A stretch of 64,000 bases of DNA. It comes from Actinotalea sp. Marseille-Q4924 (lineage in GTDB: Bacteria > Actinomycetota > Actinomycetes > Actinomycetales > Cellulomonadaceae). The stretch is taken from contig NZ_CAKAKB010000003.1 of assembly GCF_916618755.1 (NCBI RefSeq), positions 1,116,001 to 1,180,000 of the forward strand. Reading direction: 5' to 3'. Positions 1-64,000 of the stretch are shown here, piece by piece. The position numbers and the translations under genes are program-made. The notes beneath the pieces are model-generated. The model made no database searches. It was given only the letters and a program-made list of their open reading frames with translations, and was not told where the DNA came from. Numbering within the stretch: the first letter of the stretch is position 1; each line of letters opens with the position of its first letter.

Positions 1-767
1 TCCTCGTCCGGGTCGTACTCCAGGGCGGAGCGGAACACGTAGGCGTTGCGGGCGTCCTGGGTGCGCAGGGACCCCTCCTCCGGGTCCTCCGACAGGGCCA
101 CCCGCAGGGTCGTCACCTCGTCGGCGCGCTGGAGGATCTCCTGCCGGTCCAGCAGGGTGTAGCCCGGCACCTCGGTGACCCGGCCGTCGCTCGCCTCGCC
201 GTCCTCGACGGTCCGCAGCGGCTCCTGCGCGGTGCCCACCCGGACGTCGCCGGACCCGGTGACGACCGCGAGACCGAGGTCGCCGCCGTCGCTCTCGACG
301 ACCGCGACCTGGTACGCGTCCGAGCCCTCGACGCGGCGCTCGTTGTCGATGAGCAGGAACTCGATCGCGTCCTGCTTGGTCGAGTTGTGCCCGTCGCCGT
401 AGTTGGTGAAGGCCACGAAGACGGTGTAGACGACGACGAAGATCTGGAACGCGAAGAGGAAGATCAGCCCCGGGAGGATGTACTTCATCGGCAGCGTCCT
501 GCGGGAGAAGTACACGACGTCGACCGCGACGACGATCGCGACCATGCCGGCGAGGATCCCGTAGGAGCCGATCGTCCACGCCGACCACGCGATCCACACG
601 CCGAGGGCGTTGACGAGGGCCATGAGCATGAGCTTCGTGAGGAAGCCGGGCCCGTAGTCGCGGGCGGGCGCCGTCCCGGTGCGACGGGGCCTGGCCGGTC
701 CCGGGGTGCGGTCGCCCGGCGCCATGGCGTCGGCGGCCTCGACCTGCGGTGGGTGGGGGCTGCTCAT
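1..767 (-). CDS. malF: Maltose/maltodextrin ABC transporter permease MalF, partial
   Basis: The gene enters from the left edge, so only the N-terminal 255 residues are present. The start ATG (767-765) follows a strong GGAGGT ribosome site. About 40 hydrophilic residues precede two adjacent membrane spans (around residues 45-90) and a third (around 95-118, ending FTNYGDG). A long extracytoplasmic stretch follows. This is the layout of MalF, whose large loop after the third helix docks the binding protein. MalF is an inner channel subunit importing maltose or maltodextrins with MalG and an ATPase. It lies 213 bp downstream of malE on the same strand, so it belongs to a malEF(G) operon. The assignment rests on topology and context. 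Confidence 0.88.
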   Translation of the reverse strand, partial: MSSPHPPQVEAADAMAPGDRTPGPARPRRTGTAPARDYGPGFLTKLMLMALVNALGVWIAWSAWTIGSYGILAGMVAIVVAVDVVYFSRRTLPMKYILPGLIFLFAFQIFVVVYTVFVAFTNYGDGHNSTKQDAIEFLLIDNERRVEGSDAYQVAVVESDGGDLGLAVVTGSGDVRVGTAQEPLRTVEDGEASDGRVTEVPGYTLLDRQEILQRADEVTTLRVALSEDPEEGSLRTQDARNAYVFRSALEYDPDE

Positions 768-916
768 CACTACCTCCGTGCGGGCTCGTCAGCGCATCGG
801 CTGAGCACCCGCGCTCCGGTGCGGGGGCCGCAGCGGCGCACCGGAGGCGAGGGGCACGTCGTCGTGCGCCTTGCTCGCATCATGGCACCGCCCCGGCGGG
901 AACTGGGGGTCATGCG

Positions 917-957
917 CGCGTGGCGCGCAACCGGGGGTGCCGGTTGCGCGCCACGCG
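917..957. repeat. Perfect 17-bp inverted repeat between malE and malF
   Basis: Arms 917-933 and 941-957 are perfectly complementary around a 7-nt loop. The stem is very GC-rich and not followed by a T run. It lies in the malE-malF gap on the transcribed strand. Such hairpins after binding-protein genes commonly stabilise the upstream mRNA or partly terminate transcription, so that binding protein exceeds permease. That role is inferred. Confidence 0.7.
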
Positions 958-980
958 GTCGTGCTGTGCTCGCTCGAGCG

Positions 981-2243
981 TCAGGCAGCGGCGTCGAGGG
1001 CGGCCTGGATGTCGGCGACCATCTGCTCCCAGGCGGCGGCCGGGTCGGCTGCCGCGCCGGAGACGATCTGCGCCTCGGTCACGCCCCAGAACTCCCACAC
1101 CGAACCCATCTCGGGGATGGACGGCATCGGGACGGCGTCCGAGCCCACGGCGCGGAAGCCGGCCGTGATGGGGTCGGACGACGCGGCGTCGGCGGCGGCG
1201 ATGAGCGCCGGCGGACGGCCGCCGGCCTCGTAGAGCGCCGTCTGGGCCTCCTCCGTCGCCATGAAGTTGACGAGGAAGTCGTTGGCGAGGAGCTCGTTCT
1301 CCGTCTGCGCGGAGATGTAGAAGCCCTGAACACCCACGAACGGCTGGGCCGGCTGGTCACCGGCGGCGGGGATCGGGTCGATCGACAGGTTCAGGCCCTC
1401 GAACGACTCGATCATCCAGGGGCCACCGATGATGAACGGCGACTCACCGTTGGCGAACGCCTCCACGGCGACGTCGTAGGTGACGGCCGTGTCGAGCACG
1501 CCCGCCTGGCCCTGCTCCTGCAGCCACGTGGCGAACGCGGTGCCGGCCTCGCCGCCGAGCGCGAGCTCGGGGGTGTAGGAGCCGTCCTCGTTCTGGACGA
1601 AGACCGGGGCGCCGAACGACGTCTGGAAGGGGTACATCGTGTAGGGGTCACCCGTCTCACCCATCTGGATGAGGATCGGGTAGGGGGTGCCGGCAGCCTG
1701 GCCGGCCGCGACGGCGTCGTCCCACGTCGCCGGCGCCTCGGGGGCCAGGTCGGTGTTGCGGATGAGCGCGATGTTCTCGACCGCGTACGGGAGGCCGTAG
1801 ACCTGGCCGTCCTGCGTGAACGCCTGGAGCGCGACCTCCTCGAAGCCCTCCGCCGCGTCGCCGAGCTCGATCGGGGCGACGACGCCGTTGGCCGTCAGGC
1901 CACCCAGCCAGTCGTGCGCGCCGACCGTGATGTCCGGGCCCTCGCCGGTCGGGACCTGGGCGAGGAAGTCCGGACGGATGTCGTCGAAGTTCTTCTGGAC
2001 CAGCTCGACCGTGGTGCCGGTCTCGGCCTCGAAGTCCGCCGCAGCGGCCTCGACGGCCTTCTGCCGCGTCTCGTCGACCCAGATCGTCAGGCTGCCGCCC
2101 TCGGACTCGGGGGCCTCCTCGTCCGTGGTCTCCTCGGCCGTGGGCTCCGCGGCCTCCGGCTCCTCGGCGTCACCGCCACCGCAGGCGGACAGGGTGAGCG
2201 CGGCGCCCAGGGCGACCGCGACAAACGGGATGCTCCGTCGCAT
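981..2243 (-). CDS. malE: Maltose/maltodextrin-binding lipoprotein MalE
   Basis: A 420-residue extracellular solute-binding protein of family 1. The N-terminus is a lipoprotein signal (MRRSIPF, hydrophobic core, LSAC lipobox with Cys near residue 20), followed by an acidic Glu-rich linker and the mature domain opening with LTIWVDETR. The stretch ANGESPFIIGGPW is typical of maltose-binding proteins. It captures maltose or maltodextrin outside the membrane and delivers it to MalFG. The start ATG (2243) is preceded by GGGAG. It is the first gene of the operon and is transcribed divergently from the LacI-type regulator at 2427, which likely represses it. Confidence 0.92.
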   Translation of the reverse strand: MRRSIPFVAVALGAALTLSACGGGDAEEPEAAEPTAEETTDEEAPESEGGSLTIWVDETRQKAVEAAAADFEAETGTTVELVQKNFDDIRPDFLAQVPTGEGPDITVGAHDWLGGLTANGVVAPIELGDAAEGFEEVALQAFTQDGQVYGLPYAVENIALIRNTDLAPEAPATWDDAVAAGQAAGTPYPILIQMGETGDPYTMYPFQTSFGAPVFVQNEDGSYTPELALGGEAGTAFATWLQEQGQAGVLDTAVTYDVAVEAFANGESPFIIGGPWMIESFEGLNLSIDPIPAAGDQPAQPFVGVQGFYISAQTENELLANDFLVNFMATEEAQTALYEAGGRPPALIAAADAASSDPITAGFRAVGSDAVPMPSIPEMGSVWEFWGVTEAQIVSGAAADPAAAWEQMVADIQAALDAAA

Positions 2244-2352
2244 CGTGGGTGTCTCCCAACACGAGTTCTCCAACTGGCGCGACCTGGCGACACCGCAAGA
2301 TCGAGCCCTGATGACGGCGACGCTAACCGGGGGGCTCGCTTCGGTGCAAGCC

Positions 2353-2382
2353 GTTGCGGTAACTTTCATGCAACGCTTTCGC
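2353..2382. promoter_or_regulatory. Candidate LacI-family (MalR) operator between malE and malR
   Basis: In the 183-bp divergent gap, GTTGC (2353-2357) and GCAAC (2370-2374) form an inverted repeat. It overlaps a TGCAACGCTTTCGC element (2369-2382) resembling the CG-centred half-palindromes bound by LacI/CcpA/MalR proteins. It lies upstream of malE and next to the regulator start. Binding is inferred. Confidence 0.5.
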
Positions 2383-2426
2383 GACGACATGTCTCGGAAC
2401 GAGGACCCCCCACGAGGAGGTGTGCC

Positions 2427-3488
2427 GTGTCCTCTACGCTGCCGCACGTGCGGACCCGTCTGAAGGATCTCGCGGAGCAGGCCGGCGTCAGCACGGCCAC
2501 GGTCTCGCGCGTCCTCAACGGGAAGGCCGGCGTCTCGTCGCAGACACGCAAGTCCGTGCTGGCCGCGCTCGACGTGCTCGGGTACGAGCGACCGGAGAAG
2601 CTCCGCACCCGCTCGGAGGGCCTGGTCGGCCTCATCGTCCCGGAGCTGACGAACCCGGTGTTCCCCGCGCTGGCCCAGTCCGTCGAGAACTCCCTGGCCG
2701 AGCGGGGGTTCACGCCGCTGCTGTGCACCCAGTCCCCCGGTGGCACGACCGAGGACGAGTACGTCGAGATGCTCCTCGAGCACGGTGTCGACGGCATCGT
2801 GTTCGTCTCCGGTCGGCACGCCGACACCACGGCGAGCAACGAGCGGTACCACCGCCTGCGCAGCCGGGGCCTGCCGATCGTGCTGGTCAACGGCTACTCC
2901 GAGGGCATCGACGCCCCGGCCGTCTCCACCGACGACGCGGTCGCGGTCGAGCTCGCGCTGCGCCACCTCACCTCCCTCGGGCACCAGCAGATCGGGCTGG
3001 CCATCGGCCCCGACCGCTACATCCCCGCGCGCCGCAAGCTCGCCGCCTTCACCGCGGCGCTCCGGCGCCGGGACCCCTCTGCGGACCCCAGCCGTCACGT
3101 CGTCACGACGCTCTTCACGGTCGAGGGCGGCCAGGCCGCCGGCGGCGAGCTCATCGACTCCGGCCACACCGCCGTCGTCTGCGCCTCGGATCTCATGGCG
3201 CTCGGCGCGATCCGCGCCGCCCGCGCACGCGGCCTGGCCGTGCCCGACGACGTGTCGGTCGTCGGCTTCGACGACTCGCCGCTCATCGCCTTCACCGACC
3301 CGCCCCTGACGACCATCCGGCAGCCGGTCGTCAGCATGGGCGAGGCCGCGGTGAGCGCCCTGGTGTCGGAGATCTCGGGCACCCGCGTCCCGCGGTCCGA
3401 GCTGCTCTTCCACCCGGAGCTCATCGTCCGTGGCTCGACGGGCGCCGCGCGCCCGGCGGTCACGGTCGCCCAGGCCGCTCCGGCCTGA
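2427..3488 (+). CDS. malR: LacI-family transcriptional regulator, MalR-like
   Basis: A 353-residue repressor. The start GTG at 2427 lies 6 nt after AGGAGG; in-frame codons further upstream have no such support. Residues around 10-60 form the LacI helix-turn-helix (LKDLAEQAGVSTATVSRVLN) plus hinge. The remainder is a periplasmic-binding-protein-like effector domain, with GLIVPELTNPVF at its start and DDVSVVGFDDSPL near its end. It is divergent from malE and directly upstream of a GH13 glucosidase, so it most likely represses the maltodextrin uptake and hydrolysis genes and is relieved by maltose or a maltodextrin. The effector is inferred from neighbours. Confidence 0.88.
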   Translation: MSSTLPHVRTRLKDLAEQAGVSTATVSRVLNGKAGVSSQTRKSVLAALDVLGYERPEKLRTRSEGLVGLIVPELTNPVFPALAQSVENSLAERGFTPLLCTQSPGGTTEDEYVEMLLEHGVDGIVFVSGRHADTTASNERYHRLRSRGLPIVLVNGYSEGIDAPAVSTDDAVAVELALRHLTSLGHQQIGLAIGPDRYIPARRKLAAFTAALRRRDPSADPSRHVVTTLFTVEGGQAAGGELIDSGHTAVVCASDLMALGAIRAARARGLAVPDDVSVVGFDDSPLIAFTDPPLTTIRQPVVSMGEAAVSALVSEISGTRVPRSELLFHPELIVRGSTGAARPAVTVAQAAPA

Positions 3489-3533
3489 GCCGCGCGCCAC
3501 CCGTCCCCCGCACCCCCAGCCCGACGGAGATCC

Positions 3534-5315
3534 GTGAGCTCGCCCGTTCGTCCGCCTGCCCTCAGCACGTCCCTCACCACGACGCCTGTGCACGCCGCCT
3601 CGCCCGCCGGCGCCTGGTGGCGCGACGCGGTGATCTACCAGGTGTACCCGCGCTCCTTCGCCGACGCCGACGGCGACGGGATCGGCGACCTGCCGGGCAT
3701 CACCGCCCGGCTCGACCACCTCGCCGAGCTGGGCGTCGACGCCGTGTGGCTGTCGCCGTTCTACCGCTCGCCGCAGCGGGACGCGGGCTACGACGTCGCG
3801 GACTACCGGGACGTCGACCCGCTCTTCGGCACCCTGGCCGACGCCGACGCCCTCCTGGCGCGCGCCCACAGCCTCGGCCTGCGCGTGATCGTCGACCTGG
3901 TGCCGAACCACACCTCGTCGGACCACCCGTGGTTCCGGGCGGCCCTCGGCGCCGCCCCCGGCAGCCCGGAGCGGGCCCGCTACCTGTTCCGCGACGGCCG
4001 CGGCCCCCACGGTGCCGAGCCGCCGAACAACTGGACCTCCGTGTTCGGCGGCCCGGCGTGGACCCGGGTCACGGAGGCGGACGGCACGCCTGGCCAGTGG
4101 TACCTCCACCTGTTCGACACGAGCCAGCCGGACCTGGACTGGTCGAACCCCGAGGTGCGCGCCGAGCTCGAGGACGTGCTGCGCTTCTGGCTGGACCGCG
4201 GGGTCGACGGGTTCCGCGTCGACGTGGCGCACGGCATGGTCAAGGCGCCCGGTCTGCCCGACTGGGACGGCACGACGGCGATGATCGACGGCGGCCACGA
4301 CGGGACGTACGGCTCCGAGGACGGCGCCACCGGCTCTGGCAGCGCCGGCCCGATGTGGGACCAGGAGGGCCTGCACGACATCTACCGCTCGTGGAACCGC
4401 GTGCTCGCGGAGTACGACGGCGACCGTGCGCTCGTGGCGGAGGCGTGGGTCGAGCCGATGTCCCGGCTGGCGCGCTACGTCCGCCCGGGCGAGATGCACC
4501 AGGCGTTCAACTTCGCGTTCCTCACCACGCTGTGGTCCGGACCCGCCCTGCGCGCGGTCGTGACCGGGTCGCTCGAGGCCAACGACGAGGTCGGCGCGCC
4601 GACCACCTGGGTGCTGTCCAACCACGACGTCGTCCGGCACCCCTCGCGCCTGGGTCTTGAGGTCCCCGGGTCGCGACCCAACGGCATCGGCACGACCGAC
4701 CCGCAGCCGGACGCCGAGCTCGGTCTGCACCGTGCCCGCGCCGCGTCGCTGCTCATGCTCGCCCTGCCCGGCTCCGCCTACGTCTACCAGGGCGAGGAGC
4801 TGGGGCTGCCCGAGCACACGACCCTCCCCGACGAGGAGCGCCAGGACCCGGCGTGGTGGCGGTCGGGGCACACGGAGCGCGGCAGGGACGGCTGCCGCGT
4901 CCCCCTCCCGTGGGAGGCGGACGCGCCCGCCTACGGCTTCTCCCCCGGCGGCCGCAGCTGGCTCAGCCAGCCGGACGTCTTCGCGGACCACGCGCTCGAC
5001 CAGCAGCGCGGCGTGCCGGGCTCGACCTACGAGCTGTACCGCACGGCCCTGCACGTCCGCCGCGAGCGCTCGCTCGGCACGGGCTCCCTGGCCTGGGTGA
5101 GCGGGCTGCGCACGACTGCGGGGGACGTCGTCGGCGACGACGTGCTCGCCCTCGTGAACCGGGACCTCCTCGTGGTGACGACCGTCGGTGGCGCGGAGGC
5201 GGTGCTGCCGCGCGGCTGGGAGCCGGTGGTGACGTCCGGGCCGACGAGGGCGTCCGACGAGGGCGGCGTGCTCGTCCCGCCGGACACGACCGTGTGGGCG
5301 GTCCTCAGGGACTGA
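3534..5315 (+). CDS. GH13 alpha-glucosidase / oligo-1,6-glucosidase family
   Basis: A 593-residue cytoplasmic glycoside hydrolase with no signal peptide. The start GTG (3534) follows CGGAGA. Near the N-terminus WWRDAVIYQVYPRSF and GDGIGDLPGI are hallmarks of the alpha-glucosidase/oligoglucosidase branch. The catalytic elements are present: nucleophile Asp in GFRVDVAHG, acid/base Glu in LVAEAWVEP, and transition-state Asp in LSNHDVVRH. A C-terminal beta domain follows. It would release glucose from imported maltodextrins. It lies 45 bp after malR on the same strand and is probably co-transcribed. Its stop overlaps the convergent gene at 5305 by 11 bp. Exact linkage specificity (alpha-1,4 or alpha-1,6) cannot be read from sequence. 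Confidence 0.9.
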   Translation: MSSPVRPPALSTSLTTTPVHAASPAGAWWRDAVIYQVYPRSFADADGDGIGDLPGITARLDHLAELGVDAVWLSPFYRSPQRDAGYDVADYRDVDPLFGTLADADALLARAHSLGLRVIVDLVPNHTSSDHPWFRAALGAAPGSPERARYLFRDGRGPHGAEPPNNWTSVFGGPAWTRVTEADGTPGQWYLHLFDTSQPDLDWSNPEVRAELEDVLRFWLDRGVDGFRVDVAHGMVKAPGLPDWDGTTAMIDGGHDGTYGSEDGATGSGSAGPMWDQEGLHDIYRSWNRVLAEYDGDRALVAEAWVEPMSRLARYVRPGEMHQAFNFAFLTTLWSGPALRAVVTGSLEANDEVGAPTTWVLSNHDVVRHPSRLGLEVPGSRPNGIGTTDPQPDAELGLHRARAASLLMLALPGSAYVYQGEELGLPEHTTLPDEERQDPAWWRSGHTERGRDGCRVPLPWEADAPAYGFSPGGRSWLSQPDVFADHALDQQRGVPGSTYELYRTALHVRRERSLGTGSLAWVSGLRTTAGDVVGDDVLALVNRDLLVVTTVGGAEAVLPRGWEPVVTSGPTRASDEGGVLVPPDTTVWAVLRD

Positions 5316-6732
5316 CCGGCACGCCGACGACGCCGTCCCTCGCCTGGACGACGACGGCGCCGTCGGCCGGGACGAGCATCCGCGTCCCCTGGGGCAGCGG
5401 CACCCGCCAGACCTCGAGCCCGTCGTCCAGGTCCAGCGCCGCCAGGTCCGTCGTGCCCACGCCCGGCACGGGCAGCAGCACGGTCCGGCCGTCGGTGAGC
5501 GGCACGGGGTCCACCGCGGCGGCGGTCTCGACGCGCCAGCGGACGCGTCCCGTCGCGCGGTCGTGGGCGACCACCTCCGCCGAGGCGGCGAGCAGCACCA
5601 CCCCGGAGACGTCCGCGACGGGCGACGGGCGCGGGCCCGGAGGGACACGCCACAGCTCGTGCACGGACCGGCCAGCCCCCGGCGCCACCACGCGCGTGCC
5701 CTCGCGACGGGGCAGGAGCGCGACCGGGTTCGTCGCGTCGGTCACGAGCGGCCAGACCGGGGACGCCGTCGGGCGGCGCCGCGACGTCGCCGGGACGTGC
5801 GTGGCCAGCGGGCTGCCGTCGGCGAGCGCGACCGTGGCGCGCCGGTTGCCGCGCACGGTGAGCGTCCGGCCGTCCTGGAGCACCGCGGTCCCCACCGCGT
5901 CGGGCGTCGCCACGCCCGGGTCCGAGACCGTGCGCCAGCGCAGCACGGCGGCCTGCGGGTCCCACCGGCACACGACGACGGAGCCGTCGTCCCGCGCGAC
6001 GACGAGGACGAGGTCACCGTCCAGGAGGAGGCTCGTGACGAGCCGCCCGTCCTCCTCGAGCCGGGCGCTGGCGCGACCGTCGGCGGTGTCCACGATCTCC
6101 ACCAGCGTGCGACGGCGCAGGTCGTCCTCGGGTCCGTCGGCCCACCAGCCGCTGCGGTAGCAGGCGGCGTCGGCACCCAGGGGGCTCCACGGCGTCGTCC
6201 GCTCGAACTGGATGTCGACCTCGTCGTCCGCCAGGAGCGAGCACCAGCCCGACGTGCCGCGCTCGCCCACGGTCCACCGCACCTCGCCGGTCCGGGCGTC
6301 GAGCGCCTCCATCATGTGCCCCGCCGAGGAGACGAGGACGGCGTCGTCCACCACACCGAGCAGCAGCACGTCCGGCCGCGTCCACGACGGTCCGGGTCCG
6401 GTCACGGGGTCGAGGACGCCGGGCACGGCCGCGAGCCGGGCCGCCGCGGCCGTCGACCGCGCCTCGGTGGCGACGTTGAGCGTGAGGACCGCCGCACCGG
6501 CGACGGCGAGGCTCGTCACGGTGACGAGACCCCGGCGGGAACGGTCCCGCAGCACCGCCCCGTGGTCGGAGCGCGCCGGGTGCCGCGAGGTGCTCCGCCC
6601 CGCGTCGGACCGGGGCTCGTCGTCCTCGACGAGCTCCACGTCCACGTCGTGCACGGTGGCCACGCCGGGGTGCCAGGTCCCGCGCTGCGGGCCGGGCCGG
6701 GCCGACGGGGCGCCGTCGGTACGGCGCCGCAT
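5305..6732 (-). CDS. PQQ/beta-propeller membrane-anchored protein, paralogue 1 of 3
   Basis: A 475-residue protein. An N-terminal cytoplasmic tail carries the acidic motif VDVELVEDDEP. One membrane span follows (around residues 70-92), then an extracytoplasmic domain with repeated blades such as ALDARTGEVRW, AHDRATGRVRW and ALDLDDGLEVW, each ending in the PQQ-type G-x-x-x-W signature. The fold is a PQQ/BamB-like beta-propeller, without evidence of a dehydrogenase active site. A TATCCT hexamer sits exactly 6 nt before the ATG (6732), suggesting leaderless transcription. It is one of three tandem paralogues. The function is unknown; scaffolding or ligand sensing is possible. Confidence 0.8.
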   Translation of the reverse strand: MRRRTDGAPSARPGPQRGTWHPGVATVHDVDVELVEDDEPRSDAGRSTSRHPARSDHGAVLRDRSRRGLVTVTSLAVAGAAVLTLNVATEARSTAAAARLAAVPGVLDPVTGPGPSWTRPDVLLLGVVDDAVLVSSAGHMMEALDARTGEVRWTVGERGTSGWCSLLADDEVDIQFERTTPWSPLGADAACYRSGWWADGPEDDLRRRTLVEIVDTADGRASARLEEDGRLVTSLLLDGDLVLVVARDDGSVVVCRWDPQAAVLRWRTVSDPGVATPDAVGTAVLQDGRTLTVRGNRRATVALADGSPLATHVPATSRRRPTASPVWPLVTDATNPVALLPRREGTRVVAPGAGRSVHELWRVPPGPRPSPVADVSGVVLLAASAEVVAHDRATGRVRWRVETAAAVDPVPLTDGRTVLLPVPGVGTTDLAALDLDDGLEVWRVPLPQGTRMLVPADGAVVVQARDGVVGVPVSP

Positions 6733-6806
6733 CCTCCGAGGATAGGTCGGACGTCCCGGCGACGGCAGGGGTGGGGCTGTCCCGGGCCACGCCGTGCCCG
6801 CCGTCC

Positions 6807-8318
6807 TCACCCGAGCGCGGTGATGCCGTCCCCGGACTCGACCAGGAGGATGCCGTGCGCCGACCGGACGCCCTTGGTCCCGTCGGGCAGGGGTGTGCGC
6901 CACAGCTCGGCGCCGGAGCGCCCGTCGACGGCGAGGAGCGCTCCCGCCGGCGTGCCGTCCTGCACGGGCAGGGCGACCACGGTCCCGTCCGTGAGCGGGT
7001 GCAGCCTCGGCACGTCGGCGAGGGGCAGCCGCCAGAGCTCCCGGCCGCCGGCGAGGTCGACCGCCCAGGCCTCGACGGTGTCCGTGAGCACGGCGACCGG
7101 TCCGACCTCCGTGAGCAGGCGTAGGTCGGCCGCGTCGTTCGGACCACGCAGCGCGAGGGGTGACTCCCACAGCGGGGATCCCGTCGTCGGGTCCACGGCG
7201 ACCACCGTGCCCCGGTCCGACCGGTGGAGGAGCAGCGCGGGCGGCGCGGTCCCCGTGCGCACCTCCGGCAGCAGCGGGTCGCCGGTGCCCGACCAGCGCG
7301 TGGCGCCGTCGGTGCCGACCACCGCGCTCGACGCGCCGACGCCGCCTCCGCGGACGACGACGGCGGCGCCGTCGGGGAGGTGGCCGACGACGACGGGATG
7401 GCGCTGCGCCTCCGTGCCGGGACGGTCCCTCTCCTCGCCGGACGCCAGGTCGACGGTGACCGTGCCCGACCCCACGAAGCTCACCGTCCCGGCGCCGCGG
7501 TGCACCGCCACCCCGTTGCTGCGGCGGTCGGTCACCCGGTGCTCGCTGCGGAACGTCCACCGTGGTGCGCCGGTACGGGGGTCCCAACGGGCGACGCTCA
7601 CGCGTCCGGACGCGTCCGCCCACGCGTGGAGGAGGTCCTCGCCGGCCACGTCGGAGACGAGGAGGCCGCCGTCGACCTCACGCGTGGCGACGACGGCGCC
7701 CGTGCCCGCGTCGTGGACGGTCGCCGTGGTGTGCCGGACCCGGGTCCCGAGGCGTCCGGCGACCCACCGACCCTCCTCGCACACCACGAACGCGGCCGGA
7801 CGCACGTCGGGTGGCACCCGGGTCAGCGCGGACCCGTCCGGGGTCCTGTCCAGCGCCGAGCACCAGACGGAGCCGCCCGGCGGGGGCCGCCCGGTGTCCC
7901 ACCGCACGGCGCCGGTCTTCGGGTCGACCGCCTGCAGCGGACCGTCCGGGGTGGTGACGAGGACGTCGCGCTCGCCGAGGCCGGCGACCCAGGCTCCAGG
8001 CAGCCGCCACTGCTCCACGGGCAGCACGTGCACCGACCGCAGCAGCCCGGGCTGCGCCTCCAGAGCGGCCGCCACGACCGCCTGCTGCCGGCTCTGCAGG
8101 ACGCCCGCGACGCCGAGCAGGACCACCACCGCCAGGACCGCGACGGACCGGCGGCGACCCACCACGGGGCGGAAGCCGGGCCGTCGCTCGGCGGGCGGTC
8201 CAGCGGCCGGGGTGGCCGCGGCGTGCGCGCGGGGGGCGCGGTCCGACACCCGCTCGTCCTCGACGAGCACCACCTCGACGTCGGCCGCCCGGCCGGCGCC
8301 GCGCGAAGGGCGACGCAT
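6807..8318 (-). CDS. PQQ/beta-propeller membrane-anchored protein, paralogue 2 of 3
   Basis: A 503-residue paralogue of its neighbours. The N-terminus carries VEVVLVEDER, then a Pro/Ala-rich linker, one membrane helix (around residues 55-75) and a propeller domain with blades such as AVDPKTGAVRWDTG, AVDPTTGSPLWESP and AVDGRSGAELWRTP. Conserved Cys pairs in the second blade region (VWCSAL, AFVVCEE) may form an extracellular disulfide. TACTCT lies exactly 6 nt before the ATG (8318). The function is unknown. Tandem retention of three copies suggests distinct ligands or a hetero-oligomer, which is inference. Confidence 0.8.
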   Translation of the reverse strand: MRRPSRGAGRAADVEVVLVEDERVSDRAPRAHAAATPAAGPPAERRPGFRPVVGRRRSVAVLAVVVLLGVAGVLQSRQQAVVAAALEAQPGLLRSVHVLPVEQWRLPGAWVAGLGERDVLVTTPDGPLQAVDPKTGAVRWDTGRPPPGGSVWCSALDRTPDGSALTRVPPDVRPAAFVVCEEGRWVAGRLGTRVRHTTATVHDAGTGAVVATREVDGGLLVSDVAGEDLLHAWADASGRVSVARWDPRTGAPRWTFRSEHRVTDRRSNGVAVHRGAGTVSFVGSGTVTVDLASGEERDRPGTEAQRHPVVVGHLPDGAAVVVRGGGVGASSAVVGTDGATRWSGTGDPLLPEVRTGTAPPALLLHRSDRGTVVAVDPTTGSPLWESPLALRGPNDAADLRLLTEVGPVAVLTDTVEAWAVDLAGGRELWRLPLADVPRLHPLTDGTVVALPVQDGTPAGALLAVDGRSGAELWRTPLPDGTKGVRSAHGILLVESGDGITALG

Positions 8319-8369
8319 CGTCGAAGAGTACGTCCGGCCCGCAACCGCCGCCCGAGGGGGTGCACGGGC

Positions 8370-9827
8370 TCAGGGACGCAGCCCGACGACCCCTCCGACA
8401 CCCTCCACGACCAGCGTGTCCGCCACACCGAGCACCGTGTCGCCCGTCCAGGGCAGCTCGAGGCGCCACACCTCGTGACCGTCCCGCACGTCCAGCGCGA
8501 CGAGCACGTCCGCGAGGCGGTCGCCGAGGGACCGTGCCGGGACGATCACGGAGCGCCCGTCGCTCACGGCGCCGTAGGAGCTCACTCCGAGGTCCTCCGC
8601 GACCCACAGCGTGCTCCCGTCGCGCGCGTCCAGGGTCTCCAGCCGCCCCCCGGTGGCCAGGACGAGCCGGTGCGCGACCTGGACCAGGGGTATGCCGTTC
8701 CCGCCGCGCCACGTGCCGGTGTCGGTGCCCTCGGCGCCGCGGGTCCAGAGGACCTCGCCGTCCCGGACGTCGTGCGCGACCACCCCACGGACGTCGTCGC
8801 TCACGAGCAGCACCGGGGTGCGCGGGTCGAGGGTCTGAGGGCCGGCGAACCATGCCTCCGCCTCCCAGCGCACCGTGCCGTCGCGGTCGGTCACCGTCAT
8901 CGCGCCCGGTGCGTCCAGCGGGATGCGGAGGTCGACCGTGCCGTCGGCGAGCCGGGCGATCGCGATCCGGGGAGACCCGAGGTCGTCGCGATGGACGACC
9001 GACCCGTCGTCGAGGGACACCAGCACGACGGCGCCACCGTTCTGCACGAGCACGACGTCTCCCACGACCCCCGCGCTCAGCTCGCGCGAACCGGGCCCGG
9101 AGGCCTGCTCGCTGCGGTACCGCCACCGATCGGTGTCCGTGTCGGGGTCCCAGCGCACCACCTCCAGGTACCCGTCCGCGTCGTGCCCCGCATGCACGAC
9201 GTCACCGGCCAGGGTCGCGACGAACGTCGGCTCCGTCCTGATGGTGCGCTCCGCGAGGAGCCCACCGGTCCGGGCGTCGAGGACCTGGAGCCGGGTCGAG
9301 ACCGGAGCACCGGACCGTACGGTGGTGGTCCGGCACAGCACGGAATCCGCCGGGTCCTCCGAGAACCCCCACACGGCCGGGGCGGCGCCCTCGCGCACGA
9401 ACTCGCAGTCCCCCCAGCCGCCGTCCGCGCCCGGCCCCTGCGCCGACCACAGCACCGCGCCGGTCGCAGCGTCCACCAGGTCGGTCGCGGCCCCGTCGGA
9501 GGAATGCATCAGGAGCATCGCACCGGCGGCGTCGCGGACGTAGCCGTCCCGCTCCCAGGCGACCTGCGGAGGCATGTCCATGCGGGCCACGAACCCCGGG
9601 ACGCCGGCCAGCGCCGCCTGTGCCGTCTGCTCCTGCCATGCCTGCGCCGCCCCGGCAGCCGTCACCACCACGAGAGCGACGACGGCGCCCCGGGCGAGCC
9701 GCCGACCGCGCGGGCCCCGTGACGCCCCCGGTGCCGGCCGTGCCTCCGCCGGCTGGTCGGGCGCGTCGTCGTCGACGAGGAGGACCTCCACGTCCCCGTC
9801 GCCGAGCGCCGCACGGCCCCGCCCCAT
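8370..9827 (-). CDS. PQQ/beta-propeller membrane-anchored protein, paralogue 3 of 3
   Basis: A 485-residue third copy. The tail carries VEVLLVDDDAP, then one membrane helix (around residues 45-65, GAVVALVVVTAAGAAQAW) and a propeller with blades such as LVDAATGAVLWSAQ, THE ALDVRDGHEVWRLEL type near the C-terminus, and LDARDGSTLWVAE. TAGGGT lies exactly 6 nt before the ATG (9827). It sits just downstream of the secreted amylase gene (10 nt gap) on the same strand, but its own promoter-like hexamer argues for independent transcription. The function is unknown. Confidence 0.8.
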   Translation of the reverse strand: MGRGRAALGDGDVEVLLVDDDAPDQPAEARPAPGASRGPRGRRLARGAVVALVVVTAAGAAQAWQEQTAQAALAGVPGFVARMDMPPQVAWERDGYVRDAAGAMLLMHSSDGAATDLVDAATGAVLWSAQGPGADGGWGDCEFVREGAAPAVWGFSEDPADSVLCRTTTVRSGAPVSTRLQVLDARTGGLLAERTIRTEPTFVATLAGDVVHAGHDADGYLEVVRWDPDTDTDRWRYRSEQASGPGSRELSAGVVGDVVLVQNGGAVVLVSLDDGSVVHRDDLGSPRIAIARLADGTVDLRIPLDAPGAMTVTDRDGTVRWEAEAWFAGPQTLDPRTPVLLVSDDVRGVVAHDVRDGEVLWTRGAEGTDTGTWRGGNGIPLVQVAHRLVLATGGRLETLDARDGSTLWVAEDLGVSSYGAVSDGRSVIVPARSLGDRLADVLVALDVRDGHEVWRLELPWTGDTVLGVADTLVVEGVGGVVGLRP

Positions 9828-9836
9828 GAGGCGACC

Positions 9837-11375
9837 CTAGCGCCGCGCCCCGACGTGGAGGGCGAGCGCGGTGTCCCCCGCGAGCGCCACGTCGACGGAG
9901 CCGTCGTCGTCCACCGTCACCTCGTCCCCGGTGCACGCACCGTCCACGAGGGCGCCGGTGACCACGTCGCAGTAGGTCCCGGCGGGAAGGGACGTCGTCA
10001 GGGTCTGCGTCATGTCGGCGGCGTTGCCGTTGACCACGACGAAGCCGCGGTCCCCGCGGCCGAACGCCACGGCGCGTCGTCCGACCCACAGGTCCGTCAG
10101 CTCCGTCGCGCCCACCTCCGCACGCCATCCGACGAGGCCTGCGACGGGCGTCCACCGGTGCTGGCAGAGCCACGCGCCGGGCGGGTCGCGCGGCACGTCG
10201 CCCCACGCCGCCGGCTCGGGCGCGCACTGCACGTCCTGCACCGCCCCGTCGGCGTCCTGCGGTGGCCCGGCGTCCCGCGTCCGGAAGGCGTAGCCGGAGT
10301 ACACGACCGGGGTGCCGTAGTCCGCGGCGAGCATCATGACGAGCGCCTGCAGGTGGTCCGCGCCGTCCTTGTAGCCGAGCGTGGAGCCGTTGCGCTCCGT
10401 GTCGTGGTTCTCGACGAAGACCACGGCCTGCTCCGACGGCAGCGCGGTCGAGGTCCCGGGGTACTCGAGCACCCGGTCCAGCGCCCCGCCGCCGACGAAC
10501 GCGGCCAGCTCACGGCCGTAGAAGAAGTCCGTCACCAGCCCGTTGGGGAGGTAGTCCTCCGGGCGGATCGGCTCCTCCGTGGCGCCGATGACCTCCTGGA
10601 AGACCCACACGTCCTCGGGCAGCCCGGCGACGACCGCGCCGACGTCCTCGGCCGGCATGTGCTTCGCGGCGTCGATGCGGAAGCCGGCGACCCCCAGGGA
10701 CACGAGGTCGGCGAGGTACGCGCCGACGCGCTCGCGCACGCGCTCGGTGCCGGTGGCGAGGTCGGCGAGGTTGACCAGCTCGCACCGCTGCACCTGGCCG
10801 GCCGACCGGTACTGCGCGATGTCGTCCCCTGCGGCCAGGCCGCAGTGGTGGAAGTCGCCCTCGGCGTCGGAGTACAGGCCGGGGTACTCGTAGTGCTCGT
10901 ACGGGCTGCCCGCCCAGCCGACGCCCGGCTCGTCCTGCCCGGTCATGTGGTTGATCACCGCATCGGCCACGACGGCGACGCCGGCCTCGTCGCACGTGGC
11001 CACCATGGCGGCGAACTCCTCGCGCGTGCCCAGGCGCGACTCCAGCCGGTAGGAGACCGGCTGGTACGCCGTCCACCACGGCTCCCCCAGGACGTGCTCC
11101 TGCGGCGGCGACGTGAGGACCCAGTCGTAGCCGGCCGGGCCGAGGACCTCCCCGCACTCACGCGCGATCGAGGTCCATGTCCACTGGAAGAGCTGGACCC
11201 CCGTCCCCGGGCCCGTCGGCTCGGGGACGGCCTGGGGGGCGTCGTCGGCGCTCCCGGTCGGCTGTGGCTCGGCGGGCGCGTCCGGCGACCCGGTGCACCC
11301 CGTCAGCGCGGCGACGACGGCGACGACGACGGCGCCGCGCACCCCAGGGCGGGGCCGGATGCGGAGGTGCTGCAC
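9837..11375 (-). CDS. Secreted GH13 alpha-amylase, lipoprotein
   Basis: A 512-residue extracellular enzyme. The signal peptide ends in a lipobox (AALTGC, Cys around residue 27) and a Pro/Ala/Asp linker precedes the catalytic domain from GVQLFQWTWTSIAREC. The Streptomyces/animal-type amylase architecture is clear: DAVINHM, nucleophile Asp in GFRIDAAKHM, acid/base Glu in VFQEVIG, and Asp in VENHDTERN. The C-terminal beta domain ends in IALHVGARR-like strands. It hydrolyses starch outside the cell, feeding maltodextrins to MalEF and the cytosolic glucosidase upstream. The start is GTG (11375). Anchoring to the membrane follows from the lipobox. Confidence 0.88.
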   Translation of the reverse strand: MQHLRIRPRPGVRGAVVVAVVAALTGCTGSPDAPAEPQPTGSADDAPQAVPEPTGPGTGVQLFQWTWTSIARECGEVLGPAGYDWVLTSPPQEHVLGEPWWTAYQPVSYRLESRLGTREEFAAMVATCDEAGVAVVADAVINHMTGQDEPGVGWAGSPYEHYEYPGLYSDAEGDFHHCGLAAGDDIAQYRSAGQVQRCELVNLADLATGTERVRERVGAYLADLVSLGVAGFRIDAAKHMPAEDVGAVVAGLPEDVWVFQEVIGATEEPIRPEDYLPNGLVTDFFYGRELAAFVGGGALDRVLEYPGTSTALPSEQAVVFVENHDTERNGSTLGYKDGADHLQALVMMLAADYGTPVVYSGYAFRTRDAGPPQDADGAVQDVQCAPEPAAWGDVPRDPPGAWLCQHRWTPVAGLVGWRAEVGATELTDLWVGRRAVAFGRGDRGFVVVNGNAADMTQTLTTSLPAGTYCDVVTGALVDGACTGDEVTVDDDGSVDVALAGDTALALHVGARR

Positions 11376-11439
11376 GACGGGACCACCGATCGTCGGGGGG
11401 CGGGGACCGCCCGAAGGGTACCGATCGCGGGACGACCGG

Positions 11440-12663
11440 TCAGCCGCCGGAGACGCTGAGCTCCGCCTCGGCGAGCGCGCGCCGGAAGTCCTCGCCGAGC
11501 TCGCGCGACTCGAGCCAGCCCTCGGGCAGCGCCGGTCGCTTCGGGGAGCCGGCGCGACCCCGCTGGCCCTCGGCCGCCTCGCCCGGGTACGGCTGGTCGA
11601 GGTCGAGCTCGGCGAGCAGGTCGTCCAGCTGCGCGCGCGACTCGACCAGCCCGAGCCTGGCCCGCAGCGCCCCGCCGACGACGTAGCCCTTGAGGTACCA
11701 GGCCATGTGCTTGCGCATCTCGCGCAGGGCCTTGCCCTCCTCGCCGAACTCCTCGATCATCAGCTCGGCGTGCCGCCGGATCACCGCCGCCACCTCACCG
11801 AGCCCGGGACGCACCCGCACGTCGGACCCGTGGAACGCCGCGGCGAGGTCCGCGAAGAGCCAGGGCCGGCCCTGGCACCCCCGGCCGACGACGACGCCGT
11901 CGCACCCGGTGCGCCGGACCATCTCCAGCGCGTCCTCGGCCGACCAGATGTCGCCGTTGCCGAGCACCGGCACGTCGGTGACGGCGTCCTTGAGGCGCGC
12001 GATCGCGTCCCAGTCGGCGGTCCCGGAGTAGTAGTCCGCGGCCGTGCGCGCGTGCAGCGCCACGGCGGCGGCACCGAGGTCCTGCGCCACCCGGCCCGCG
12101 TCGAGGTAGGTCAGGTGGTCCTCGTCGATGCCCTTGCGCATCTTGACGGTCACGGGGACGCCGTACGGGCGCGCGGCGTCGACCGCGGCCCGGACGATGC
12201 CGGCGAACAGGTCGCGCTTCCACGGGAGCACGGCGCCGCCCCCGCGACGCGTGACCTTGGGGACCGGGCAGCCGAAGTTGAGGTCGACGTGGTCGGCGCG
12301 GTCCTCCTCGGCGAGCATCCGGACGGCCGCGCCGACGGTGGCGGGGTCCACCCCGTACACCTGGACCGAGCGCGGTCGCTCGTCGGTGTCGTGCCGGATG
12401 ATCCGCATCGACTCCGGCGTCCGCTCCACGAGCGCCCGCGACGTCACCATCTCCGACACGTACAGGCCCGCGCCGTGCTCACGGCACAGGCGCCGGAAGG
12501 CTCGGTTCGTCACCCCCGCCATGGGCGCGAGGACCACCGGCGTCTCCACCGTCAGGGGTCCGATGCGCAGGGGCGGCAGGACCGCCTCGCTCCCGGGCGG
12601 GCGGGACGACGGCACGACGGTCGCGGACGCGTGGGGGACGGGCACCGCACGATTGTCCCCCAC
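11440..12663 (-). CDS. dusB: tRNA-dihydrouridine synthase, DusB type
   Basis: A 407-residue flavoenzyme reducing uridines in the tRNA D-loop. Hallmarks are VVLAPMAGVTNRAFR (FMN binding), DLNFGCPVPKVTRRGGG carrying the catalytic Cys, VTVKMRKG, and GNGDIWSAEDA with VVVGRGCQGRPW for phosphate binding. A C-terminal helical domain follows. The start GTG (12663) lies only 20 bp from the divergent ATG at 12684, so the promoters overlap unless the true start is slightly internal; a conserved core begins near LPPLRIGPL. Confidence 0.9.
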   Translation of the reverse strand: MGDNRAVPVPHASATVVPSSRPPGSEAVLPPLRIGPLTVETPVVLAPMAGVTNRAFRRLCREHGAGLYVSEMVTSRALVERTPESMRIIRHDTDERPRSVQVYGVDPATVGAAVRMLAEEDRADHVDLNFGCPVPKVTRRGGGAVLPWKRDLFAGIVRAAVDAARPYGVPVTVKMRKGIDEDHLTYLDAGRVAQDLGAAAVALHARTAADYYSGTADWDAIARLKDAVTDVPVLGNGDIWSAEDALEMVRRTGCDGVVVGRGCQGRPWLFADLAAAFHGSDVRVRPGLGEVAAVIRRHAELMIEEFGEEGKALREMRKHMAWYLKGYVVGGALRARLGLVESRAQLDDLLAELDLDQPYPGEAAEGQRGRAGSPKRPALPEGWLESRELGEDFRRALAEAELSVSGG

Positions 12664-12683
12664 GCCCCTGCCATCATCGGCGG

Positions 12684-13925
12684 ATGTCCTCCTCGAGCAC
12701 GCCCGACCGGCCGCGCGGACCCCGCCGGACCGCCGTCGTCATGGCGGCCCTCCTGGTCCCCGCGGCCCTCGCCACGGTCGCGGGGCTCGTGCTGCTGTGG
12801 CCGTCGGGCGACCGTCCGTCGACCGGCGTCGTGGCCGTCGACGCCGAGTACCCGCGCGCGGACGTGGTCCAGGCGCGCGAGGAGTCCTGCGGCGGCACGA
12901 GCGAGGACCGCCTGCCGGACGGCACCGTGCCCGAGCAGGTGCGCTGCGTCAGCGTCGTCGTCGAGGTGCTGGACGGCGACGCCGCGGGTGAGGAGGTCCA
13001 GGTGTGGGCCCTGCCGACGCTCACGGTGGCGGACCTGCCCGTCGGCACGCGCGTCGTGCTGGAGCGCTACCTGGCGACGGACACCGAGGAGGAGGCGTGG
13101 GCGTTCCACGACGTCGCCAGGACCGCGCCCCTCGGTGTCCTCGCCGCGGCGTTCGCCGTCGTCGTCGTCGCCGTGGCGGGCCTGCGCGGGCTGCGCGCGA
13201 TCGTCGGCCTCGCGATCGCGTTCTCCGTGGTGGCGGTGTTCATGCTGCCCGCGCTGCTGGAGGGACGCGACCCCCTGGCGGTGGGCCTCGCCGGCAGCGC
13301 GGCCATCATGTTCGTCGTCCTCTACCTGGCCCACGGGTTCTCGCTCCGCACGACGACGGCGCTCCTGGGCACCTTCGCGGGGCTGGGCGTCACCGCGGCG
13401 CTCGGGGTGCTGGCCGCGAACGCGGCCCGGCTCAGCGGCGTGACGACGGAGGACGAGTACCGCCTGGCGCAGCTGACCGGCCAGCTCGACGGGTCGCAGC
13501 TGCGCGGGCTGTTCCTCTGCGGTGTGGTCCTCGCCGGGCTCGGGGTGCTCAACGACGTGACGATCACCCAGGCCTCCGCCGTGTGGGAGCTCCGCGCGGC
13601 GGACGCGGACGCGACCCCGGCCTCGCTCTTCCGCGGCGGGATGCGCATCGGGCGCGACCACATCGCCTCGACCGTCTACACGATCGCGTTCGCGTACGCC
13701 GGCGCCGCGCTGCCCGTGCTGCTGCTGCTCGAGGTCTACCAGCTGCCGTGGGCCCTGACGATCGGCAGCGGGGAGTTCGCGCAGGAGATCGCGCGGACCC
13801 TGGTCGGCTCCATCGGCCTGGTGCTCGCCATCCCGCTGACGACGGCGATCGCCGCGGCCGTCGTCACGCGTCTGCCGCTGCGGCAGGTGCGCCGGGAGGG
13901 CTCGACGCACGCCCACGCCCACTGA
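12684..13925 (+). CDS. YibE/F-like multipass membrane protein (paralogue A)
   Basis: A 413-residue membrane protein. One N-terminal helix (residues about 15-40) is followed by a small extracytoplasmic beta-rich domain and then about seven membrane spans. The block [17 protein letters not shown] and [18 protein letters not shown] is the signature of the YibE/F family, whose function is not established. The tail ends HAHAH, possibly metal-binding. Its last 62 bp overlap the convergent paralogue at 13864-15108. Confidence 0.82.
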   Translation: MSSSSTPDRPRGPRRTAVVMAALLVPAALATVAGLVLLWPSGDRPSTGVVAVDAEYPRADVVQAREESCGGTSEDRLPDGTVPEQVRCVSVVVEVLDGDAAGEEVQVWALPTLTVADLPVGTRVVLERYLATDTEEEAWAFHDVARTAPLGVLAAAFAVVVVAVAGLRGLRAIVGLAIAFSVVAVFMLPALLEGRDPLAVGLAGSAAIMFVVLYLAHGFSLRTTTALLGTFAGLGVTAALGVLAANAARLSGVTTEDEYRLAQLTGQLDGSQLRGLFLCGVVLAGLGVLNDVTITQASAVWELRAADADATPASLFRGGMRIGRDHIASTVYTIAFAYAGAALPVLLLLEVYQLPWALTIGSGEFAQEIARTLVGSIGLVLAIPLTTAIAAAVVTRLPLRQVRREGSTHAHAH

Positions 13926-15108
13926 CCGCGACGTCGGTGACGACCGCGCCCGCCGTCACCACGAGCGCGGCGATCGCCGTGGTGAGGGGGATCGCCGCGA
14001 CCAGACCGATCGACCCGACGAGGGTCCGGACGACCTCCTCCGCGATCTCCCCCGCCGTCAGCGTCCGCGTCAGCGGCTGGTCGTACAGGCTGATGAGGAG
14101 CATGATCGGCAGCGCCGCCCCGACGTACGCGAAGGCGATGGTGTAGACCGTCGAGGCGATGTGGTCCCGCCCGATGCGCATGCCCCGCCGGAACAGCTCC
14201 CACCGGCCCATCCCGGGCGCGATCGCCCGCAGCTCCCACACCGCGGACGCCTGGGTGATCGTCACGTCGTTGAGCACGCCGAGGCCGGCCAGGATGATCC
14301 CGCACAGCACGACGCCACGCATGTCCAGGTCCGGCGCGAGGCCCGGCAGCAGCAGCGCGTCCTCGCTCGTCAGGCCCGTGAGCGCCGCCGCGCGCGTCGA
14401 CCACGAGGCGAGCACGGCGGTCAGGGCCACGCCGAGGACCGTGCCGAGCAGCGCCGTCGTCGTCCGCGCGTTGAGGCCGTGCGCGAGGTACAGCGTGGCG
14501 AACAGGGCGGCGGACGCGGTGACGAGCGCGACGAGGAGCGGTGGCTGACCGGCCAGGAGGGCAGGCAGGGTGAAGAGCGCGACGAGCCCGAGCGACACGA
14601 CGAGGCCGACGATCGCGGCGACCCCGCGCCACCGCGCGACCAGCACGACGAGCGCGGCGTACGCGACGGCGAGCAGTCCGATGGGGGCGTCCCGGACGAG
14701 ATCCACCCAGACGAGCGGGACCTCCTCGGACCGGATGGTCAGGAGCAGGACGCGGTCGCCCTCGCCGACGCCGGCCGCGAGCGCCTCCGGCGGCACCTGG
14801 GCGAGCGCGAAGCCGCTGCCCTCGACGTCCACCTCGAGCAGCCGCGCCTCCGGGAGCACCCGCAGGACGTCCGCCTGTACGTACGACGAACCCTCGGCCG
14901 CCGTGGGGATGCGGTCCGGCCGCTGGTCCGCCGACGGCCAGAGAGCGACGAGACCGACCAGGGTGAGCACGGCGACGGGCAGGACGCACAGCGCGAGGAC
15001 CCACCGCACGCGCGAGCCCGCACGGGGGTTCTCGCCGCCGTGGGAGTGCCCGGTGACCGGGTGACCGGTCATCGCGTCACCGGCGGGCCGGTCGGCCGTG
15101 CGGCTCAC
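13864..15108 (-). CDS. YibE/F-like multipass membrane protein (paralogue B)
   Basis: A 414-residue paralogue of the 12684-13925 gene: one N-terminal helix, a short extracytoplasmic domain, then about seven spans including the same [17 protein letters not shown] and [18 protein letters not shown] blocks. I chose GTG at 15108 because its TGA/GTG forms a 4-nt overlap with the end of glyS, implying translational coupling. An ATG at 15072 is the alternative. The N-terminus has His residues ([11 protein letters not shown]). The function is unknown. Confidence 0.8.
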
Positions 15109-16493
15109 GCCCCGACGAGCCCCGCGCCCAGGTAGGCGGTCACCTGGTCCAGGCTCACGCGCTCCTGGCTCATGGTGTCGCGCGACCGGATGGTGACGGC
15201 CTGGTCCTGCAGGCTGTCGAAGTCCACCGTGATGCAGTACGGCGTCCCGATCTCGTCCTGCCGGCGGTAGCGGCGGCCGATCGCGCCGGCGTCGTCGAAC
15301 TCGACGTTCCACAGACGACGCAGCTCCGCGGCGAGGTCACGGGCGACCGGCGAGAGGTCCTCGTGCCGGGACAGCGGCAGCACGGCGGCCTTGACCGGCG
15401 CGAGGCGCGGGTCCAGCCGCAGGACCGTGCGCTTGTCGACGCCACCCTTGGTGTTGGGGGCCTCGTCCTCGGCGTACGCCTCGATGAGGAACGCCATGAG
15501 CGACCGCGTCAGACCGGCTGCCGGCTCGATGACGTAGGGCACCCAGCGCTCGTTCTTGGCCTGGTCGAAGTAGGACAGGTCCTGGCCCGAGTGCTCGCTG
15601 TGCGTCCGCAGGTCGAAGTCCGTGCGGTTCGCGACGCCCTCGAGCTCGCCCCACTCCGAGCCGCTGAAGCCGAAGCGGTACTCGATGTCGACCGTGCGCG
15701 TGGAGTAGTGCGAGAGCTTCTCCTGCGGGTGCTCGAAGAGCCGCAGGTTGTCGCGCGAGATGCCGAGGTCGACGTACCAGTCCGTGCGCGTGTCGATCCA
15801 GTACTGGTGCCACTCGGCGTCCGTCCCGGGCTCGACGAAGAACTCCATCTCCATCTGCTCGAACTCGCGCGTGCGGAAGATGAAGTTGCCGGGGGTGATT
15901 TCGTTCCGGAACGACTTGCCGATCTGGCCGATGCCGAACGGCGGCTTCTTGCGGGCCGTCGACATGACGTTCGCGAAGTTGACGAAGATGCCCTGGGCGG
16001 TCTCGGGCCGCAGGTAGTGCAGCCCGGACTCGTCCTCGACCGGGCCGAGATAGGTCTTGAGCATCATGTTGAAGTCGCGCGGCTCGGTCCACTGCCCGCG
16101 CGTGCCGCAGTTGGGGCACGGGATGTCGGCCAGGCCGTTCTCGACCGTGCGACCCTTCTTCTCCTCGTACTCCTCGATGAGCTGGTCCTCGCGGAAGCGC
16201 TTGTGGCAGCTCAGGCACTCGGTGAGCGGGTCGGTGAAGACGCCCACGTGGCCCGACGCGACCCAGACCTGGCGCGGCAGGATGACCGAGGAGTCGAGGC
16301 CGACGATGTCCTCACGGCCGGTCACCATCGCCTTCCACCACTGGCGCTTGATGTTCTCCTTGAGCTCCACCCCCAGCGACCCGTAGTCCCACGCGGACCG
16401 CGTCCCGCCGTAGATCTCGCCCGAGGGGAACACGAACCCGCGGCGCTTGGCGAGGTTGGTGACGGCATCGAGGCGGGACGGCGTGGCGGCCAC
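15105..16493 (-). CDS. glyS: Glycyl-tRNA synthetase, single-chain (alpha2) type
   Basis: A 462-residue class II synthetase charging tRNA-Gly. Motifs in order: [15 protein letters not shown] at the N-terminus, a zinc-type Cys cluster ([17 protein letters not shown]), motif 2 [10 protein letters not shown] with [14 protein letters not shown], motif 3 region [12 protein letters not shown], and a C-terminal anticodon-binding domain from [12 protein letters not shown]. The start GTG (16493) follows AGGAG. A TAGCCT hexamer at about 16565-16560 could be its -10. The YibE/F gene is coupled downstream. Confidence 0.95.
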
Positions 16494-16617
16494 GGAGAGC
16501 TCCTGGTGGTGTGCGGTCCGCGCGTGGCTCGCGCGGACGGGACGGGCGGCGAACGCCCCAGGCTAGCGCCCGGGGACCCGAGGCACCGCGCCCCCGCAGC
16601 CGTGCCGACCGACGAAG

Positions 16618-16655
16618 TTGACAATCATTTTCAGCACAGATGAGAATCAGTCTCA
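16618..16655 (+). promoter_or_regulatory. znuA promoter with two Zur-type boxes
   Basis: TTGACA (16618-16623) and GAGAAT (16642-16647) are 18 bp apart and make a sigma70-type promoter. Box 1 TGACAATCATTTTCA (16619-16633) matches the TGAAAATNATTTTCA form of Zur/Fur palindromes and covers the -35. Box 2 TGAGAATCAGTCTCA (16641-16655) is a weaker palindrome covering the -10 and start point. Zinc-bound Zur would occlude polymerase. Binding is inferred from motif and from zur lying in the operon. Confidence 0.75.
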
Positions 16656-17692
16656 TGCTGCTCCGCCGTACCGCTGCCCGTGGCCCCGCCCGCACCCGTG
16701 CCGTGATCGCACTCCCCGCGATGCTCGCCGCGGGGTTGACCCTGACCGCGTGCACCGCCGACGGCGGCGCAGCCGACGAGGGCACCGGCCAGGAGCAGGA
16801 GGCGGCCGCCGCGACGGAGCCCGTGCGGGTGCTCGCCTCGTTCTACCCGCTCGTCCACGCCGTCGAGCAGGTGGGCGGTGACCTGGTCGAGGTGGCCTCG
16901 TTGACACCGGCCGGCGCGGAGCCGCACGACCTCGAGGTCTCCCCCGCGCAGCTGCGGGAGATGGCCCAGGTCGACGCGGTCGTCTACCTGTCGGGCTTCC
17001 AGCCGGCCGTCGACGACGCGATCGCCGCCCGACAGCCGGAGAACGTGCTCGACGTGTTCGACGTCGCGGACCTGCAGCCGGCACCCGAGGAGCACGACCA
17101 CGAGGGCGGGGCCGAGCCGCACGACGAGGCGGAGGAGGAGAGCCACACCGCCGACGACGGCCACGACGACCACGGCTCCCTCGACCCCCACTTCTGGCTC
17201 GACCCGACCCGGCTCGCGGCCGTCGGCGAGGAGATCGCCGCCGTCCTGTCCGAGGCGGCACCCGAGCATGCCGACGCCTTCGCCGCCAACGCCGAGGCGT
17301 TCACCGCCGACCTCACGGCGCTGGACGAGCAGCTCGCGGCCGGTCTCGCGCAGTGCGAGCGGGACGTCGTGATCACCGGCCACACCGCGTTCGGCTACCT
17401 CGCCGAGCGCTACGGGTTCACCGAGATCGGCGTCGCGGGCATCGACCCCGAGGCCGAGCCCTCGCCGGCCCGCCTCCGGGAGATCGCCGAGGAGGTCCGC
17501 GAGCACGGGGTGACCGCCGTCTACACCGAGAGCGCGGCCAGCCCCGCCGTCGCCGACACCCTCGCCGCGGACCTCGGCCTGGAGGTGCTCGTCCTGGACC
17601 CGGTGGAGACGTTGGCCGACCCCTCCACGGACTACCGTGGCGTCATGGAGTCGAACCTCGAGGCCCTGCGCACCGGGCTGGGGTGTGAGTGA
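16655..17692 (+). CDS. znuA: Zinc ABC transporter binding lipoprotein ZnuA
   Basis: A 345-residue cluster A-I metal-binding protein. I chose ATG 16655 because it lies 7 nt after the promoter -10 GAGAAT, consistent with leaderless translation; an ATG at 16640 lies inside the promoter. The signal peptide ends in LTLTAC. Metal ligands expected of the family are present (His in VHAVEQ and GHTAFGY, Asp near the C-terminus). A His/Asp/Glu-rich loop with HDHEGG and HDDH is typical of zinc rather than manganese proteins. It delivers zinc to ZnuBC. Its last 4 nt overlap znuC (GTGA). Confidence 0.92.
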   Translation: MLLRRTAARGPARTRAVIALPAMLAAGLTLTACTADGGAADEGTGQEQEAAAATEPVRVLASFYPLVHAVEQVGGDLVEVASLTPAGAEPHDLEVSPAQLREMAQVDAVVYLSGFQPAVDDAIAARQPENVLDVFDVADLQPAPEEHDHEGGAEPHDEAEEESHTADDGHDDHGSLDPHFWLDPTRLAAVGEEIAAVLSEAAPEHADAFAANAEAFTADLTALDEQLAAGLAQCERDVVITGHTAFGYLAERYGFTEIGVAGIDPEAEPSPARLREIAEEVREHGVTAVYTESAASPAVADTLAADLGLEVLVLDPVETLADPSTDYRGVMESNLEALRTGLGCE

Positions 17693-18471
17693 CGGACGTC
17701 CTGACGGCCACCGGCCTGCGCGTCACGCTCGGCGGCGCCACGATCCTGCACGACGTCGACCTCACCGTCACCGACGGTGAGGTCGTCGGTCTGCTCGGCG
17801 CGAACGGCTCCGGCAAGTCGACGTTGGTCCGGGCGCTCGTCGGGGCCGTCCCCCTCGAGCGGGGCGCGGTGCGGCTCTTCGGGGAGCCGCTGGGCCGGCG
17901 CACCCCGTGGCACCGCATCGGGTACGTCCCGCAGCGGGTGGCGGTGGGGTCCGGCGTGCCGGCCACCGCCGAGGAGGTCGTCGTCTCGGGGCTGCTGCAC
18001 GGGCACCGGCTCCTGCCCCCGCGCCACGCGCGCCGGCGAGCCGCCGAGGCGCTGGGGCTCGTGGGGCTCGGCCACCTCGGCGGGCGCGCCTGCCAGGAGC
18101 TCTCCGGGGGCCAGCAGCAGCGCGTGCTCATCGCCCGTGCGCTCGTCCGCCGACCCGACCTGCTGCTCCTCGACGAGCCCGTCGCCGGCGTGGACCTGCC
18201 CAGCCAGGAGGCGTTCGCGCAGGCGCTGCGCGACCTCGCCGCCGCGGGGACGACGGTCGTCGTCGTGCTGCACGAGCTGGGTGCCCTGGCGCCGCTCGTG
18301 CGCCGCGCCGTCGTGCTGCGGCACGGCCGCGTGGTCCATGACGGCGCTCCCCCGGCGCCCGCCCCCGGCCACGCCGAGCCGAGCCACGACCACGTCCATC
18401 CCCACGGCGACAGCGACACGGCGCCGCCGGACGCGCTGGGCCTCTCGAGCACGGTGGGGTGGACGTCGTGA
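17689..18471 (+). CDS. znuC: Zinc ABC transporter ATPase ZnuC
   Basis: A 260-residue ATP-binding subunit. Walker A GANGSGKST (around residue 40), signature LSGGQQQRV, Walker B LLLLDEPVAGVD and the switch His in VLHELG are intact. The C-terminal tail has SHDHVHPHGDSD, a His-rich extension that may sense or buffer zinc. The start GTG at 17689 overlaps the znuA stop. It energises zinc import through the permease encoded next. Confidence 0.93.
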   Translation: MTDVLTATGLRVTLGGATILHDVDLTVTDGEVVGLLGANGSGKSTLVRALVGAVPLERGAVRLFGEPLGRRTPWHRIGYVPQRVAVGSGVPATAEEVVVSGLLHGHRLLPPRHARRRAAEALGLVGLGHLGGRACQELSGGQQQRVLIARALVRRPDLLLLDEPVAGVDLPSQEAFAQALRDLAAAGTTVVVVLHELGALAPLVRRAVVLRHGRVVHDGAPPAPAPGHAEPSHDHVHPHGDSDTAPPDALGLSSTVGWTS

Positions 18472-19394
18472 CCGTCCGGGACGAGGTGCTGGGGATGCTC
18501 ACGGACCCGTTCATGCAGCGGGCGCTCGTCGTGGCCGCGCTCGTCGGGCTGACCGCCCCGGTGATCGGCACGTACCTCGTGCAGCGCCGGCTCTCCCTCC
18601 TCGGCGACGGCATCGGCCACGTGGCCCTCACCGGGGTGGCGCTCGGCTGGCTCGCCGGCAACGCCCTCGAGCTCTCGCGCCAGGACGCCCTCGCGCTCCC
18701 CGGCGCGGTGGTCGCGGCGATCGTGGGCGCCGTGGCGATCGAGGTGGTGCGCGCCCGGGGCCGCACGAGCGGTGACGTCGCCCTGGCACTGCTGTTCTAC
18801 GGCGGCATCGCCGGCGGCGTGCTCATCATCGGCCAGGCGGGGGGCACGAGCGCCAACCTCGTCGGGTACCTGTTCGGCTCGATCTCGACGGTCTCGACCG
18901 GGGACGTGTGGCTCACGGCCGCCCTGGCCGCGCTCGTGCTCGCTGTCGGGGTCGGCCTGCGGACCGCGCTCTTCGCGGTCTCGCAGGACGAGGAGTTCGC
19001 CCGCGCCGGTGGCCTGCCGGTGCGGACGCTGAACCTCCTCATCGCCGTCGTCGCCGCCCTCACCGTCACGGTGGCCATGCGCGTGGTCGGGCTGCTCCTC
19101 GTCAGTGCGCTCATGATCGTGCCCGTGGCCGTGGCCCAGCTCGTCTCCTCGTCGTTCCAGCGCACCATGGCCGTCGCCATGACGGTCGGCGTCGTGGTGA
19201 CGGTCGCGGGGCTCAGCATCACCTACTGGGAGGACGCGGCTCCCGGGGCGATGATCGTCGTGCTGGCCATCGGCCTCTACGCCCTCACCGCCGCGTTCCG
19301 CCCGCTCCTGCGGCGGCGGCGACCGTCCCCCGTCCGCGACCCCCACCCCCAGCTCGACGACGACGTCCAGATCACCGCACCGAGGACCGCCTGA
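18468..19394 (+). CDS. znuB: Zinc ABC transporter permease ZnuB
   Basis: A roughly 308-residue permease with about eight to nine membrane spans. RRLSLLGDGIGHVALTGVALG is the typical metal-transporter permease motif. I chose GTG 18468, which overlaps the znuC stop by 4 nt; GTG 18459 would add three residues. The end (IYALTAAFRPLL-like, then Arg-rich cytoplasmic tail) overlaps the zur ATG by one base (TGATG). It forms the channel for zinc. Confidence 0.93.
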   Translation: MTVRDEVLGMLTDPFMQRALVVAALVGLTAPVIGTYLVQRRLSLLGDGIGHVALTGVALGWLAGNALELSRQDALALPGAVVAAIVGAVAIEVVRARGRTSGDVALALLFYGGIAGGVLIIGQAGGTSANLVGYLFGSISTVSTGDVWLTAALAALVLAVGVGLRTALFAVSQDEEFARAGGLPVRTLNLLIAVVAALTVTVAMRVVGLLLVSALMIVPVAVAQLVSSSFQRTMAVAMTVGVVVTVAGLSITYWEDAAPGAMIVVLAIGLYALTAAFRPLLRRRRPSPVRDPHPQLDDDVQITAPRTA

Positions 19395-19810
19395 TGCAGC
19401 GCATGACCCGGCAGCGCACCGCCGTCGCCGACGCCCTCACCACCGTCGAGGACTTCCGCAGCGCCCAGCAGCTGCACGAGCTGCTGCGGGACCAGGGGCA
19501 CGGGATCGGCCTCGCGACCGTCTACCGGACCCTGCAGTCCCTCGCGGAGGCCGGTGACGTGGACGTGCTGCGCACGGCCGAGGGCGAGTCGGTCTACCGC
19601 CGCTGCGAGCGGCGCGAGCACCACCACCACCTCGTGTGCCGCACGTGCGGCGCCACCGTGGAGATCGACGGCCCGGCCGTCGAGGCGTGGGCGGACAGCA
19701 TCGGTGCCGGCCACGGCTTCACGGACATCTCGCACACCATCGAGCTGTTCGGCACCTGCACCGCCTGCTCCGCCGCGGCGCGTCCGCCCGGCCGCGCGAC
19801 GGACGACTGA
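19394..19810 (+). CDS. zur: Zinc uptake regulator Zur (Fur family)
   Basis: A 138-residue Fur-family repressor. The winged helix spans residues about 1-80 (MTRQRTAV, GIGLATVYRTLQSLAEAG). The metal sites follow: CERREHHHHLVCRTCG and the second CxxC FGTCTACS. HHHH plus two CxxC motifs fit Zur. It closes the zinc operon and starts on the last base of the znuB stop, so it is co-regulated and probably autorepressing through the boxes at 16619-16655. Confidence 0.92.
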   Translation: MQRMTRQRTAVADALTTVEDFRSAQQLHELLRDQGHGIGLATVYRTLQSLAEAGDVDVLRTAEGESVYRRCERREHHHHLVCRTCGATVEIDGPAVEAWADSIGAGHGFTDISHTIELFGTCTACSAAARPPGRATDD

Positions 19811-19811
19811 C

Positions 19812-20336
19812 GTGCCGAGCTGGCTGGAGAGCTGGCCGTTCCTCTGGCTGTACCTCTTCTTCGTGCTCGGGGCCGCGCTGCGCTCGCAGGCGCTGTACTG
19901 GCTCGGGCGCGGCGTGGCGGCCGGCGCCCTGCGGACCCGCTGGGCCGAGCGGCTCGACGGCCCGCGCACCCGGCGCGCCGTCCGTCTCATCGAGCGGTGG
20001 GGCATGCCGGTCGTGCCGCTGTCGTTCCTGACGGTGGGGCTGCAGTCCGCGGTGCACGGCGCGTCCGGCCTGCTGCGGCTGCACTGGCTCCGCTACACGC
20101 TGTGGTCCGTGCCCGGCTGGCTCGTGTGGGCACTGGTGTGGAGCGGGGGCGGCACGGTCGCGCTGTACGGCTCGGTGGCCCTGGCGGCGGAGTCGCCCTG
20201 GGCGCTCGCCGGCGTCGTCGTGGTCGTGGCCACGGTCGTGACCGTCCTGGTCCTGCGGCGCCGTCGGCGGCGGGAGCAGCGCGACGCCGTGCAGGACATG
20301 GCGGACCGGGCGCACGGCGCGACCCGCACGACCTGA
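19812..20336 (+). CDS. Small DedA/VTT-like membrane protein
   Basis: A 174-residue protein with about four hydrophobic segments. The central stretch RWGMPVVPLSFLTVG, then GLLRLHWLRYTLWSVPG, resembles the re-entrant core of DedA (VTT) proteins, but the usual F-x-PGxR motif is absent. The Arg-rich tail (RRRRRREQ) is cytoplasmic. The start GTG (19812) lies 1 nt after the zur stop, so it shares the zinc operon. Family membership is tentative and substrate unknown. Confidence 0.65.
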   Translation: MPSWLESWPFLWLYLFFVLGAALRSQALYWLGRGVAAGALRTRWAERLDGPRTRRAVRLIERWGMPVVPLSFLTVGLQSAVHGASGLLRLHWLRYTLWSVPGWLVWALVWSGGGTVALYGSVALAAESPWALAGVVVVVATVVTVLVLRRRRRREQRDAVQDMADRAHGATRTT

Positions 20337-20361
20337 CCGGCGCACTCCTCGTCCCGACCGC

Positions 20362-20383
20362 GCAGGCGGGGCGTCGCGCCTGC
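20362..20383. terminator. Possible terminator between convergent genes
   Basis: GCAGGCG (20362-20368) and CGCCTGC (20377-20383) form a 7-bp stem with an 8-nt loop in the 70-bp gap between two convergent genes. There is no T run. It could end transcription in either direction. Confidence 0.4.
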
Positions 20384-20406
20384 CGGGGCGCGAGGCGTCG
20401 GGCGAC

Positions 20407-20757
20407 TCAGCCGCGGGCGGAGACGCAGAAGTGGTTGCCCTCCGGGTCGGCGAGCACGACCCACGCGAAGTCCGGCATCTCGTGGCGGGCGACGACCTGG
20501 GCACCGGCGAGCTGCAGGCGCTCGACCTCGTCGTCCCGGTCCAGCGCCTCGAGGTCCAGGTGCAGGCGGTTCTTGCCGGGCGTGGGGTGCTCGACCCGCT
20601 GGAAACCCAGGTTCGGGCCCTTCGGGGTCGCCACGATGACGTACTCGCCGTCGTGGTCCGCGGCCACCCGGCCCTCGAGCCGGTCGGCCCACCACGCCGC
20701 CAGGGCGCGCGGGTCCTGGCAGTCGAACGTGACCATCCCGATCGTCAGCGCTGTCAT
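20407..20757 (-). CDS. Glyoxalase/bleomycin-resistance (VOC) family protein
   Basis: A 116-residue single VOC domain. MVTFDCQDPRALAAWWADRL is the typical first strand-helix, and VVLADPEGNHFCV the typical last strand with the Glu/Asn metal-side loop. The domain belongs to the actinobacterial 'glyoxalase-like' group whose substrates are mostly unknown. TACCGT lies 7 nt before the ATG (20757), suggesting leaderless expression independent of uppS. Confidence 0.8.
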   Translation of the reverse strand: MTALTIGMVTFDCQDPRALAAWWADRLEGRVAADHDGEYVIVATPKGPNLGFQRVEHPTPGKNRLHLDLEALDRDDEVERLQLAGAQVVARHEMPDFAWVVLADPEGNHFCVSARG

Positions 20758-20774
20758 GGTGCCGACGGTACCGC

Positions 20775-21599
20775 TCAGCCCTCCTGCACCGGCGTCCCGG
20801 CGCGGTCGACCGCGCCCCCGTAGCGCCGGTCCCGCCGGGCGTAGTCCTCGACCGCTCGCCACAGGTGCCGACGGTCCACGTCGGGCCAGTACTCGGGCAG
20901 GAAGACGAGCTCCGCGTAGGCCGCCTGCCAGATCATGAAGTTCGAGGTCCGCTGCTCCCCCGACGTGCGCAGGAACAGGTCGACGTCCGGAAGGTCGGGC
21001 TCGTCGAGGAACCGGGCGACGGTGCGCTCGTCCACCCGGTCGGGGTTGAGCCGGCCCGCGGCGGCCTCCCGGGCGATCGCCCGTGCGGCGTCCGCGACCT
21101 CGGCGCGCCCGCCGTAGTTGACGCACATCGTCAAGGTGCACCGGTCGTTGCCGCGCGTCAGCTCCTCCGCCGCCTGGAGCTCCTCGACCACCGAGCGCCA
21201 CAGCCGCGGGTGACGCCCGGCCCACCGGACCCGCACCCCCCACGCGTGCATGGTGTCCCGCTGGCGGCGCAGGACGTCCCGGTTGAAGCCCATGAGGAAG
21301 CGGACCTCCTCCGGCGACCGCTTCCAGTTCTCCGTGGAGAAGGCGTACGCGGACACGTGCGTGACGCCGATCTCGATCGCGCCGGCGACGACGTCGAGGA
21401 GCGCCGCCTCCCCCGCCTCGTGACCCGCCGTCCGGGGCAGCCCCCGCTCGTTCGCCCAGCGCCCGTTGCCGTCCATGACGATGGCGACGTGCCGGGGCAC
21501 GAGCTCCGCGGGGACCCGGGGCGGCCGCGCCCCGGACGGGTGGGGCGGCGGTGCGACGACGTCGGTGCGCCGTGCGCTGCCGCGTGCACCGGGGCTCAC
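20775..21599 (-). CDS. uppS: Isoprenyl transferase / undecaprenyl diphosphate synthase
   Basis: A 274-residue cis-prenyltransferase making the polyprenyl carrier for cell-wall synthesis. Motifs: [17 protein letters not shown] (catalytic Asp, substrate binding), [11 protein letters not shown], and the C-terminal [16 protein letters not shown] with Arg/Ser diphosphate ligands. The start GTG (21599) overlaps the recO stop by 4 nt, so it is coupled to recO. The actinobacterial family includes both E,Z-farnesyl and decaprenyl enzymes; chain length is not determinable here. Confidence 0.93.
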
Positions 21600-22327
21600 A
21601 CGCGCTCCACCATGCGCAGCGAGCGCACCTGGCGCTCGAGGTGGAACTGCAGGAAGACCGCGACCAGTCCGCTCGCCTCGCTCCGGTGCCGCTCGGCGCT
21701 CGCGTCCGCGACCGGCCAGTCGCCGGTGAGCAGGGCAGCGAGCAGGGCGAACGTCTCCGGTGCGGGCGACGCGGCGCCGGGCGGTCGGCACGCGCCGCAC
21801 ACCGCCCCGCCCGACGCGACGGCGAAGGCGCTGTGCGGTCCGACGGCGCCGCACCGCGCGCAGTCCGTGAACGACGGCGCCCACCCCGCCACGGCCAGGG
21901 CGCGCAGGAGGTAGGCGTCCAGCACGAGCCCCGAGGCGTGCGCCCGCTCCGCGAGCGACCGCACCGCACCGACGAGGAGGAGGTACTGCTGCACCGACGG
22001 CTCCCGCTCCGCCTCGACGAGCCGCTCCGCCGTCTCGAGCATGGCCGTGCCGGCGGTGTACAGGGCGTAGTCCCCGCACACCGCCCGGCCGTACGGGCCC
22101 AGGGTCTCGACCTGCGTGACGATGTCGAGGTTGCGGCCCTGGTGCAGCTGGGCGTCGACCACCATGAACGGCTCGAGCCGCGAGCCGAACCGGGACGACG
22201 TGCGCCGCACGCCCTTCGCCACCGCGCGGACCTTGCCGTGGTGCCGGGTGAGGAGCGTGACGATGCGGTCCGCCTCGCCCAGCTTCTGGGCACGGATGAC
22301 GATCGCCTCGTCCCGGTACAGGGTCAC
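21596..22327 (-). CDS. recO: DNA repair protein RecO
   Basis: A 243-residue protein. The N-terminal OB fold begins [26 protein letters not shown]; the C-terminal helical domain contains a zinc site (CARCG, CGACR). It loads RecA on SSB-coated DNA with RecR. The start GTG (22327) follows GGGGAGA. It heads a two-gene unit with uppS, a common actinobacterial arrangement. Confidence 0.92.
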
Positions 22328-22451
22328 CGGACGATTCTCCCCCCGACCACCGACACCGGCGTGCAGGCGCGACCGGACGGCCGACGGCCGGCACCCGTCC
22401 GCGTGTTGTCGGCGGCGGCGGTCGCCGGGGCGGACGGCCCGCCGGACGTCC

Positions 22452-24460
<2,009 letters not shown>

Positions 24461-24506
24461 GCCGTCACTGTACCGCGGGGCGCGGAGCGGGCCGGACGTG
24501 CCGCCG

Positions 24507-25517
24507 TCAGGGGGCGCAGGGCTCGTAGGACTCCTCGCGCGTCCCGCCGCAGGTCATCGCGAACCTCTCGTACTCGGTGCCGATCCCCGAGACGGAGTAC
24601 AGCTCGTCGCACGCGGCCGCCTCGCCGCCGCCGCAGGCGTCCCAGAGCGCGTCCAGCCCGGGGTCGTCGCCGTACGTCCCCGCGTCGTCGGACGACCCGG
24701 GCAGGGAGCCGCCGAGCTCGACGGAGCACAGGCTGGTGCCGTCCGTCCGCCCGCCGCAGGTCTCGCCGAACCGCTCGTACTCGGTCCCGCCGCCCGACTC
24801 GAAGTAGAGGTCGTCGCACGCGTCCCAGTCCTCGGCCGCGCAGGCGTCCCAGAGCGCGTCCAGCGCCGGGTCGTCGCCGTACGTCTCGCCGCCGAGGTCC
24901 CACACCGCACCCGGACGGTCGACGGCGGGGTCCGTCACGTCGACGGCGGCGCGGAACGCGCTCAGGCCCACCAGCACCACCCCCACCGCTCCGACCAGCA
25001 CGAGACCGACCACCCCGAGCACCACCCACAGCACGGTGCGCGAGGAGCGGGCCGGCACCGGCGCGGGGCTCCAGGGCCCACCGGGCGGTCCGGCGTACTG
25101 CGCCGGCGGTTCGGCGTACTGCGCCGGCGGTTCGGCGTACTGCGCCGGCGGGCCGCCGTACTGCGCGCCCTGACCGCCGTACAGCGTGCCCTGGCCGCCG
25201 TACGGCGCAGCCTGGCCGGCGAACGGGCCGCCGTCGTGCGTGGCGGCACCGCCGACCTGGGCCGTCGACACCGCCCACGGCGCAGGCTCGTCGTCCTCCA
25301 CCCCGTCGGGAACCGCCCCGGCGCGCCGGCGCAGCGCGGTGTCGACCGCGGGCTCGCCGAGCGAGGCGAGCCACTGCAGGAGGCCCGGGTAGGCCGCGGG
25401 GTTGAGGGCGACGACGGGGCGCAGGTCCTCGCGCAGGGCAGCGATGTCGGCGAGGGTCTGCTGCGGCGTGGAGGGGTCCGCCGCCTGCAGACGCGTGTAC
25501 TCCTCGGGTGCGGTCAC
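24507..25517 (-). CDS. Membrane-anchored protein with LRV-type N-terminus and extracellular Cys repeats
   Basis: A 336-residue protein. The N-terminal 60 residues (DLRPVVALNPAAYPGLLQWL) resemble a leucine-rich-repeat-variant domain. A Gly/Pro/Tyr/Gln-rich cytoplasmic linker follows, with a 7-residue repeat AEPPAQY in tandem (21-bp DNA repeats near 25085-25160). There is one membrane helix (around residues 160-185). Outside lie two copies of a roughly 45-residue module: TYGDDPxLDALWDAC ... CDxLYxxSGxGTEYERFxxTCGG. Each has paired Cys. The start GTG has GGAGGAG upstream. The function is unknown. Confidence 0.78.
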   Translation of the reverse strand: MTAPEEYTRLQAADPSTPQQTLADIAALREDLRPVVALNPAAYPGLLQWLASLGEPAVDTALRRRAGAVPDGVEDDEPAPWAVSTAQVGGAATHDGGPFAGQAAPYGGQGTLYGGQGAQYGGPPAQYAEPPAQYAEPPAQYAGPPGGPWSPAPVPARSSRTVLWVVLGVVGLVLVGAVGVVLVGLSAFRAAVDVTDPAVDRPGAVWDLGGETYGDDPALDALWDACAAEDWDACDDLYFESGGGTEYERFGETCGGRTDGTSLCSVELGGSLPGSSDDAGTYGDDPGLDALWDACGGGEAAACDELYSVSGIGTEYERFAMTCGGTREESYEPCAP

Positions 25518-25649
25518 GTCCGGCTCCTCCGCACCCGCGGGTGCTCTGGTCCACTCGTCACGCGCCCCGCGGGGCGGCGAGGCCCCCGTCCAGGTGCCGC
25601 GCGCACAGTACCGAGGCGCGCGGCCCCGCGGGGCGGGTCGCCCCCAGGT

Positions 25650-27143
25650 TCACCAGAACGGCGGGAACACGCCCCAGTAGGCGAGCAGGAGCAGCAGCAT
25701 CACCGAGCCCCCCACCGCCGAGGACAGCGTCGCCTCGCCGGCCGCGGACAGGGCCGCCGGGACGCCGCCCCGCCGTCGGCCGTCGAGGATCCGGTACACG
25801 AGCACGACCCCGGCGACGACGGTGGCGATGCCGGCCAGGCGGAGCGTCAGCCACCCGCCCTGGACCACGAGCGGGTTGGTCCGGTAGTTCTGCGCGAGGT
25901 TCGCCACCACCAGCAGGTACACGACGAGGAGGACGAGCGTCACGGCGGAGCCGGCCGCCATGACCGTCAGCGGTGCGCGCACCCCGGGTGCGAGGACCGG
26001 GGCGCGTCGACGGCGTACGCGGCGCACCACCCACAGGGCGGGCCCCACCAGCAACGCCCCGAAGGCCGCGACGATCCCCGCCACGAGGAGGTCGCCCTCC
26101 GCGTACCACCGGGGCCGCTCCACCGGCGCCGCGACGAAGCGCTGGTACGGCTCCGCGCCCGCGATCCGTGGCGGTGCGTCGGCCGTCGCAGGGAGACCCA
26201 GCACCCACGTCGCCAGGTCCCGCGTGAACTCCGGCAGCAGCCGGCGGTCCACCTTGATGCCGTGGTCGGCGCCCTCGTAGTAGCGGACCGTCCAGTCGTC
26301 GTTGCCCGCCACCTCCAGGTCGTCGAGCACCTGCAGCGCGCCCTGCACGGTCGGCATCGCCGCGTCCCCGGTCCCGTACACGACGAGCACGGGTTGCCGC
26401 AGTCGCTGCTGGAAGGGCTGGACGTCGAAGTCGGCGTACCCGAAGCCGCCGCCGGGGAAGTCCATGCCGACCATCCGCGGGACGGCACGGAGCAGCTCCA
26501 CGGGCACGCCGGTCGCCCGCAGGTAGGAGTCGACGGCGAAGGCCGCCTGCTGTCGTGGCGGGACGACGGGCGCCGCGACCAGCGTCACGAACGCCACCGA
26601 GGGGTTGTCCGCGGCCATCACGGGGACGATCCACGCACCCTCGCTCTCGCCGTACACGCCGACGCGCCCGGGGTCCACGCCCGGCAGCTCCCGCAGGAGC
26701 TCGACGCTCTTGAGGTAGTCGTTCGCCATCGCGACGTAGCTGCGCTCACGGGTGGAGTACGTGTCGAGCCGCTTGTTCGGGACCATCGTGACGATGCCGG
26801 CGCTGGCCAGGGCCTCCGCCTGCGCGACGAACGCCTGGTCGAACTGCCCGGTGCCGGCCCCGTGGACGAAGACGAGACCCGGGCGGTCACCGCCCGCGCC
26901 GAGGGGCTCGCGGACCATCGCCTCCACGTCCGCCCCGGCGAGCTCGACGGTGACGACGGAGGTCGCGACCTCGTAGGTCCCGACGGGGTCCGACGGCGGG
27001 ACGCCACCGATGCGGGTGTCCGGCGTCTCGACGTCGATGGTCCGGGTCAGCGGCACGGGGTCCCAGTCGGGCCCGGAGACCTGCCCCAGGAGCGCCAGGA
27101 CCACCACGGCCGCGGCGCTGCTCAGGGCGATCCGGTACCGCAC
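25650..27143 (-). CDS. Alpha/beta hydrolase with C-terminal membrane domain
   Basis: A 497-residue protein. A signal or anchor helix (residues 5-22) precedes a serine-hydrolase domain: oxyanion strand LVFVHGAGTG, nucleophile elbow GVYGESEGAW, acid VVYGTGDAAMP, and His in GADHGIKV. From residue about 345, four predicted membrane spans follow. The catalytic domain would face outside. Substrate is unknown; the domain resembles dienelactone hydrolase-like or BAAT-type esterases. TAGACT lies exactly 6 nt before the GTG (27143), suggesting leaderless expression. Confidence 0.78.
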   Translation of the reverse strand: MRYRIALSSAAAVVVLALLGQVSGPDWDPVPLTRTIDVETPDTRIGGVPPSDPVGTYEVATSVVTVELAGADVEAMVREPLGAGGDRPGLVFVHGAGTGQFDQAFVAQAEALASAGIVTMVPNKRLDTYSTRERSYVAMANDYLKSVELLRELPGVDPGRVGVYGESEGAWIVPVMAADNPSVAFVTLVAAPVVPPRQQAAFAVDSYLRATGVPVELLRAVPRMVGMDFPGGGFGYADFDVQPFQQRLRQPVLVVYGTGDAAMPTVQGALQVLDDLEVAGNDDWTVRYYEGADHGIKVDRRLLPEFTRDLATWVLGLPATADAPPRIAGAEPYQRFVAAPVERPRWYAEGDLLVAGIVAAFGALLVGPALWVVRRVRRRRAPVLAPGVRAPLTVMAAGSAVTLVLLVVYLLVVANLAQNYRTNPLVVQGGWLTLRLAGIATVVAGVVLVYRILDGRRRGGVPAALSAAGEATLSSAVGGSVMLLLLLAYWGVFPPFW

Positions 27144-27240
27144 CCGGGGAGTCTAGCCACGCGTCGTCGTCCCCCGGCCGGGACCCGCCGCCACGCCGGC
27201 GAGGCGAGCTCGACGACCGGGCCAACGGCGCCCGCCCGGC

Positions 27241-28212
27241 TCAGAAGCCCAGCCGACGCAGCTGCTTGGGGTCGCGCTGCCAGTCCTTCGCGACCTTCAC
27301 GTGCAGGTCCAGGTACACCTTGGCCCCGAGGAGCGCCTCGATCCCGCGGCGGGCGGTCGTCCCGACGTCGCGCAGCCGGGAGCCGCCCTTGCCGATGATG
27401 ATCGCCTTCTGGCTGTCCCGTTCGACGAACAGCTGCACCCGCACGTCCAGCATCGGCGGCCGCCCGTCGCTGCCGTCGCGGCCCTCGCGCGGGAGGATCT
27501 CGTCGACGACGACGGCGAGCGAGTGCGGCAGCTCATCGCGGACGCCCTCGAGCGCCGCCTCGCGCACCAGCTCCGCCACCATGACGGCCTCCGGCTCGTC
27601 CGTCAGCTCGCCGTCGGGGTACAGCGCCGGCCCGGGCGGCAGGTGCCCGATGAGGATGTCCAGGAGGGTGTCCACCTGGTACCCGTCCACCGCGCTCACC
27701 GGCACGACGTCGGCCCAGTCACCCAGCTCGGCGACCGCCAGGAGGTGCTCCGCGAGCCTCCCCTTGCTCACCGTGTCCGCCTTGGTGGCGACGGCGACCA
27801 CGGGCGTCGCCCGTCCGGCACCGCCGAGCGCGGTGAGCTGCTGGGCGATGAACCGGTCACCGGGGCCGACCCGCTGGTCGGACGGGAGGCAGAAGACGAC
27901 GACGTCGACCTCGGTGAGCGTGTCGCGGACGAGGTCGTTGAGCCGCTCGCCGAGGAGCGTCCGCGGACGGTGCAGGCCGGGGGTGTCCACCAGGACGATC
28001 TGCGCGTCGGGGCGGTGCACGATGCCGCGGATGACGTGGCGCGTCGTCTGGGGACGGCCGGAGGTGATCGCGACCTTCTGCCCGACGATCGCGTTGGTGA
28101 GGGTCGACTTGCCGGCGTTGGGCCGACCGACGATGCACGCGAACCCGGAGCGGAACGCCCCGCCCGCGGGGCCGCTCGTCGGGGTGTCGGGACCGGTGGG
28201 TCCGCTGGTCAT
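27241..28212 (-). CDS. era: GTPase Era
   Basis: A 323-residue ribosome-assembly GTPase. G motifs: GRPNAGKST (G1), VDTPGLHRPRTLLGERLN (G3), ATKAD (G4), and VSAVDG (G5). The C-terminal KH domain contains IIIGKGGSRLRDVG and binds the 3' end of 16S rRNA. The start ATG (28212) overlaps the upstream stop (ATGA), last in the phoH-ybeY-CBS-era chain. Confidence 0.95.
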   Translation of the reverse strand: MTSGPTGPDTPTSGPAGGAFRSGFACIVGRPNAGKSTLTNAIVGQKVAITSGRPQTTRHVIRGIVHRPDAQIVLVDTPGLHRPRTLLGERLNDLVRDTLTEVDVVVFCLPSDQRVGPGDRFIAQQLTALGGAGRATPVVAVATKADTVSKGRLAEHLLAVAELGDWADVVPVSAVDGYQVDTLLDILIGHLPPGPALYPDGELTDEPEAVMVAELVREAALEGVRDELPHSLAVVVDEILPREGRDGSDGRPPMLDVRVQLFVERDSQKAIIIGKGGSRLRDVGTTARRGIEALLGAKVYLDLHVKVAKDWQRDPKQLRRLGF

Positions 28213-29498
28213 CGTCGTTCTCCCTGGTCCGTGGTGGCTCGGTCGTCGTCGTCCTGCGCGCGGCGGACGAGGAGCGTCGCGACCTGGCGCCGTCGTCCCT
28301 GGACCCGCTCCGCGGTGATCACCAGCCCCGAGACCGCAGCGCTGGAGTCCGCCAGCGGCACCTTGCCGAGGGCCTTGGCCAGCAGGCCGCCGGCCGTGTC
28401 GACCTCGTCGTCGGTGAGCTCGAGGTCGAACAGCTCCCCCAGCTCGTCCACCGGCAGGCGTGACGGGACACGGTACGTGCCGCCGCCCAGGTCCTCCACC
28501 TCCGGGCCCGACCGGTCGTGCTCGTCGGTGAGCTCGCCGACGATCTCCTCCAGGGCGTCCTCGATGGTCACGAGCCCGGCGACGCCGCCGTACTCGTCGA
28601 CCACCATCGCGATGTGCGAGGAGGCGCTCTGCATCTCCCGCAGGAGGTCGTCCACCGCCTTCGACTCCGGCACGAACACCGGCGGCCGGACGAGGGGCTC
28701 GACCGGCTCGTCGTCCACGTCGCGTCCCGTCATGTGCCGGTGCCGGAGGAGGTCCTTGAGGTACAGGATCCCCACGAGGTCGTCGACGGACTCGCCGACG
28801 ACCGGCACCCGCGAGTAGCCGGAGCGCAGGAACAGGGACAGCGCCTTGCGCACCGTCGTCCCCGAGGGCAGCACGATCATCTCGGTGCGGGGCACCATGA
28901 CGGACCGGACCCGGGTGTCGCCGAGCTCCAGCACCGAGCGGACCAGCGCGCGGTCCTCCTCCTCGATGCTCTGCGACTCGTCGAAGCGGTCCACCATGTC
29001 CCGCAGCTCCTCCGCGGAGCGGTCCGGCACCGGGGAGGCGCCGAGAGCCAGCCGCCGCACCGGCCGGGTCAGGCTGCGGGCCGCCAGGAGGGGGCCTGCC
29101 GCGACGCGCACCGCGCCGCGCGGGTGCCGTCGGGCGATCGAGCGTGGCAGGTACCGCACCACGAGGAGCCCGAGGACGACGGCGGCGCCGGCGGCCACGA
29201 GCAGCGTCGGCCACCACGCCAGTCCCGACCACGCGAGCGCGAGGGTCAGGGCGACCACCGCCACGGCCTCCAGGCCGACGCGGGACCATGCGGCCGCGGC
29301 GACCGCGCCGTGCGCGTCGGCCAGGATCCGGTTGACGCGTCGCCCGTGGCGGGACTCGACGACGGCGAGCTCCGCCATGCCCGACCGGCCCAGGCGTGGA
29401 ACGGCCGCCTCGCCCGCGCTGAGCAGGACCGCCGGCACGAGCGCCGCGACCGCGAGCACGGCCAGGAGCGCGGGGACCGCGTCCGTCGGGCCGGTCAT
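28209..29498 (-). CDS. CNNM/CorC-family CBS-domain membrane protein (hemolysin family)
   Basis: A 429-residue protein. N-terminal DUF21/CNNM-type membrane domain with about three to four spans, then two CBS domains (from [21 protein letters not shown] and from [20 protein letters not shown]), and a C-terminal transporter-associated CorC_HlyC domain. The family is implicated in Mg2+/Co2+ export. It is coupled by 4-nt overlaps to ybeY upstream and era downstream. Confidence 0.9.
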
Positions 29499-29947
29499 CT
29501 CCCGGCGAGGAAGGTGAGGAGCAGCCGGCGCTGCAGCGCGAACATCTCCTTCTCCTCCTCGGGCTCCGCGTGGTCGTACCCCAGCAGGTGCAGGATCCCG
29601 TGCGTGGTGAGGAGCAGGAGCTCCTCCTCGGTCGAGTGGCCGGCCTCGCGCGCCTGCCGGGCGGCGACCTCGGGGCACAGCACGACGTCGCCGAGGAGCC
29701 CGGCGGGCGTGGGGTCGCCCTCCACGCCCGGGCGGAGCTCGTCCATGGGGAACGACAGGACGTCCGTCGGCCCCGGCTCGTCCATGTACTGCACGTGGAG
29801 GTCCGTCATGACGTCGGTGTCGACCAGCAGGATCGACAGCTCCGCCTGGGGGTGGACGTGCATGGCGTCGAGGACGTGACGACCCAGCGCGGCGAACTCC
29901 GCCTCGTCGACGACGTGCCCGGACTCGTTGTTGACCTCGACGCTCAC
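29495..29947 (-). CDS. ybeY: Endoribonuclease YbeY
   Basis: A 150-residue zinc-dependent RNase for 16S rRNA 3' maturation and ribosome quality control. The motif [11 protein letters not shown] carries the three zinc His. [34 protein letters not shown] is typical of the family. The start GTG (29947) overlaps the phoH stop by 4 nt. Genomic pairing with phoH and era is classical. Confidence 0.95.
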
Positions 29948-31143
29948 TCCGCATCCTCCTGAGCCACCGGGGGCCGCACGGTCGGCGGGGGCTGCACCGT
30001 CGTCGGGGGCACGGCGTCGTCGTCCGCCGCGCCCGCCTGCGCCGGAGCCGGCCGGGACGCCCGCCGCGTGCGGTCGCCCCGCTGCGGCCGGTCGCCCCGG
30101 GTCGGCCGCATGGCGCGGGGGCCGTCCCGTCGCCCGTCGCCGTCCGCGCGGACGAGCGTGTCCCACCGCGCGTACGCGTCGATGATCTCGCCGACGAGGC
30201 GGTGCCGGACGACGTCCTCGGACGTGAGGCGGCAGAACGCCACGTCGTCGACGCCACCGAGGATGTCCTCGACGACGCGCAGCCCGGAGGTCGTCCCCCC
30301 CGGCAGGTCGACCTGGGTGACGTCGCCCGTGACCACGACCCTGGAACCGAAGCCGAGGCGGGTGAGGAACATCTTCATCTGCTCGGTCGAGGTGTTCTGC
30401 GCCTCGTCGAGGATGATGAAGGCGTCGTTGAGGGTCCTGCCGCGCATGTAGGCCAGCGGTGCGACCTCCACGGTCCCGGAGTCCATGAGCCGCGGGATCG
30501 AGTCCGGGTCGACCATGTCGTGCAGCGCGTCGTACAGGGGTCGCAGGTAGGGGTCGATCTTCTCGCTCAGCGAGCCGGGCAGGAACCCGAGCCGCTCCCC
30601 CGCCTCGACGGCCGGCCGCGTGAGGACGATGCGGTTGACCTGCTTGGCCTGGAGCGCCTGCACCGCCTTCGCCATCGCGAGGTAGGTCTTGCCCGTCCCT
30701 GCCGGACCGATCCCGAACGTGACCGTGTTGCGGTCGATGGCGTCGACGTACGTCTTCTGACCGACCGTCTTGGGCCGGATGGTCCGGCCGCGGCTGGACA
30801 GGATGTTCTGCGTGAGGACCTCGGCCGGCCGGCTCGCCGTGGCGGCGGTGAGCATCTGCACCGACCTGCCGACGACGTCCGCGTCGAGGACGGTGCCGCT
30901 CGCCGCGACCTCGAGCAGCTCGTCGAGGAGGCGGGAGACCAGGGCGACGTCCGCCGGCGGGCCCAGAAGCGTGATCTGGTCCCCGCGGGCGTGGATGCCC
31001 ACCGCGGGGAAGCCGCGCTCGACCGCGCGCAGGACCTCGTCCCCGGGACCGAGGAGGGCGACGACGGGCAGATGGGCCGGGACGACGATCCGGTGCTCGA
31101 CGTCCGTGGAGGCGCGGGCACGCCGCGCGGGTGTCTCGGTCAT
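29944..31143 (-). CDS. phoH: PhoH-like ATPase
   Basis: A 399-residue protein with an N-terminal KH-like segment and RecA-like ATPase core. Walker [16 protein letters not shown], then [18 protein letters not shown], Walker [11 protein letters not shown], and [12 protein letters not shown]. The tail from residue about 345 is Arg/Pro-rich and disordered. The family is linked to RNA metabolism. It starts the four-gene phoH-ybeY-CBS-era unit. Confidence 0.93.
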
Positions 31144-31309
31144 GGGTCCGGCCGTGCGGCCTGCGGTCTCCTGTCGCCTGCCCGAGGTCGCTCCCCGTGG
31201 CACCGTGCCGCGCCGCCCCTGCGACGGCGCGCCCTCATCGTACCGACGCGCAGCCCGGCCGCCCGGCACCCGTCCTCCGCGTCCTCCCGGCGTCCCCCGC
31301 GACGCCTCG

Positions 31310-31699
31310 TCAGGCGGGCGACCAGCCCAGGCGGGTGCCGCCGATGACGTGCCCGTGCACGTGGAAGACGGACTGACCCGCCTCGGCGCCGGTGTTGAAG
31401 ACGAGCCGGAACTGGCCCTGGCACTCCTGCGCGGCCACCTCGTCCCCGAGGAGCACGACGGCGGCGAGCAGCGCGGGGTCGGCCGCCGCGAGCTGGGCGA
31501 CGTCGGCGTGGTGGTCGCGGGGCACGACGAGGACGTGCACCGGCGCACGGGGGTCCAGGTCGCGGAAGGCCACGGCCGCCTCGTTCTCCGCGACGACGGT
31601 GGCCGGCAGCTCGCCCGCGACGACGCGGCAGAACACGCAGTCCGGTGCGGTCAGCCGCGGGCGGCGGTGGTCGTCGGCGGAGGGCGTCGTCGGCGTCAT
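31310..31699 (-). CDS. HIT-family nucleotide phosphohydrolase (HinT-like)
   Basis: A 129-residue protein with a zinc-type CVFCRVVAG start of domain and the active-site triad HVHGHVIGG (His-x-His-x-His). The family hydrolyses adenosine phosphoramidates or related nucleotides. TAGCCT lies exactly 6 nt before the ATG (31699), indicating a leaderless own promoter, although it lies 41 bp after rsmE on the same strand. Confidence 0.9.
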   Translation of the reverse strand: MTPTTPSADDHRRPRLTAPDCVFCRVVAGELPATVVAENEAAVAFRDLDPRAPVHVLVVPRDHHADVAQLAAADPALLAAVVLLGDEVAAQECQGQFRLVFNTGAEAGQSVFHVHGHVIGGTRLGWSPA

Positions 31700-31740
31700 G
31701 ACCCGAGGCTAGGCGCCCGGGCGACCGGGCGCCCGGGCGG

Positions 31741-32514
31741 TCAGCCCCAGCGCCCCAGTCGCTGCGCGAGCAGCGCGAGCGCGACCGGGCCGGCCGTGGA
31801 GGTGCGCAGGACGTGCGGGCCGAGCCGGGCCACCGAAGCCCCGGCGGCGGTCAGCGCCGCCAGCTCCTCCTCCGCGATCCCGCCCTCCGGCCCGACCACC
31901 ACGAGGACCTCGGCCGGCGCGCCGCCGTCGGCAGCGGGCAGGGGGACGGCGCCGAGCGGTGCGGTCGCCGACTCGTGCAGCACGACCGTCGTCCCGCCCT
32001 GCGCCGCGACGGCAGCCGCCCGGGCCGCGAGCGCGCGGGTGTCGACGGGCTCGGCGACGTCCGGCACCCACGCGCGCCGGGACTGCTTGGTCGCCTGCCG
32101 CACCGTCGCCACCCACTTGGCGCGGCTCTTCGCGGCGCGCTCGCCCCGCCAGACGACGACGGACCGCCGCGCCTGCCACGGGACCACCTCGTCGACGCCG
32201 ACCTCGGTGGCGGACTCGACGGCGAGCTCGTCGCGGTCCCCCTTGGCCAGCGCCTGCGCGAGGACGAGCCGGACCGGCGGAGCCGCCTCGTCGGCCCGTC
32301 CGAGGACGGCCAGGACCAGGCGGCCGGCGTCCACCTCGGCGATCTCGCACACCGCGCGGACACCCCGGCCGTCGACGACGTCGACCCGCTCCCCCGCGCG
32401 GCGACGCTGCACCACCCCCGCGTGCCGGCCCTCCGCCCCCTCGAGGACGTAGGTCGACCCGGGTCCCAGGTCGTCCAGGAGGCCGGGCCCGGTGAGGAAG
32501 ACCGGCGCGCTCAC
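31741..32514 (-). CDS. rsmE: 16S rRNA (uracil1498-N3)-methyltransferase RsmE
   Basis: A 257-residue SPOUT methyltransferase. N-terminal PUA-like domain (HAGVVQRRRAGERVDVVDG), then the knot domain: QALAKGDRDELAVESATEVGVDEV, RWV-type KQSRRAWVP, VVVGPEGGIAEEEL, and LGPHVLRTSTAGPVAL. It methylates U1498 of 16S rRNA using SAM. The start GTG (32514) overlaps the dnaJ stop, so both are co-translated. Confidence 0.93.
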   Translation of the reverse strand: MSAPVFLTGPGLLDDLGPGSTYVLEGAEGRHAGVVQRRRAGERVDVVDGRGVRAVCEIAEVDAGRLVLAVLGRADEAAPPVRLVLAQALAKGDRDELAVESATEVGVDEVVPWQARRSVVVWRGERAAKSRAKWVATVRQATKQSRRAWVPDVAEPVDTRALAARAAAVAAQGGTTVVLHESATAPLGAVPLPAADGGAPAEVLVVVGPEGGIAEEELAALTAAGASVARLGPHVLRTSTAGPVALALLAQRLGRWG

Positions 32515-33644
32515 CGACCGGCGAGCTTGTCGCGCAGCTTGGAGAAGACGCCGGAGCCCGCCGCCGCCAGCCGCGAGGCCGGGCGCTCCTCGCCGCGCAG
32601 GGCCGCCAGCCGGCGCAGGAGCTCGGTCTGCTCCTCGTCCAGCTGGGTCGGCACCTGGACGTCGACGTGGACGTGCAGGTCCCCGCGGCCGCCGGTGTGC
32701 AGCCGGCCGACACCGAGCCCCCTCTCGAGGACGACCTGCCCGGGCTGCGTGCCCGGCCGGATGTCGATCTCGCGCGGCCCGTCGAGCGTCTCGAGCTCCA
32801 GGACGGTGCCGAGGGCCGCGGCGGTCATCGGGACGGGGAGCGTGCAGTGCAGGTCGTCGCCGCGGCGCACGAAGGTCTCGTGCGGCCGCTCCCGGATCTC
32901 GAGGTACACGTCACCCGCGGGCCCACCGCCCGGGCCGACCTCGCCCTGTCCAGTCAGCTTAATGCGTGTCCCCGTGTCGACGCCGGCCGGGATGTCGACG
33001 GGGATCGTCCGCCGGCTCCGGACCCGACCGTCACCGGAGCACTCGGGGCACGGGTCGGGGATGACCGTCCCGAACCCCTGGCAGGCGGCGCAGGGGCTGG
33101 AGGTCATGACGCGCCCCAGGAAGGACTGGGCGACGCGCTGCACGACGCCGCGGCCGCCGCACACGTCGCACGTCCGCGGCGAGGTGCCGGGGCGGCAGCA
33201 GCTGCCCTGGCAGGTGGGGCACAGCACCGCGGTGTCCACCTGGACGTCGCGGTGGGCCCCGAAGGTCGCGTCCGCCAGGTCGATGTCGACGCGCACGAGG
33301 GCGTCCTGGCCGCGCCGTGCGCGGGGGACGGGCCCTCGCTGCCCCGCGGACGGACCCGCCCCGAAGAAGTTCTCGAAGATGTCCTGGAAGCCGAACCCCG
33401 CACCGCCGAAGCCGCCGCCGCCGCCGGGCGCCGTCGGGTCCACGCCGCGGTCGTACATCTCCCGCTTCTCCGGGTTCGACAGCACCTCGTAGGCACGCGA
33501 GACGTCCTTGAAGCGGTCCTCCGCGCCCTCGCCCTGCGCGACGTCGGGGTGCAGCTCGCGCGCGAGGCGCCGGTAGGCCTTCTTGATCTGGTCGGGCGTG
33601 GCGTCTCGGCCGACACCCAGGACGTCGTAGTAGTTCGTGCTCAC
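32511..33644 (-). CDS. dnaJ: Chaperone DnaJ (HrcA-linked copy)
   Basis: A 377-residue Hsp40. J domain with HPD at residues 32-34, Gly/Phe-rich region (GGGGGFGGAGFGF), four zinc-centre repeats (CPTCQGS, CDVCGGRG, CAACQGFG, CPECSGDG), then the two C-terminal substrate-binding domains. The first zinc repeat lacks the final Gly. It stimulates DnaK ATPase. It sits 27 bp downstream of hrcA and would share CIRCE control. Confidence 0.94.
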   Translation of the reverse strand: MSTNYYDVLGVGRDATPDQIKKAYRRLARELHPDVAQGEGAEDRFKDVSRAYEVLSNPEKREMYDRGVDPTAPGGGGGFGGAGFGFQDIFENFFGAGPSAGQRGPVPRARRGQDALVRVDIDLADATFGAHRDVQVDTAVLCPTCQGSCCRPGTSPRTCDVCGGRGVVQRVAQSFLGRVMTSSPCAACQGFGTVIPDPCPECSGDGRVRSRRTIPVDIPAGVDTGTRIKLTGQGEVGPGGGPAGDVYLEIRERPHETFVRRGDDLHCTLPVPMTAAALGTVLELETLDGPREIDIRPGTQPGQVVLERGLGVGRLHTGGRGDLHVHVDVQVPTQLDEEQTELLRRLAALRGEERPASRLAAAGSGVFSKLRDKLAGR

Positions 33645-33671
33645 GGGCTCGCTCTCTGCTCGGGTGGCCGG

Positions 33672-34691
33672 TCAGCCGGCGAGGATGCGGGACAGGTACC
33701 GTGCGACGGCGCGCACGTGGGCGATGGTGGCGGCGTAGTCCATGCGGGTCGGGCCCAGGGAGCCGATGCGCGCGAGCGCCTCGCCGTCGCCGCCGTACCC
33801 GGTCGCGACGATCGAGGTCTCGGTGAGCCCCTCCACCGTGTTCTCGTGGCCGATGCGCACCGCGACGCCCGCGGAGTCGTCGGCCATCTCGGTCAGCAGG
33901 CGCAGGAGCACGACCTGCTCCTCCAGCGCCTCCAGGACCGGACGGATCGTGCCGGGGAAGTCGGTGCCGCTGCGCGCCAGGTGCGCGGCGCCCGCCATGA
34001 CGATGCGCTCCTCGGTCGCCTCGGCCAGCGTGTCCTCGACGACGCGGATCACCCGCCGCACGAGGGGACGGTCGGCCTCGGGGAAGGCGAGCGTCATCTG
34101 CTCCAGCGGCTCCGGGAGGTCCACGAGGCGCCGGCCCGCGACGGCGGCGTTGAGCCGCGCGCGGAGCTCCGGCACCACGAGCTCGGGCACCCGGGCGTCG
34201 AGGTCCAGGGTCCGCTGCTCCACACGGCCGTTGTCCGTGATGATGACGACGAGGAGGCGGTGATCGCCGACGGGCACCAGCTCCAGGTGGCGCAGGGCCG
34301 ACCGGCGCAGGGAGGGGTACTGCACGACGGCGACCTGCTGGGTCAGCTGCGCGAGCAGCCGGACGGACCGGTCCACGACGTCGTCGAGGTCGACGGCGTC
34401 CTCGAGGAAGTGCTGGATCGCCCGCCGCTCCGGCGACGACAGGGGCTTGATGGCGGAGAGCCGGTCCACGAACAGGCGGTAGCCCTTGTCGGTGGGCACG
34501 CGCCCGGCGGACGTGTGGGGCTGGGCGATGAAGCCCGCCTCCTCCAGCGCGGCCATGTCGTTGCGCACCGTCGCCGGCGACACGCCGAGGCGGTGCCGCT
34601 CCACGAGCGTGCGTGAGCCGACCGGCTCCCGCGTCTGCACGTAGTCCTCGACGATGGCACGCAGCACCTCGAGGCGGCGTTCGTCGCTCAT
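33672..34691 (-). CDS. hrcA: Heat-inducible transcription repressor HrcA
   Basis: A 339-residue repressor. Winged helix at the N-terminus ([55 protein letters not shown]), then a GAF-like dimerisation domain. The start ATG (34691) follows GGAGG. A CIRCE element lies 48 bp upstream with TACGAT (34769-34764) as likely -10, so it represses itself and dnaJ at normal temperature. Confidence 0.95.
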
Positions 34692-34738
34692 GGCACCTCC
34701 GTCCGTCGAGGACCTCCCGGTCCGGCGAGCGCGCCGCC

Positions 34739-34763
34739 TGGCACTCAGGCGGCGCGAGTGCCA
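34739..34763. promoter_or_regulatory. CIRCE operator of hrcA-dnaJ
   Basis: TGGCACTC (34739-34746), 9-bp spacer, GAGTGCCA (34756-34763): the HrcA-bound inverted repeat, with the standard 9-bp spacing. It lies between divergent hrcA and the DUF3097 gene. Confidence 0.93.
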
Positions 34764-34867
34764 ATCGTACGACGCGGACCTCCTGGGCGTCCTCCGTGGC
34801 AGTCTGGTGCCCCGCGCGCTGCCGACCCGGCACGCGGCCGACCGCCACGAGGGGACCACCGGCGACC

Positions 34868-35713
34868 ATGAGCGAGCGCTACGGACGCGACGTCCTGGCC
34901 GGCCCGTCCTCGCCGGCCGGACCGGTCTCCACCCCGACGCCGGCCGAGCGGGGCCTCGTCGTGGAGGAGGTCGGCACCGGCTGGGTCGGCGCGGTGGTCC
35001 GGACGGAGAAGTCCGGCGGCATGCACGTCGTCGTCCTGGAGGACCGCCGCGGCCGCACGCGGACGTTCCCCCTCGGGCCGGGCTTCTGGGTCGACGGGCG
35101 GCCGGTCGAGCTGGTCGCACCCGCCGGTCGACCTGCGCCGACCCCGCCGACCCGCACCGCGTCCGGCTCCGTGGCGGTGCACGGGGCTCGTGCCCGGGTG
35201 GCCCGGGGCAGCCGCATCTGGGTCGAGGGCAAGCACGACGCCGAGCTGGTGGAGAAGGTGTGGGGCGACGACCTGCGCCTCGAGGGCGTCGTGGTGGAGA
35301 TGCTCGACGGCGTGGACGACCTCGCCGCGGCGGTCCGGGACTTCGCCCCGGGCGACGGGCGCCGCCTGGGTGTCCTCGTGGACCACCTCGTCCCCGGGTC
35401 CAAGGAGAGCCGGATCGCCGACGACGCCCTGCGGGCCGCGCCGCGCGGGACCGTCATGGTGCTCGGCCACCCGTACGTGGACGTCTGGCAGGCGGTCCGG
35501 CCGGAGCGCATCGGGCTCGAGGCGTGGCCGCGCGTCGAGCGGGGGACGGAGTGGAAGCGCGGCATCCTCGCGCACCTCGGCTGGCCCGCGGCGGACCAGG
35601 CGGACGTCGCCCGCGCGTGGCAGCGCATCCTCGGGACGGTGCGCGACTACCGCGACCTCGAGCCGTCCCTCCTGGGCCGCGTCGAGGAGCTCATCGACTT
35701 CGTGACCGCCTGA
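34868..35713 (+). CDS. DUF3097 family protein
   Basis: A 281-residue actinobacterial protein of unknown function. Conserved stretches: [37 protein letters not shown] and [10 protein letters not shown]. The Asp/Glu pattern resembles a Toprim fold (EGKxDAE ... DHL), hinting at nucleic-acid metabolism; that is inference. The start ATG (34868) has GAGGGGA upstream. It lies divergent from hrcA and ends at a hairpin. Confidence 0.85.
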
Positions 35714-35728
35714 GGCGCCGGACCGCGA

Positions 35729-35759
35729 CAGGTGCCGCACGACACGCGCGCGGCACCTG
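35729..35759 (+). terminator. Hairpin terminator after DUF3097 gene
   Basis: CAGGTGCCGC (35729-35738) pairs with GCGGCACCTG (35750-35759), a 10-bp perfect stem with 11-nt loop, starting 15 nt after the stop codon. No T run, as is usual in this GC class. Confidence 0.7.
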
Positions 35760-35792
35760 CCCGAAGCGCTGCCTCGACCCGACCGCCTTCGC

Positions 35793-35798
35793 TAGATT
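35793..35798 (+). promoter_or_regulatory. Candidate -10 of the DUF4870 gene
   Basis: TAGATT lies in an AT-richer island 49 bp before the GTG at 35847. It fits a -10 with a 5' leader of about 40 nt. No clear -35 is seen. Confidence 0.4.
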
Positions 35799-35846
35799 CG
35801 GGAGCCGGGGGCACCCGACGTGCCCGTCCCACCCTGCTGAGAGCCG

Positions 35847-36509
35847 GTGAGCGAGATGAGCACGAACCCGTCCGAGGAGCAGCCGCCCACGGGCGGCGGC
35901 ACCCCGCCACCCCCGCCGTCCGGTGCGACCGGTGCGACCGGTGCCCCGCCACCGCACGACGGCCACGGCGCACCGCCTCCGGGCCCGCCTCCCGGGGGCT
36001 ACGGTGCCCCGCCCGAGGGTCCGCCCCCCGGGGGCTACGGCCAGCCCGGCTACGGCCAGCCCGGCTACGGCCAGCCGTCCGGGGGCTACCCGCCGCCGGG
36101 CGGCTACCCGCCGCCCGGGGGGTACGGCCCCCCGCCCGCCGCCCCGTACGCGGGCGGGGGCTATGCGACGCAGCCTCCGCTGAGCGACGCCGACCAGCGG
36201 ATGTGGGCCACCATCGGCCACATCCTGCCGATCGTGGGCCTGTCCTTCCTCGTCCCGCTGATCATCTGGTTGGTCTTCAAGGGGCGCGGCCCCTTCCTGG
36301 AGGACCAGGCCAAGGAGGCGCTCAACTTCCAGATCACGGTGGTGATCGTCTCGATCGGCATCTCGATCGTCGGGGCGCTCACCCTCGGCCTCGGCTTCAT
36401 CCTCTACCTGGGTCTGATCCTGGCCCTCGTCTGGATGATCATGGCTGCGATGGCCACCAACCGGGGAGAGCTCTACCGCTACCCGGTGAACATCCGCATC
36501 ATCAAGTGA
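35847..36509 (+). CDS. DUF4870 (Tic20-like) membrane protein with Gly/Pro/Tyr-rich N-terminus
   Basis: A 220-residue protein. The first 110 residues are disordered with repeated PPGGYG and GQPGYG units. The C-terminal half is a compact DUF4870 domain: ADQRMWATIGHILPIVG, an amphipathic FLEDQAKEALNFQIT helix, then two or three spans, ending YRYPVNIRIIK. Function unknown. The start may be GTG 35847 or ATG 35856 (three residues shorter). Confidence 0.85.
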   Translation: MSEMSTNPSEEQPPTGGGTPPPPPSGATGATGAPPPHDGHGAPPPGPPPGGYGAPPEGPPPGGYGQPGYGQPGYGQPSGGYPPPGGYPPPGGYGPPPAAPYAGGGYATQPPLSDADQRMWATIGHILPIVGLSFLVPLIIWLVFKGRGPFLEDQAKEALNFQITVVIVSIGISIVGALTLGLGFILYLGLILALVWMIMAAMATNRGELYRYPVNIRIIK

Positions 36510-36534
36510 CCCGTCGCTGCTGGTCGACGTGACT

Positions 36535-36567
36535 CCGTGGGGCCCGTCCCGCTGACGGGCCCCACGG
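36535..36567. terminator. Strong bidirectional hairpin terminator
   Basis: A 14-bp perfect stem (36535-36548 with 36554-36567) and 5-nt loop sits between the convergent DUF4870 and hemW genes. Confidence 0.85.
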
Positions 36568-36585
36568 TCGCGCCGGCACCGGCGA

Positions 36586-37824
36586 TCAGTCGGTGAGGTC
36601 CCGCACGACCGCGTCGGCCAGGAGCCGGCCGCGCCGGGTGAGCAGCGCCCGGCCGCCGACGGCAGCCCGGCCGTCCAGGAGGCCGTCGGCGACCAGGCCC
36701 GCGACGCCCCGGCGTCCGGTCGCGCCGAGCACGTCCACGGGCAGGCCGTCGGCGAGCCGGACGCCGAGGAGCACCCGCTCCAGAGCCACCTCGTCGTGGT
36801 CCAGCACCTCGCGGCCGGCGGCCGGGGTCACGCCCCGCGTGAGCCGGTCGGCGTAGGCACGCGGGTGCTTGACGTTCCACCACCGCACGGCGCGGTCCTC
36901 GGCGCCGACGTGCGAGTGCGCGCCCGGGCCGAAGCCCCACCAGTCGCTGCCACGCCAGTACGCGAGGTTGTGCCGGCACGCGGTCGCGTCGGTCCGCGAC
37001 CAGTTGCTCACCTCGTACCACGTGAGGCCCGCCGCGGAGAGCAGGTCGTCGGCGAGCTCGTACTTCGCCGCCTGGTCGTCGCCGTCGGGCATCGCGAGGA
37101 GGCCCCGGCGGACCTGCACCGCCATCTTCGTCCCGGGCTCCACCACGAGCGCGTACGCCGAGACGTGATCGACGCCGCACGCCACCGCCGCCTCGACCGA
37201 CGCACGCCAGTCGTCGAGCGACTCCCCCGGCGTCCCGTAGATGAGGTCCAGCGACACGTCCAGACCGGCGTCGCGGGCCCACGCGACGGCCTGCGGCACG
37301 CGAGCCGGGTCGTGGGTGCGCTCCAGCGTCGCCAGGACGTGCGGCACGGCGGACTGCATGCCGAAGGAGACCCGGGTGAAGCCGCCGTCGGCGAGGTCGC
37401 GGAGCGACTGTGGGGTCACCGAGTCGGGGTTCGCCTCGGTCGTCACCTCAGCAGCCGGCTCGAGCCCCCACGTCGAACGGACCTCGCGCAGGAAGCGGAC
37501 GAGGTCGTCGGCCGGCAGCACGGTCGGCGTCCCGCCGCCCACGAACACCGTGGAGACCTCCCGGGCGCGGCCGGCGTCGGTGAGCACGCGGTCGGCCAGC
37601 CGCAGCTCGGCGAGCGCCGTCTCGACGTACGCCGCCTGGCTCGCCCCGCCGCCGAGCTCGGCGGCGGTGTAGGTGTTGAAGTCGCAGTACCCGCACCGCA
37701 CCGTGCAGAACGGCACGTGCAGGTACACGCCGAGGCCGGGGGCGCCCGGTGCGGTCGCCGCGACCCAGCCGGGCAGCGCGCCGTCGTCGGGGACGGGCTC
37801 GCCGTCGGGCAGCGCGGGGGTCAC
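36586..37824 (-). CDS. hemW: Radical SAM heme chaperone HemW
   Basis: A 412-residue radical SAM protein. CTVRCGYC (Cys40, 44, 47) binds the 4Fe-4S cluster; VGGGTPTVL and EANPDS follow. The HemN_C domain includes WWGFGPGAHSHV. HemW proteins lack the oxidase function of HemN and transfer heme; the absence of an extra N-terminal HemN region and the pairing with lepA favour HemW. The start GTG (37824) is 10 nt after the lepA stop, so they form one unit. Confidence 0.9.
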   Translation of the reverse strand: MTPALPDGEPVPDDGALPGWVAATAPGAPGLGVYLHVPFCTVRCGYCDFNTYTAAELGGGASQAAYVETALAELRLADRVLTDAGRAREVSTVFVGGGTPTVLPADDLVRFLREVRSTWGLEPAAEVTTEANPDSVTPQSLRDLADGGFTRVSFGMQSAVPHVLATLERTHDPARVPQAVAWARDAGLDVSLDLIYGTPGESLDDWRASVEAAVACGVDHVSAYALVVEPGTKMAVQVRRGLLAMPDGDDQAAKYELADDLLSAAGLTWYEVSNWSRTDATACRHNLAYWRGSDWWGFGPGAHSHVGAEDRAVRWWNVKHPRAYADRLTRGVTPAAGREVLDHDEVALERVLLGVRLADGLPVDVLGATGRRGVAGLVADGLLDGRAAVGGRALLTRRGRLLADAVVRDLTD

Positions 37825-37834
37825 GCCGCCACCG

Positions 37835-39730
37835 TCACTTCTTCGCCTTCTCCTTGCCGTCCTTGTTGCTCGCGGCCTCCGAGGACAGCGCGGCGATGAA
37901 GGCCTCCTGCGGCACGTCGACCCGGCCGATCGTCTTCATGCGCTTCTTGCCCTCCTTCTGCTTCTCCAGCAGCTTGCGCTTGCGGCTGATGTCGCCGCCG
38001 TAGCACTTGGCCAGCACGTCCTTGCGGATGGCGCGGATGGTCTCGCGCGCGATGACACGCGAGCCGACGGCGGCCTGGATGGGCACCTCGAACTGCTGCC
38101 GCGGGATGAGCTCCCGCAGCTTCCCGGCCATCATCACGCCGTACGCGTACGACTTGTCCTTGTGCACGACGGCGCTGAAGGCGTCGACCTGCTCGCCCTG
38201 CAGCAGGATGTCCACCTTGACCAGGTCCGCGACCTGCTCCCCCGCCTGCTCGTAGTCGAGCGAGGCGTACCCGCGCGTGCGCGACTTCAGCTGGTCGAAG
38301 AAGTCGAACACGATCTCGGCCAGCGGGAGCATGTAGCGCATCTCGACACGTTCGGCGGACAGGTAGTCCATGCCCTGCAGGTCGCCGCGGCGCTGCTGGC
38401 AGAGTTCCATGATCGTGCCGATGAACTCGCTGGGCGCGAGGATGGTCGCCTTGACGACGGGCTCGCGGACCTCCTTGATCTTCCCCCCGGGGAACTCCGA
38501 CGGGTTCGTCACGGTGATGACCGTGCGGTCCTCCATCGTGACGTCGTAGACGACGTTCGGCGCCGTCGAGATGAGGTCGAGGTCGAACTCGCGCTCGAGC
38601 CGCTCGCGGACGATCTCGAGGTGCAGGAGCCCGAGGAACCCGATGCGGAAGCCGAACCCCAGCGCGACCGACGTCTCCGGCTCGTAGACGAGCGCGGCGT
38701 CGTTGAGCTTGAGCCTGTCCAGCGCGTCGCGGAGCACCGGGTAGTCCGACCCGTCGATCGGGTAGAGCCCCGAGAACACCATCGGCTTGGGGTCGCGGTA
38801 GCCGCCGAGCGCCGACGAGGCCGGCTTGCCCGCGTTGGTCACCGTGTCGCCGACCTTGGACTGCCGCACGTCCTTGACCCCGGTGATGAGGTAGCCGACC
38901 TCGCCGACGCCGAGGCCGTCCGTCGGGATCGACTCGGGCGAGATGACGCCGATCTCGAGGAGCTCGTGCGTCGCCCGCGTCGACATCATCACGATGCGCT
39001 CGCGCGGCGAGAGGTGCCCGTCGATGACCCGGACGTAGGTGACGACACCGCGGTACGTGTCGTAGACCGAGTCGAAGATCATCGCCCGGGCGGCGGCGTC
39101 CGCGTCGCCCTGCGGCGGCGGCACCAGCTGCACGATGCGGTCCAGCAGCGGCTGGACGCCCTCACCGGTCTTGCCAGAGACCCGCATGACGTCGTCCGGG
39201 TCACCGCCCACGAGGCCGGCGATCTCCTCCGCGTACTTCTCGGGCTGCGCGGCCGGGAGGTCGATCTTGTTGAGGACCGGGATGATCGTGAGGTCGTTCT
39301 CCATCGCCAGGTACAGGTTGGCGAGCGTCTGCGCCTCGATGCCCTGCGCCGCGTCGACGAGCAGCACGGCTCCCTCGCAGGCGGCGAGGGACCGGGACAC
39401 CTCGTACGTGAAGTCGACGTGGCCGGGGGTGTCGATCATGTTGAGCGCGTAGGGCACGACCTGGCCGTCCGGCCCTGCCACGCCCCACGGCATCCGTACC
39501 GCCTGCGACTTGATCGTGATGCCGCGCTCGCGCTCGATGTCCATGCGGTCGAGGTACTGGGCTCGCATCGCCCGGTCGTCGACGACACCGGTCAGCTGGA
39601 GCATGCGGTCGGCCAGCGTCGACTTGCCGTGGTCGATGTGGGCGATGATGCAGAAGTTCCGCAGTAGCTCCGGTGACGTCGCGGCAGGCCGGATGCGCTG
39701 GCTCAGGGCGGCGCTGGGGATCGGTGACAC
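37835..39730 (-). CDS. lepA: Elongation factor 4 (LepA)
   Basis: A 631-residue translational GTPase. Motifs: [58 protein letters not shown], then domains II-V with the LepA-specific C-terminus ([24 protein letters not shown]). I chose GTG 39730 ([15 protein letters not shown]), which gives the normal N-terminus; ATG 39784 would add 18 residues. Transcribed with hemW. Confidence 0.95.
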
Positions 39731-39889
39731 GCTGGCGAGCACTCCACTGCTGGTCGGGACGAGACGGTGGTCGAGACCGCCCATCGTCCCACGGCGGCGT
39801 CGCCGGTCGCGCCTGCGCGCAGGGCCGGCCGGCCCTGCCGGTCTCGGCCGAGTGCTCCCGCGGCGTCCCGGGCCGTCTAGGGTCGGGGC

Positions 39890-40393
39890 GTGCGCGCCCG
39901 TGACGTCCTCACCCTCCTGCTGCGGGCGGCCCGCGCCTCCACGCCCCGGACGACGCGCCGACGCCCGGCCGACGCGCCCGTGCCCGTGCGCGGCGGCGTG
40001 TACCCGGGCGACCACACCGGTCCGCTGCGACCCGTCTACGCCCCCGACCCGGACGGCGAGCCGGACCCGGGCGAGATCGTCTGGACGTGGGTGCCGTTCG
40101 AGGAGGACCACAGCCGGGGCAAGGACCGGCCGGTCCTCGTGGTCGGCCACGACGAGCCGTGGCTGCTGGGTCTCGTGCTCTCCACACGTGACCACGACTC
40201 CCGCCCGGACGGGCGTGGGGAGTCGTGGCTGGACCTGGGAACCGGCGACTGGGACGCCCGGCGCAGGCCCAGCGAGGTCCGCCTCGACCGGGTCGTCCGG
40301 GTCGACCCGGCGGCCGTCCGTCGGGAGGGGGCCGTCCTGGACCGGCGGCGCTTCGACGCGGTCGCCGCCGCCCTGCGCGACCTGCGTCGCTGA
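39890..40393 (+). CDS. Solo PemK/MazF-like protein
   Basis: A 167-residue protein. An N-terminal basic stretch precedes a PemK-fold segment: [26 protein letters not shown] matches the strand-loop of MazF/PemK toxins, and [12 protein letters not shown] the later strand. No antitoxin gene is adjacent (lepA is divergent, rpsT follows), so a toxin role is doubtful. TAGGGT lies exactly 6 nt before the GTG (39890), implying a leaderless transcript. Confidence 0.78.
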
Positions 40394-40447
40394 GCACCGG
40401 GCGTCCCGGCCCGCGGCGGCCCCGTCGGGGCGCACGTCGGCGGCTGG

Positions 40448-40453
40448 TAGACT
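40448..40453 (+). promoter_or_regulatory. Candidate -10 of rpsT
   Basis: TAGACT lies 142 bp before the rpsT start, which would give a 5' leader of about 135 nt that could carry S20 autoregulation. No good -35 is visible. Confidence 0.4.
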
Positions 40454-40594
40454 CGTGGGTCGCGTGTCCGCCCAGGTCGGCGGGCACTGGTCCAGAACCT
40501 CTCCGAGGGTGTCCCCACGCCCCAGTCCCGGTGCTGGACGCGCCCTCTACGACCTGTCAGATCGCTTCGGCGAAACCAGAAGAGAGTCCTGAAC

Positions 40595-40855
40595 GTGGCG
40601 AACATCAAGTCCCAGATCAAGCGGATCCGAACCAACGAGATCGCCCGCCTGCGCAACAAGGCCGTGAAGTCGGAGCTGAAGACGCACGTCCGTCGCGTCC
40701 GCGAGGCCGTGGCGGCCGGCGACAAGGAGGCGGCTGCTGCCGCCCTCCGCAGCGCCACCACCAAGCTCGACAAGGCCGCGAGCAAGGGCGTCATCCACGC
40801 GAACCAGGCCGCGAACCGCAAGTCGGCGCTCGCCAAGCAGGTCGCGTCCCTCTGA
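40595..40855 (+). CDS. rpsT: 30S ribosomal protein S20
   Basis: An 86-residue basic helical protein ([39 protein letters not shown]) that binds 16S rRNA. Full family length. Start GTG (40595). It is followed by a strong hairpin, so it is monocistronic. Confidence 0.96.
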
Positions 40856-40892
40856 GCAGTCGCGCTCGACCGCACGCGGGTCGAGCACCGAG

Positions 40893-40934
40893 ATGACGAA
40901 GGGCGTCACCCCTCGGGGTGACGCCCTTCGTCAT
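40893..40934. terminator. Strong terminator after rpsT
   Basis: A near-perfect stem of about 18 bp (40893-40911 with 40916-40934; ATGACGAAGGGCGTCACC and its complement) with a very short loop. It separates the convergent rpsT and the XRE-TPR regulator and can serve both. Confidence 0.92.
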
Positions 40935-40950
40935 GCGCCCTCGAGGCAGG

Positions 40951-42321
40951 TCAGGACGCGGTGCTCGCCCGGCCGCGGCTCTCCCCGCTCCGCGTGCCCT
41001 GGTCCGCCGAGCCGTGCGGCACGACGACGGGGAACGTCGTCGAGCGGATGCCGGCGTCCGCCAGGGCCTGGTCGTACGCGCCGAGCGCACCGGGGAGGTC
41101 CCCGTGCTCGAGCAGCCGGTCCCCGATCGAGCGCCACACGGCTGCCGCCTCGCGCGCCGCCGTCATGAGGCCCAGCATCTGCGCCGCCCACTGGTAGGTC
41201 TCCAGAGCGCGCGGCACGTCGCCCTGCGCGGCGAGGGCATCCCCGAGGAGGATGCGTCCGTTGCACGTGTCGAGCACGGCCTGGTCGTCCAGCAGGGCCA
41301 GACCCGACCGCGCCTCCTCCTCCGCCCGTCGCGCGTCACCCTTCATCAGGTGGGCCCGCCCGACCTCGAAGGCGCACCGGGCCCGCTCCGGCTCCGACCC
41401 CACCAGGGCGAGGGCCTGACCCGCCTGCGCGAGCTGGACGAGCGCGCCCTCGGGGTCGACCGGCTCGCACCGCAGGAGCAGCCAGCCGTAGTGCAGGCGA
41501 AGGCGCGGGAGGTCGCGGCTCACGGCGCCCTCGCTCAGGTAGGCGAGCGCACGCTCGGTGAGACGGCGGGCCTCGACGTAGTCGCCGCGCGCCTCCGCGA
41601 CCAGCGAGGCGTTCCAGTAGATCGAGCCGCGCCCGCGGAGCGTCCCCTTCGCCTCGGCGAGCGAGATGAGCTCGGCCGCGCGGTGGGTGGCGTAGAGCAG
41701 GTCCCCGCGCTCGTAGTACGACCACAGGATGGTCGCGGCGAGCCGCAGGTGCTCGTCCGAGCCCGCGATGCCACCGGCCTCGACCTCACGCAGGACACCC
41801 TCGCCCAGCTCGACGCTGCGGCCGAGGTCGCCCGCCTCGTGGTACGCCGCGACGAGGTCGTTGCCCAGCGCCGCCGCCTCGAGCCAGCGTCGCTCGTCCC
41901 GCGCCCGCGCGAGCAGCGGCTCGAGCACCGCCACGGCCTCGTTGAGCTCGCCGAGCGCCTCGTGCGCCTGGGCGAGCGCGCCCAGGGCGTCCGCGTGGTG
42001 GCGCGGCGCGATCGTGCCCAGGTCCAGCGCCAGGAGCCGCTCCTTGGCCTCCTGCGGTGAGCCGTTGGCCAGTGCCAGACGCGCGAAGCCGATCTCCAGC
42101 CGCGCCCTCTCCTCGCTCGGGGCCTTGTCCCCGTGGCGGAGGAACTCCGCCGTGGTGCCGAGGCGCTGCGCCAGGACCGCCAGGGCGCTGTCGGTCGGGA
42201 CCCGCCGACCGGCCTCGATGAGCGAGATGTAGCTCGGGGAGAAGTCGCCTCCCGCCAGGGACGTCTGGGAGAGCCCGGCCCGGATGCGCTCGGACCGGAG
42301 CCGCTCGGATAGTTCTGTCAC
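40951..42321 (-). CDS. XRE-HTH/TPR regulator (RRNPP-like)
   Basis: A 456-residue cytoplasmic protein. Residues about 4-62 form an XRE helix-turn-helix (RLRSERIRAGLSQTSLAGG, SPSYISLIEAGRRVPT). Residues about 70-430 are a run of TPR-type helical pairs (ALGALAQAHEALGELNEAVAV; ALETYQWAAQM), the layout of Rgg/PlcR/Rap-type peptide sensors. The start GTG (42321) has no ribosome site; TAGAGT lies 8 nt upstream, suggesting leaderless translation. A small exported peptide gene lies 148 bp upstream on the same strand and shares a palindrome with this promoter. Peptide sensing is inferred. Confidence 0.85.
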   Translation of the reverse strand: MTELSERLRSERIRAGLSQTSLAGGDFSPSYISLIEAGRRVPTDSALAVLAQRLGTTAEFLRHGDKAPSEERARLEIGFARLALANGSPQEAKERLLALDLGTIAPRHHADALGALAQAHEALGELNEAVAVLEPLLARARDERRWLEAAALGNDLVAAYHEAGDLGRSVELGEGVLREVEAGGIAGSDEHLRLAATILWSYYERGDLLYATHRAAELISLAEAKGTLRGRGSIYWNASLVAEARGDYVEARRLTERALAYLSEGAVSRDLPRLRLHYGWLLLRCEPVDPEGALVQLAQAGQALALVGSEPERARCAFEVGRAHLMKGDARRAEEEARSGLALLDDQAVLDTCNGRILLGDALAAQGDVPRALETYQWAAQMLGLMTAAREAAAVWRSIGDRLLEHGDLPGALGAYDQALADAGIRSTTFPVVVPHGSADQGTRSGESRGRASTAS

Positions 42322-42326
42322 AGTAG

Positions 42327-42343
42327 GTCACTCTATTCGTGAC
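42327..42343. promoter_or_regulatory. Palindrome GTCAC-N7-GTGAC over the regulator promoter
   Basis: GTCACTCTATTCGTGAC overlaps the likely -10 (TAGAGT on the minus strand) just upstream of the regulator start. The same GTCAY-N7-RTGAC layout recurs at the peptide promoter (42632-42648). A further GTCAC half lies in the start region (42317-42321). Likely operator for autoregulation (inferred). Confidence 0.65.
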
Positions 42344-42469
42344 TCGGGGAGCCCTGCAGGAAGGAAGTGTGCCACGAGCGGGTGAAACTTCATCCATCTC
42401 CTGGCTCGGGGCCGGCCTCGCACCGCGGCGGGCCCGCACGGAGGTCCCGGCATGCCGCCGGGACGGCGG

Positions 42470-42604
42470 TCAGTTCTTGCAGCAGCCCGTGCTGCCGATC
42501 GACATCACGCCGGCCGCAGGGAGGAGCTCCACCGCCGGCGCGACGCCGACGAGGAGCCCCACGCTGACGACGGCGGCCGCGGCTGCGCGCAGGGTCCGCT
42601 TCAT
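42470..42604 (-). CDS. Small exported peptide (44 aa), candidate signalling pheromone
   Basis: ATG (42604) to TGA (42470). KR at positions 2-3, then an Ala/Val/Leu-rich helix (TLRAAAAAVVSVGLLVGVA) ending APA, a signal-peptidase-I-like site near residue 24. The remainder is about 20 residues, ending GVMSIGSTGCCKN with a Cys-Cys pair. GAGGAG precedes the ATG at good spacing and a TTGGCG-N17-CATAGT promoter precedes that. It is directly upstream of the TPR regulator. I recognise no family. Alternatives: a small membrane or Cys-modified peptide unrelated to signalling. Confidence 0.65.
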   Translation of the reverse strand: MKRTLRAAAAAVVSVGLLVGVAPAVELLPAAGVMSIGSTGCCKN

Positions 42605-42631
42605 GACTGGTCTCCTCACGACGGTGTGCCG

Positions 42632-42669
42632 GTCATGCCGACTATGACACGCCGTCCGGCGGACGCCAA
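42632..42669 (-). promoter_or_regulatory. Peptide-gene promoter with palindrome GTCAT-N7-ATGAC
   Basis: Reading on the minus strand: -35 TTGGCG (42669-42664), 17-bp spacer, -10 CATAGT (42646-42641). The palindrome GTCATGCCGACTATGAC (42632-42648) overlaps the -10 and mirrors the one at 42327-42343. Confidence 0.7.
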
Positions 42670-42691
42670 CCGGGGACCCGCACCGGCCTCC

Positions 42692-43705
42692 TCACCCGTG
42701 GGCTGCGGCCACGACCAGGACGGCGCGCTCGACGGCGAACACGGGGTCCCGCCCGGCGCCCTTGACCTCGGCGTCCGCCCGCGCCACCGCCGAGATGGCG
42801 GCGGCCAGCCCCTCCGGCGTCCAGCCCCGCAGCTCCCGGCGGGCCTTGTCGACCTGCCAGGGCGCGAGGCCGAGGTCCCGGGCAGGGTCGAGCCCACGCC
42901 CTCGTGCGGCCGCGACCTTGGCCAGCGTGCGGAGCTTGGCGGCGAGTGCGGCCACCAGCGGCACGGGGTCGGTGCCGGTCGCGACGGCATGACGCAGCAG
43001 GGCCACCGCCTCCCCGGACCTGCCCTCGACCGCGGCGTCGGCCACGCGGAAGCCCGTCGCCTCCACCCGTCCACCGTGGTACCGCGCGACGACGTCGGCA
43101 GTGACGACGCCGCTCGTGTCGGCGACGATCTGCTGGCAGGCGGCCGCGAGCTCGCGCAGGTCGTTCCCGCACGCCTCGACGAGCGCCCGCACCGCGGCCG
43201 GCTCGGCGCGCCGCCGCGCCCGGCGCAGCTCGGCCGTGACGAAGGCGACCTTGTCCGCGTCGCGCTTCACCGGGTCGCACCGCACGACGACCGCGCCGGC
43301 CGCGCGGACCGCGTCGAGCGCTCGCCTTCCCCGCTGTCCTCCACCGTGCACCAGCACGAGGACGACGTCGGTGCCGGGGTCCTCGAGGTGGCCGATCAGG
43401 TCCGCGAACAGCTCGTCCGTCCCCGCCTGCACGTTCTCGATCACGACGACCCGCCGCTCCTCGAACAGGGACGGGCTCGCGACCACCCTCAGCCGGCCGG
43501 CCTCGTACGCCGCGGCGTCGAGGCGTGTGACCTCCACCTCCGGCTCCACCTCGCGCGCACGCGCCACCACGCGCTCCACCGCACGTTCGGCGAGCACGGT
43601 CTCGGCGCCGCTGACGAGGACGAGCGGCGCCGGTTCCACCTCGTCCCAGCCGATCTCCGGGGTCGATCCGGACGGGGCGGTGCGGCGTGCCGGTGGCATG
43701 CGCAC
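42692..43705 (-). CDS. holA: DNA polymerase III delta subunit
   Basis: A 337-residue clamp-loader subunit. AAA+-like N-terminus without Walker A (APLVLVSGAETVLAERAVER), FEERRVVVIENV, and the C-terminal collar domain (VPLVAALAAKLRTLAKVAAARGRG; LAPWQVDKARRELRGW). It loads the beta clamp. Start GTG 43705 or ATG 43699. The comEA-comEC-holA order is common in bacteria. Confidence 0.9.
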   Translation of the reverse strand: MRMPPARRTAPSGSTPEIGWDEVEPAPLVLVSGAETVLAERAVERVVARAREVEPEVEVTRLDAAAYEAGRLRVVASPSLFEERRVVVIENVQAGTDELFADLIGHLEDPGTDVVLVLVHGGGQRGRRALDAVRAAGAVVVRCDPVKRDADKVAFVTAELRRARRRAEPAAVRALVEACGNDLRELAAACQQIVADTSGVVTADVVARYHGGRVEATGFRVADAAVEGRSGEAVALLRHAVATGTDPVPLVAALAAKLRTLAKVAAARGRGLDPARDLGLAPWQVDKARRELRGWTPEGLAAAISAVARADAEVKGAGRDPVFAVERAVLVVAAAHG

Positions 43706-43730
43706 AGCCTGCCACGCGCGTCGGACACGA

Positions 43731-43767
43731 CGGCCCCACCGGGCGGCCCGACCGCGAGGTGGGGCCG
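43731..43767. terminator. Hairpin between comEC and holA
   Basis: CGGCCCCACC (43731-43740) pairs with GGTGGGGCCG (43758-43767). A competing pairing GGGCGGCCC with GGGCCGCCC (43741-43770) is possible. It may terminate comEC transcription partly before holA. Confidence 0.55.
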
Positions 43768-43772
43768 CCCGC

Positions 43773-45266
43773 TCACCGGTCGACGGGCCGGCGCTGACGC
43801 AGCAGGACGGTCACCGCGACGGTCACGACGAGTGCGAGGGCGGCGGCACCGGGCCACCCCGGGACCCACCGGAGCCGTGCGCCGGGCAGGCCTGCCGCGG
43901 TCCGGGCGACGACGCCGACCCAGGCGGCCGGGACGGCCGCGAGCCGCGCCACGACCTCGGCCACCTCCGGCAGGGACGGCGCGAGCACCGTCGCGAGGAG
44001 CCCGAGCAGCGTGGCGGGCAGCAGCGCAGGGGCGGCGAGGACGTTGGCGGGAACGGCGTACGTCGTCACCACCGGGTCGAGGAGGACGAGCACGGGCGCG
44101 CACGCCAGCTGCGCCGCGAGCGGGACCGCGACCAGCGTCGCGGCCGACCGCGGCACCCCGGCGGGACGTCGGGAGACCAGCGCGGGGGCGAGCAGCACGA
44201 TCGCGGCGGTGGCGGCGACGGAGAGGACGAACCCGTACGACCGCGACAGCCAGGGGTCCACGAGCAGCAGCACGGTCGCACCGGCCGCGAGAGCCGGGAC
44301 GGCCCGAGACGGACGGCGCAGCACCGGGGCGAGGACCCACGCCGCGGCCGCCGCCGCGGCCCGCGTCACGCTGGCGCCGCCGTGCACCAGGTGGACGAAC
44401 GCCAGTGCGGTGGCGGCGAGGACCGCGGCCCGCGCGACCGGTGGCGCCCGCAGGACGCCGAGCAGCCCGAGCACCGTCACGGCGAGGACGGCGAAGTGCG
44501 CGCCGGAGACCGCGGTGACGTGCGTGAGCCCGGCGTCCCGCATCGCCTGGCGGAGGTCGTCCGGGAGGTCCTGGGTCGCGCCGACGGCGGACCCACGGAC
44601 GAGGGCGCGGTGGTCCGGGGGCAGGTCCGCCGTGACGTGGCGCAGGTCGCGACGAAAGGTCTCGACGACGGCTGCTCCCCCACCGGCGGGCTCGGTCGTC
44701 CCGGGCGGACCCGTGGCGTGGAGGTCGGCGACCGCCTCGCCGCCACGGGGCACGCGGGCGAGGCGGCCGTCCGCCCGCACGGTCGACCCGTGCCGGGCTC
44801 CGTCCCATCCCGGCCCGCCGGTGACGACGACGACGGCCGCGGACCCGCCGGAGAGGTGGGGGGCGTGGACGTGCCCGACGCGCAGGCGTACCCGGTACCG
44901 CTCGCCCCACCGCCCCACGGGGACCGGGTCGCCGACGACCCGCCCGGTGACGGTGGCGTGCGCCTGCTCGTCCGCCAGCGCGACGAGCGGCCCCGCCTCC
45001 CGGACGGCCACCTGCACGGAGGTCACGGCGCACGCCAGGGCCGCCGCCGCGCACGCGAGGGCCACGGTGACCCCGACGTGGTCCGCGCCCACCCGCGCCC
45101 CGACCGCCCGCCGCAGCGCGGTCGCGACGACCGCACCGGTGCCCGCGAGGACGGCCGCCACCGCGAGCGCGCCCCGGGCATCCAGACCGACGGCGACGAA
45201 GCAGGCGGCCCAGGTGAGCAGCGCTGCGGGTACGAGGCGCAGGTCCGAGCCCTGGACGACCGTCAC
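43773..45266 (-). CDS. comEC: ComEC/Rec2 competence channel protein, without lactamase domain
   Basis: A 497-residue protein. N-terminal spans, an extracytoplasmic OB-like region (HATVTGRVVGDPVPVGRWGERYRV), and the Competence domain (LPDDLRQAMRDAGLTHVTAVSGAHFAVLAVTVLGLLG) with about seven more spans. It ends after the last helix; the metallo-beta-lactamase domain usual at the C-terminus of full-length ComEC is absent. It would pass single-stranded DNA inward. The start GTG overlaps the comEA stop. Confidence 0.88.
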   Translation of the reverse strand: MTVVQGSDLRLVPAALLTWAACFVAVGLDARGALAVAAVLAGTGAVVATALRRAVGARVGADHVGVTVALACAAAALACAVTSVQVAVREAGPLVALADEQAHATVTGRVVGDPVPVGRWGERYRVRLRVGHVHAPHLSGGSAAVVVVTGGPGWDGARHGSTVRADGRLARVPRGGEAVADLHATGPPGTTEPAGGGAAVVETFRRDLRHVTADLPPDHRALVRGSAVGATQDLPDDLRQAMRDAGLTHVTAVSGAHFAVLAVTVLGLLGVLRAPPVARAAVLAATALAFVHLVHGGASVTRAAAAAAAWVLAPVLRRPSRAVPALAAGATVLLLVDPWLSRSYGFVLSVAATAAIVLLAPALVSRRPAGVPRSAATLVAVPLAAQLACAPVLVLLDPVVTTYAVPANVLAAPALLPATLLGLLATVLAPSLPEVAEVVARLAAVPAAWVGVVARTAAGLPGARLRWVPGWPGAAALALVVTVAVTVLLRQRRPVDR

Positions 45267-46222
45267 GTCGTCACGAGCTCCCGCAGGTCGCCCAGGAGTG
45301 AGGGGCCCACACCGCGCACCCGCTGGAGGTCCTCCACCGATGCGAAGGCGCCGTGCTGCTCGCGGTGCTCCACGATCCGTGCGGCGAGGACGGGTCCGAT
45401 CCCCGGCAGCGCCTCGAGGTCGGCGACGGTCGCCCGGTTGAGATCCACGCGCCCGCCCGCCGCGCCGGAGCCCGCCGCAGCCGGCGCCGAGGCGGCATCC
45501 GGCACGACGACCTCGCCCGGTCGCGGGACGACGACCTGCTCCCCGTCGACGACGGCGCGCGCCAGGTTGAGGCCGGAGAGGTCCGCCTCGGACGTGGCCC
45601 CGCCGGCTGCGGCCACGGCGTCGACGACACGCGCCCCCGCGGGAAGCTCCACCACGCCGGGCGCGTGCACCCGCCCCACGACGTGGACGAGGACCACCGC
45701 AGCCCCCTCGCCGGCCGGCGCCTCCGCGGGCGGAACCCCGGCGGCCGGCCCGCCCTCGACCGACCCTCCCCCGGCCGACGAGCCGGTGCTCTGCTCTCCC
45801 CCGGCGTCGGCCCCCGGCGCCGGGACCGCGCCGTCGCGCGAGGTGGGCGGCGCGGGCACGACCGGCTCGGCGAGGACCACGGTCGCCGGCCCGCCGAGGA
45901 GGGTGTGGACGACCACGCCCGCGCCCACGAGGCTCAGCGCGCCGGCGACGAGCAGGGCGGTCCGTGCGCTCGTCCCCCACCGCACCGGCCCCGACGTCGT
46001 CGGGTGCTCCAGCGGGTGCCCGTAGGTCGCGGCGTACGCGGAGGTCGCCGCAGCCAGCGCCCGGTCGCGCACGGCCGTCGCGTCGCCGTGCGTCGTCGGG
46101 CGCTCGTGCGGGGTCTCCCCCGCCGGGCCGGCGTGCCCGTCCGCGGCGTCGTCGGCCCGTGCCATAGGCGGACCGGCTGCCAGGCCGACCAGGCGGTCCT
46201 GGGGGCTGCGGTCGGTCGGCAC
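45263..46222 (-). CDS. comEA: ComEA-type DNA-binding protein (SLBB + HhH)
   Basis: A 319-residue protein. Cytoplasmic N-terminus, one membrane helix (around residues 88-110), Gly/Ala/Pro-rich linker, SLBB domain (VVLVHVVGRVHAPGVVELPAG), and helix-hairpin-helix pair (VDLNRATVADLEALPGIGPVLAARIVEHRE). It binds incoming DNA outside the membrane for ComEC. TAGCGT lies exactly 6 nt before the GTG (46222), so it is probably leaderless. Confidence 0.9.
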   Translation of the reverse strand: MPTDRSPQDRLVGLAAGPPMARADDAADGHAGPAGETPHERPTTHGDATAVRDRALAAATSAYAATYGHPLEHPTTSGPVRWGTSARTALLVAGALSLVGAGVVVHTLLGGPATVVLAEPVVPAPPTSRDGAVPAPGADAGGEQSTGSSAGGGSVEGGPAAGVPPAEAPAGEGAAVVLVHVVGRVHAPGVVELPAGARVVDAVAAAGGATSEADLSGLNLARAVVDGEQVVVPRPGEVVVPDAASAPAAAGSGAAGGRVDLNRATVADLEALPGIGPVLAARIVEHREQHGAFASVEDLQRVRGVGPSLLGDLRELVTT

Positions 46223-46317
46223 GTCCGGACGCTAGGCACGACCGTCGGGCTCCGGGCGGCCATGCCGTCGTCCCTGGGGACGGTGGCACGGCCCCCGGGG
46301 TCTGGGGATCCTCCCGG

Positions 46318-49218
46318 TCAGGCGGGGACGACGTTGACCAGGCGCGGCGCACGCACGACCACCGTGCGCACGTCGCGGCCGGCGAGGGCGCGCTGCGCGC
46401 CCGCCGTGGCGAGGGCGCGCTCGCGCAGGTCGTCCTCGGCGATGTCCGCGGGCACCTCGATGCGGTCGCGGACCTTGCCCTGGACCTGGACCACGCAGGT
46501 CACGGTCTCCTCGACGAGGTACCTCGGGTCGGCCTCGGGGAACGGCTCGCGTGCGAGGCTCGCGGCGTGCCCGAGCCTCGACCACAGCTCCTCGGCGATG
46601 TGGGGCGCGATCGGCGCGACCATGAGGACGAGCGCCTCGGCGACCGCCCGCGGCACCTCGTCCAGCGACGTCAGGTGGTTGTTGAGCACGATGAGCCGGG
46701 CGACCGCGGTGTTGAACCGCATGCCCTCCATCTCGGTGCGGACGTCGGCGATCGTCCGGTGCAGGACGCGCCGCGTCTCCTCGTCCGGCTCGACGTCCGC
46801 CACGACGGTCCGACCCGTCGTCTCGTCGACGACGTTCCGCCACAGCCGCTGCAGGAAGCGCTGCGAGCCGACGACGGCCCGCGTCTCCCAGGGCCGCGAC
46901 AGGTCCAGCGGGCCCATCGACATCTCGTACACGCGGAAGGTGTCGGCGCCGTACGCCTCGTACATGTCGTCCGGCGTCACGACGTTCTTCAGCGACTTGC
47001 CCATCTTCCCGTACTCGCGCTGCACCTCCTGGCCGCGCCAGGTCCAGCGGACGGCGCCGTCCGGCGCGGTCTCCTCCTCGACCTCGCCCGCCGGCACGTA
47101 CTGGCCGCGGTCGTCGACGTAGGCGTACGCCTGGATGTAGCCCTGGTTGAACAGGCGGTGGAACGGCTCGCGGCTGGACACGTGACCCAGGTCGTGCAGC
47201 ACCTTGTGCCAGAAGCGCGCGTACAGCAGGTGGAGCACGGCGTGCTCGACGCCACCGACGTAGAGGTCGACGCCACCGGCGACTCCCACGGTCCCGTTGT
47301 GGCCCGGGCCCATCCAGTACCGCTCCAGGTCCGGGTCGACGACGACGTCCCGGCGCCCCGGGTCGAGGTAGTTGAGGTAGTACCAGCACGACCCGGCCCA
47401 GTTGGGCATGGTGTTGGTGTCGCGGCGGTACTCCTTCGGCCCGTCGCCGAGGTCCAGCGTGACCCGCACCCAGTCCTCGTTCCGCCCGAGCGGCGGCTCC
47501 GGCGTCGAGTGGGCGTCCTGCGGGTCGTAGGTGCGCGGTGAGTAGTCCGGGACGTCCGGCAGGTCGACCGGAAGGAGGCTCTCGGGCACGCCGACGGGCA
47601 GGTCGTGCTCGTCGTAGACGATCGGGAACGGCTCGCCCCAGTAGCGCTGCCGGCTGAACAGCCAGTCGCGCAGGCGGTACGTCACCGTGCCGGTGCCGTA
47701 ACCCTCGTCCTCCAACCAGGTGATCATGCGGCTCTTCGCGGTGGGCACGTCCAGCCCGTCGAGCGACAGCAGGTCGCTGGAGGAGCTCACGACGACGCCG
47801 TCGCCGGTCCACGCCCCCTCGTGACCCTCGGGCGGCTGCACCGTGTGCACCACGGGCAGCTCGTAGGCCTGCGCGAAGGCGAAGTCACGCTCGTCACCCC
47901 CCGGGACGGCCATGATCGCGCCGGTGCCGTAACCCGTGAGCACGTAGTCCGCGGTGAACACGGGGATCAGCTCGTGGTTGACCGGGTTGATGGCGAGGTG
48001 CCCCGTGAAGACGCCCGTCTTGCGGCCCGCGTCCGCCTGCCGCTCGACCGCCGACTTCGCGGCCGCCTCGACGCGGTACGCCGCGACGGCGGCGGTCGGG
48101 TGGTCGTGCCCGCCGGTCCACGCGCGGTGGGTGCCGTCGGGCCACTCTTGCGGCACCTCGTCCAGCAAGGGGTGCTCCGGCGCGACCACCATGAACGTCG
48201 CGCCGAACAGCGTGTCGGGACGCGTGGTGAACACCTCGACCGCGGCGCCGCCGATGACGTCGAACGTGACGCGCGCACCCTCCGAGCGACCGATCCAGTT
48301 GCGCTGCATGGCGCGGACCTTCTCGGGCCAGTCGATGAGGTCCAGGTCCTCGGCGAGACGGTCCGCGTAGGCGGTGATCCGCATGTTCCACTGCCGCAGG
48401 TTGCGCTTGAAGACGGGGTAGTTGCCCCGCTCCGAGCGACCGTCGACCGTGACCTCCTCGTTCGCCAGCACCGTGCCCAGGCCGGGGCACCAGTTGACCG
48501 GGGTCTCGGAGACGTACGCCAGGCGCTGCGCGTCGACGACGCGGCGGCGCTCCACGGCGTCCAGGTCCGACCACGGCCGCCCGGACCACTCCTCGGGCAG
48601 GGCTCGCTCCCCCGCCTCGTAGCCGGCGACCAGGTCCGCGACGTGGCGGGCCCGCCCGCGACCCCCGTCGGGCCGCTCGGCGTCGGCGTCGTACCACGCG
48701 TCGAAGATCTGCAGGAAGATCCACTGGGTCCAGCGCACGTAGTCGCTGTCGGTCGTCGCGAACGTGCGGCGGGGGTCGTGCGCGAGGCCCAGACGCCGCA
48801 GCTGGCGGCGCATGTTCGCGATGTTCGCCTCGGTCGTGACCCGCGGGTGCTGGCCGGTCTGGACGGCGTACTGCTCGGCGGGCAGGCCGAAGGCGTCGTA
48901 CCCCAGGGCGTGCAGGACGTTGTCGCCGCACATGCGGCGGTGCCGCCCCACGACGTCCGTCGCGATGTAGCCCAGGGGGTGCCCCACGTGCAGCCCCGCT
49001 CCCGAGGGGTACGGGAACATGTCCATGATGAAGAAGGACGAGCCGCCCGCGGCGACGCCCTCGCCCGCGAGACCTCCGCTCGGGTTGGGCGTGTGGAAGG
49101 TCCCCTCGGCGTCCCACCTGTCCTGCCACCGCTGCTCGATCTCGGCGGCGAGCTCGGCGGTGTAGCGGAAGGGCGTCTCGGTCGGGCGGTCGGTGCGTGC
49201 GGCGTCCTGCGTGGTCAC
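46318..49218 (-). CDS. leuS: Leucyl-tRNA synthetase
   Basis: A 966-residue class I synthetase. HIGH motif as HVGH in [16 protein letters not shown], editing domain ([37 protein letters not shown]), KMSKS as KMGKS in [12 protein letters not shown], and anticodon and C-terminal domains ending [14 protein letters not shown] lies exactly 6 nt before the GTG (49218); a leaderless start is likely. Confidence 0.96.
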
Positions 49219-49330
49219 CGCGCCAGGCTACTGCCGCAGGTGACGGGCGGGACGACGCATTTCGCCGGGGCGACACCCGGCGGACGCCCGGTCACGCGGG
49301 GCGGCGACCCGGTGCTCGTACGCTCACCCC

Positions 49331-51151
49331 ATGGACGACGACGCCCCGGCCCCCGACGCTGCTGTCCTCGAGGCCCGGCTGGCCGCGGCGCAGGCGCGCG
49401 CGGAGGCCGCGGAGGCGCGCGCGGCCGCCGCCGAGGCCGCAGCCGAGGCGGCCGAGGCGCAGGCCGCCGCGCTGGAGGCGCGGACGGACCGGCCCACGGC
49501 GGCCGCGGAGGCGTCGGCACCGGGCGTGAGCGCGCCCGAGGCGACCCCAGCCGCACCCTCCGGCGCGGCCCCGGCGCTGAGCGGCCTGGCGGAGGAGGTC
49601 CGCGCGGGCTACTCCAGCGAAGGACCCGTCCTGGCGCTGGGTGCCCTCGTCGAGGACGGGAGCGCGGTGCCCGGGGCGCCCGTCGGGCTCCCCCTGGCGA
49701 CGATGAACCGGCACGGCCTCGTCGCCGGCGCGACGGGCACGGGCAAGACGAGGACGCTCCAGCTCATGGCGGAGGGGCTGTCCGCCGCCGGCGTACCGAC
49801 CTTCCTCGCGGACATCAAGGGTGACCTGTCCGGCATGGCCACGCCGGGCGCGCCGTCGGACCGCCTCCTGGGGCGGGCGGCCGAGGTGGGTCAGGCCTGG
49901 CAGCCGACGGCGTTCCCCGTCCAGCTCCTCACGCTCGGTGGCCTCGGGACCGGGACCCCGGTGCGCACCACCGTGACGGACTTCGGCCCGCTGCTGCTCG
50001 CCCGGGTGCTCGGCCTCAACGCGACCCAGGAGTCCAGCCTGCAGCTGGTGTTCCACTGGGCCGACGCACAGGGCCTGGCGCTCCTGGACCTGGCGGACCT
50101 GCGCTCGACGATCGCGTTCCTCGTCTCCGACGAGGGCAAGCCCGAGCTGCGCGCCATCGGGGGCATCTCCACGGCGACCGCCGGCGTGATCCTGCGGGAG
50201 GTGGCCGGCCTCCAGGCCCAGGGCGCCGACACCTTCTTCGGCGAGCCGGCGTTCCAGACCGCGGACCTGCTCGGCACGACGGCCGACGGGCGCGGCGTCG
50301 TCACCGCCCTGCAGCTGCCCGCGGTGCAGGACCGGCCGGCCCTGTTCTCGACGTTCCTCATGTGGCTGCTCGCGGACCTGTTCGAGGAGCTGCCGGAGGT
50401 GGGCGACGTCGAGCGGCCGCGGCTGGTGTTCTTCTTCGACGAGGCGCACCTGCTCTTCACCGGCGCGTCGCGGGAGCTGCTCGCCAGCATCACGCACACC
50501 GTGCGGCTCATCCGCTCCAAGGGCGTGGGCGTGTGGTTCGTCACCCAGACCCCCAAGGACGTGCCCGACGACGTCCTCGCCCAGCTGGGCGGGCGGGTCC
50601 AGCACGCGCTGCGCGCCCACACGCCCGACGACGCCGCCGCGCTGCGGGCGACGGTCCGGACGTACCCACGGTCGGCGTACGACCTCGAGGAGCTGCTCAC
50701 GACGCTCTCCACGGGCGAGGCCGTCGTCACCGTCCTGTCCGAGAAGGGCGCACCGACCCCCGTCGCCTGGACGCGCCTGCGGGCGCCGCAGTCCGCCATG
50801 GACCCGTCCGCGCCGGACGTTCTCGCCGCGCTCGTCGCCGCGTCGCCGCTGCACGCGCGGTACGCGACCCCGGTCGACCGGGAGTCCGCCCACGAGCTCC
50901 TCGTCGCCCGGGCGGAGGCGACCGCGGAGCAGGCCCGACGGGCGGCGGAGGACGAGACCCGCCGTCAGGAGCTCGAGGAGATCGAGAAGGACCTGAGGCG
51001 GCCGGCGCCCCGTGGTGGCACGTCGAGGAGCGGGACCACCCGCGCCCGGTCCCGCGGGTCGGACCCGCTCGACGCCTTCCTGCGGTCGGTCGGCACGACG
51101 CTGGGCCGCGAGATCACGCGCACGGTGCTGGGCACGCGGCGGCGCCGCTGA
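49331..51151 (+). CDS. HerA-like ATPase (DUF853, helicase HerA C-terminal family)
   Basis: A 606-residue protein. Residues about 10-60 are an Ala/Glu-rich coiled coil (LAAAQARAEAAEARAAAAEA). The ATPase core has Walker A GATGTGKTRTLQ (around residue 135), Walker B RLVFFFDEAHLLF (around 375) and FVTQTPKDVPDDVLAQLGGRVQ. C-terminal charged helix. The family is related to HerA/FtsK-type DNA translocases; its role in actinobacteria is unclear. TACGCT lies exactly 6 nt before the ATG (49331), a leaderless signature. Confidence 0.88.
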   Translation: MDDDAPAPDAAVLEARLAAAQARAEAAEARAAAAEAAAEAAEAQAAALEARTDRPTAAAEASAPGVSAPEATPAAPSGAAPALSGLAEEVRAGYSSEGPVLALGALVEDGSAVPGAPVGLPLATMNRHGLVAGATGTGKTRTLQLMAEGLSAAGVPTFLADIKGDLSGMATPGAPSDRLLGRAAEVGQAWQPTAFPVQLLTLGGLGTGTPVRTTVTDFGPLLLARVLGLNATQESSLQLVFHWADAQGLALLDLADLRSTIAFLVSDEGKPELRAIGGISTATAGVILREVAGLQAQGADTFFGEPAFQTADLLGTTADGRGVVTALQLPAVQDRPALFSTFLMWLLADLFEELPEVGDVERPRLVFFFDEAHLLFTGASRELLASITHTVRLIRSKGVGVWFVTQTPKDVPDDVLAQLGGRVQHALRAHTPDDAAALRATVRTYPRSAYDLEELLTTLSTGEAVVTVLSEKGAPTPVAWTRLRAPQSAMDPSAPDVLAALVAASPLHARYATPVDRESAHELLVARAEATAEQARRAAEDETRRQELEEIEKDLRRPAPRGGTSRSGTTRARSRGSDPLDAFLRSVGTTLGREITRTVLGTRRRR

Positions 51152-51163
51152 CGTCCCACGCGC

Positions 51164-51200
51164 GACGACGCCCGGCCCCACGAGGGGACCGGGCGTCGTC
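51164..51200. terminator. Bidirectional terminator
   Basis: GACGACGCCCGG (51164-51175) pairs with CCGGGCGTCGTC (51189-51200), a 12-bp stem between the convergent HerA-like and desaturase genes. Confidence 0.82.
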
Positions 51201-51209
51201 GTCGTCGGA

Positions 51210-52337
51210 TCAGCGGGCCGAGCGGTACTCCTGGGTCAGCGGGCACTGGAACGGGTCGCGGGCGGCGAGCCCCACCCGGTTGAGGTAGCGCACGACGATC
51301 CCGTAGGACTGCAGGAGTGACGTCTCCGTGTACTGGATGCCCCGGCTCGCGCAGAACTCCCGGACCAGCGGCTGGACACGACGCAGGTGGGGACGCGCCA
51401 TGCTCGGGAAGAGGTGGTGCTCGACCTGGTAGTTGAGGCCGCCCATGAACCAGTCCGTGAGGCGCCCGCCGCGGATGTTGCGGCTCATGAGCACCTGCCG
51501 GCGCAGGAAGTCGATGCGGGCGTTCTTCGGGACGATCGGCATGCCCTTGTGGTTGGGGGCGAACACCGCTCCCATGTAGAGGCCGAACAGAGCGAGCTGC
51601 ACGCCGAGGAAGGCGAACGCCATCCCGACCGGCAGGACCCAGAACACGAGGGCGAGGTAGCCGCCGAGGCGGAGCGTCACGAAGGCCATCTCCACCGGGC
51701 GGCGCTTGACCTCTCCGCGGCCGAAGATCGTCCTGACGCCGGAGATGTGCAGGTTGAGGCCCTCGAGCAGCAGCAGGGGGAAGAAGAACCAGCCCTGACG
51801 CTGGGCGAACCAGCCGACGAGGCCGGTGCGCACCTTGGGCACGTCCTCGGTCGTGAACACGAGGACCCCGGTCTCGATGTCGGGGTCCGCGGCCACCTGG
51901 TTGGGCTTGGCGTGGTGCCGGCTGTGCTTGTGCTGCCACCACCCGTAGCTCATGCCCGCGTAGAGGTTGGCGATGACGAGGCTGGCCCAGTCGTTCCACC
52001 GCCCGGAGGCGAAGATCTGCCGGTGCGCCGCGTCGTGGCCCAGGAACATCACCTGGCCGAGGACGAGCGCGAGGGCGGCGGCGACGAGCAGCTGCCACCA
52101 CGACTGCCCGATGAGGACGAAGGTGACGCCCAGTCCGACGAGCAGCAGGGTGAGGACGACGAAGCGGGTCCAGTAGTACCCGTGCCGGCGGCGCATGAGG
52201 CCCGCCTCCTGGACGGTCCGGGCGAGCTCCGTGAAGTCGCCGGTCTGACGCGACCGTGCCGACTTCTCCCGCGGCGCCCGCTCCGGGGCGTCCTGCGTGG
52301 TGGGGGCCTCGGTGCCCGCCGCGATGGTCGTGTCCAT
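51210..52337 (-). CDS. Fatty-acid desaturase (acyl-CoA/linoleoyl-CoA desaturase type)
   Basis: A 375-residue membrane di-iron enzyme. His boxes: GHDAAH, HSRHH and QVEHHLFPS, plus hydrophobic hairpins between them. It introduces a double bond into acyl chains, adjusting membrane fluidity. I chose ATG 52337 because GGAG precedes it at 7 nt; a TTG at 52376 would add 13 residues without support. Confidence 0.9.
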   Translation of the reverse strand: MDTTIAAGTEAPTTQDAPERAPREKSARSRQTGDFTELARTVQEAGLMRRRHGYYWTRFVVLTLLLVGLGVTFVLIGQSWWQLLVAAALALVLGQVMFLGHDAAHRQIFASGRWNDWASLVIANLYAGMSYGWWQHKHSRHHAKPNQVAADPDIETGVLVFTTEDVPKVRTGLVGWFAQRQGWFFFPLLLLEGLNLHISGVRTIFGRGEVKRRPVEMAFVTLRLGGYLALVFWVLPVGMAFAFLGVQLALFGLYMGAVFAPNHKGMPIVPKNARIDFLRRQVLMSRNIRGGRLTDWFMGGLNYQVEHHLFPSMARPHLRRVQPLVREFCASRGIQYTETSLLQSYGIVVRYLNRVGLAARDPFQCPLTQEYRSAR

Positions 52338-52456
52338 CCAGTACTCCGCATCCGTCGTGGGTGGTCGCCGTCGCAACGACGGTCCAACCTACGGGAGCGT
52401 AACCCGGGAACGTCCATGACGCCGGTCGAGGTCCACGGCGCGTCCTGCACGTCCCC

Positions 52457-53095
52457 TCAGCCGCGCGTGGCCGGCCGCACCCACACGGCCTCCCGGACGC
52501 GGTCGCTCACGCGGTGCCCCTCCCTGAGCACGACCCCGGGGCGGACGCCGTCGGCGGCGCACTCCCGGAGCACTCGCGGGTCCGCGTCGGACACCCGGAC
52601 GACGACGGCCCGCGCTCCCGCCGGCAGGTCGGCGAGCCGCACGGCGGGTGGGCGGCGGACAGAGCCGTCGGCGGCCGGGATCGGGTCGCCGTGCGGGTCG
52701 TGGGCCGGCCGGCCGAGTGCCTCGTCGACACGGTCCACGAACCGGTCGGACACGGCGTGCTCGAGCACCTCGGCCTCGGCGTGGACCTCGTCCCAGCCGT
52801 ACCCCAGGTGCTCGACGAGCCACGTCTCCAGCAGGCGGTGCCGCCGCACGACCTGCACCGCGACGGCGCGTCCGGCGGGCGTGAGGCTCACGCCCCGGTA
52901 GGGCTCGTGGTCCAGGAGCCCCCGACGCGCGAGGAGCCGCACGGTCTCGGAGACGGTCGGGGCACCGACGCCCAGCCGATGTGCGAGCCACGTCGTCGAG
53001 ACCGGGGCCGGGTCCCACTCCTGGGCGTTCCAGACCGCCTTGAGGTAGTCCTCGTGCGTCGCGGACACGCCGCGCCCGACCGCCGGGTCCCTCAC
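52457..53095 (-). CDS. mntR: Manganese-dependent DtxR-family regulator MntR
   Basis: A 212-residue DtxR-type repressor. Winged helix (EDYLKAVWNAQEW, LAHRLGVGAPTVSETVRLLARRGLL), dimerisation domain with metal ligands (RRHRLLETWLVEHLGYGWDEVHAEAEVLEHAVSDRF), and C-terminal FeoA-like domain. It is last in mntC-mntA-mntB-mntR with 4-nt overlap, so it autoregulates. Assignment to manganese comes from the operon. Confidence 0.88.
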   Translation of the reverse strand: MRDPAVGRGVSATHEDYLKAVWNAQEWDPAPVSTTWLAHRLGVGAPTVSETVRLLARRGLLDHEPYRGVSLTPAGRAVAVQVVRRHRLLETWLVEHLGYGWDEVHAEAEVLEHAVSDRFVDRVDEALGRPAHDPHGDPIPAADGSVRRPPAVRLADLPAGARAVVVRVSDADPRVLRECAADGVRPGVVLREGHRVSDRVREAVWVRPATRG

Positions 53096-54105
53096 CACGG
53101 CACACCGTCCGCGCGTCGCGCACCCTCCGCGCCCGGAGCAGCCGGGGCAGCCCGAGCGGCCCGAGCGGCCGGGGCAGCCGGGGCGCGCCGTCGCCGGCCG
53201 AGACCCGCGGCGCGACGGTCCCGGCGCCGGGCGACCAGCCACGCGACGGCGAACGCCGCGCCCTGGCAGACGACCACGAGGCCGGCGCTGCCGACGTCGA
53301 GGACGTAGCTCCCCCACGTGCCGGCGACCGCCGCGACGACCGCGACCGCAGGGGCGACGACGAGCATGCGCTGGATGCGGTCGGTGAGGAGGAACGCCGT
53401 CGCGCCCGGGGTGATGAGCATCGCCACGGCGAGCACGACGCCGACCGCCTGGAGCGCGACGACGACGGTGACCGCCAGCAGTCCCAGGAGCAGTGCCCCG
53501 ATCCGCCGTACGGGCAGGCCGATGACGTGCCCGTGCACGCGGTCGAAGGCGTACAGGGTGATGTCCCGACGCAGCAGCACCAGCACCGCGAAGGCGATCG
53601 CAGCGAGCACGAGGACCTGCACCACGTCGGCGTCGGAGACGCCCAGGACGTTGCCGAAGAGCACGTGCGACAGGTCGACCTGGCTCGGCGTCGTGGAGAC
53701 GAGCACGATGCCGACGGCGAACACGGTCGTGAAGACGACACCGATCGCGGTGTCCTCCTTCAGCCGGGTGGTCTCGCGCACCGCGCCGATGAGCGCCACC
53801 GCACCGACCCCGAAGAGGAAGGCGCCGATCGCGAAGGGCGCCCCGACGAGGTAGGACAGCACGACGCCGGGGAGGACGGCGTGGGCGACGGCGTCGCCCA
53901 TGAGCGACCACCCGATGAGGACGAGCCAGCAGCTCAGCAGCGCGCAGACGACGCTCGCGACGACGGTGACCAGCAGCGCACGCTGCATGAACTGGAACTG
54001 CCACGGCTCGGCCAGCACGTCCCACACGGACGCGGGAACGGCCGCGGAGGCGCCGGAGGACGCGGCGAGGACCGCGTCGGCCACCGGGCGCAGGACGGCC
54101 GTCAC
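53092..54105 (-). CDS. mntB: Manganese ABC transporter permease
   Basis: A 337-residue permease of the metal ABC family with about eight spans. MQRALLVTVVASVVCALLSCW and GWSLMGDAVAHAVLPGVVLSY are typical. The tail after residue about 290 is Ala/Arg-rich. Overlaps mntA and mntR by 4 nt (GTGA each). Confidence 0.9.
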   Translation of the reverse strand: MTAVLRPVADAVLAASSGASAAVPASVWDVLAEPWQFQFMQRALLVTVVASVVCALLSCWLVLIGWSLMGDAVAHAVLPGVVLSYLVGAPFAIGAFLFGVGAVALIGAVRETTRLKEDTAIGVVFTTVFAVGIVLVSTTPSQVDLSHVLFGNVLGVSDADVVQVLVLAAIAFAVLVLLRRDITLYAFDRVHGHVIGLPVRRIGALLLGLLAVTVVVALQAVGVVLAVAMLITPGATAFLLTDRIQRMLVVAPAVAVVAAVAGTWGSYVLDVGSAGLVVVCQGAAFAVAWLVARRRDRRAAGLGRRRRAPAAPAARAARAAPAAPGAEGARRADGVPW

Positions 54106-54905
54106 GGTGCGCCTCCCGTCGCCGGCACGTCCAGGCCGAAGGTCCGCGCCAGGTTCTCCGGCGTGAGCACCTGCGCCGTCGGCCCCGACGCCAGGACGCG
54201 GCGGTGCAGCAGCACCGAGCGCGAGCAGAGCTGAGGCAGCGACGCGAGGTCGTGGGTCGAGACGAGCACGCTGCCCCCGGCGGCCACGAACTCGCGGAGC
54301 ACGCCCTCGACCGAGGCCTGCGAGGTGACGTCGAGCCCGGTGAAGGGCTCGTCGAGGAGCAGCACCGCCGCGTCCTGCGCGAGCGCCCGCGCCAGCAGCA
54401 CCCGCTGCCGCTGGCCGCCCGAGAGGCGGCCGATCCTGCGGCCCGCCAGGTCCGCGAGCCCGACGCGGTCGAGGGCGGCCGCCACGGCGCGGTCGTCGCC
54501 GGCGCGGGGCGCGCGGGTGGGGCCCATCCGGTGGTAGCGGCCCATGAGCACGACGTCGCGGACGCTCACCGGGAAGTCACGGTCGATCTCGTCCTGCTGG
54601 GGCACGTACCCGATCAGCCCCTCGGCGCGCGCCCGGTCCACGCCTCGCCCGAGCACGCGGACCTCCCCCGCCGCGGCCCGCTGCAGCCCGACGACGGTGC
54701 GGAAGAGCGTGGACTTGCCGGAGCCGTTCATGCCGACGAGGCCGCAGGCCTCCCCCACGCCCACCTCGAGGTGCACGTCCTCCAGCGCCACGACCTCCCG
54801 GTACCGCACGGTCACACCCGCGACCTGCAGGGCGGCGACACCGACCGGCGTGCGGTCGCCGGAGGGGCCCGGTCGCAGCGCACGGCGCAGCACGCCGGGC
54901 CTCAC
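54102..54905 (-). CDS. mntA: Manganese ABC transporter ATPase
   Basis: A 267-residue ATP-binding subunit. Walker A VGMNGSGKSTLF, Q-loop YVPQQDEIDRDFPVSVRDVVLMGRY (typical of Mn/Zn importers), signature LSGGQRQRV, Walker B VLLLDEPFTGLD, switch His in VSTHDLA. The start GTG (54905) overlaps the mntC stop by 4 nt. Confidence 0.92.
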   Translation of the reverse strand: MRPGVLRRALRPGPSGDRTPVGVAALQVAGVTVRYREVVALEDVHLEVGVGEACGLVGMNGSGKSTLFRTVVGLQRAAAGEVRVLGRGVDRARAEGLIGYVPQQDEIDRDFPVSVRDVVLMGRYHRMGPTRAPRAGDDRAVAAALDRVGLADLAGRRIGRLSGGQRQRVLLARALAQDAAVLLLDEPFTGLDVTSQASVEGVLREFVAAGGSVLVSTHDLASLPQLCSRSVLLHRRVLASGPTAQVLTPENLARTFGLDVPATGGAP

Positions 54906-55834
54906 GCCGCCGGTCCCGTCAGTCCGGCGACGATCACGTCGACGTCGTGCCGCAGCAGGTCCAGGTAGGTCGGCGCGGGGCCGTCGGGACCGGTGAGGGA
55001 GTCGACGTACAGCGTCCCGCCGAACCGCGCGCCGGTCTCCGCCGCGACCTGCCGCTGGGCGGTGGGCGCGACGGTGGACTCGCAGAACACCGCCGGCACG
55101 CCGCGGTCGCGGACCGTCAGGACGACGCCCGCGACCTGGCGCGGGGTCCCCTGCCGCTCGGCGTTCACCGGCCACAGGTAGGCCTCCTCCAGGCCTGCGT
55201 CCCGCGCCAGGTAGGAGAACGCCCCCTCGCACGTCACGAGCACACGCCGGTCCCGGGGCAGCTCCCGCAGCCGGCCGACCAGCTCGGCGTGGAGCGCGTC
55301 CAGCCGCGCCGCGTACGACTCCGCGCGGTCCGCGTAGTCGGCCGCCCGCGGTGGGTCGAGCACCGCGAGCTCCTCGGCGATCCGCCGGACGTAGTGCCCG
55401 CCCACCCGCGGCGACATCCAGGCGTGCGGGTTGACCGCCTCGCTGCCGGAGATGGGCACGGGCTCGATGCCGTCGGTGAGGACCACCGTGGGCAGGCCGA
55501 GCGGGTCGACGAGCCGCTCCACCCAGTCCTCCAGGCCCAGGCCGTTCACGAGGAGGAGGTCGGCGCCGACGGCGCGGCGCAGGTCGTCCGGCGTGGGTTC
55601 GTAGCCGTGGATCTCCGACCCCGGCTTCGTCACGGAGGTCACGACCACGTCGTCCCCGCCGACGACGCGGGCCATGTCCGCCAGCACGGTGAAGGTCGCG
55701 ACGACCCGTGGGCGGGCGTCGTCGGTGCCCGGCAGCGCGGCCGTCGTCGTCACGTCGGGCGCGCAGCCCGCGAGCGCCGGCAGGGCGACCGCCAGCGCGA
55801 GGGTCGCGCGTCTCGTCCGACGAGGTTTCGGCAC
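54902..55834 (-). CDS. mntC: Manganese-binding lipoprotein
   Basis: A 310-residue cluster A-I binding protein. Lipobox ALAGC (Cys around residue 24). Metal ligands fit the Mn type: His in GSEIHGYEPTPDD, His in VNPHAWMSP, Glu in CEGAFSYL, Asp in YVDSLTGPDG. It lacks the His-rich loop of ZnuA. The start GTG (55834) lies inside a palindrome, so the operator covers the initiation site. Confidence 0.9.
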   Translation of the reverse strand: MPKPRRTRRATLALAVALPALAGCAPDVTTTAALPGTDDARPRVVATFTVLADMARVVGGDDVVVTSVTKPGSEIHGYEPTPDDLRRAVGADLLLVNGLGLEDWVERLVDPLGLPTVVLTDGIEPVPISGSEAVNPHAWMSPRVGGHYVRRIAEELAVLDPPRAADYADRAESYAARLDALHAELVGRLRELPRDRRVLVTCEGAFSYLARDAGLEEAYLWPVNAERQGTPRQVAGVVLTVRDRGVPAVFCESTVAPTAQRQVAAETGARFGGTLYVDSLTGPDGPAPTYLDLLRHDVDVIVAGLTGPAA

Positions 55835-55841
55835 ACCGAAA
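55826..55841. promoter_or_regulatory. Candidate MntR operator over the mntC start
   Basis: TTTCGGCACACCGAAA: 6-bp arms, 4-bp centre. The mntC start codon (55834-55832) is in its centre. DtxR-family proteins bind such short palindromes, and mntR is in the operon. Binding is inferred. Confidence 0.65.
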
Positions 55842-55931
55842 TCTCATCATGCGCGTCGGCCGCGCGCCAGGCCCGGGAGCTCCTGCCGCAGTGGCTCGGG
55901 ACCCGCCGCAGGGACCGCGGGCCGGACGGCC

Positions 55932-56669
55932 TCAGCGCGTGAGGCGCAGGAGCACCTCGACGGTGCCCTGCGGCTCCACCGTCACGAAGCCGAGCTCGGG
56001 CGGCGTCAGCCCGTGGTCGGCCAGCACCACCGGGACGGTCCCCGCGACCTCCACCGTCCCGCCCGCGCGCTGCGCGACGAGGGAGGCGGTGACCGGACGC
56101 TCCACACCGTGCAGCACCAGGACGGCGGGGACCTCGAGCGGCACGCCCTCCTCGGCCTCGGCGAGGGCGGTCACGTCGACGGGTGCGGTGAGCCGGAGCA
56201 CCGCCTGGGGGTAGGTGCTGGTGTCCAGGGCGCGGCGGAAGTACGCGTCCCGGGCCGACTCGTCGGTCGTCATGGCGGCGACGTCGACGACGACCTCGGC
56301 CGCGGTCAGGACACCCCCGTCCACCGTGAAGGACCCGGAGACCTGGGCGGTGCGCCCGACGACCGTCACCGGCTGGCCGGACAGCACCTCCTGGAGGCGG
56401 TAGCCCGCCTCGGACGTCTCGTCCAGCCGCCACGTCCCTTCCAGGTCCAGCGGCCCGGGGGCCACGGTGACCGCCTCGGGCTGCGCCTGCTCCGGCAGGG
56501 CGAGCGGCGGCGGGGCGTCCGGGGCGAACAGGCGCGCGTACACCCAGGGCCCGCCCGCGAGCAGCCCGACGACGAGGAGCACCGCGCCCAGCGTCACGAG
56601 CACCCGCCGCCGGACGACGTGCTCCGGCGGGGCCTGCGCCGGTGGCGCGTCCTGCACGGTGCCCGTCAC
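55932..56669 (-). CDS. YceI-domain membrane-anchored protein
   Basis: A 245-residue protein with one N-terminal helix (around residues 20-42) and an extracytoplasmic YceI lipocalin-like barrel: LEGTWRLDETSEAGYRLQEVL, VDVAAMTTDESARDAYFRRALDTSTYPQAVL. YceI proteins bind isoprenoid or lipid ligands. The start GTG overlaps the copC stop by 4 nt. Confidence 0.85.
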   Translation of the reverse strand: MTGTVQDAPPAQAPPEHVVRRRVLVTLGAVLLVVGLLAGGPWVYARLFAPDAPPPLALPEQAQPEAVTVAPGPLDLEGTWRLDETSEAGYRLQEVLSGQPVTVVGRTAQVSGSFTVDGGVLTAAEVVVDVAAMTTDESARDAYFRRALDTSTYPQAVLRLTAPVDVTALAEAEEGVPLEVPAVLVLHGVERPVTASLVAQRAGGTVEVAGTVPVVLADHGLTPPELGFVTVEPQGTVEVLLRLTR

Positions 56670-57295
56670 GGGGCCACCTCGTCCCGCCTCGAGCGGCGCA
56701 CCGCCACGGCGAGCGCGGCCCCGAGCGCCACCACCCCGGCCACGGCGACCACCGGGCCGCGCCACGCCGTCCCCTCGCCGCCCGTCGCCTCCGCGGGGAC
56801 CGCAGCGGCCTCCTCGGCCGCCGGCGGGTCGTCGTCAGTGCCCTGCGCCCCCGGCTCCTCGGTCGGCGCGGCCGGGGCGACCGGTTCGTCGCCCCCCGCT
56901 CCCCCGGTGACCTCGAACGCGAACGCCCCCTCGATGGGGTGGCCGTCGGCCGAGACCGACCGCCACTGGACCGCGTAGGCGCCGGCGGGCAAGGGCTGCA
57001 GCGTCTGCGTCACGGTCGGGCCGGACACGGTCGGCGTGCCGTCCGTGCGGTCCGTGCCCGCGGCGTCGCGCACGACGACCGCCGCGCCCACCGGCAGCTG
57101 GTCGGAGCTGAACGTGAGGACCACCGCAGCCGGACCTGCGTCCAGGACCGCCCCGTCGGCCGGGTCGCTGCTGAGGAGCCGGTCATGAGCGGCGGCCGGG
57201 GCCGCGGCCAGCAGGCTCCAGACCGTCAGCAGGACCGCCGTCACGAGGCCCGCGGCGGCGGGGCGGACCGGTGCGGACAGGGGGTGGTCGGGCAC
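56666..57295 (-). CDS. CopC-domain copper resistance protein
   Basis: A 209-residue protein. Signal peptide ending AAAPAAAHD, so the mature protein begins with the copper-binding His (AHDRLLSSDP). SVSADGHPIEGAFAFEV is the second CopC hallmark with His. A Pro/Glu-rich linker and a C-terminal membrane helix follow. It binds copper outside the membrane. The start GTG (57295) follows GAGAGGA. Coupled to a YceI gene. Confidence 0.88.
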   Translation of the reverse strand: MPDHPLSAPVRPAAAGLVTAVLLTVWSLLAAAPAAAHDRLLSSDPADGAVLDAGPAAVVLTFSSDQLPVGAAVVVRDAAGTDRTDGTPTVSGPTVTQTLQPLPAGAYAVQWRSVSADGHPIEGAFAFEVTGGAGGDEPVAPAAPTEEPGAQGTDDDPPAAEEAAAVPAEATGGEGTAWRGPVVAVAGVVALGAALAVAVRRSRRDEVAP

Positions 57296-57413
57296 GTCGG
57301 TCCTCTCGGGGGCAGGGGTCGTCGTGGCGTGGGTCGCTGGGGGCGCCCCTACGCTAGCCACCGATCCTGGGAGCCGGCCGGACCGGCACCCTGGCTCAGC
57401 GCGGCACCCTGGC

Positions 57414-59138
57414 TCATCGCGGCGCCCGCGGGTCGAGCGGCTCGGGCGCGGGCGGCAGCGGCCCCGGCCAGCGCAGCGCGAACCCGACCGTGACCTCGCC
57501 GTCGGGCAGGACCCGCACGAGGCGGTGGTCCAGGACCTCGCCGGTCTCCCGGGAGAAGCGCAGGACGGTGATCTCGGCGACGCCGTTGAGGGGGCCGACC
57601 GTCGGCTCGCCGGAGACGGCGCCCGCCGTGCTGCTGTTGACGTACCGCACCCCGCCGACCTCACGCTCCGGCCCCACGCGCCGGTGGTAGTGCCCGGACA
57701 CCTGCGCGGGCACACAGCCCCGCTCGAGGGCCTGGCGGCCCATCCGCGGGTCGTGGACGAGCAGGAGGTCCACGTCGCCGTCGGTGCAGGCGACGTCCGC
57801 CAGGCGGGCGGCCGCATCGGCGATCGACTCCTCGCCTGCCTGCTGCGTCCCCACCCCGACCCGCGTCGTGCGGACGTCCGCGTCACCCAGGACCCGGATC
57901 CCCGCGACGTCGACCGGTTCGCCGTCCAGCACGGCCCAGCCGAGCGACCGCTCGTGCGCGGCGATGTCGGCGCTGTCGTGGTTGCCGTCGGCCACGACGG
58001 TCGTGACGTCCGCCGGCAGCGCCTGGTCGAACGCCGTGATGCAGTACGTCTCGACCGCTGTCCCGTTCATGGTGGTGTCCCCGGCGTTGAGGACCAGCTC
58101 GGCGCCCGACTCCTCGACCACGGCGCGGATCACCCGCGCCATGCCGACGTTGCAGTGCAGGTCCGAGACGACGACCGCGGAGACGGTCGCCTCCTCGGGC
58201 ACGGGTGTGATCCCGGCGGCCTCGCGGGCGGCCAGCACGCCCGCGTCGACGACCCGCTGCCTGTCCCAGGCCGTCCGCACGCCGGCGGCGGCCCGGTCGT
58301 AGAACGCCTCGTTCTGCCGGTAGGCGGTGACCACGCGGCTGCCGTAGGTGTCCACGACCCCCGCCAGCCGCCCCGTGATGACGGCGCCCTCGAGCGGCGT
58401 GCCGTCGAACACCGCCGACGGCGGCCCGGGGCTCGGCCGGGCGGGGAGGACCGTCCCGCCGGACGTCGTCGTCAGGGTGAGGAGCACCGGCAGGGTCGCG
58501 CCCGCGACGAGCAGCGGCGCGTGGCGCCGCGCGGAGGCGGAGAGCTCCGCTCGCCGGGCCGGTCCGAGCGCGGCCCGCACCGCGAGGACGACGCCCCCCA
58601 GCACCAGCGCTGCCAGGGCGCCACGTCGGACCGCGTCGGCCACGAGGGCGTCCACCGCCGTCCGGAGCGTCGCCTCCGGGGCGCTGAACAGCTGCACGTA
58701 CCGGTCGAGGTCCTCCCCGAGCTCGTCCAGGGTGAAGGCCGTCCGCACCTCGGTGAGCTCCCGCGGGATCTCCTGCACGGTCACCCTGGCGCCGAGGGTC
58801 AGCGGGGCGGGTGATCCCACCACGAGGGTGCCGAGCGGGCCGAGGTCGACGGTCACGCGGTGGTCGAGGGTCACCTCGTACCTGGCCGCGTGCGGGCCGA
58901 GGTTGCCGTCCGCCGACGCCGTCGCCACGCCGAACGCCGCCGCCACGAGGAGGACGGCGGCGACCGCCACCGCCCGGTGCACCTCGCGACGCCACGACAC
59001 CGGGCGCCACGCCCGCGCCAGGGCGCGCCGCCATCCTCGGGCCACCGCGCCCCCCGTGCGGGGGTCCGAGGGGCGCTCCGGCGCCACGCCGTCACGCGTC
59101 GACGGCGGGGCGGTGGCTCCTCGTGCGGTCGTGGTCAT
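57414..59138 (-). CDS. Membrane-anchored calcineurin-like metallophosphoesterase
   Basis: A 574-residue protein. About three membrane spans in the first 260 residues, then a phosphoesterase domain: VVVSDLHCN, LVLNAGDTTMN, VVADGNHDS, LLLVHDP and VSGHYHR give all five metal motifs. Substrate unknown. Probably extracytoplasmic catalytic domain. Start ATG (59138); ribosome site weak. Divergent from the channel-like gene. Confidence 0.83.
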   Translation of the reverse strand: MTTTARGATAPPSTRDGVAPERPSDPRTGGAVARGWRRALARAWRPVSWRREVHRAVAVAAVLLVAAAFGVATASADGNLGPHAARYEVTLDHRVTVDLGPLGTLVVGSPAPLTLGARVTVQEIPRELTEVRTAFTLDELGEDLDRYVQLFSAPEATLRTAVDALVADAVRRGALAALVLGGVVLAVRAALGPARRAELSASARRHAPLLVAGATLPVLLTLTTTSGGTVLPARPSPGPPSAVFDGTPLEGAVITGRLAGVVDTYGSRVVTAYRQNEAFYDRAAAGVRTAWDRQRVVDAGVLAAREAAGITPVPEEATVSAVVVSDLHCNVGMARVIRAVVEESGAELVLNAGDTTMNGTAVETYCITAFDQALPADVTTVVADGNHDSADIAAHERSLGWAVLDGEPVDVAGIRVLGDADVRTTRVGVGTQQAGEESIADAAARLADVACTDGDVDLLLVHDPRMGRQALERGCVPAQVSGHYHRRVGPEREVGGVRYVNSSTAGAVSGEPTVGPLNGVAEITVLRFSRETGEVLDHRLVRVLPDGEVTVGFALRWPGPLPPAPEPLDPRAPR

Positions 59139-59239
59139 CTCGGGACCAGCGTCGCGCATCCGGCGCGCTGCCGAAAACGGACCGGTCGCGGGCAGGCCGA
59201 CATGCGTGCCCGTGAGGGCCGCGCGAAGGTGGGAGCACC

Positions 59240-60040
59240 ATGACCACACCCCTGCCCGACCGGACCGAGCCGGACCGCGACCGGCGTGCGCCGCTCACCG
59301 CACCACCGGCGCCGGAGGCGCCGACGGGTCGGACCACCCCGCCGTCGACGGGTGCGCCGGACACCGTCACGCGCGCCGAGGAGCTCGCCCGACGGCTGGA
59401 CCGTCCGATGGGCGCCCTCGGCGTCCTCTTCCTCTTCCTCGTCCTGGCGCAGACCCTCGCGACGGACCCGACCACGACGGCATGGCTCAGCGCGCTCGGC
59501 TGGGTGCTGTGGGCGGTCTTCGTCGCCGAGCTGGTCCTGCGCGCCGTGGTCGCGAAGGACCAGCGCCGGTTCTGGCGCCGCAACTGGTGGCAGGTGGTCT
59601 TCCTCGCCGTCCCGTTCCTGCGGTTCGCGCGGGCGCTGTCCTTCCTCCGGCTCGGGCGGGCCGCCCGCGTGGCCCGCGTCGGCGGCATCCTCACGAGCGC
59701 CGTGCGCGGGTCCCGCTCCGCGGGACGCCTGCTGACGGACCGCATCGGCTGGCTCGTCGTCGTCACCGGTGTCGTCGTGCTCGCCTCGAGCCAGCTGCTG
59801 TACCTCGTCGGCGTCCACGAGACGTACGCGGACTCCCTCCACGCCGCCGCGCTCGCCACGGTCTCCGGGGAGCCGCTCGGCGCCGACGACGGCGTCGCGC
59901 GCGTCCTCGAGGTCGTCCTGGCCGTGTACTCCGTCGCGGTCTTCGCGACCCTCGCCGGCGCCCTGGGCGCCTACTTCCTCGAGCGTCCGCGGGAGCGCGC
60001 CGAGCCGGCCGGGACGGCCGGCGCCCGGTCAGTCCCGTAG
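59240..60040 (+). CDS. Voltage-gated-channel-like membrane protein with altered filter
   Basis: A 266-residue protein with a Pro-rich N-terminus, then six hydrophobic segments. Segment 4 is Arg-periodic (RFARALSFLRLGRAARVARV), like a voltage sensor. The pore region reads LATVSGEPLGADDG where potassium channels have TVGYGD, so selectivity is probably lost or different. The last helix ends AGALGAYFLERPRERAE. The start ATG lies after GGGAGCACC. It overlaps the small convergent ORF by 12 bp. Confidence 0.75.
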   Translation: MTTPLPDRTEPDRDRRAPLTAPPAPEAPTGRTTPPSTGAPDTVTRAEELARRLDRPMGALGVLFLFLVLAQTLATDPTTTAWLSALGWVLWAVFVAELVLRAVVAKDQRRFWRRNWWQVVFLAVPFLRFARALSFLRLGRAARVARVGGILTSAVRGSRSAGRLLTDRIGWLVVVTGVVVLASSQLLYLVGVHETYADSLHAAALATVSGEPLGADDGVARVLEVVLAVYSVAVFATLAGALGAYFLERPRERAEPAGTAGARSVP

Positions 60041-60223
60041 GCCGGGCGCGCGCCCGTCGGCCTCCAGGGCCCAGCGGTCACCGGCCCGGGACGTCGTCAC
60101 GACGCTGAGCGCGCCGTCCTTGTCCACCACAGACCGGGCCCCGAACGCGTTCAGCGTGGACAGGGTGCGTCTCCCCGTCACGCGCAGCAGGGCGACGGGC
60201 GTCACGTGGGCCGCGGTGCCCAC
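60029..60223 (-). CDS. Small hypothetical protein (64 aa)
   Basis: GTG (60223) to TGA. Third positions are almost all G or C, as in real genes here. The sequence includes LSTLNAFGARSVVDKDGAL. No ribosome site and no family recognised. GTG 60205 is another start. It could be a short real gene or chance ORF. Confidence 0.4.
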   Translation of the reverse strand: MGTAAHVTPVALLRVTGRRTLSTLNAFGARSVVDKDGALSVVTTSRAGDRWALEADGRAPGLRD

Positions 60224-60319
60224 GAGGAGCGTTCGGAGGATGTCGGACCGGCGAGCCCGCTCCGCTGGGCGGACGCCGTCCCACCGCCCGGGGTCTCCGC
60301 CCCGACGTGGCCCTTCGAC

Positions 60320-60358
60320 GACGAGGGCGGGACACCGTGTCGGTGTCCCGCCCTCGTC
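60320..60358 (-). terminator. Perfect 18-bp terminator downstream of tRNA remnant
   Basis: Arms 60320-60337 and 60341-60358 are perfectly complementary around TGT. It begins 6 nt beyond the tRNA 3' end on the minus strand, as expected for the native tRNA terminator. Confidence 0.88.
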
Positions 60359-60364
60359 CTCGGG

Positions 60365-60399
60365 TGGAGCTGAGGGGACTCGAACCCCTGACCCCCTGA
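60365..60399 (-). tRNA. 3' fragment of a tRNA-Ala-like gene (probable att site)
   Basis: On the minus strand the last 35 nt read as anticodon-stem 3' strand, variable loop, T-arm (AGGGGTTCGAGTCCCCT) and acceptor CAGCTCC plus A. CAGCTCC would pair with GGGGCTG, giving the G3-U70 pair of tRNA-Ala. No D-arm or anticodon arm is present to the right. This is what remains when an element integrates into a tRNA 3' end; the complete copy should lie beyond the right edge. Confidence 0.75.
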
Positions 60400-61296
60400 A
60401 GGGGCCGGGCTGGCTCTAGACCAGACCGGCGGTCGAGATCTCGCGGGCTTCCTCGTCTTGTCTCGTCGATGAGCAGGGCCGATGTCCGAACGGGCATCGG
60501 TGGCGGTTGGAGGGTATCGACTTCTTTCGCCTCTTCTCGAGCCCGCTCGTGACGTCTTTGTGTCCATTTTCTGTCCACTGGTCGCCGACGGGAACCCCGA
60601 TAGCGATCGCCGCCGGGCGACGGCACCGGCCGACCACGCGGCGGACCAACCCGACCCAGTGACGTCGGTTGCCTCGCAACGTCGACCACGTCGCTCTGCG
60701 CGAGAGCCCCCTGATCCGTTGGGAGAGGCCACGGGGAGGTGGACGACCACTCGGTGACGACGTGGAGGGCTGTCCAATGTGGAGCGAAGGTCGCCCGCGT
60801 CCGACTCAGGGATGTCGCGATCCCGAAGGCCGCCGCCTTGTTCAGGGGCGGCGGCCTGGTCCGCGCGGACCTTGCGGTCCGGACGTCAACCGGGCCTCAC
60901 CAGCTCGGCTGTGGAAGAGGCCTCTCGGGTAAGGAGCGGCCCCGTCTCCTCACTGTACGCCGAGAGCCCACCGTCCTGGCACCTTTGTCGACGGCTCTCT
61001 GCCACAGGAGGCCGATCTCCCGTTCGAGACTTTGCGGTGGGCGGCAACCCCAACCGGTCAGCTCATGGCGCGGTCGCTGACGACAGCGCTACCTGACCGC
61101 GGCGGTGGTGACCGGGCGATACCCGGCCTGGTCCTCCACCACCCTCGACGCTTGCTCAACACCCTCTCGCCAGGACGGCACGCACTGTGGCTGGCCCGTC
61201 GGGTTGGCCGGGACTGCTGCGCGTCGCGGCGCGCCAGCCGACACCCTGCCGGGCCGCCAGCTCCCCCGTGTCAGCGGGGCGACGCACACTGATCCC
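60400..61296. other. No supported gene; left end of probable integrated element
   Basis: Here GC falls, third-position bias is lost and no frame shows a recognisable protein. TGTCCA occurs twice 11 bp apart (60561-60566, 60572-60577), resembling arm-type integrase sites. Otherwise I see nothing. Confidence 0.55.
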
Positions 61297-61545
61297 ATGG
61301 ACCGCGGCCCGCACGCCGACTACTCCTCGTGGGTGGTCACCCATGGTGATCCGCCGCAGCGTCCGCAGATGATCGAACCCCCGCGCCGATGCGTCGCCGA
61401 CGTAGTGACGTACGGGGGCCATCGGGTACGCCTGCAGCTCTACGCCATTGCCCGCGCGCCGGGCTGGGTCTGCGTCCAGCAGGACCTACGTGACAGGGCC
61501 CCGTGGAACGCGTGGGTGCCGGCACGACAGGTCACACCGATCTAG
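61297..61545 (+). CDS. Hypothetical protein (82 aa) of the element
   Basis: ATG (61297) to TAG. The protein contains YSSWVVTHGDPPQRP, VTYGGHRVRLQLYAIAR and GWVCVQQDL, with balanced composition unlike random high-GC frames. No family recognised. Confidence 0.55.
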   Translation: MDRGPHADYSSWVVTHGDPPQRPQMIEPPRRCVADVVTYGGHRVRLQLYAIARAPGWVCVQQDLRDRAPWNAWVPARQVTPI

Positions 61546-61610
61546 CCGGCCAGTCGATCGCGCGCGGATCGCGACCGAGCTCCGAGGCACCTGCCGTGGG
61601 TGCCACCGGC

Positions 61611-61817
61611 TCAGGCTGCGCCGCCGAACGGGCGCAGCAGTGCCGTGACGTCGCTGCGGCGGATGCGGACGATGCGGGTGCCGACCTTCACTGCCCGGAG
61701 CTCACCGCTGGCGATGAGCTGACGGACGAAGCGCTCGGTCACCTGCAGGTCCCGAGCGACGTCGGCGACGGTGACGAACGTCGATGGTGAGGTCTGGTGG
61801 ATCGATTCGGTGGCCAT
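61611..61817 (-). CDS. Excisionase-type helix-turn-helix protein
   Basis: A 68-residue protein. FVTVADVARDLQVTERFVRQL and SGELRAVKVG, then RIRRSDVTALL, is the HTH_17/excisionase fold. Start ATG (61817) follows GGGGGGA. In integrative elements such proteins direct excision or regulate transfer. It faces the repeat array at 61862-62038. Confidence 0.85.
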   Translation of the reverse strand: MATESIHQTSPSTFVTVADVARDLQVTERFVRQLIASGELRAVKVGTRIVRIRRSDVTALLRPFGGAA

Positions 61818-61861
61818 GGTCCCCCCAGAAGCGGAGTCGGTCCCTCGAGGGTCCTCAGGGC

Positions 61862-62038
61862 CGATAGCCAAACCGATGACGGGACAGAAAACCCGCTAGC
61901 GCGAGCGATGACGCCCCTGGGGATGACATAGCCGTCGCGATGACGCGGGCGATGGCTCCGCGTTCCGTCATCGCCGCGCCCTCGTGCCGTCATCGGGCCT
62001 GACCTGCAGGTTCGTCCGCGTCATCGCTACGGCTATCG
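61862..62038. repeat. Symmetric array of CGATGACG repeats bounded by CGATAGCC
   Basis: Six perfect CGATGACG octamers and one near copy: direct at 61874, 61906, 61921 (GGATGACA) and 61938; inverted at 61966, 61988 and 62019. CGATAGCC (61862-61869) and GGCTATCG (62031-62038) close it. The halves mirror about 61950: CGATAGCC-N4-CGATGACG-N23/24-CGATGACG. It fills the gap between the divergent HTH gene and the 290-residue gene. Candidate origin, oriT or multi-operator. Confidence 0.85.
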
Positions 62039-62086
62039 CCGCTGAGCAGCGTCTTCGGTGTCCGTTCGAGACCGGAGGCGACGACG

Positions 62087-62959
62087 ATGACCCACGACAA
62101 CACGACACCGGCCGGCGTCTTGCCGGCCCGCGAGCAGCGGGGGGTGACCCGCGACAGGCAGGGGCTTCTCGACGCACTCGCGCTTGTGGACGCGCACGGT
62201 TGGGACAGCGAGCCCGCGACCGATCTGCTGACGCAGATCCGGTACGAGCTCATCCGACCGTTGACGATCGACATCGGCCTGCGCGGCACCGCCGCGGCCC
62301 AGGCCGAGGCCAGCGCGTGGGAGACGGTGTGGCTCAAGCTGTGCGACCCCCACCTGCGCTCCGCAACTTCTCCGTGGGGAGTGATCTGGCAGACCGCCCG
62401 GCGCGCCGTCCTTGCCGAGGTCCTCGCCGCCCGGTGGGGCACGGAGACCCGACGGGCTTGGGAGCACAACGCCGAAGAGCGCACCGGACGACGCGCTCGG
62501 CCGATCCGCCTGGAGCCGCTTCTCGCGTCCGGCTACGACACGGCCGACCCGAGCCCACCGCCAGAGCCGGCGCCAGGAGCCCCCGTGGCGTCGGCGCTGC
62601 AGTTGGCCGCCGACGCCTTGACCCAGGCCGGCTGGGACGCCGTCGAGGCGAGACGGATCGTCGCCGAGGTGGCCCTCATGGATGAGGCGCTGGGCCGCGG
62701 CGCGACCGTCGTGGGATGGCGGCCACTCGCCGCCCGGCTCGCGCTGCCCCCGTGGCAGGCACGCAGGCTGACGTACCTGCTGCGCGGGTCGGTCGACCGC
62801 CCCGGCCTGCTCGCACGGCTCATCGCCGAAGGTCCGCACATCATCCACGCCGTGGAGCTGCGTGAGGCGATGGCCGCGACGCGCTCGCGCACGCTGCCCA
62901 CACCGACCCAGCGCTGCTTCGCCGCCCGCGGCTCCCGTCCACAGGGGCTCGCGTGCTGA
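62087..62959 (+). CDS. Hypothetical protein (290 aa) of the element
   Basis: ATG (62087) with GGAGG 8 nt upstream. The N-terminal half contains a helical region (LLDALALVDAHGWDSEPATDLLTQIRYELIRPL; ETVWLKLCDPHLRSATSPWG), the middle is Pro-rich, the C-terminal part has GRGATVVGWRPLAARLALPPWQARRLTYLLRG, which resembles a helix-turn-helix. A DNA-binding or replication-regulating role is possible but I do not recognise the family. Confidence 0.7.
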   Translation: MTHDNTTPAGVLPAREQRGVTRDRQGLLDALALVDAHGWDSEPATDLLTQIRYELIRPLTIDIGLRGTAAAQAEASAWETVWLKLCDPHLRSATSPWGVIWQTARRAVLAEVLAARWGTETRRAWEHNAEERTGRRARPIRLEPLLASGYDTADPSPPPEPAPGAPVASALQLAADALTQAGWDAVEARRIVAEVALMDEALGRGATVVGWRPLAARLALPPWQARRLTYLLRGSVDRPGLLARLIAEGPHIIHAVELREAMAATRSRTLPTPTQRCFAARGSRPQGLAC

Positions 62960-63075
62960 CCTCCTCCACAGCCCGCGCCCGAGCCGGCCACATCTTCTCG
63001 GTCCGCGGCGCACACCTGGTGGCATGAGACCCATCACGTCGCAGAGCAGCCGGGGAACGACTTGGCCGCAGAGTC

Positions 63076-63103
63076 TGTCACAAACCGGGCTACTCGTGTC
63101 ACA
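63076..63103 (+). promoter_or_regulatory. Two TGTCACA direct repeats upstream of lipoprotein gene
   Basis: TGTCACA at 63076-63082 and 63097-63103, 21 bp apart (two helical turns), about 75 bp before the lipoprotein start. Possible activator or repressor sites. The rest of 62960-63176 shows only a short GC-rich hairpin near 63120-63142. Confidence 0.4.
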
Positions 63104-63176
63104 GTGGGCACTTTCACGTCGAGTCCCCACGGCGGGGACGAGACGTAGATCGGGCACCGTCAAGGGGGACGGAATC

Positions 63177-63779
63177 ATGCCGAGACGAACAGGGCTGACA
63201 CCGTACGCAGCGGCACTGGTGTGCGCCGCCGTCATGGGCGCAGGGGGATGCTCGGTCGCCGCGCCCGCTCAGACTCCGGTGCCAACGGCGACGCTCAGGA
63301 CACCCCCGTCGCAGGAGCCAACCCCCACCGCTGAACCGACAGCCACGGTCGACCCAGCCGTGGCCGAGGCGGAGGCGGCCGTGCTCGCGGCATACCGCAC
63401 CTACTGGGAGGTCTCGGCAGCCGCGCTCGCCGACCCCCTCGCTCCCCTGCCACAGGACTTCGATCGCTTCATCGTCGACAAGGCGAGAGCGGGCCTGGCG
63501 GAGTCGCTGCTGTGGGCCGAGCAGAACGACGTCAAGATGGTCGGTGCGCCGATGATCTCGCCGTCGGTCGAATCACTCGTCCTCGAGGGCGAGCAGGCCG
63601 CGCACGTCGTGGACTGCGTGGACTCCACCGACTGGATCCTCACCCATCGCGAGACCGGCGACCCCGCGTCGTCCGCAACCAACCAGAACACTCGAGTGAC
63701 AGCCGACGCGTGGGCCACCGTCTACGACGGTCGCTGGGTCATCCGCGAGGTGACGCTGAACCGGGAGGAGCCGTGCTGA
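63177..63779 (+). CDS. Secreted lipoprotein (200 aa) of the element
   Basis: ATG (63177) preceded by AAGGGGGA. Signal peptide with lipobox GAGGC (Cys around residue 25), Thr/Pro-rich linker (PTPTAEPTATVDPAV), then a small domain beginning AVLAAYRTYWEVSAAAL and ending WATVYDGRWVIREVTLN, a pattern seen in lipoproteins encoded in actinobacterial conjugative elements. The next gene overlaps its end. Confidence 0.75.
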   Translation: MPRRTGLTPYAAALVCAAVMGAGGCSVAAPAQTPVPTATLRTPPSQEPTPTAEPTATVDPAVAEAEAAVLAAYRTYWEVSAAALADPLAPLPQDFDRFIVDKARAGLAESLLWAEQNDVKMVGAPMISPSVESLVLEGEQAAHVVDCVDSTDWILTHRETGDPASSATNQNTRVTADAWATVYDGRWVIREVTLNREEPC

Positions 63780-64000
63780 GGGGGGTCGCGAGCTGCCTCG
63801 CGGTCACGGCGTCCCTGATCGTCACCGTCGCGTCCCCTGCCCTCGCCGCTCCCGGCGTCGAATGTCCACCCACGATCATCAACTGCGAGATCGAAGCGGA
63901 GACCCCGGGAACGCCTGGCAACTCCGGCCCGAACGCGCCGACCACACCCATCAGCGACGGGCAGTGCAGGACTGCCACCGGCAACGTCGTGCCTTGCTGG
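63773..64000 (+). CDS. Secreted Cys-rich protein, partial
   Basis: GTG (63773) overlaps the lipoprotein stop by 7 nt. Signal peptide (VASCLAVTASLIVTVASPALAA, about residue 26) then a mature region with Cys in VECPPTIINCEIEAE and a Gly/Pro/Asn linker, continuing past the window edge. Coupled expression with the lipoprotein suggests a joint surface role. Confidence 0.65.
   Translation, partial: MLRGVASCLAVTASLIVTVASPALAAPGVECPPTIINCEIEAETPGTPGNSGPNAPTTPISDGQCRTATGNVVPCW

Follow-up and report, generated by a model that had tools for sequence, protein, structure and literature searches.

Whether the regulator encoded next to rpsT in Actinotalea sp. Marseille-Q4924 responds to a small peptide encoded just ahead of it is the question that this locus raises. 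An earlier note on the 64-kb stretch of DNA analysed here (64,000 nucleotides, hereafter the window) had proposed that the two genes form a self-sensing system. On the minus strand, the gene order is holA, a 44-codon open reading frame (ORF) and a 456-codon gene for an XRE-HTH/TPR regulator, which is convergent with rpsT. The features of the locus are as follows.

40951–42321, minus strand: XRE-HTH/TPR regulator, 456 amino acids (ORF list; Pfam HTH_31 and TPR matches; AlphaFold2 pLDDT 90.9)
42327–42343, no strand assigned: putative operator 2, GTCACGAATAGAGTGAC, at the regulator promoter (promoter comparison; 2–5 nt 5' of the regulator start in most loci)
42330–42335, minus strand: –10 element TAGAGT of the regulator promoter (sequence; 8 nt to the GTG)
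42470–42604, minus strand: precursor of a Cys-Cys peptide, exported type, 44 amino acids, MKRTLRAAAAAVVSVGLLVGVAPAVELLPAAGVMSIGSTGCCKN (98 of 100 distinct loci in the family keep it next to the regulator)
42612–42617, minus strand: GAGGAG, ribosome-binding site of the peptide gene (sequence; retained in orthologues)
42632–42648, no strand assigned: putative operator 1, GTCATAGTCGGCATGAC, overlapping the –10 element of the peptide promoter (fixed distance to the peptide start; in 19 of 19 genus genomes)
42641–42646, minus strand: –10 element CATAGT of the peptide promoter (sequence; CAYAGT retained genus-wide)
42664–42669, minus strand: –35-like element TTGGCG of the peptide promoter (sequence; retained in few relatives only)

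The building blocks that the earlier note had described were all recovered. The 456-residue regulator starts with GTG. The 44-codon ORF starts with ATG 7 nt after the GAGGAG that had been called a good ribosome site, encodes the C-terminal end GSTGCCKN, and has its stop codon 148 nt 5' of the regulator start; the promoter read as TTGGCG-N17-CATAGT lies ahead of it. The ORF list carries a 49-codon form with a GTG start, which is less likely because both the ribosome site and the orthologues back the ATG. When the window was filtered for ORFs of short length with a charged and hydrophobic N-terminus and a terminal CC, this ORF alone passed, with or without a ribosome-site requirement. The regulator is the sole match of its kind in its own genome, and its closest relatives bearing names are mostly from Actinotalea species of the family Cellulomonadaceae. 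A perfect hairpin (CGAAGGGCGTCACCCCTCGGGGTGACGCCCTTCG, window positions 40898–40931) between the convergent rpsT and regulator genes is probably a two-way terminator.

The earlier note had made its proposal depend on whether orthologous regulators are accompanied by an upstream small ORF that is conserved as a protein, including its C-terminus, and the proposal came through this test well. The regulator was present in 100 of 222 Cellulomonadaceae genomes, in 4 of 25 genera. A short ORF of 39–48 amino acids lay upstream on the same strand in 98 of the 100 distinct orthologous loci (the one at L020 identified by eye), with a gap of 64–364 nt. These ORFs usually have a ribosome site, an N-terminal Lys or Arg with a hydrophobic stretch, and a Cys-Cys in the tail, the C-terminal pattern being G-C-C-(K/R). 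The automatic filter demanded Cys-Cys, so the fact that all 90 distinct peptides have it does not count as independent evidence; a first ORF listing made without that demand yielded the same ORFs. Among these 90 peptides, Gly precedes the Cys-Cys in 88 and Lys or Arg follows it in 86, and the N-terminus that had been likened to a signal peptide carries an AxA-type signal-peptidase motif in 88. The precursors contain little besides a signal sequence and a short tail, and no known family was found for the peptide in Pfam or NCBIfam. Differences between the peptide genes numbered 837, 601 and 1736 at codon positions 1, 2 and 3 (142 equal-length pairs), which indicates that the ORF is translated and under selection at the protein level. 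In a search of 396 genomes of the order with a peptide profile, strong matches (E < 1e-8) occurred solely beside the regulator; weaker ones were mostly partial and resembled signal sequences of larger proteins.

The two Cellulomonadaceae loci without a peptide gene nearby (L128 and L129) encode regulators of 43–46% identity. Their branch is long (0.73 changes per column) and nested within the peptide-paired clade, as if the regulator had drifted once its peptide partner was lost, and this coincidence speaks for a functional circuit. Since holA and/or rpsT/lepA neighbour the regulator in all 70 Cellulomonadaceae loci of a set of 79 named loci, linkage of the two genes within the family could be passive. 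Synteny alone as the cause of the conservation is opposed by the protein-level selection and by the nine distant loci of the set, which lie in other contexts, most with a peptide.

Far relatives keep the pair in altered arrangements. Regulators about 30–44% identical in at least ten other actinomycete families likewise adjoin small exported-type ORFs, with Micromonosporaceae, Nocardioidaceae, Streptomyces and several more represented. The peptides encoded by these distant ORFs measure about 36–61 amino acids, begin with an export-type sequence and carry Cys-Cys at or near the C-terminus, many ending exactly in CC. They are mostly divergent from the regulator gene, often with just 52–93 nt from start to start, and otherwise lie downstream of it (sometimes in tandem) or convergent with it. 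In a class-wide survey, the regulator was found in 58 of 346 genomes and the automatic filter detected a CC peptide at 50 of 69 loci; some of the remaining loci end close by and some come from branches that lack one. As a control, a strict filter applied to the 79 named loci returned 78 ORFs no more than 1 kb from the regulator, compared with one in the 685,660 bp farther off, which rules out a chance ORF. Many Cellulomonas genomes encode a paralogue of the regulator (37–40% identical; loci L130–L137, L139, L275 and L276) followed downstream by one to four tandem Cys-Cys peptides with tails such as SPCCK and QPCCK; the conserved promoter words of this system are different, GTCATTG and GGGACCAT. 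The neighbours of the distant members (ribonucleotide reductase, EamA transporter, CopC/CopD, transposase) showed no common function.

Pfam matches to the regulator comprise HTH_31 (E = 8e-10), HTH_3 (1e-6) and several TPR families; the HTH spans about residues 1–66 and the predicted TPR superhelix about 68–425. The superhelical fold is predicted by an AlphaFold2 model built on 55 sequences (pLDDT 90.9, pTM 0.80). Its top matches among solved structures were eukaryotic LGN TPR domains (Z 26), and its best bacterial matches were RapI (Z 23.3, rmsd 3.4, 269 residues aligned), Rap with the peptide CSF (21.5) and apo NprR (21.4); a viral fold library gave no useful match. As LGN outscores Rap, the similarity is not exclusive to the TPR fold of the RRNPP type, and TPR similarity by itself is no proof of the kind of ligand, since TPR folds bind many things. 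A profile of the regulator also finds PlcR (E 1e-10) across the HTH and first TPRs, both of which are common domains. Residue conservation is concentrated in the DNA recognition helix and a small number of TPR helices (R193–R205, R231–A238 with YWN, R273/R275 and R390–R397), a distribution that would suit a peptide pocket.

Comparison of promoters uncovered a palindrome, GTCA-N9-TGAC, that overlaps the –10 box of both genes. Of 98 loci, 84 have an exact copy 2–5 nt ahead of the regulator start (96 when one mismatch is allowed) and 68 have one 21–42 nt, mostly 29–34 nt, ahead of the peptide start, against a background rate of 0.016 per 150 bp. With one mismatch allowed, TGTCAYAGTN5TGACA marks the peptide promoter in 19 of 19 genus genomes and has two other sites in total. 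The same palindrome lies between the divergent genes of L268–L270, from another family, and operator 1 is absent in a subset of Cellulomonas. Looser and stricter patterns searched in the 19 genus genomes added only non-recurring sites, and many of the 30 GTCAY-N7-RTGAC sites in the Actinotalea genome itself fall within long ORFs by a rough test. From the position of the operators over the –10 boxes, we predict that the regulator very probably binds both promoters and represses both; it probably controls the peptide gene and itself. The regulator mRNA is probably leaderless, because its –10 element sits so near the start codon. As no further shared target emerged, the peptide may be either a signal or a controlled effector.

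We favour a two-gene, self-regulating peptide-receptor circuit that works like the RRNPP pairs of Bacillota, at a probability of roughly 0.6. The pair, its conservation, the exported-peptide design and the shared operator can be read directly from the DNA; from the RRNPP systems we infer that the peptide is exported, processed, imported and bound, and which way the regulation runs. With operators covering the –10 boxes of both promoters, the unliganded TPR regulator would most likely repress the peptide promoter and its own through the GTCA-N9-TGAC sites. The 44-amino-acid precursor would be exported by the Sec route, and signal peptidase together with other proteases would free a short C-terminal Cys-Cys peptide. 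This peptide could be re-imported by an oligopeptide permease (the genome encodes two SBP_bac_5 oligopeptide-binding proteins) and might then bind the concave face of the TPR superhelix, altering DNA binding and leading to self-induction. Of the self-sensing system claimed in the earlier note, the pair, its design and the Rap/NprR-like predicted fold stand, and secretion, re-import and sensing by the regulator enter by analogy. Against the circuit count the restriction of recurrent operators to two promoters, which is odd for signalling with a wider output, the higher score of eukaryotic LGN than Rap within a fold of many ligands, the regulators with no Cys-Cys peptide nearby, and the Cellulomonas subset that lacks operator 1.

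The restriction of recurrent operators to the peptide and regulator promoters speaks for a dedicated repressor of a secreted effector, which is the main rival to a peptide-sensing circuit. Here the regulator would sense thiol or redox state, a metal, envelope stress or a metabolite, and the exported Cys-Cys peptide would be the functional product, for instance one that binds metals or thiols, acts as an antimicrobial or serves the envelope. Adjacent cysteines can indeed bind metals or form disulfides. The regulator itself has no conserved cysteines, however, and the precursors are little more than a signal sequence and a short tail. Moreover, one large family of TPR receptors retains an adjacent short peptide across several gene layouts, as receptor-pheromone pairs do. 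We therefore regard a secreted effector as possible but rather unlikely.

Because the short ORF ahead of the regulator carries two neighbouring Cys codons close to its end, it could also be read as a cysteine-sensing leader peptide, at which ribosome stalling would control the downstream gene. Such an attenuator is most improbable at this locus, since an ORF that is divergent from the regulator gene, convergent with it or downstream of it, as seen in the majority of the other families, could not lead the regulator mRNA. The 5'-leader position of the cysteine-responsive attenuator ORFs of actinobacteria is thereby lost, and gene orientation contradicts this reading. A separate promoter also lies at the start codon of the regulator gene, the gap between the genes varies (64 to 364 nt) and the signal-peptide N-terminus is conserved. 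An XRE regulator next to a small hydrophobic ORF, each with an operator at its promoter, recalls a toxin-antitoxin-like pair in which the regulator silences a toxic peptide; a conserved AxA-type cleavage motif with a terminal Cys-Cys, a large TPR domain, and tandem peptide copies beside one regulator are all unusual for toxins, and leave this a very small chance.

A peptide-receptor circuit can be set beside known systems feature by feature. RRNPP(A) systems combine an N-terminal XRE-type HTH (absent in Rap), a C-terminal RRNPP-type TPR domain in a receptor of 250–500 amino acids, and an adjacent short propeptide gene with an export signal. The 456-residue regulator carries the HTH and, by prediction, the superhelix (with the caveat that LGN scores higher), and the conserved 44-amino-acid ORF has an export signal as judged by the AxA motif. 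PlcR-PapR and NprR-NprX of Bacillus share the XRE-type HTH and TPR architecture, the adjacent gene for a short Sec-type precursor and the C-terminal signal, and both receptors were matched here, PlcR by the profile and NprR by the model. They differ in belonging to another phylum; the Cys-Cys tail and the upstream position of the peptide gene are particular to the present pair. PlcR is an activator, whereas an operator over the –10 box suggests repression. NsdA-family TPR regulators of Streptomyces (NF053720) show weak profile similarity in the TPR region, but the window protein scores 14.4 bits, far below the cut-off of 75, and we know of no Cys-Cys peptide partner for that family. Rap-Phr and AimR-AimP share the superhelical TPR fold and a short exported propeptide beside the receptor, although Rap has no DNA-binding domain. 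The regulator had no relative covering 80% of its length in phage records, and plasmid records gave distant matches (31–36% identity), so that we rejected a mobile-element origin. Rgg-SHP and ComR-ComS of streptococci likewise place a small ORF beside an XRE/TPR regulator, and many relatives of our pair have the divergent layout of rgg-shp. The streptococcal peptides, either hydrophobic or rich in Trp, leave the cell through PptAB or by other routes (PMC12700828), whereas the Cys-Cys tail and AxA-type Sec signal belong to the present system.

Published surveys of RRNPP(A) systems took in Bacillota and viruses (PMC10075063, PMC9765709, PMC12700828). For actinobacteria, a quorum-sensing review deals chiefly with gamma-butyrolactones and other small molecules, and the passages located in it refer to peptides in general terms only (PMC4748050). 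Genome-scale surveys regard cytoplasmic peptide-receptor quorum sensing as typical of Bacillota, and the signals of Actinomycetota as small molecules for the most part, such as gamma-butyrolactones (PMC10075063, PMC12700828, PMC4748050). No account of a TPR regulator partnered by a Cys-Cys peptide turned up in the open-access full-text literature, an absence that is no proof of novelty. The circuit looks like a kind hitherto described only in Bacillota (Firmicutes), here with Cys-Cys peptides. We see an even chance that Cys-Cys pheromones and XRE-TPR receptors form a class of peptide communication across Actinomycetota, with an origin separate from that of the RRNPPA systems of Bacillota or early alongside them; such a class would have been overlooked because the peptide genes span only about 36–60 codons. 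A phylum renowned for its antibiotics would, if this is true, gain a ribosomally made signal through a receptor-peptide pair that occurs in ten or more actinomycete families, and with the peptides and operators now explicit the idea is directly testable.

Several distant loci depart from the common arrangement. Part of a related regulator, 38.5% identical across 60% of the query, is encoded in an unverified record from human faeces named "Bacteriophage sp." (MT836207.1), with no Cys-Cys ORF within the 4 kb examined. A second regulator clade in large genomes of one family (f35; L339–L342 and L346–L348) has no Cys-Cys ORF nearby, and may sense something else or another peptide. Genomes of another family (f38; L290, L294, L295 and L301) have, besides the divergent Cys-Cys ORF, a second one of 53–66 amino acids convergent behind the regulator. 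In Streptomyces goshikiensis, a plasmid encodes a distant relative of the regulator, followed by an annotated hypothetical protein ending in IPLCC (L350, 6505–6720); the pair lies near a P450 gene, sugar genes and the gene for a BTAD (SARP-type) regulator, and possibly controls a biosynthetic cluster.

Follow-up and report, generated by a model that had tools for sequence, protein, structure and literature searches.

The DNA analyzed here, referred to as the window, is a 64-kb stretch that forms part of contig C3 of a 3.64-Mb genome. Close to its right end, six exact CGATGACG octamers lie within 153 bp, between a gene for a small protein of the HTH_17/excisionase type (the HTH gene) and a gene for a protein of 290 residues (F0). 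The first-pass annotation placed the array in the divergent gap of an excisionase-like gene, and the flanking genes are indeed divergent. The genes and associated elements beside the array are as follows.

61611..61817, minus strand: divergent gene for a 68-residue DNA-binding protein of the excisionase/HTH_17 type (Pfam HTH_17, 4.2e-10; NCBIfam excise, 8.4e-12)
62057..62073, plus strand: possible 5' leader hairpin just upstream of the ribosome-binding site, modestly supported
62074-62078, plus strand: ribosome-binding site GGAGG of the 290-residue gene
62087..62959, plus strand: 290-residue leader gene of the pilus operon (F0), tentatively of sigma-factor-like fold in a predicted model
63177..63779, plus strand: F2, second gene of the operon, lipoprotein-like (label from the N-terminus only)
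63773..64000, plus strand: start of F7, third gene of the operon, a reading frame that continues past the window

F0 had no match above chance level in Pfam or NCBIfam, and no sigma family profile was found among 40 F0 members scanned against Pfam. In 24 of 40 F0 leaders, a hairpin (GGTGTCnnnnnGACACC) could be placed just before or over the ribosome-binding site, with 84.7% of 144 cells paired and 8 cells altered on both sides (3.7 in shuffles); these counts lean towards a hairpin because the 24 leaders were chosen by hand for visible GTGTC/GACAC similarity. Leader folding gave a mean z of only -1.25 (37 leaders).

The window copy of the operon keeps F0, F2, and F7, and no later pilus genes (the Tad machinery) follow F7 in the 54 kb read beyond it. 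The array had been assigned to a mobile element. The analysis did not bear this out: the array is flanked by a pilus operon that is cut short, and the mobile island (G000:C3:1180700-1235000, comprising L005 from ~5.7 kb on, L006, and L007) starts beyond it, to the right. To judge from their sequences, several genes of this island are transposase-like, one is relaxase-like, and others are metal-transport-like. No tRNA was found by ARAGORN at the left edge, and Rfam gave sub-threshold matches only, among them a weak tRNA-like match to the mascRNA family (E 0.21) at window positions 60366-60428 on the minus strand, near the left end of the cluster.

The octamer array

The six copies of CGATGACG, all exact matches and called boxes below, are arranged as follows.

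61874..61881, plus strand: box 1, upstream repeat of the predicted HTH-gene promoter
61906..61913, plus strand: box 2, inner
61938..61945, plus strand: box 3, inner, with a GGCTAT partner repeat and without a -10 element
61966..61973, minus strand: box 4, inner
61988..61995, minus strand: box 5, inner
62019..62026, minus strand: box 6, upstream repeat of the predicted pilus-operon promoter

The octamer occurs 13 times in the window (shuffles gave a mean of 5.15 and at most 11). In first-order resamples of the window, no 160-bp span held more than two copies (exceeded in 0 of 200), and by the same 160-bp measure the array is the densest octamer cluster present, which agrees with the earlier description of six exact copies at a density unmatched elsewhere in the window. 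The runner-up is CGGCGATC, with five copies near 13843; a further cluster, of GCGCAGTA/CGGCGCAG, lies at 25094-25154. The array is closed, as had been noted, by an inverted pair (CGATAGCC at 61862-61869 and GGCTATCG at 62031-62038). Its halves had also been described as mirrored with matched spacing; the orientations do mirror each other, whereas the spacings do not match exactly: from start to start they are 32, 32, 28 (spanning the inversion), 22, and 31 bp.

Pilus loci and conservation of the boxes

A single-sequence scan found F0 homologues in 37 of 221 genomes of the family. In the order, F0 was found in 3 of 297 genomes in a first scan with a single protein sequence and in 18 of 396 genomes with a profile; one scan of genome contigs gave 1 locus, and phage and plasmid records gave no match. 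In relatives with long flanks, F0 is followed by F2 (lipoprotein-like), F7 (secreted-protein-like), a SAF-domain/CpaB-like gene, a CpaE-like gene, a gene for a TadA-type ATPase, genes for two T2SSF-type proteins and a small membrane protein, TadE, a gene that we take to be TadG-like, and a gene for a large protein with LysM and BTAD domains (F33). T2SSE, T2SSF, and TadE genes were found in the relatives and in a second locus of the window's own genome, the CpaB-like and CpaE-like NCBIfam matches lying below their own cut-offs. The small membrane gene (F9, 69-77 residues), examined as a possible Flp prepilin, matched only families of unknown function, below cut-off. Because TadA-type, T2SSF-type, TadE, and CpaB/CpaE-like genes follow F0, the operon that it heads in relatives is, to judge from gene content, a Tad/Flp (type IVc) pilus operon. 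Actinobacterial Tad/Flp loci, such as that behind Flp-dependent transformation (PMC4322843, in the part available), share TadA-, TadB/C-, TadE-, CpaB-, and CpaE-like genes in one operon; the loci described here differ from them in the leaders F0, F2, and F7 and in the LysM-SARP gene at the end.

Fourteen F0 loci of the family were compared, and 10 of them have Tad genes as far as they were read. One is broken after the CpaE-like gene (L051), and three, including the window copy, have no machinery genes (the others are L012 and L047). The window's own genome carries a complete second pilus locus on contig C1. At one complete pilus locus, a tyrosine integrase gene (L043:8197-9375) lies directly left of the HTH gene, and the site beside that gene may be an insertion hot spot. 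Distant F0 relatives occur at L088, L090, L092, L096, and L097, in other families of the order and, in one case, in the same family. Because these presumably precede a ParB-like gene in conjugative-element-like neighborhoods, the F0 family extends beyond pilus loci.

Absence of the array from related elements with the same flanking genes had been named as the result that would speak against it. Instead, exact boxes recur upstream of F0 homologues down to ~35% identity within the same family. Over 43 loci, the promoter-proximal box had a mean of 3.0 further copies in the 200 bp upstream, versus 0.48 in resamples and 0.86 with swapped boxes; where the box differs by at least two bases (n = 17), there were 2.0 further copies versus 0.29. 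In lineages with an altered promoter-proximal box (for example CGTCAGGC, GGTCAGAC, or TGTCACCG), the upstream copies show the same alteration; loci of the L056 type have GGTCAGGG. Repetition fell short of p<0.05 in 12 of the 43 loci (L014, L015, L032, and L033 among them). Same-orientation neighbors in 21 distinct arrays mostly lie a whole number of helical turns apart (R 0.72 at 10.75 bp, from 35 distances), and none of 5000 random sets reached so high a value, the arrays of related genomes not being fully independent. One locus (L016, on the same contig as L012) was left out of all sets after the homologue listing. Two others (L012, a near-duplicate of the window type, and L063, a fragment) were left out of the promoter alignment, of the scoring of the divergent promoter, and of the box-repetition and -10 tests, and L012 alone out of one further set.

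Promoter geometry at the ends of the array

Alignment of the upstream regions of F0 (n = 43, of which 40 scored well and 3 poorly) placed the box in columns 0-7 and a second conserved block in columns 12-18; an A at column 29 and a T at column 33 (A29 and T33) are invariant in the 40 well-scoring promoters. Columns 0-10, 11-21, and 28-33 reproduce the published geometry of AfsR, base for base. At the AfsR promoter, as described in the available part of PMC10936776, 11-bp repeats occupy -40 to -30 and -29 to -19, and the -10 element is CACTGT; we infer from the scaffold description there that this hexamer ends at -7. The AfsR half-site is given as CGTT(T/C)ATCGNN in the available part of PMC10972967. 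In 40 of the 43 aligned promoters, 11-bp repeats overlap the -35 region, the partner repeat being degenerate. In the window, the elements at the two ends of the array are placed as follows.

61848..61881, minus strand: predicted SARP-type promoter for the HTH gene (repeats 61881-61871, upstream, and 61870-61860, downstream; -10 GACCCT 61853-61848)
near 61841, minus strand: predicted start of the HTH-gene transcript, placed by AfsR geometry
62019..62052, plus strand: predicted SARP-type promoter for the 290-residue gene and pilus operon (repeats 62019-62029 and 62030-62040, -10 CAGCGT 62047-62052)
near 62059, plus strand: predicted start of the pilus-operon transcript

In each outer site, few positions of the downstream GGCTATC agree with the upstream GTCATCG, which makes the "direct repeat" of window-type sites a degenerate one.

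We then asked about the -10 element with sites picked on columns 0-18 only, that is, with no -10 information. On the pilus side, A29 and T33 were both present in 39 of the 40 loci scoring at least 8 (43 scanned; 1.1 expected). On the divergent side, where 32 of the 43 loci reached a score of at least 8, both were present in 14 of 18 loci with an HTH gene (0.48 expected) and in 0 of 14 without one. With the same test displaced by up to 10 bp backward or 19 bp forward, 0-3 loci had both. The mean score of the divergent promoter was 15.0 in the 22 HTH-bearing loci, 2.5 in the 21 others, and about -6.6 in resamples. The contrast between 14 of 18 and 0 of 14 therefore indicates that loci with an HTH gene to transcribe have a second promoter of this design, pointing the other way.

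Throughout the genome, the pattern CGTCATCN5GKCWATN11ANNNT has exactly four matches, on both sides of both pilus-type loci, and the reversed control pattern has none, even at two mismatches. Two of the places found at two mismatches (C3:1209751 and C4:262767) were considered as further genomic targets and taken as chance because they lie inside relaxase-like coding sequence; the protein concerned is presumably a relaxase/MobF, a label taken from its start. Among non-promoter exact boxes, 10 of 59 scored above 2 for a partner repeat, versus 2% of random positions; as most are without one, the inner boxes are not complete SARP sites. Candidate roles for them are the binding of single protomers, a contribution to cooperativity, and anchoring of the locus. 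After the F0 alignment, we also considered an ECF-type promoter (-35 G[GT]C[TA]AT and -10 CGTC) and dropped it, because its spacing is short and A29 and T33 fit a sigma-A -10 element at the AfsR distance.

The candidate activator and its rivals

Complete pilus operons end with the gene for F33, the large LysM/transmembrane protein. At 31 of 46 F0 places, F33 is 8-12 kb away, and 31 of 38 strong F33 matches have F0 nearby. F33 is absent beside the other 15 of the 46, several of which are contig edges, fragments, or truncated operons; one genome (G306) keeps F0 and the array and has no F33-like match at 1e-5. The C-terminus of F33 holds a BTAD domain, which scored 29.7 bits in the own-genome copy (cut-off 22.1); of two other members examined, one was over the cut-off and one had no match. 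In a predicted model, the C-terminal module appears as an OmpR-type winged helix followed by BTAD, the arrangement of a SARP, and matches AfsR and EmbR. This model, built from 27 sequences, has a mean pLDDT of 92.5. Its best PDB match is AfsR in an activation complex (Foldseek E 5.5e-8, TM 0.70; Z 15.0 over 219 residues, rmsd 4.5), followed by EmbR. Sequence searches of the PDB returned mainly TPR designs and no AfsR with the F33 alignment, and one weak unrelated chain with a single F33 sequence. Hydropathy profiles of three F33 proteins suggest three N-terminal membrane helices and a fourth, after which the next 15 residues carry a net positive charge of 5 to 7; in the F33 of L048, LysM falls between the third and fourth helix and BTAD at the C-terminus.

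Over 24 F0-F33 pairs, the distance between boxes correlated with the distance between the recognition helices of F33 (partial Mantel r 0.41, p 0.0012), with the rest of the module removed and shared ancestry corrected roughly; the pairs of L041, L059, and L029 were left out, one partner of each being missing from an alignment. Sliding windows over the F33 module placed all of the top 10 of 217 at residues 63-83, the predicted recognition helix. This covariation is the strongest pointer to F33 as the binder of the array, and, as far as sequence comparison can indicate, F33 is the likely binder. Neither the HTH protein nor the 290-residue protein, the two proposed for binding tests by the first-pass annotation, is likely to be the best candidate; that is F33, which is encoded outside the window.

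We consider it probable that the region is a bidirectional SARP-type promoter-operator of a Tad/Flp pilus locus, with F33 as its likely activator. Each outer box, with its partner repeat 11 bp downstream, would be an AfsR-type SARP activator site, followed after 6 bp by a sigma-A-like -10 hexamer with no good -35 element. One promoter would serve the 290-residue gene and the pilus operon, and the other the small HTH gene. The four inner boxes would be extra sites for the same activator, and their spacing by mostly whole helical turns would put its copies on one face of the DNA, where they could cooperate. F33 itself is predicted to have N-terminal membrane helices, the cell-wall-binding LysM domain outside, one more helix, and the winged helix and BTAD inside; at the truncated window copy, F33 from the complete second locus would act in trans. 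A cooperative operator was thus the only one of the four options first offered for the array that fits, probably in the specific form of a divergent SARP-type promoter-operator. A more speculative extension, which we put forward tentatively and regard as rather doubtful, is that F33 is a membrane-anchored SARP whose external LysM domain senses the state of the cell wall or pilus base and which, from its place in the membrane, acts directly on DNA. The phased multi-box array, which ends in a promoter on either side, would then capture the pilus locus at the membrane and give a switch-like, self-reinforcing response, and box and recognition helix would have changed together into private pairs in each lineage.

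The same promoter-operator could be served by another SARP, such as an AfsR-like global regulator. Four other proteins of the genome exceed the BTAD cut-off, and AfsR sites resemble the box, but the full promoter pattern is found at two pilus-type loci only, unlike a global regulon, and the box covaries with the F33 recognition helix. In G144, moreover, the sole BTAD match is F33, and G299 has no BTAD match although F33 is present; we judge another SARP improbable. It is somewhat less probable still that the array is an operator to which the HTH protein binds cooperatively to regulate its own gene. The HTH gene adjoins the array, encodes a member of a DNA-binding family, and is served by one of the array promoters. 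At 21 of 43 loci, however, scanning 1.5-2 kb upstream revealed no HTH gene, and several of these have full arrays; full arrays without a near HTH gene are those of L017, L023, L025, L028, L030, L043, and L050, of which L043 and L050 have one ~2 kb away. These loci weaken the case for the HTH protein, and two very different HTH types (those of the window and L045) adjoin one and the same box, CGTCATCG. For the HTH protein, the alignment used in the covariation control had lost the recognition helix.

If F0 were a real sigma factor, it could activate its own expression by reading these promoters, the boxes serving as -35-like elements. Its gene lies directly behind the promoter, and in structural comparison nearly all matches of the F0 model were sigma factors or RNA-polymerase complexes containing them (Z 8-10; residues 25-121 on region 2 of sigmaE, 4lup, Z 8.3, a middling value, over 91 residues, rmsd 2.9). 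The best Foldseek match to the PDB was weak (E 0.17), however, and such Z values may reflect a mere common helical arrangement; phased repeats of a -35 element would be unusual, and F0 was set aside as the binder of the array because its C-terminal helix-turn-helix did not covary with the box (partial r -0.09). We rate this reading a shade below the HTH operator. An iteron replication origin, a transfer origin, or a centromere of a mobile element, as also proposed at first, seems to us barely credible. Dense, helically spaced repeats and the mobile island further right, with its transposase-like and relaxase-like genes, would suit such an element. The array's neighbors, however, are pilus-locus genes rather than replication or transfer genes: no Rep-type family match was obtained for either flanking gene, the array adjoins no replication, partition, or relaxase gene, and the 290-residue protein is missing from the plasmid and phage records. 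We rejected these options on this neighborhood, on the conservation of the array at chromosomal pilus loci of many genomes, and on the promoter elements at both of its ends.

The closest known counterpart of a SARP-type promoter-operator with F33 is AfsR at the afsS promoter of Streptomyces (the available part of PMC10936776; PDB 8hvr and 8k60). It shares the two 11-bp repeats, the 6-bp gap, a poor -10 element with A at -11 and T at -7, and a weak -35 element; its half-site, CGTTCATCG, is close to the CGTCATCG of the pilus-type loci, and its winged-helix and BTAD fold is that predicted for the F33 module. It differs in its target, which is secondary metabolism rather than a pilus locus, in lacking the arrangement of two divergent promoters with extra phased boxes between them, and in having NOD and TPR domains where F33 has membrane helices and LysM. 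EmbR of Mycobacterium tuberculosis (PDB 2fez) shares the winged helix and BTAD (Z 14.6), with an FHA domain, according to the available part of PMC10936776, in place of LysM and membrane helices. SARP promoters are thus of a known kind, as are Tad loci. The open literature searched contained no instance of the two combined, of paired promoters with a phased array, or of a membrane-anchored LysM-SARP as regulator, and likewise gave no report joining SARP regulation to Tad pili; BTAD does not occur as a whole word in PMC12075869.

What is known of SARPs mainly concerns their activation of antibiotic gene clusters. If the reading proposed here is true, an AfsR-type mechanism also runs type IVc pili in a family of Actinobacteria, and the regulator concerned is a membrane protein whose cell-wall-binding part faces outward. 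This reading would then supply precise start sites, boxes, and a regulator for testing, and the natural regulator-operator pairs of differing specificity would offer a way to learn how SARPs read DNA.
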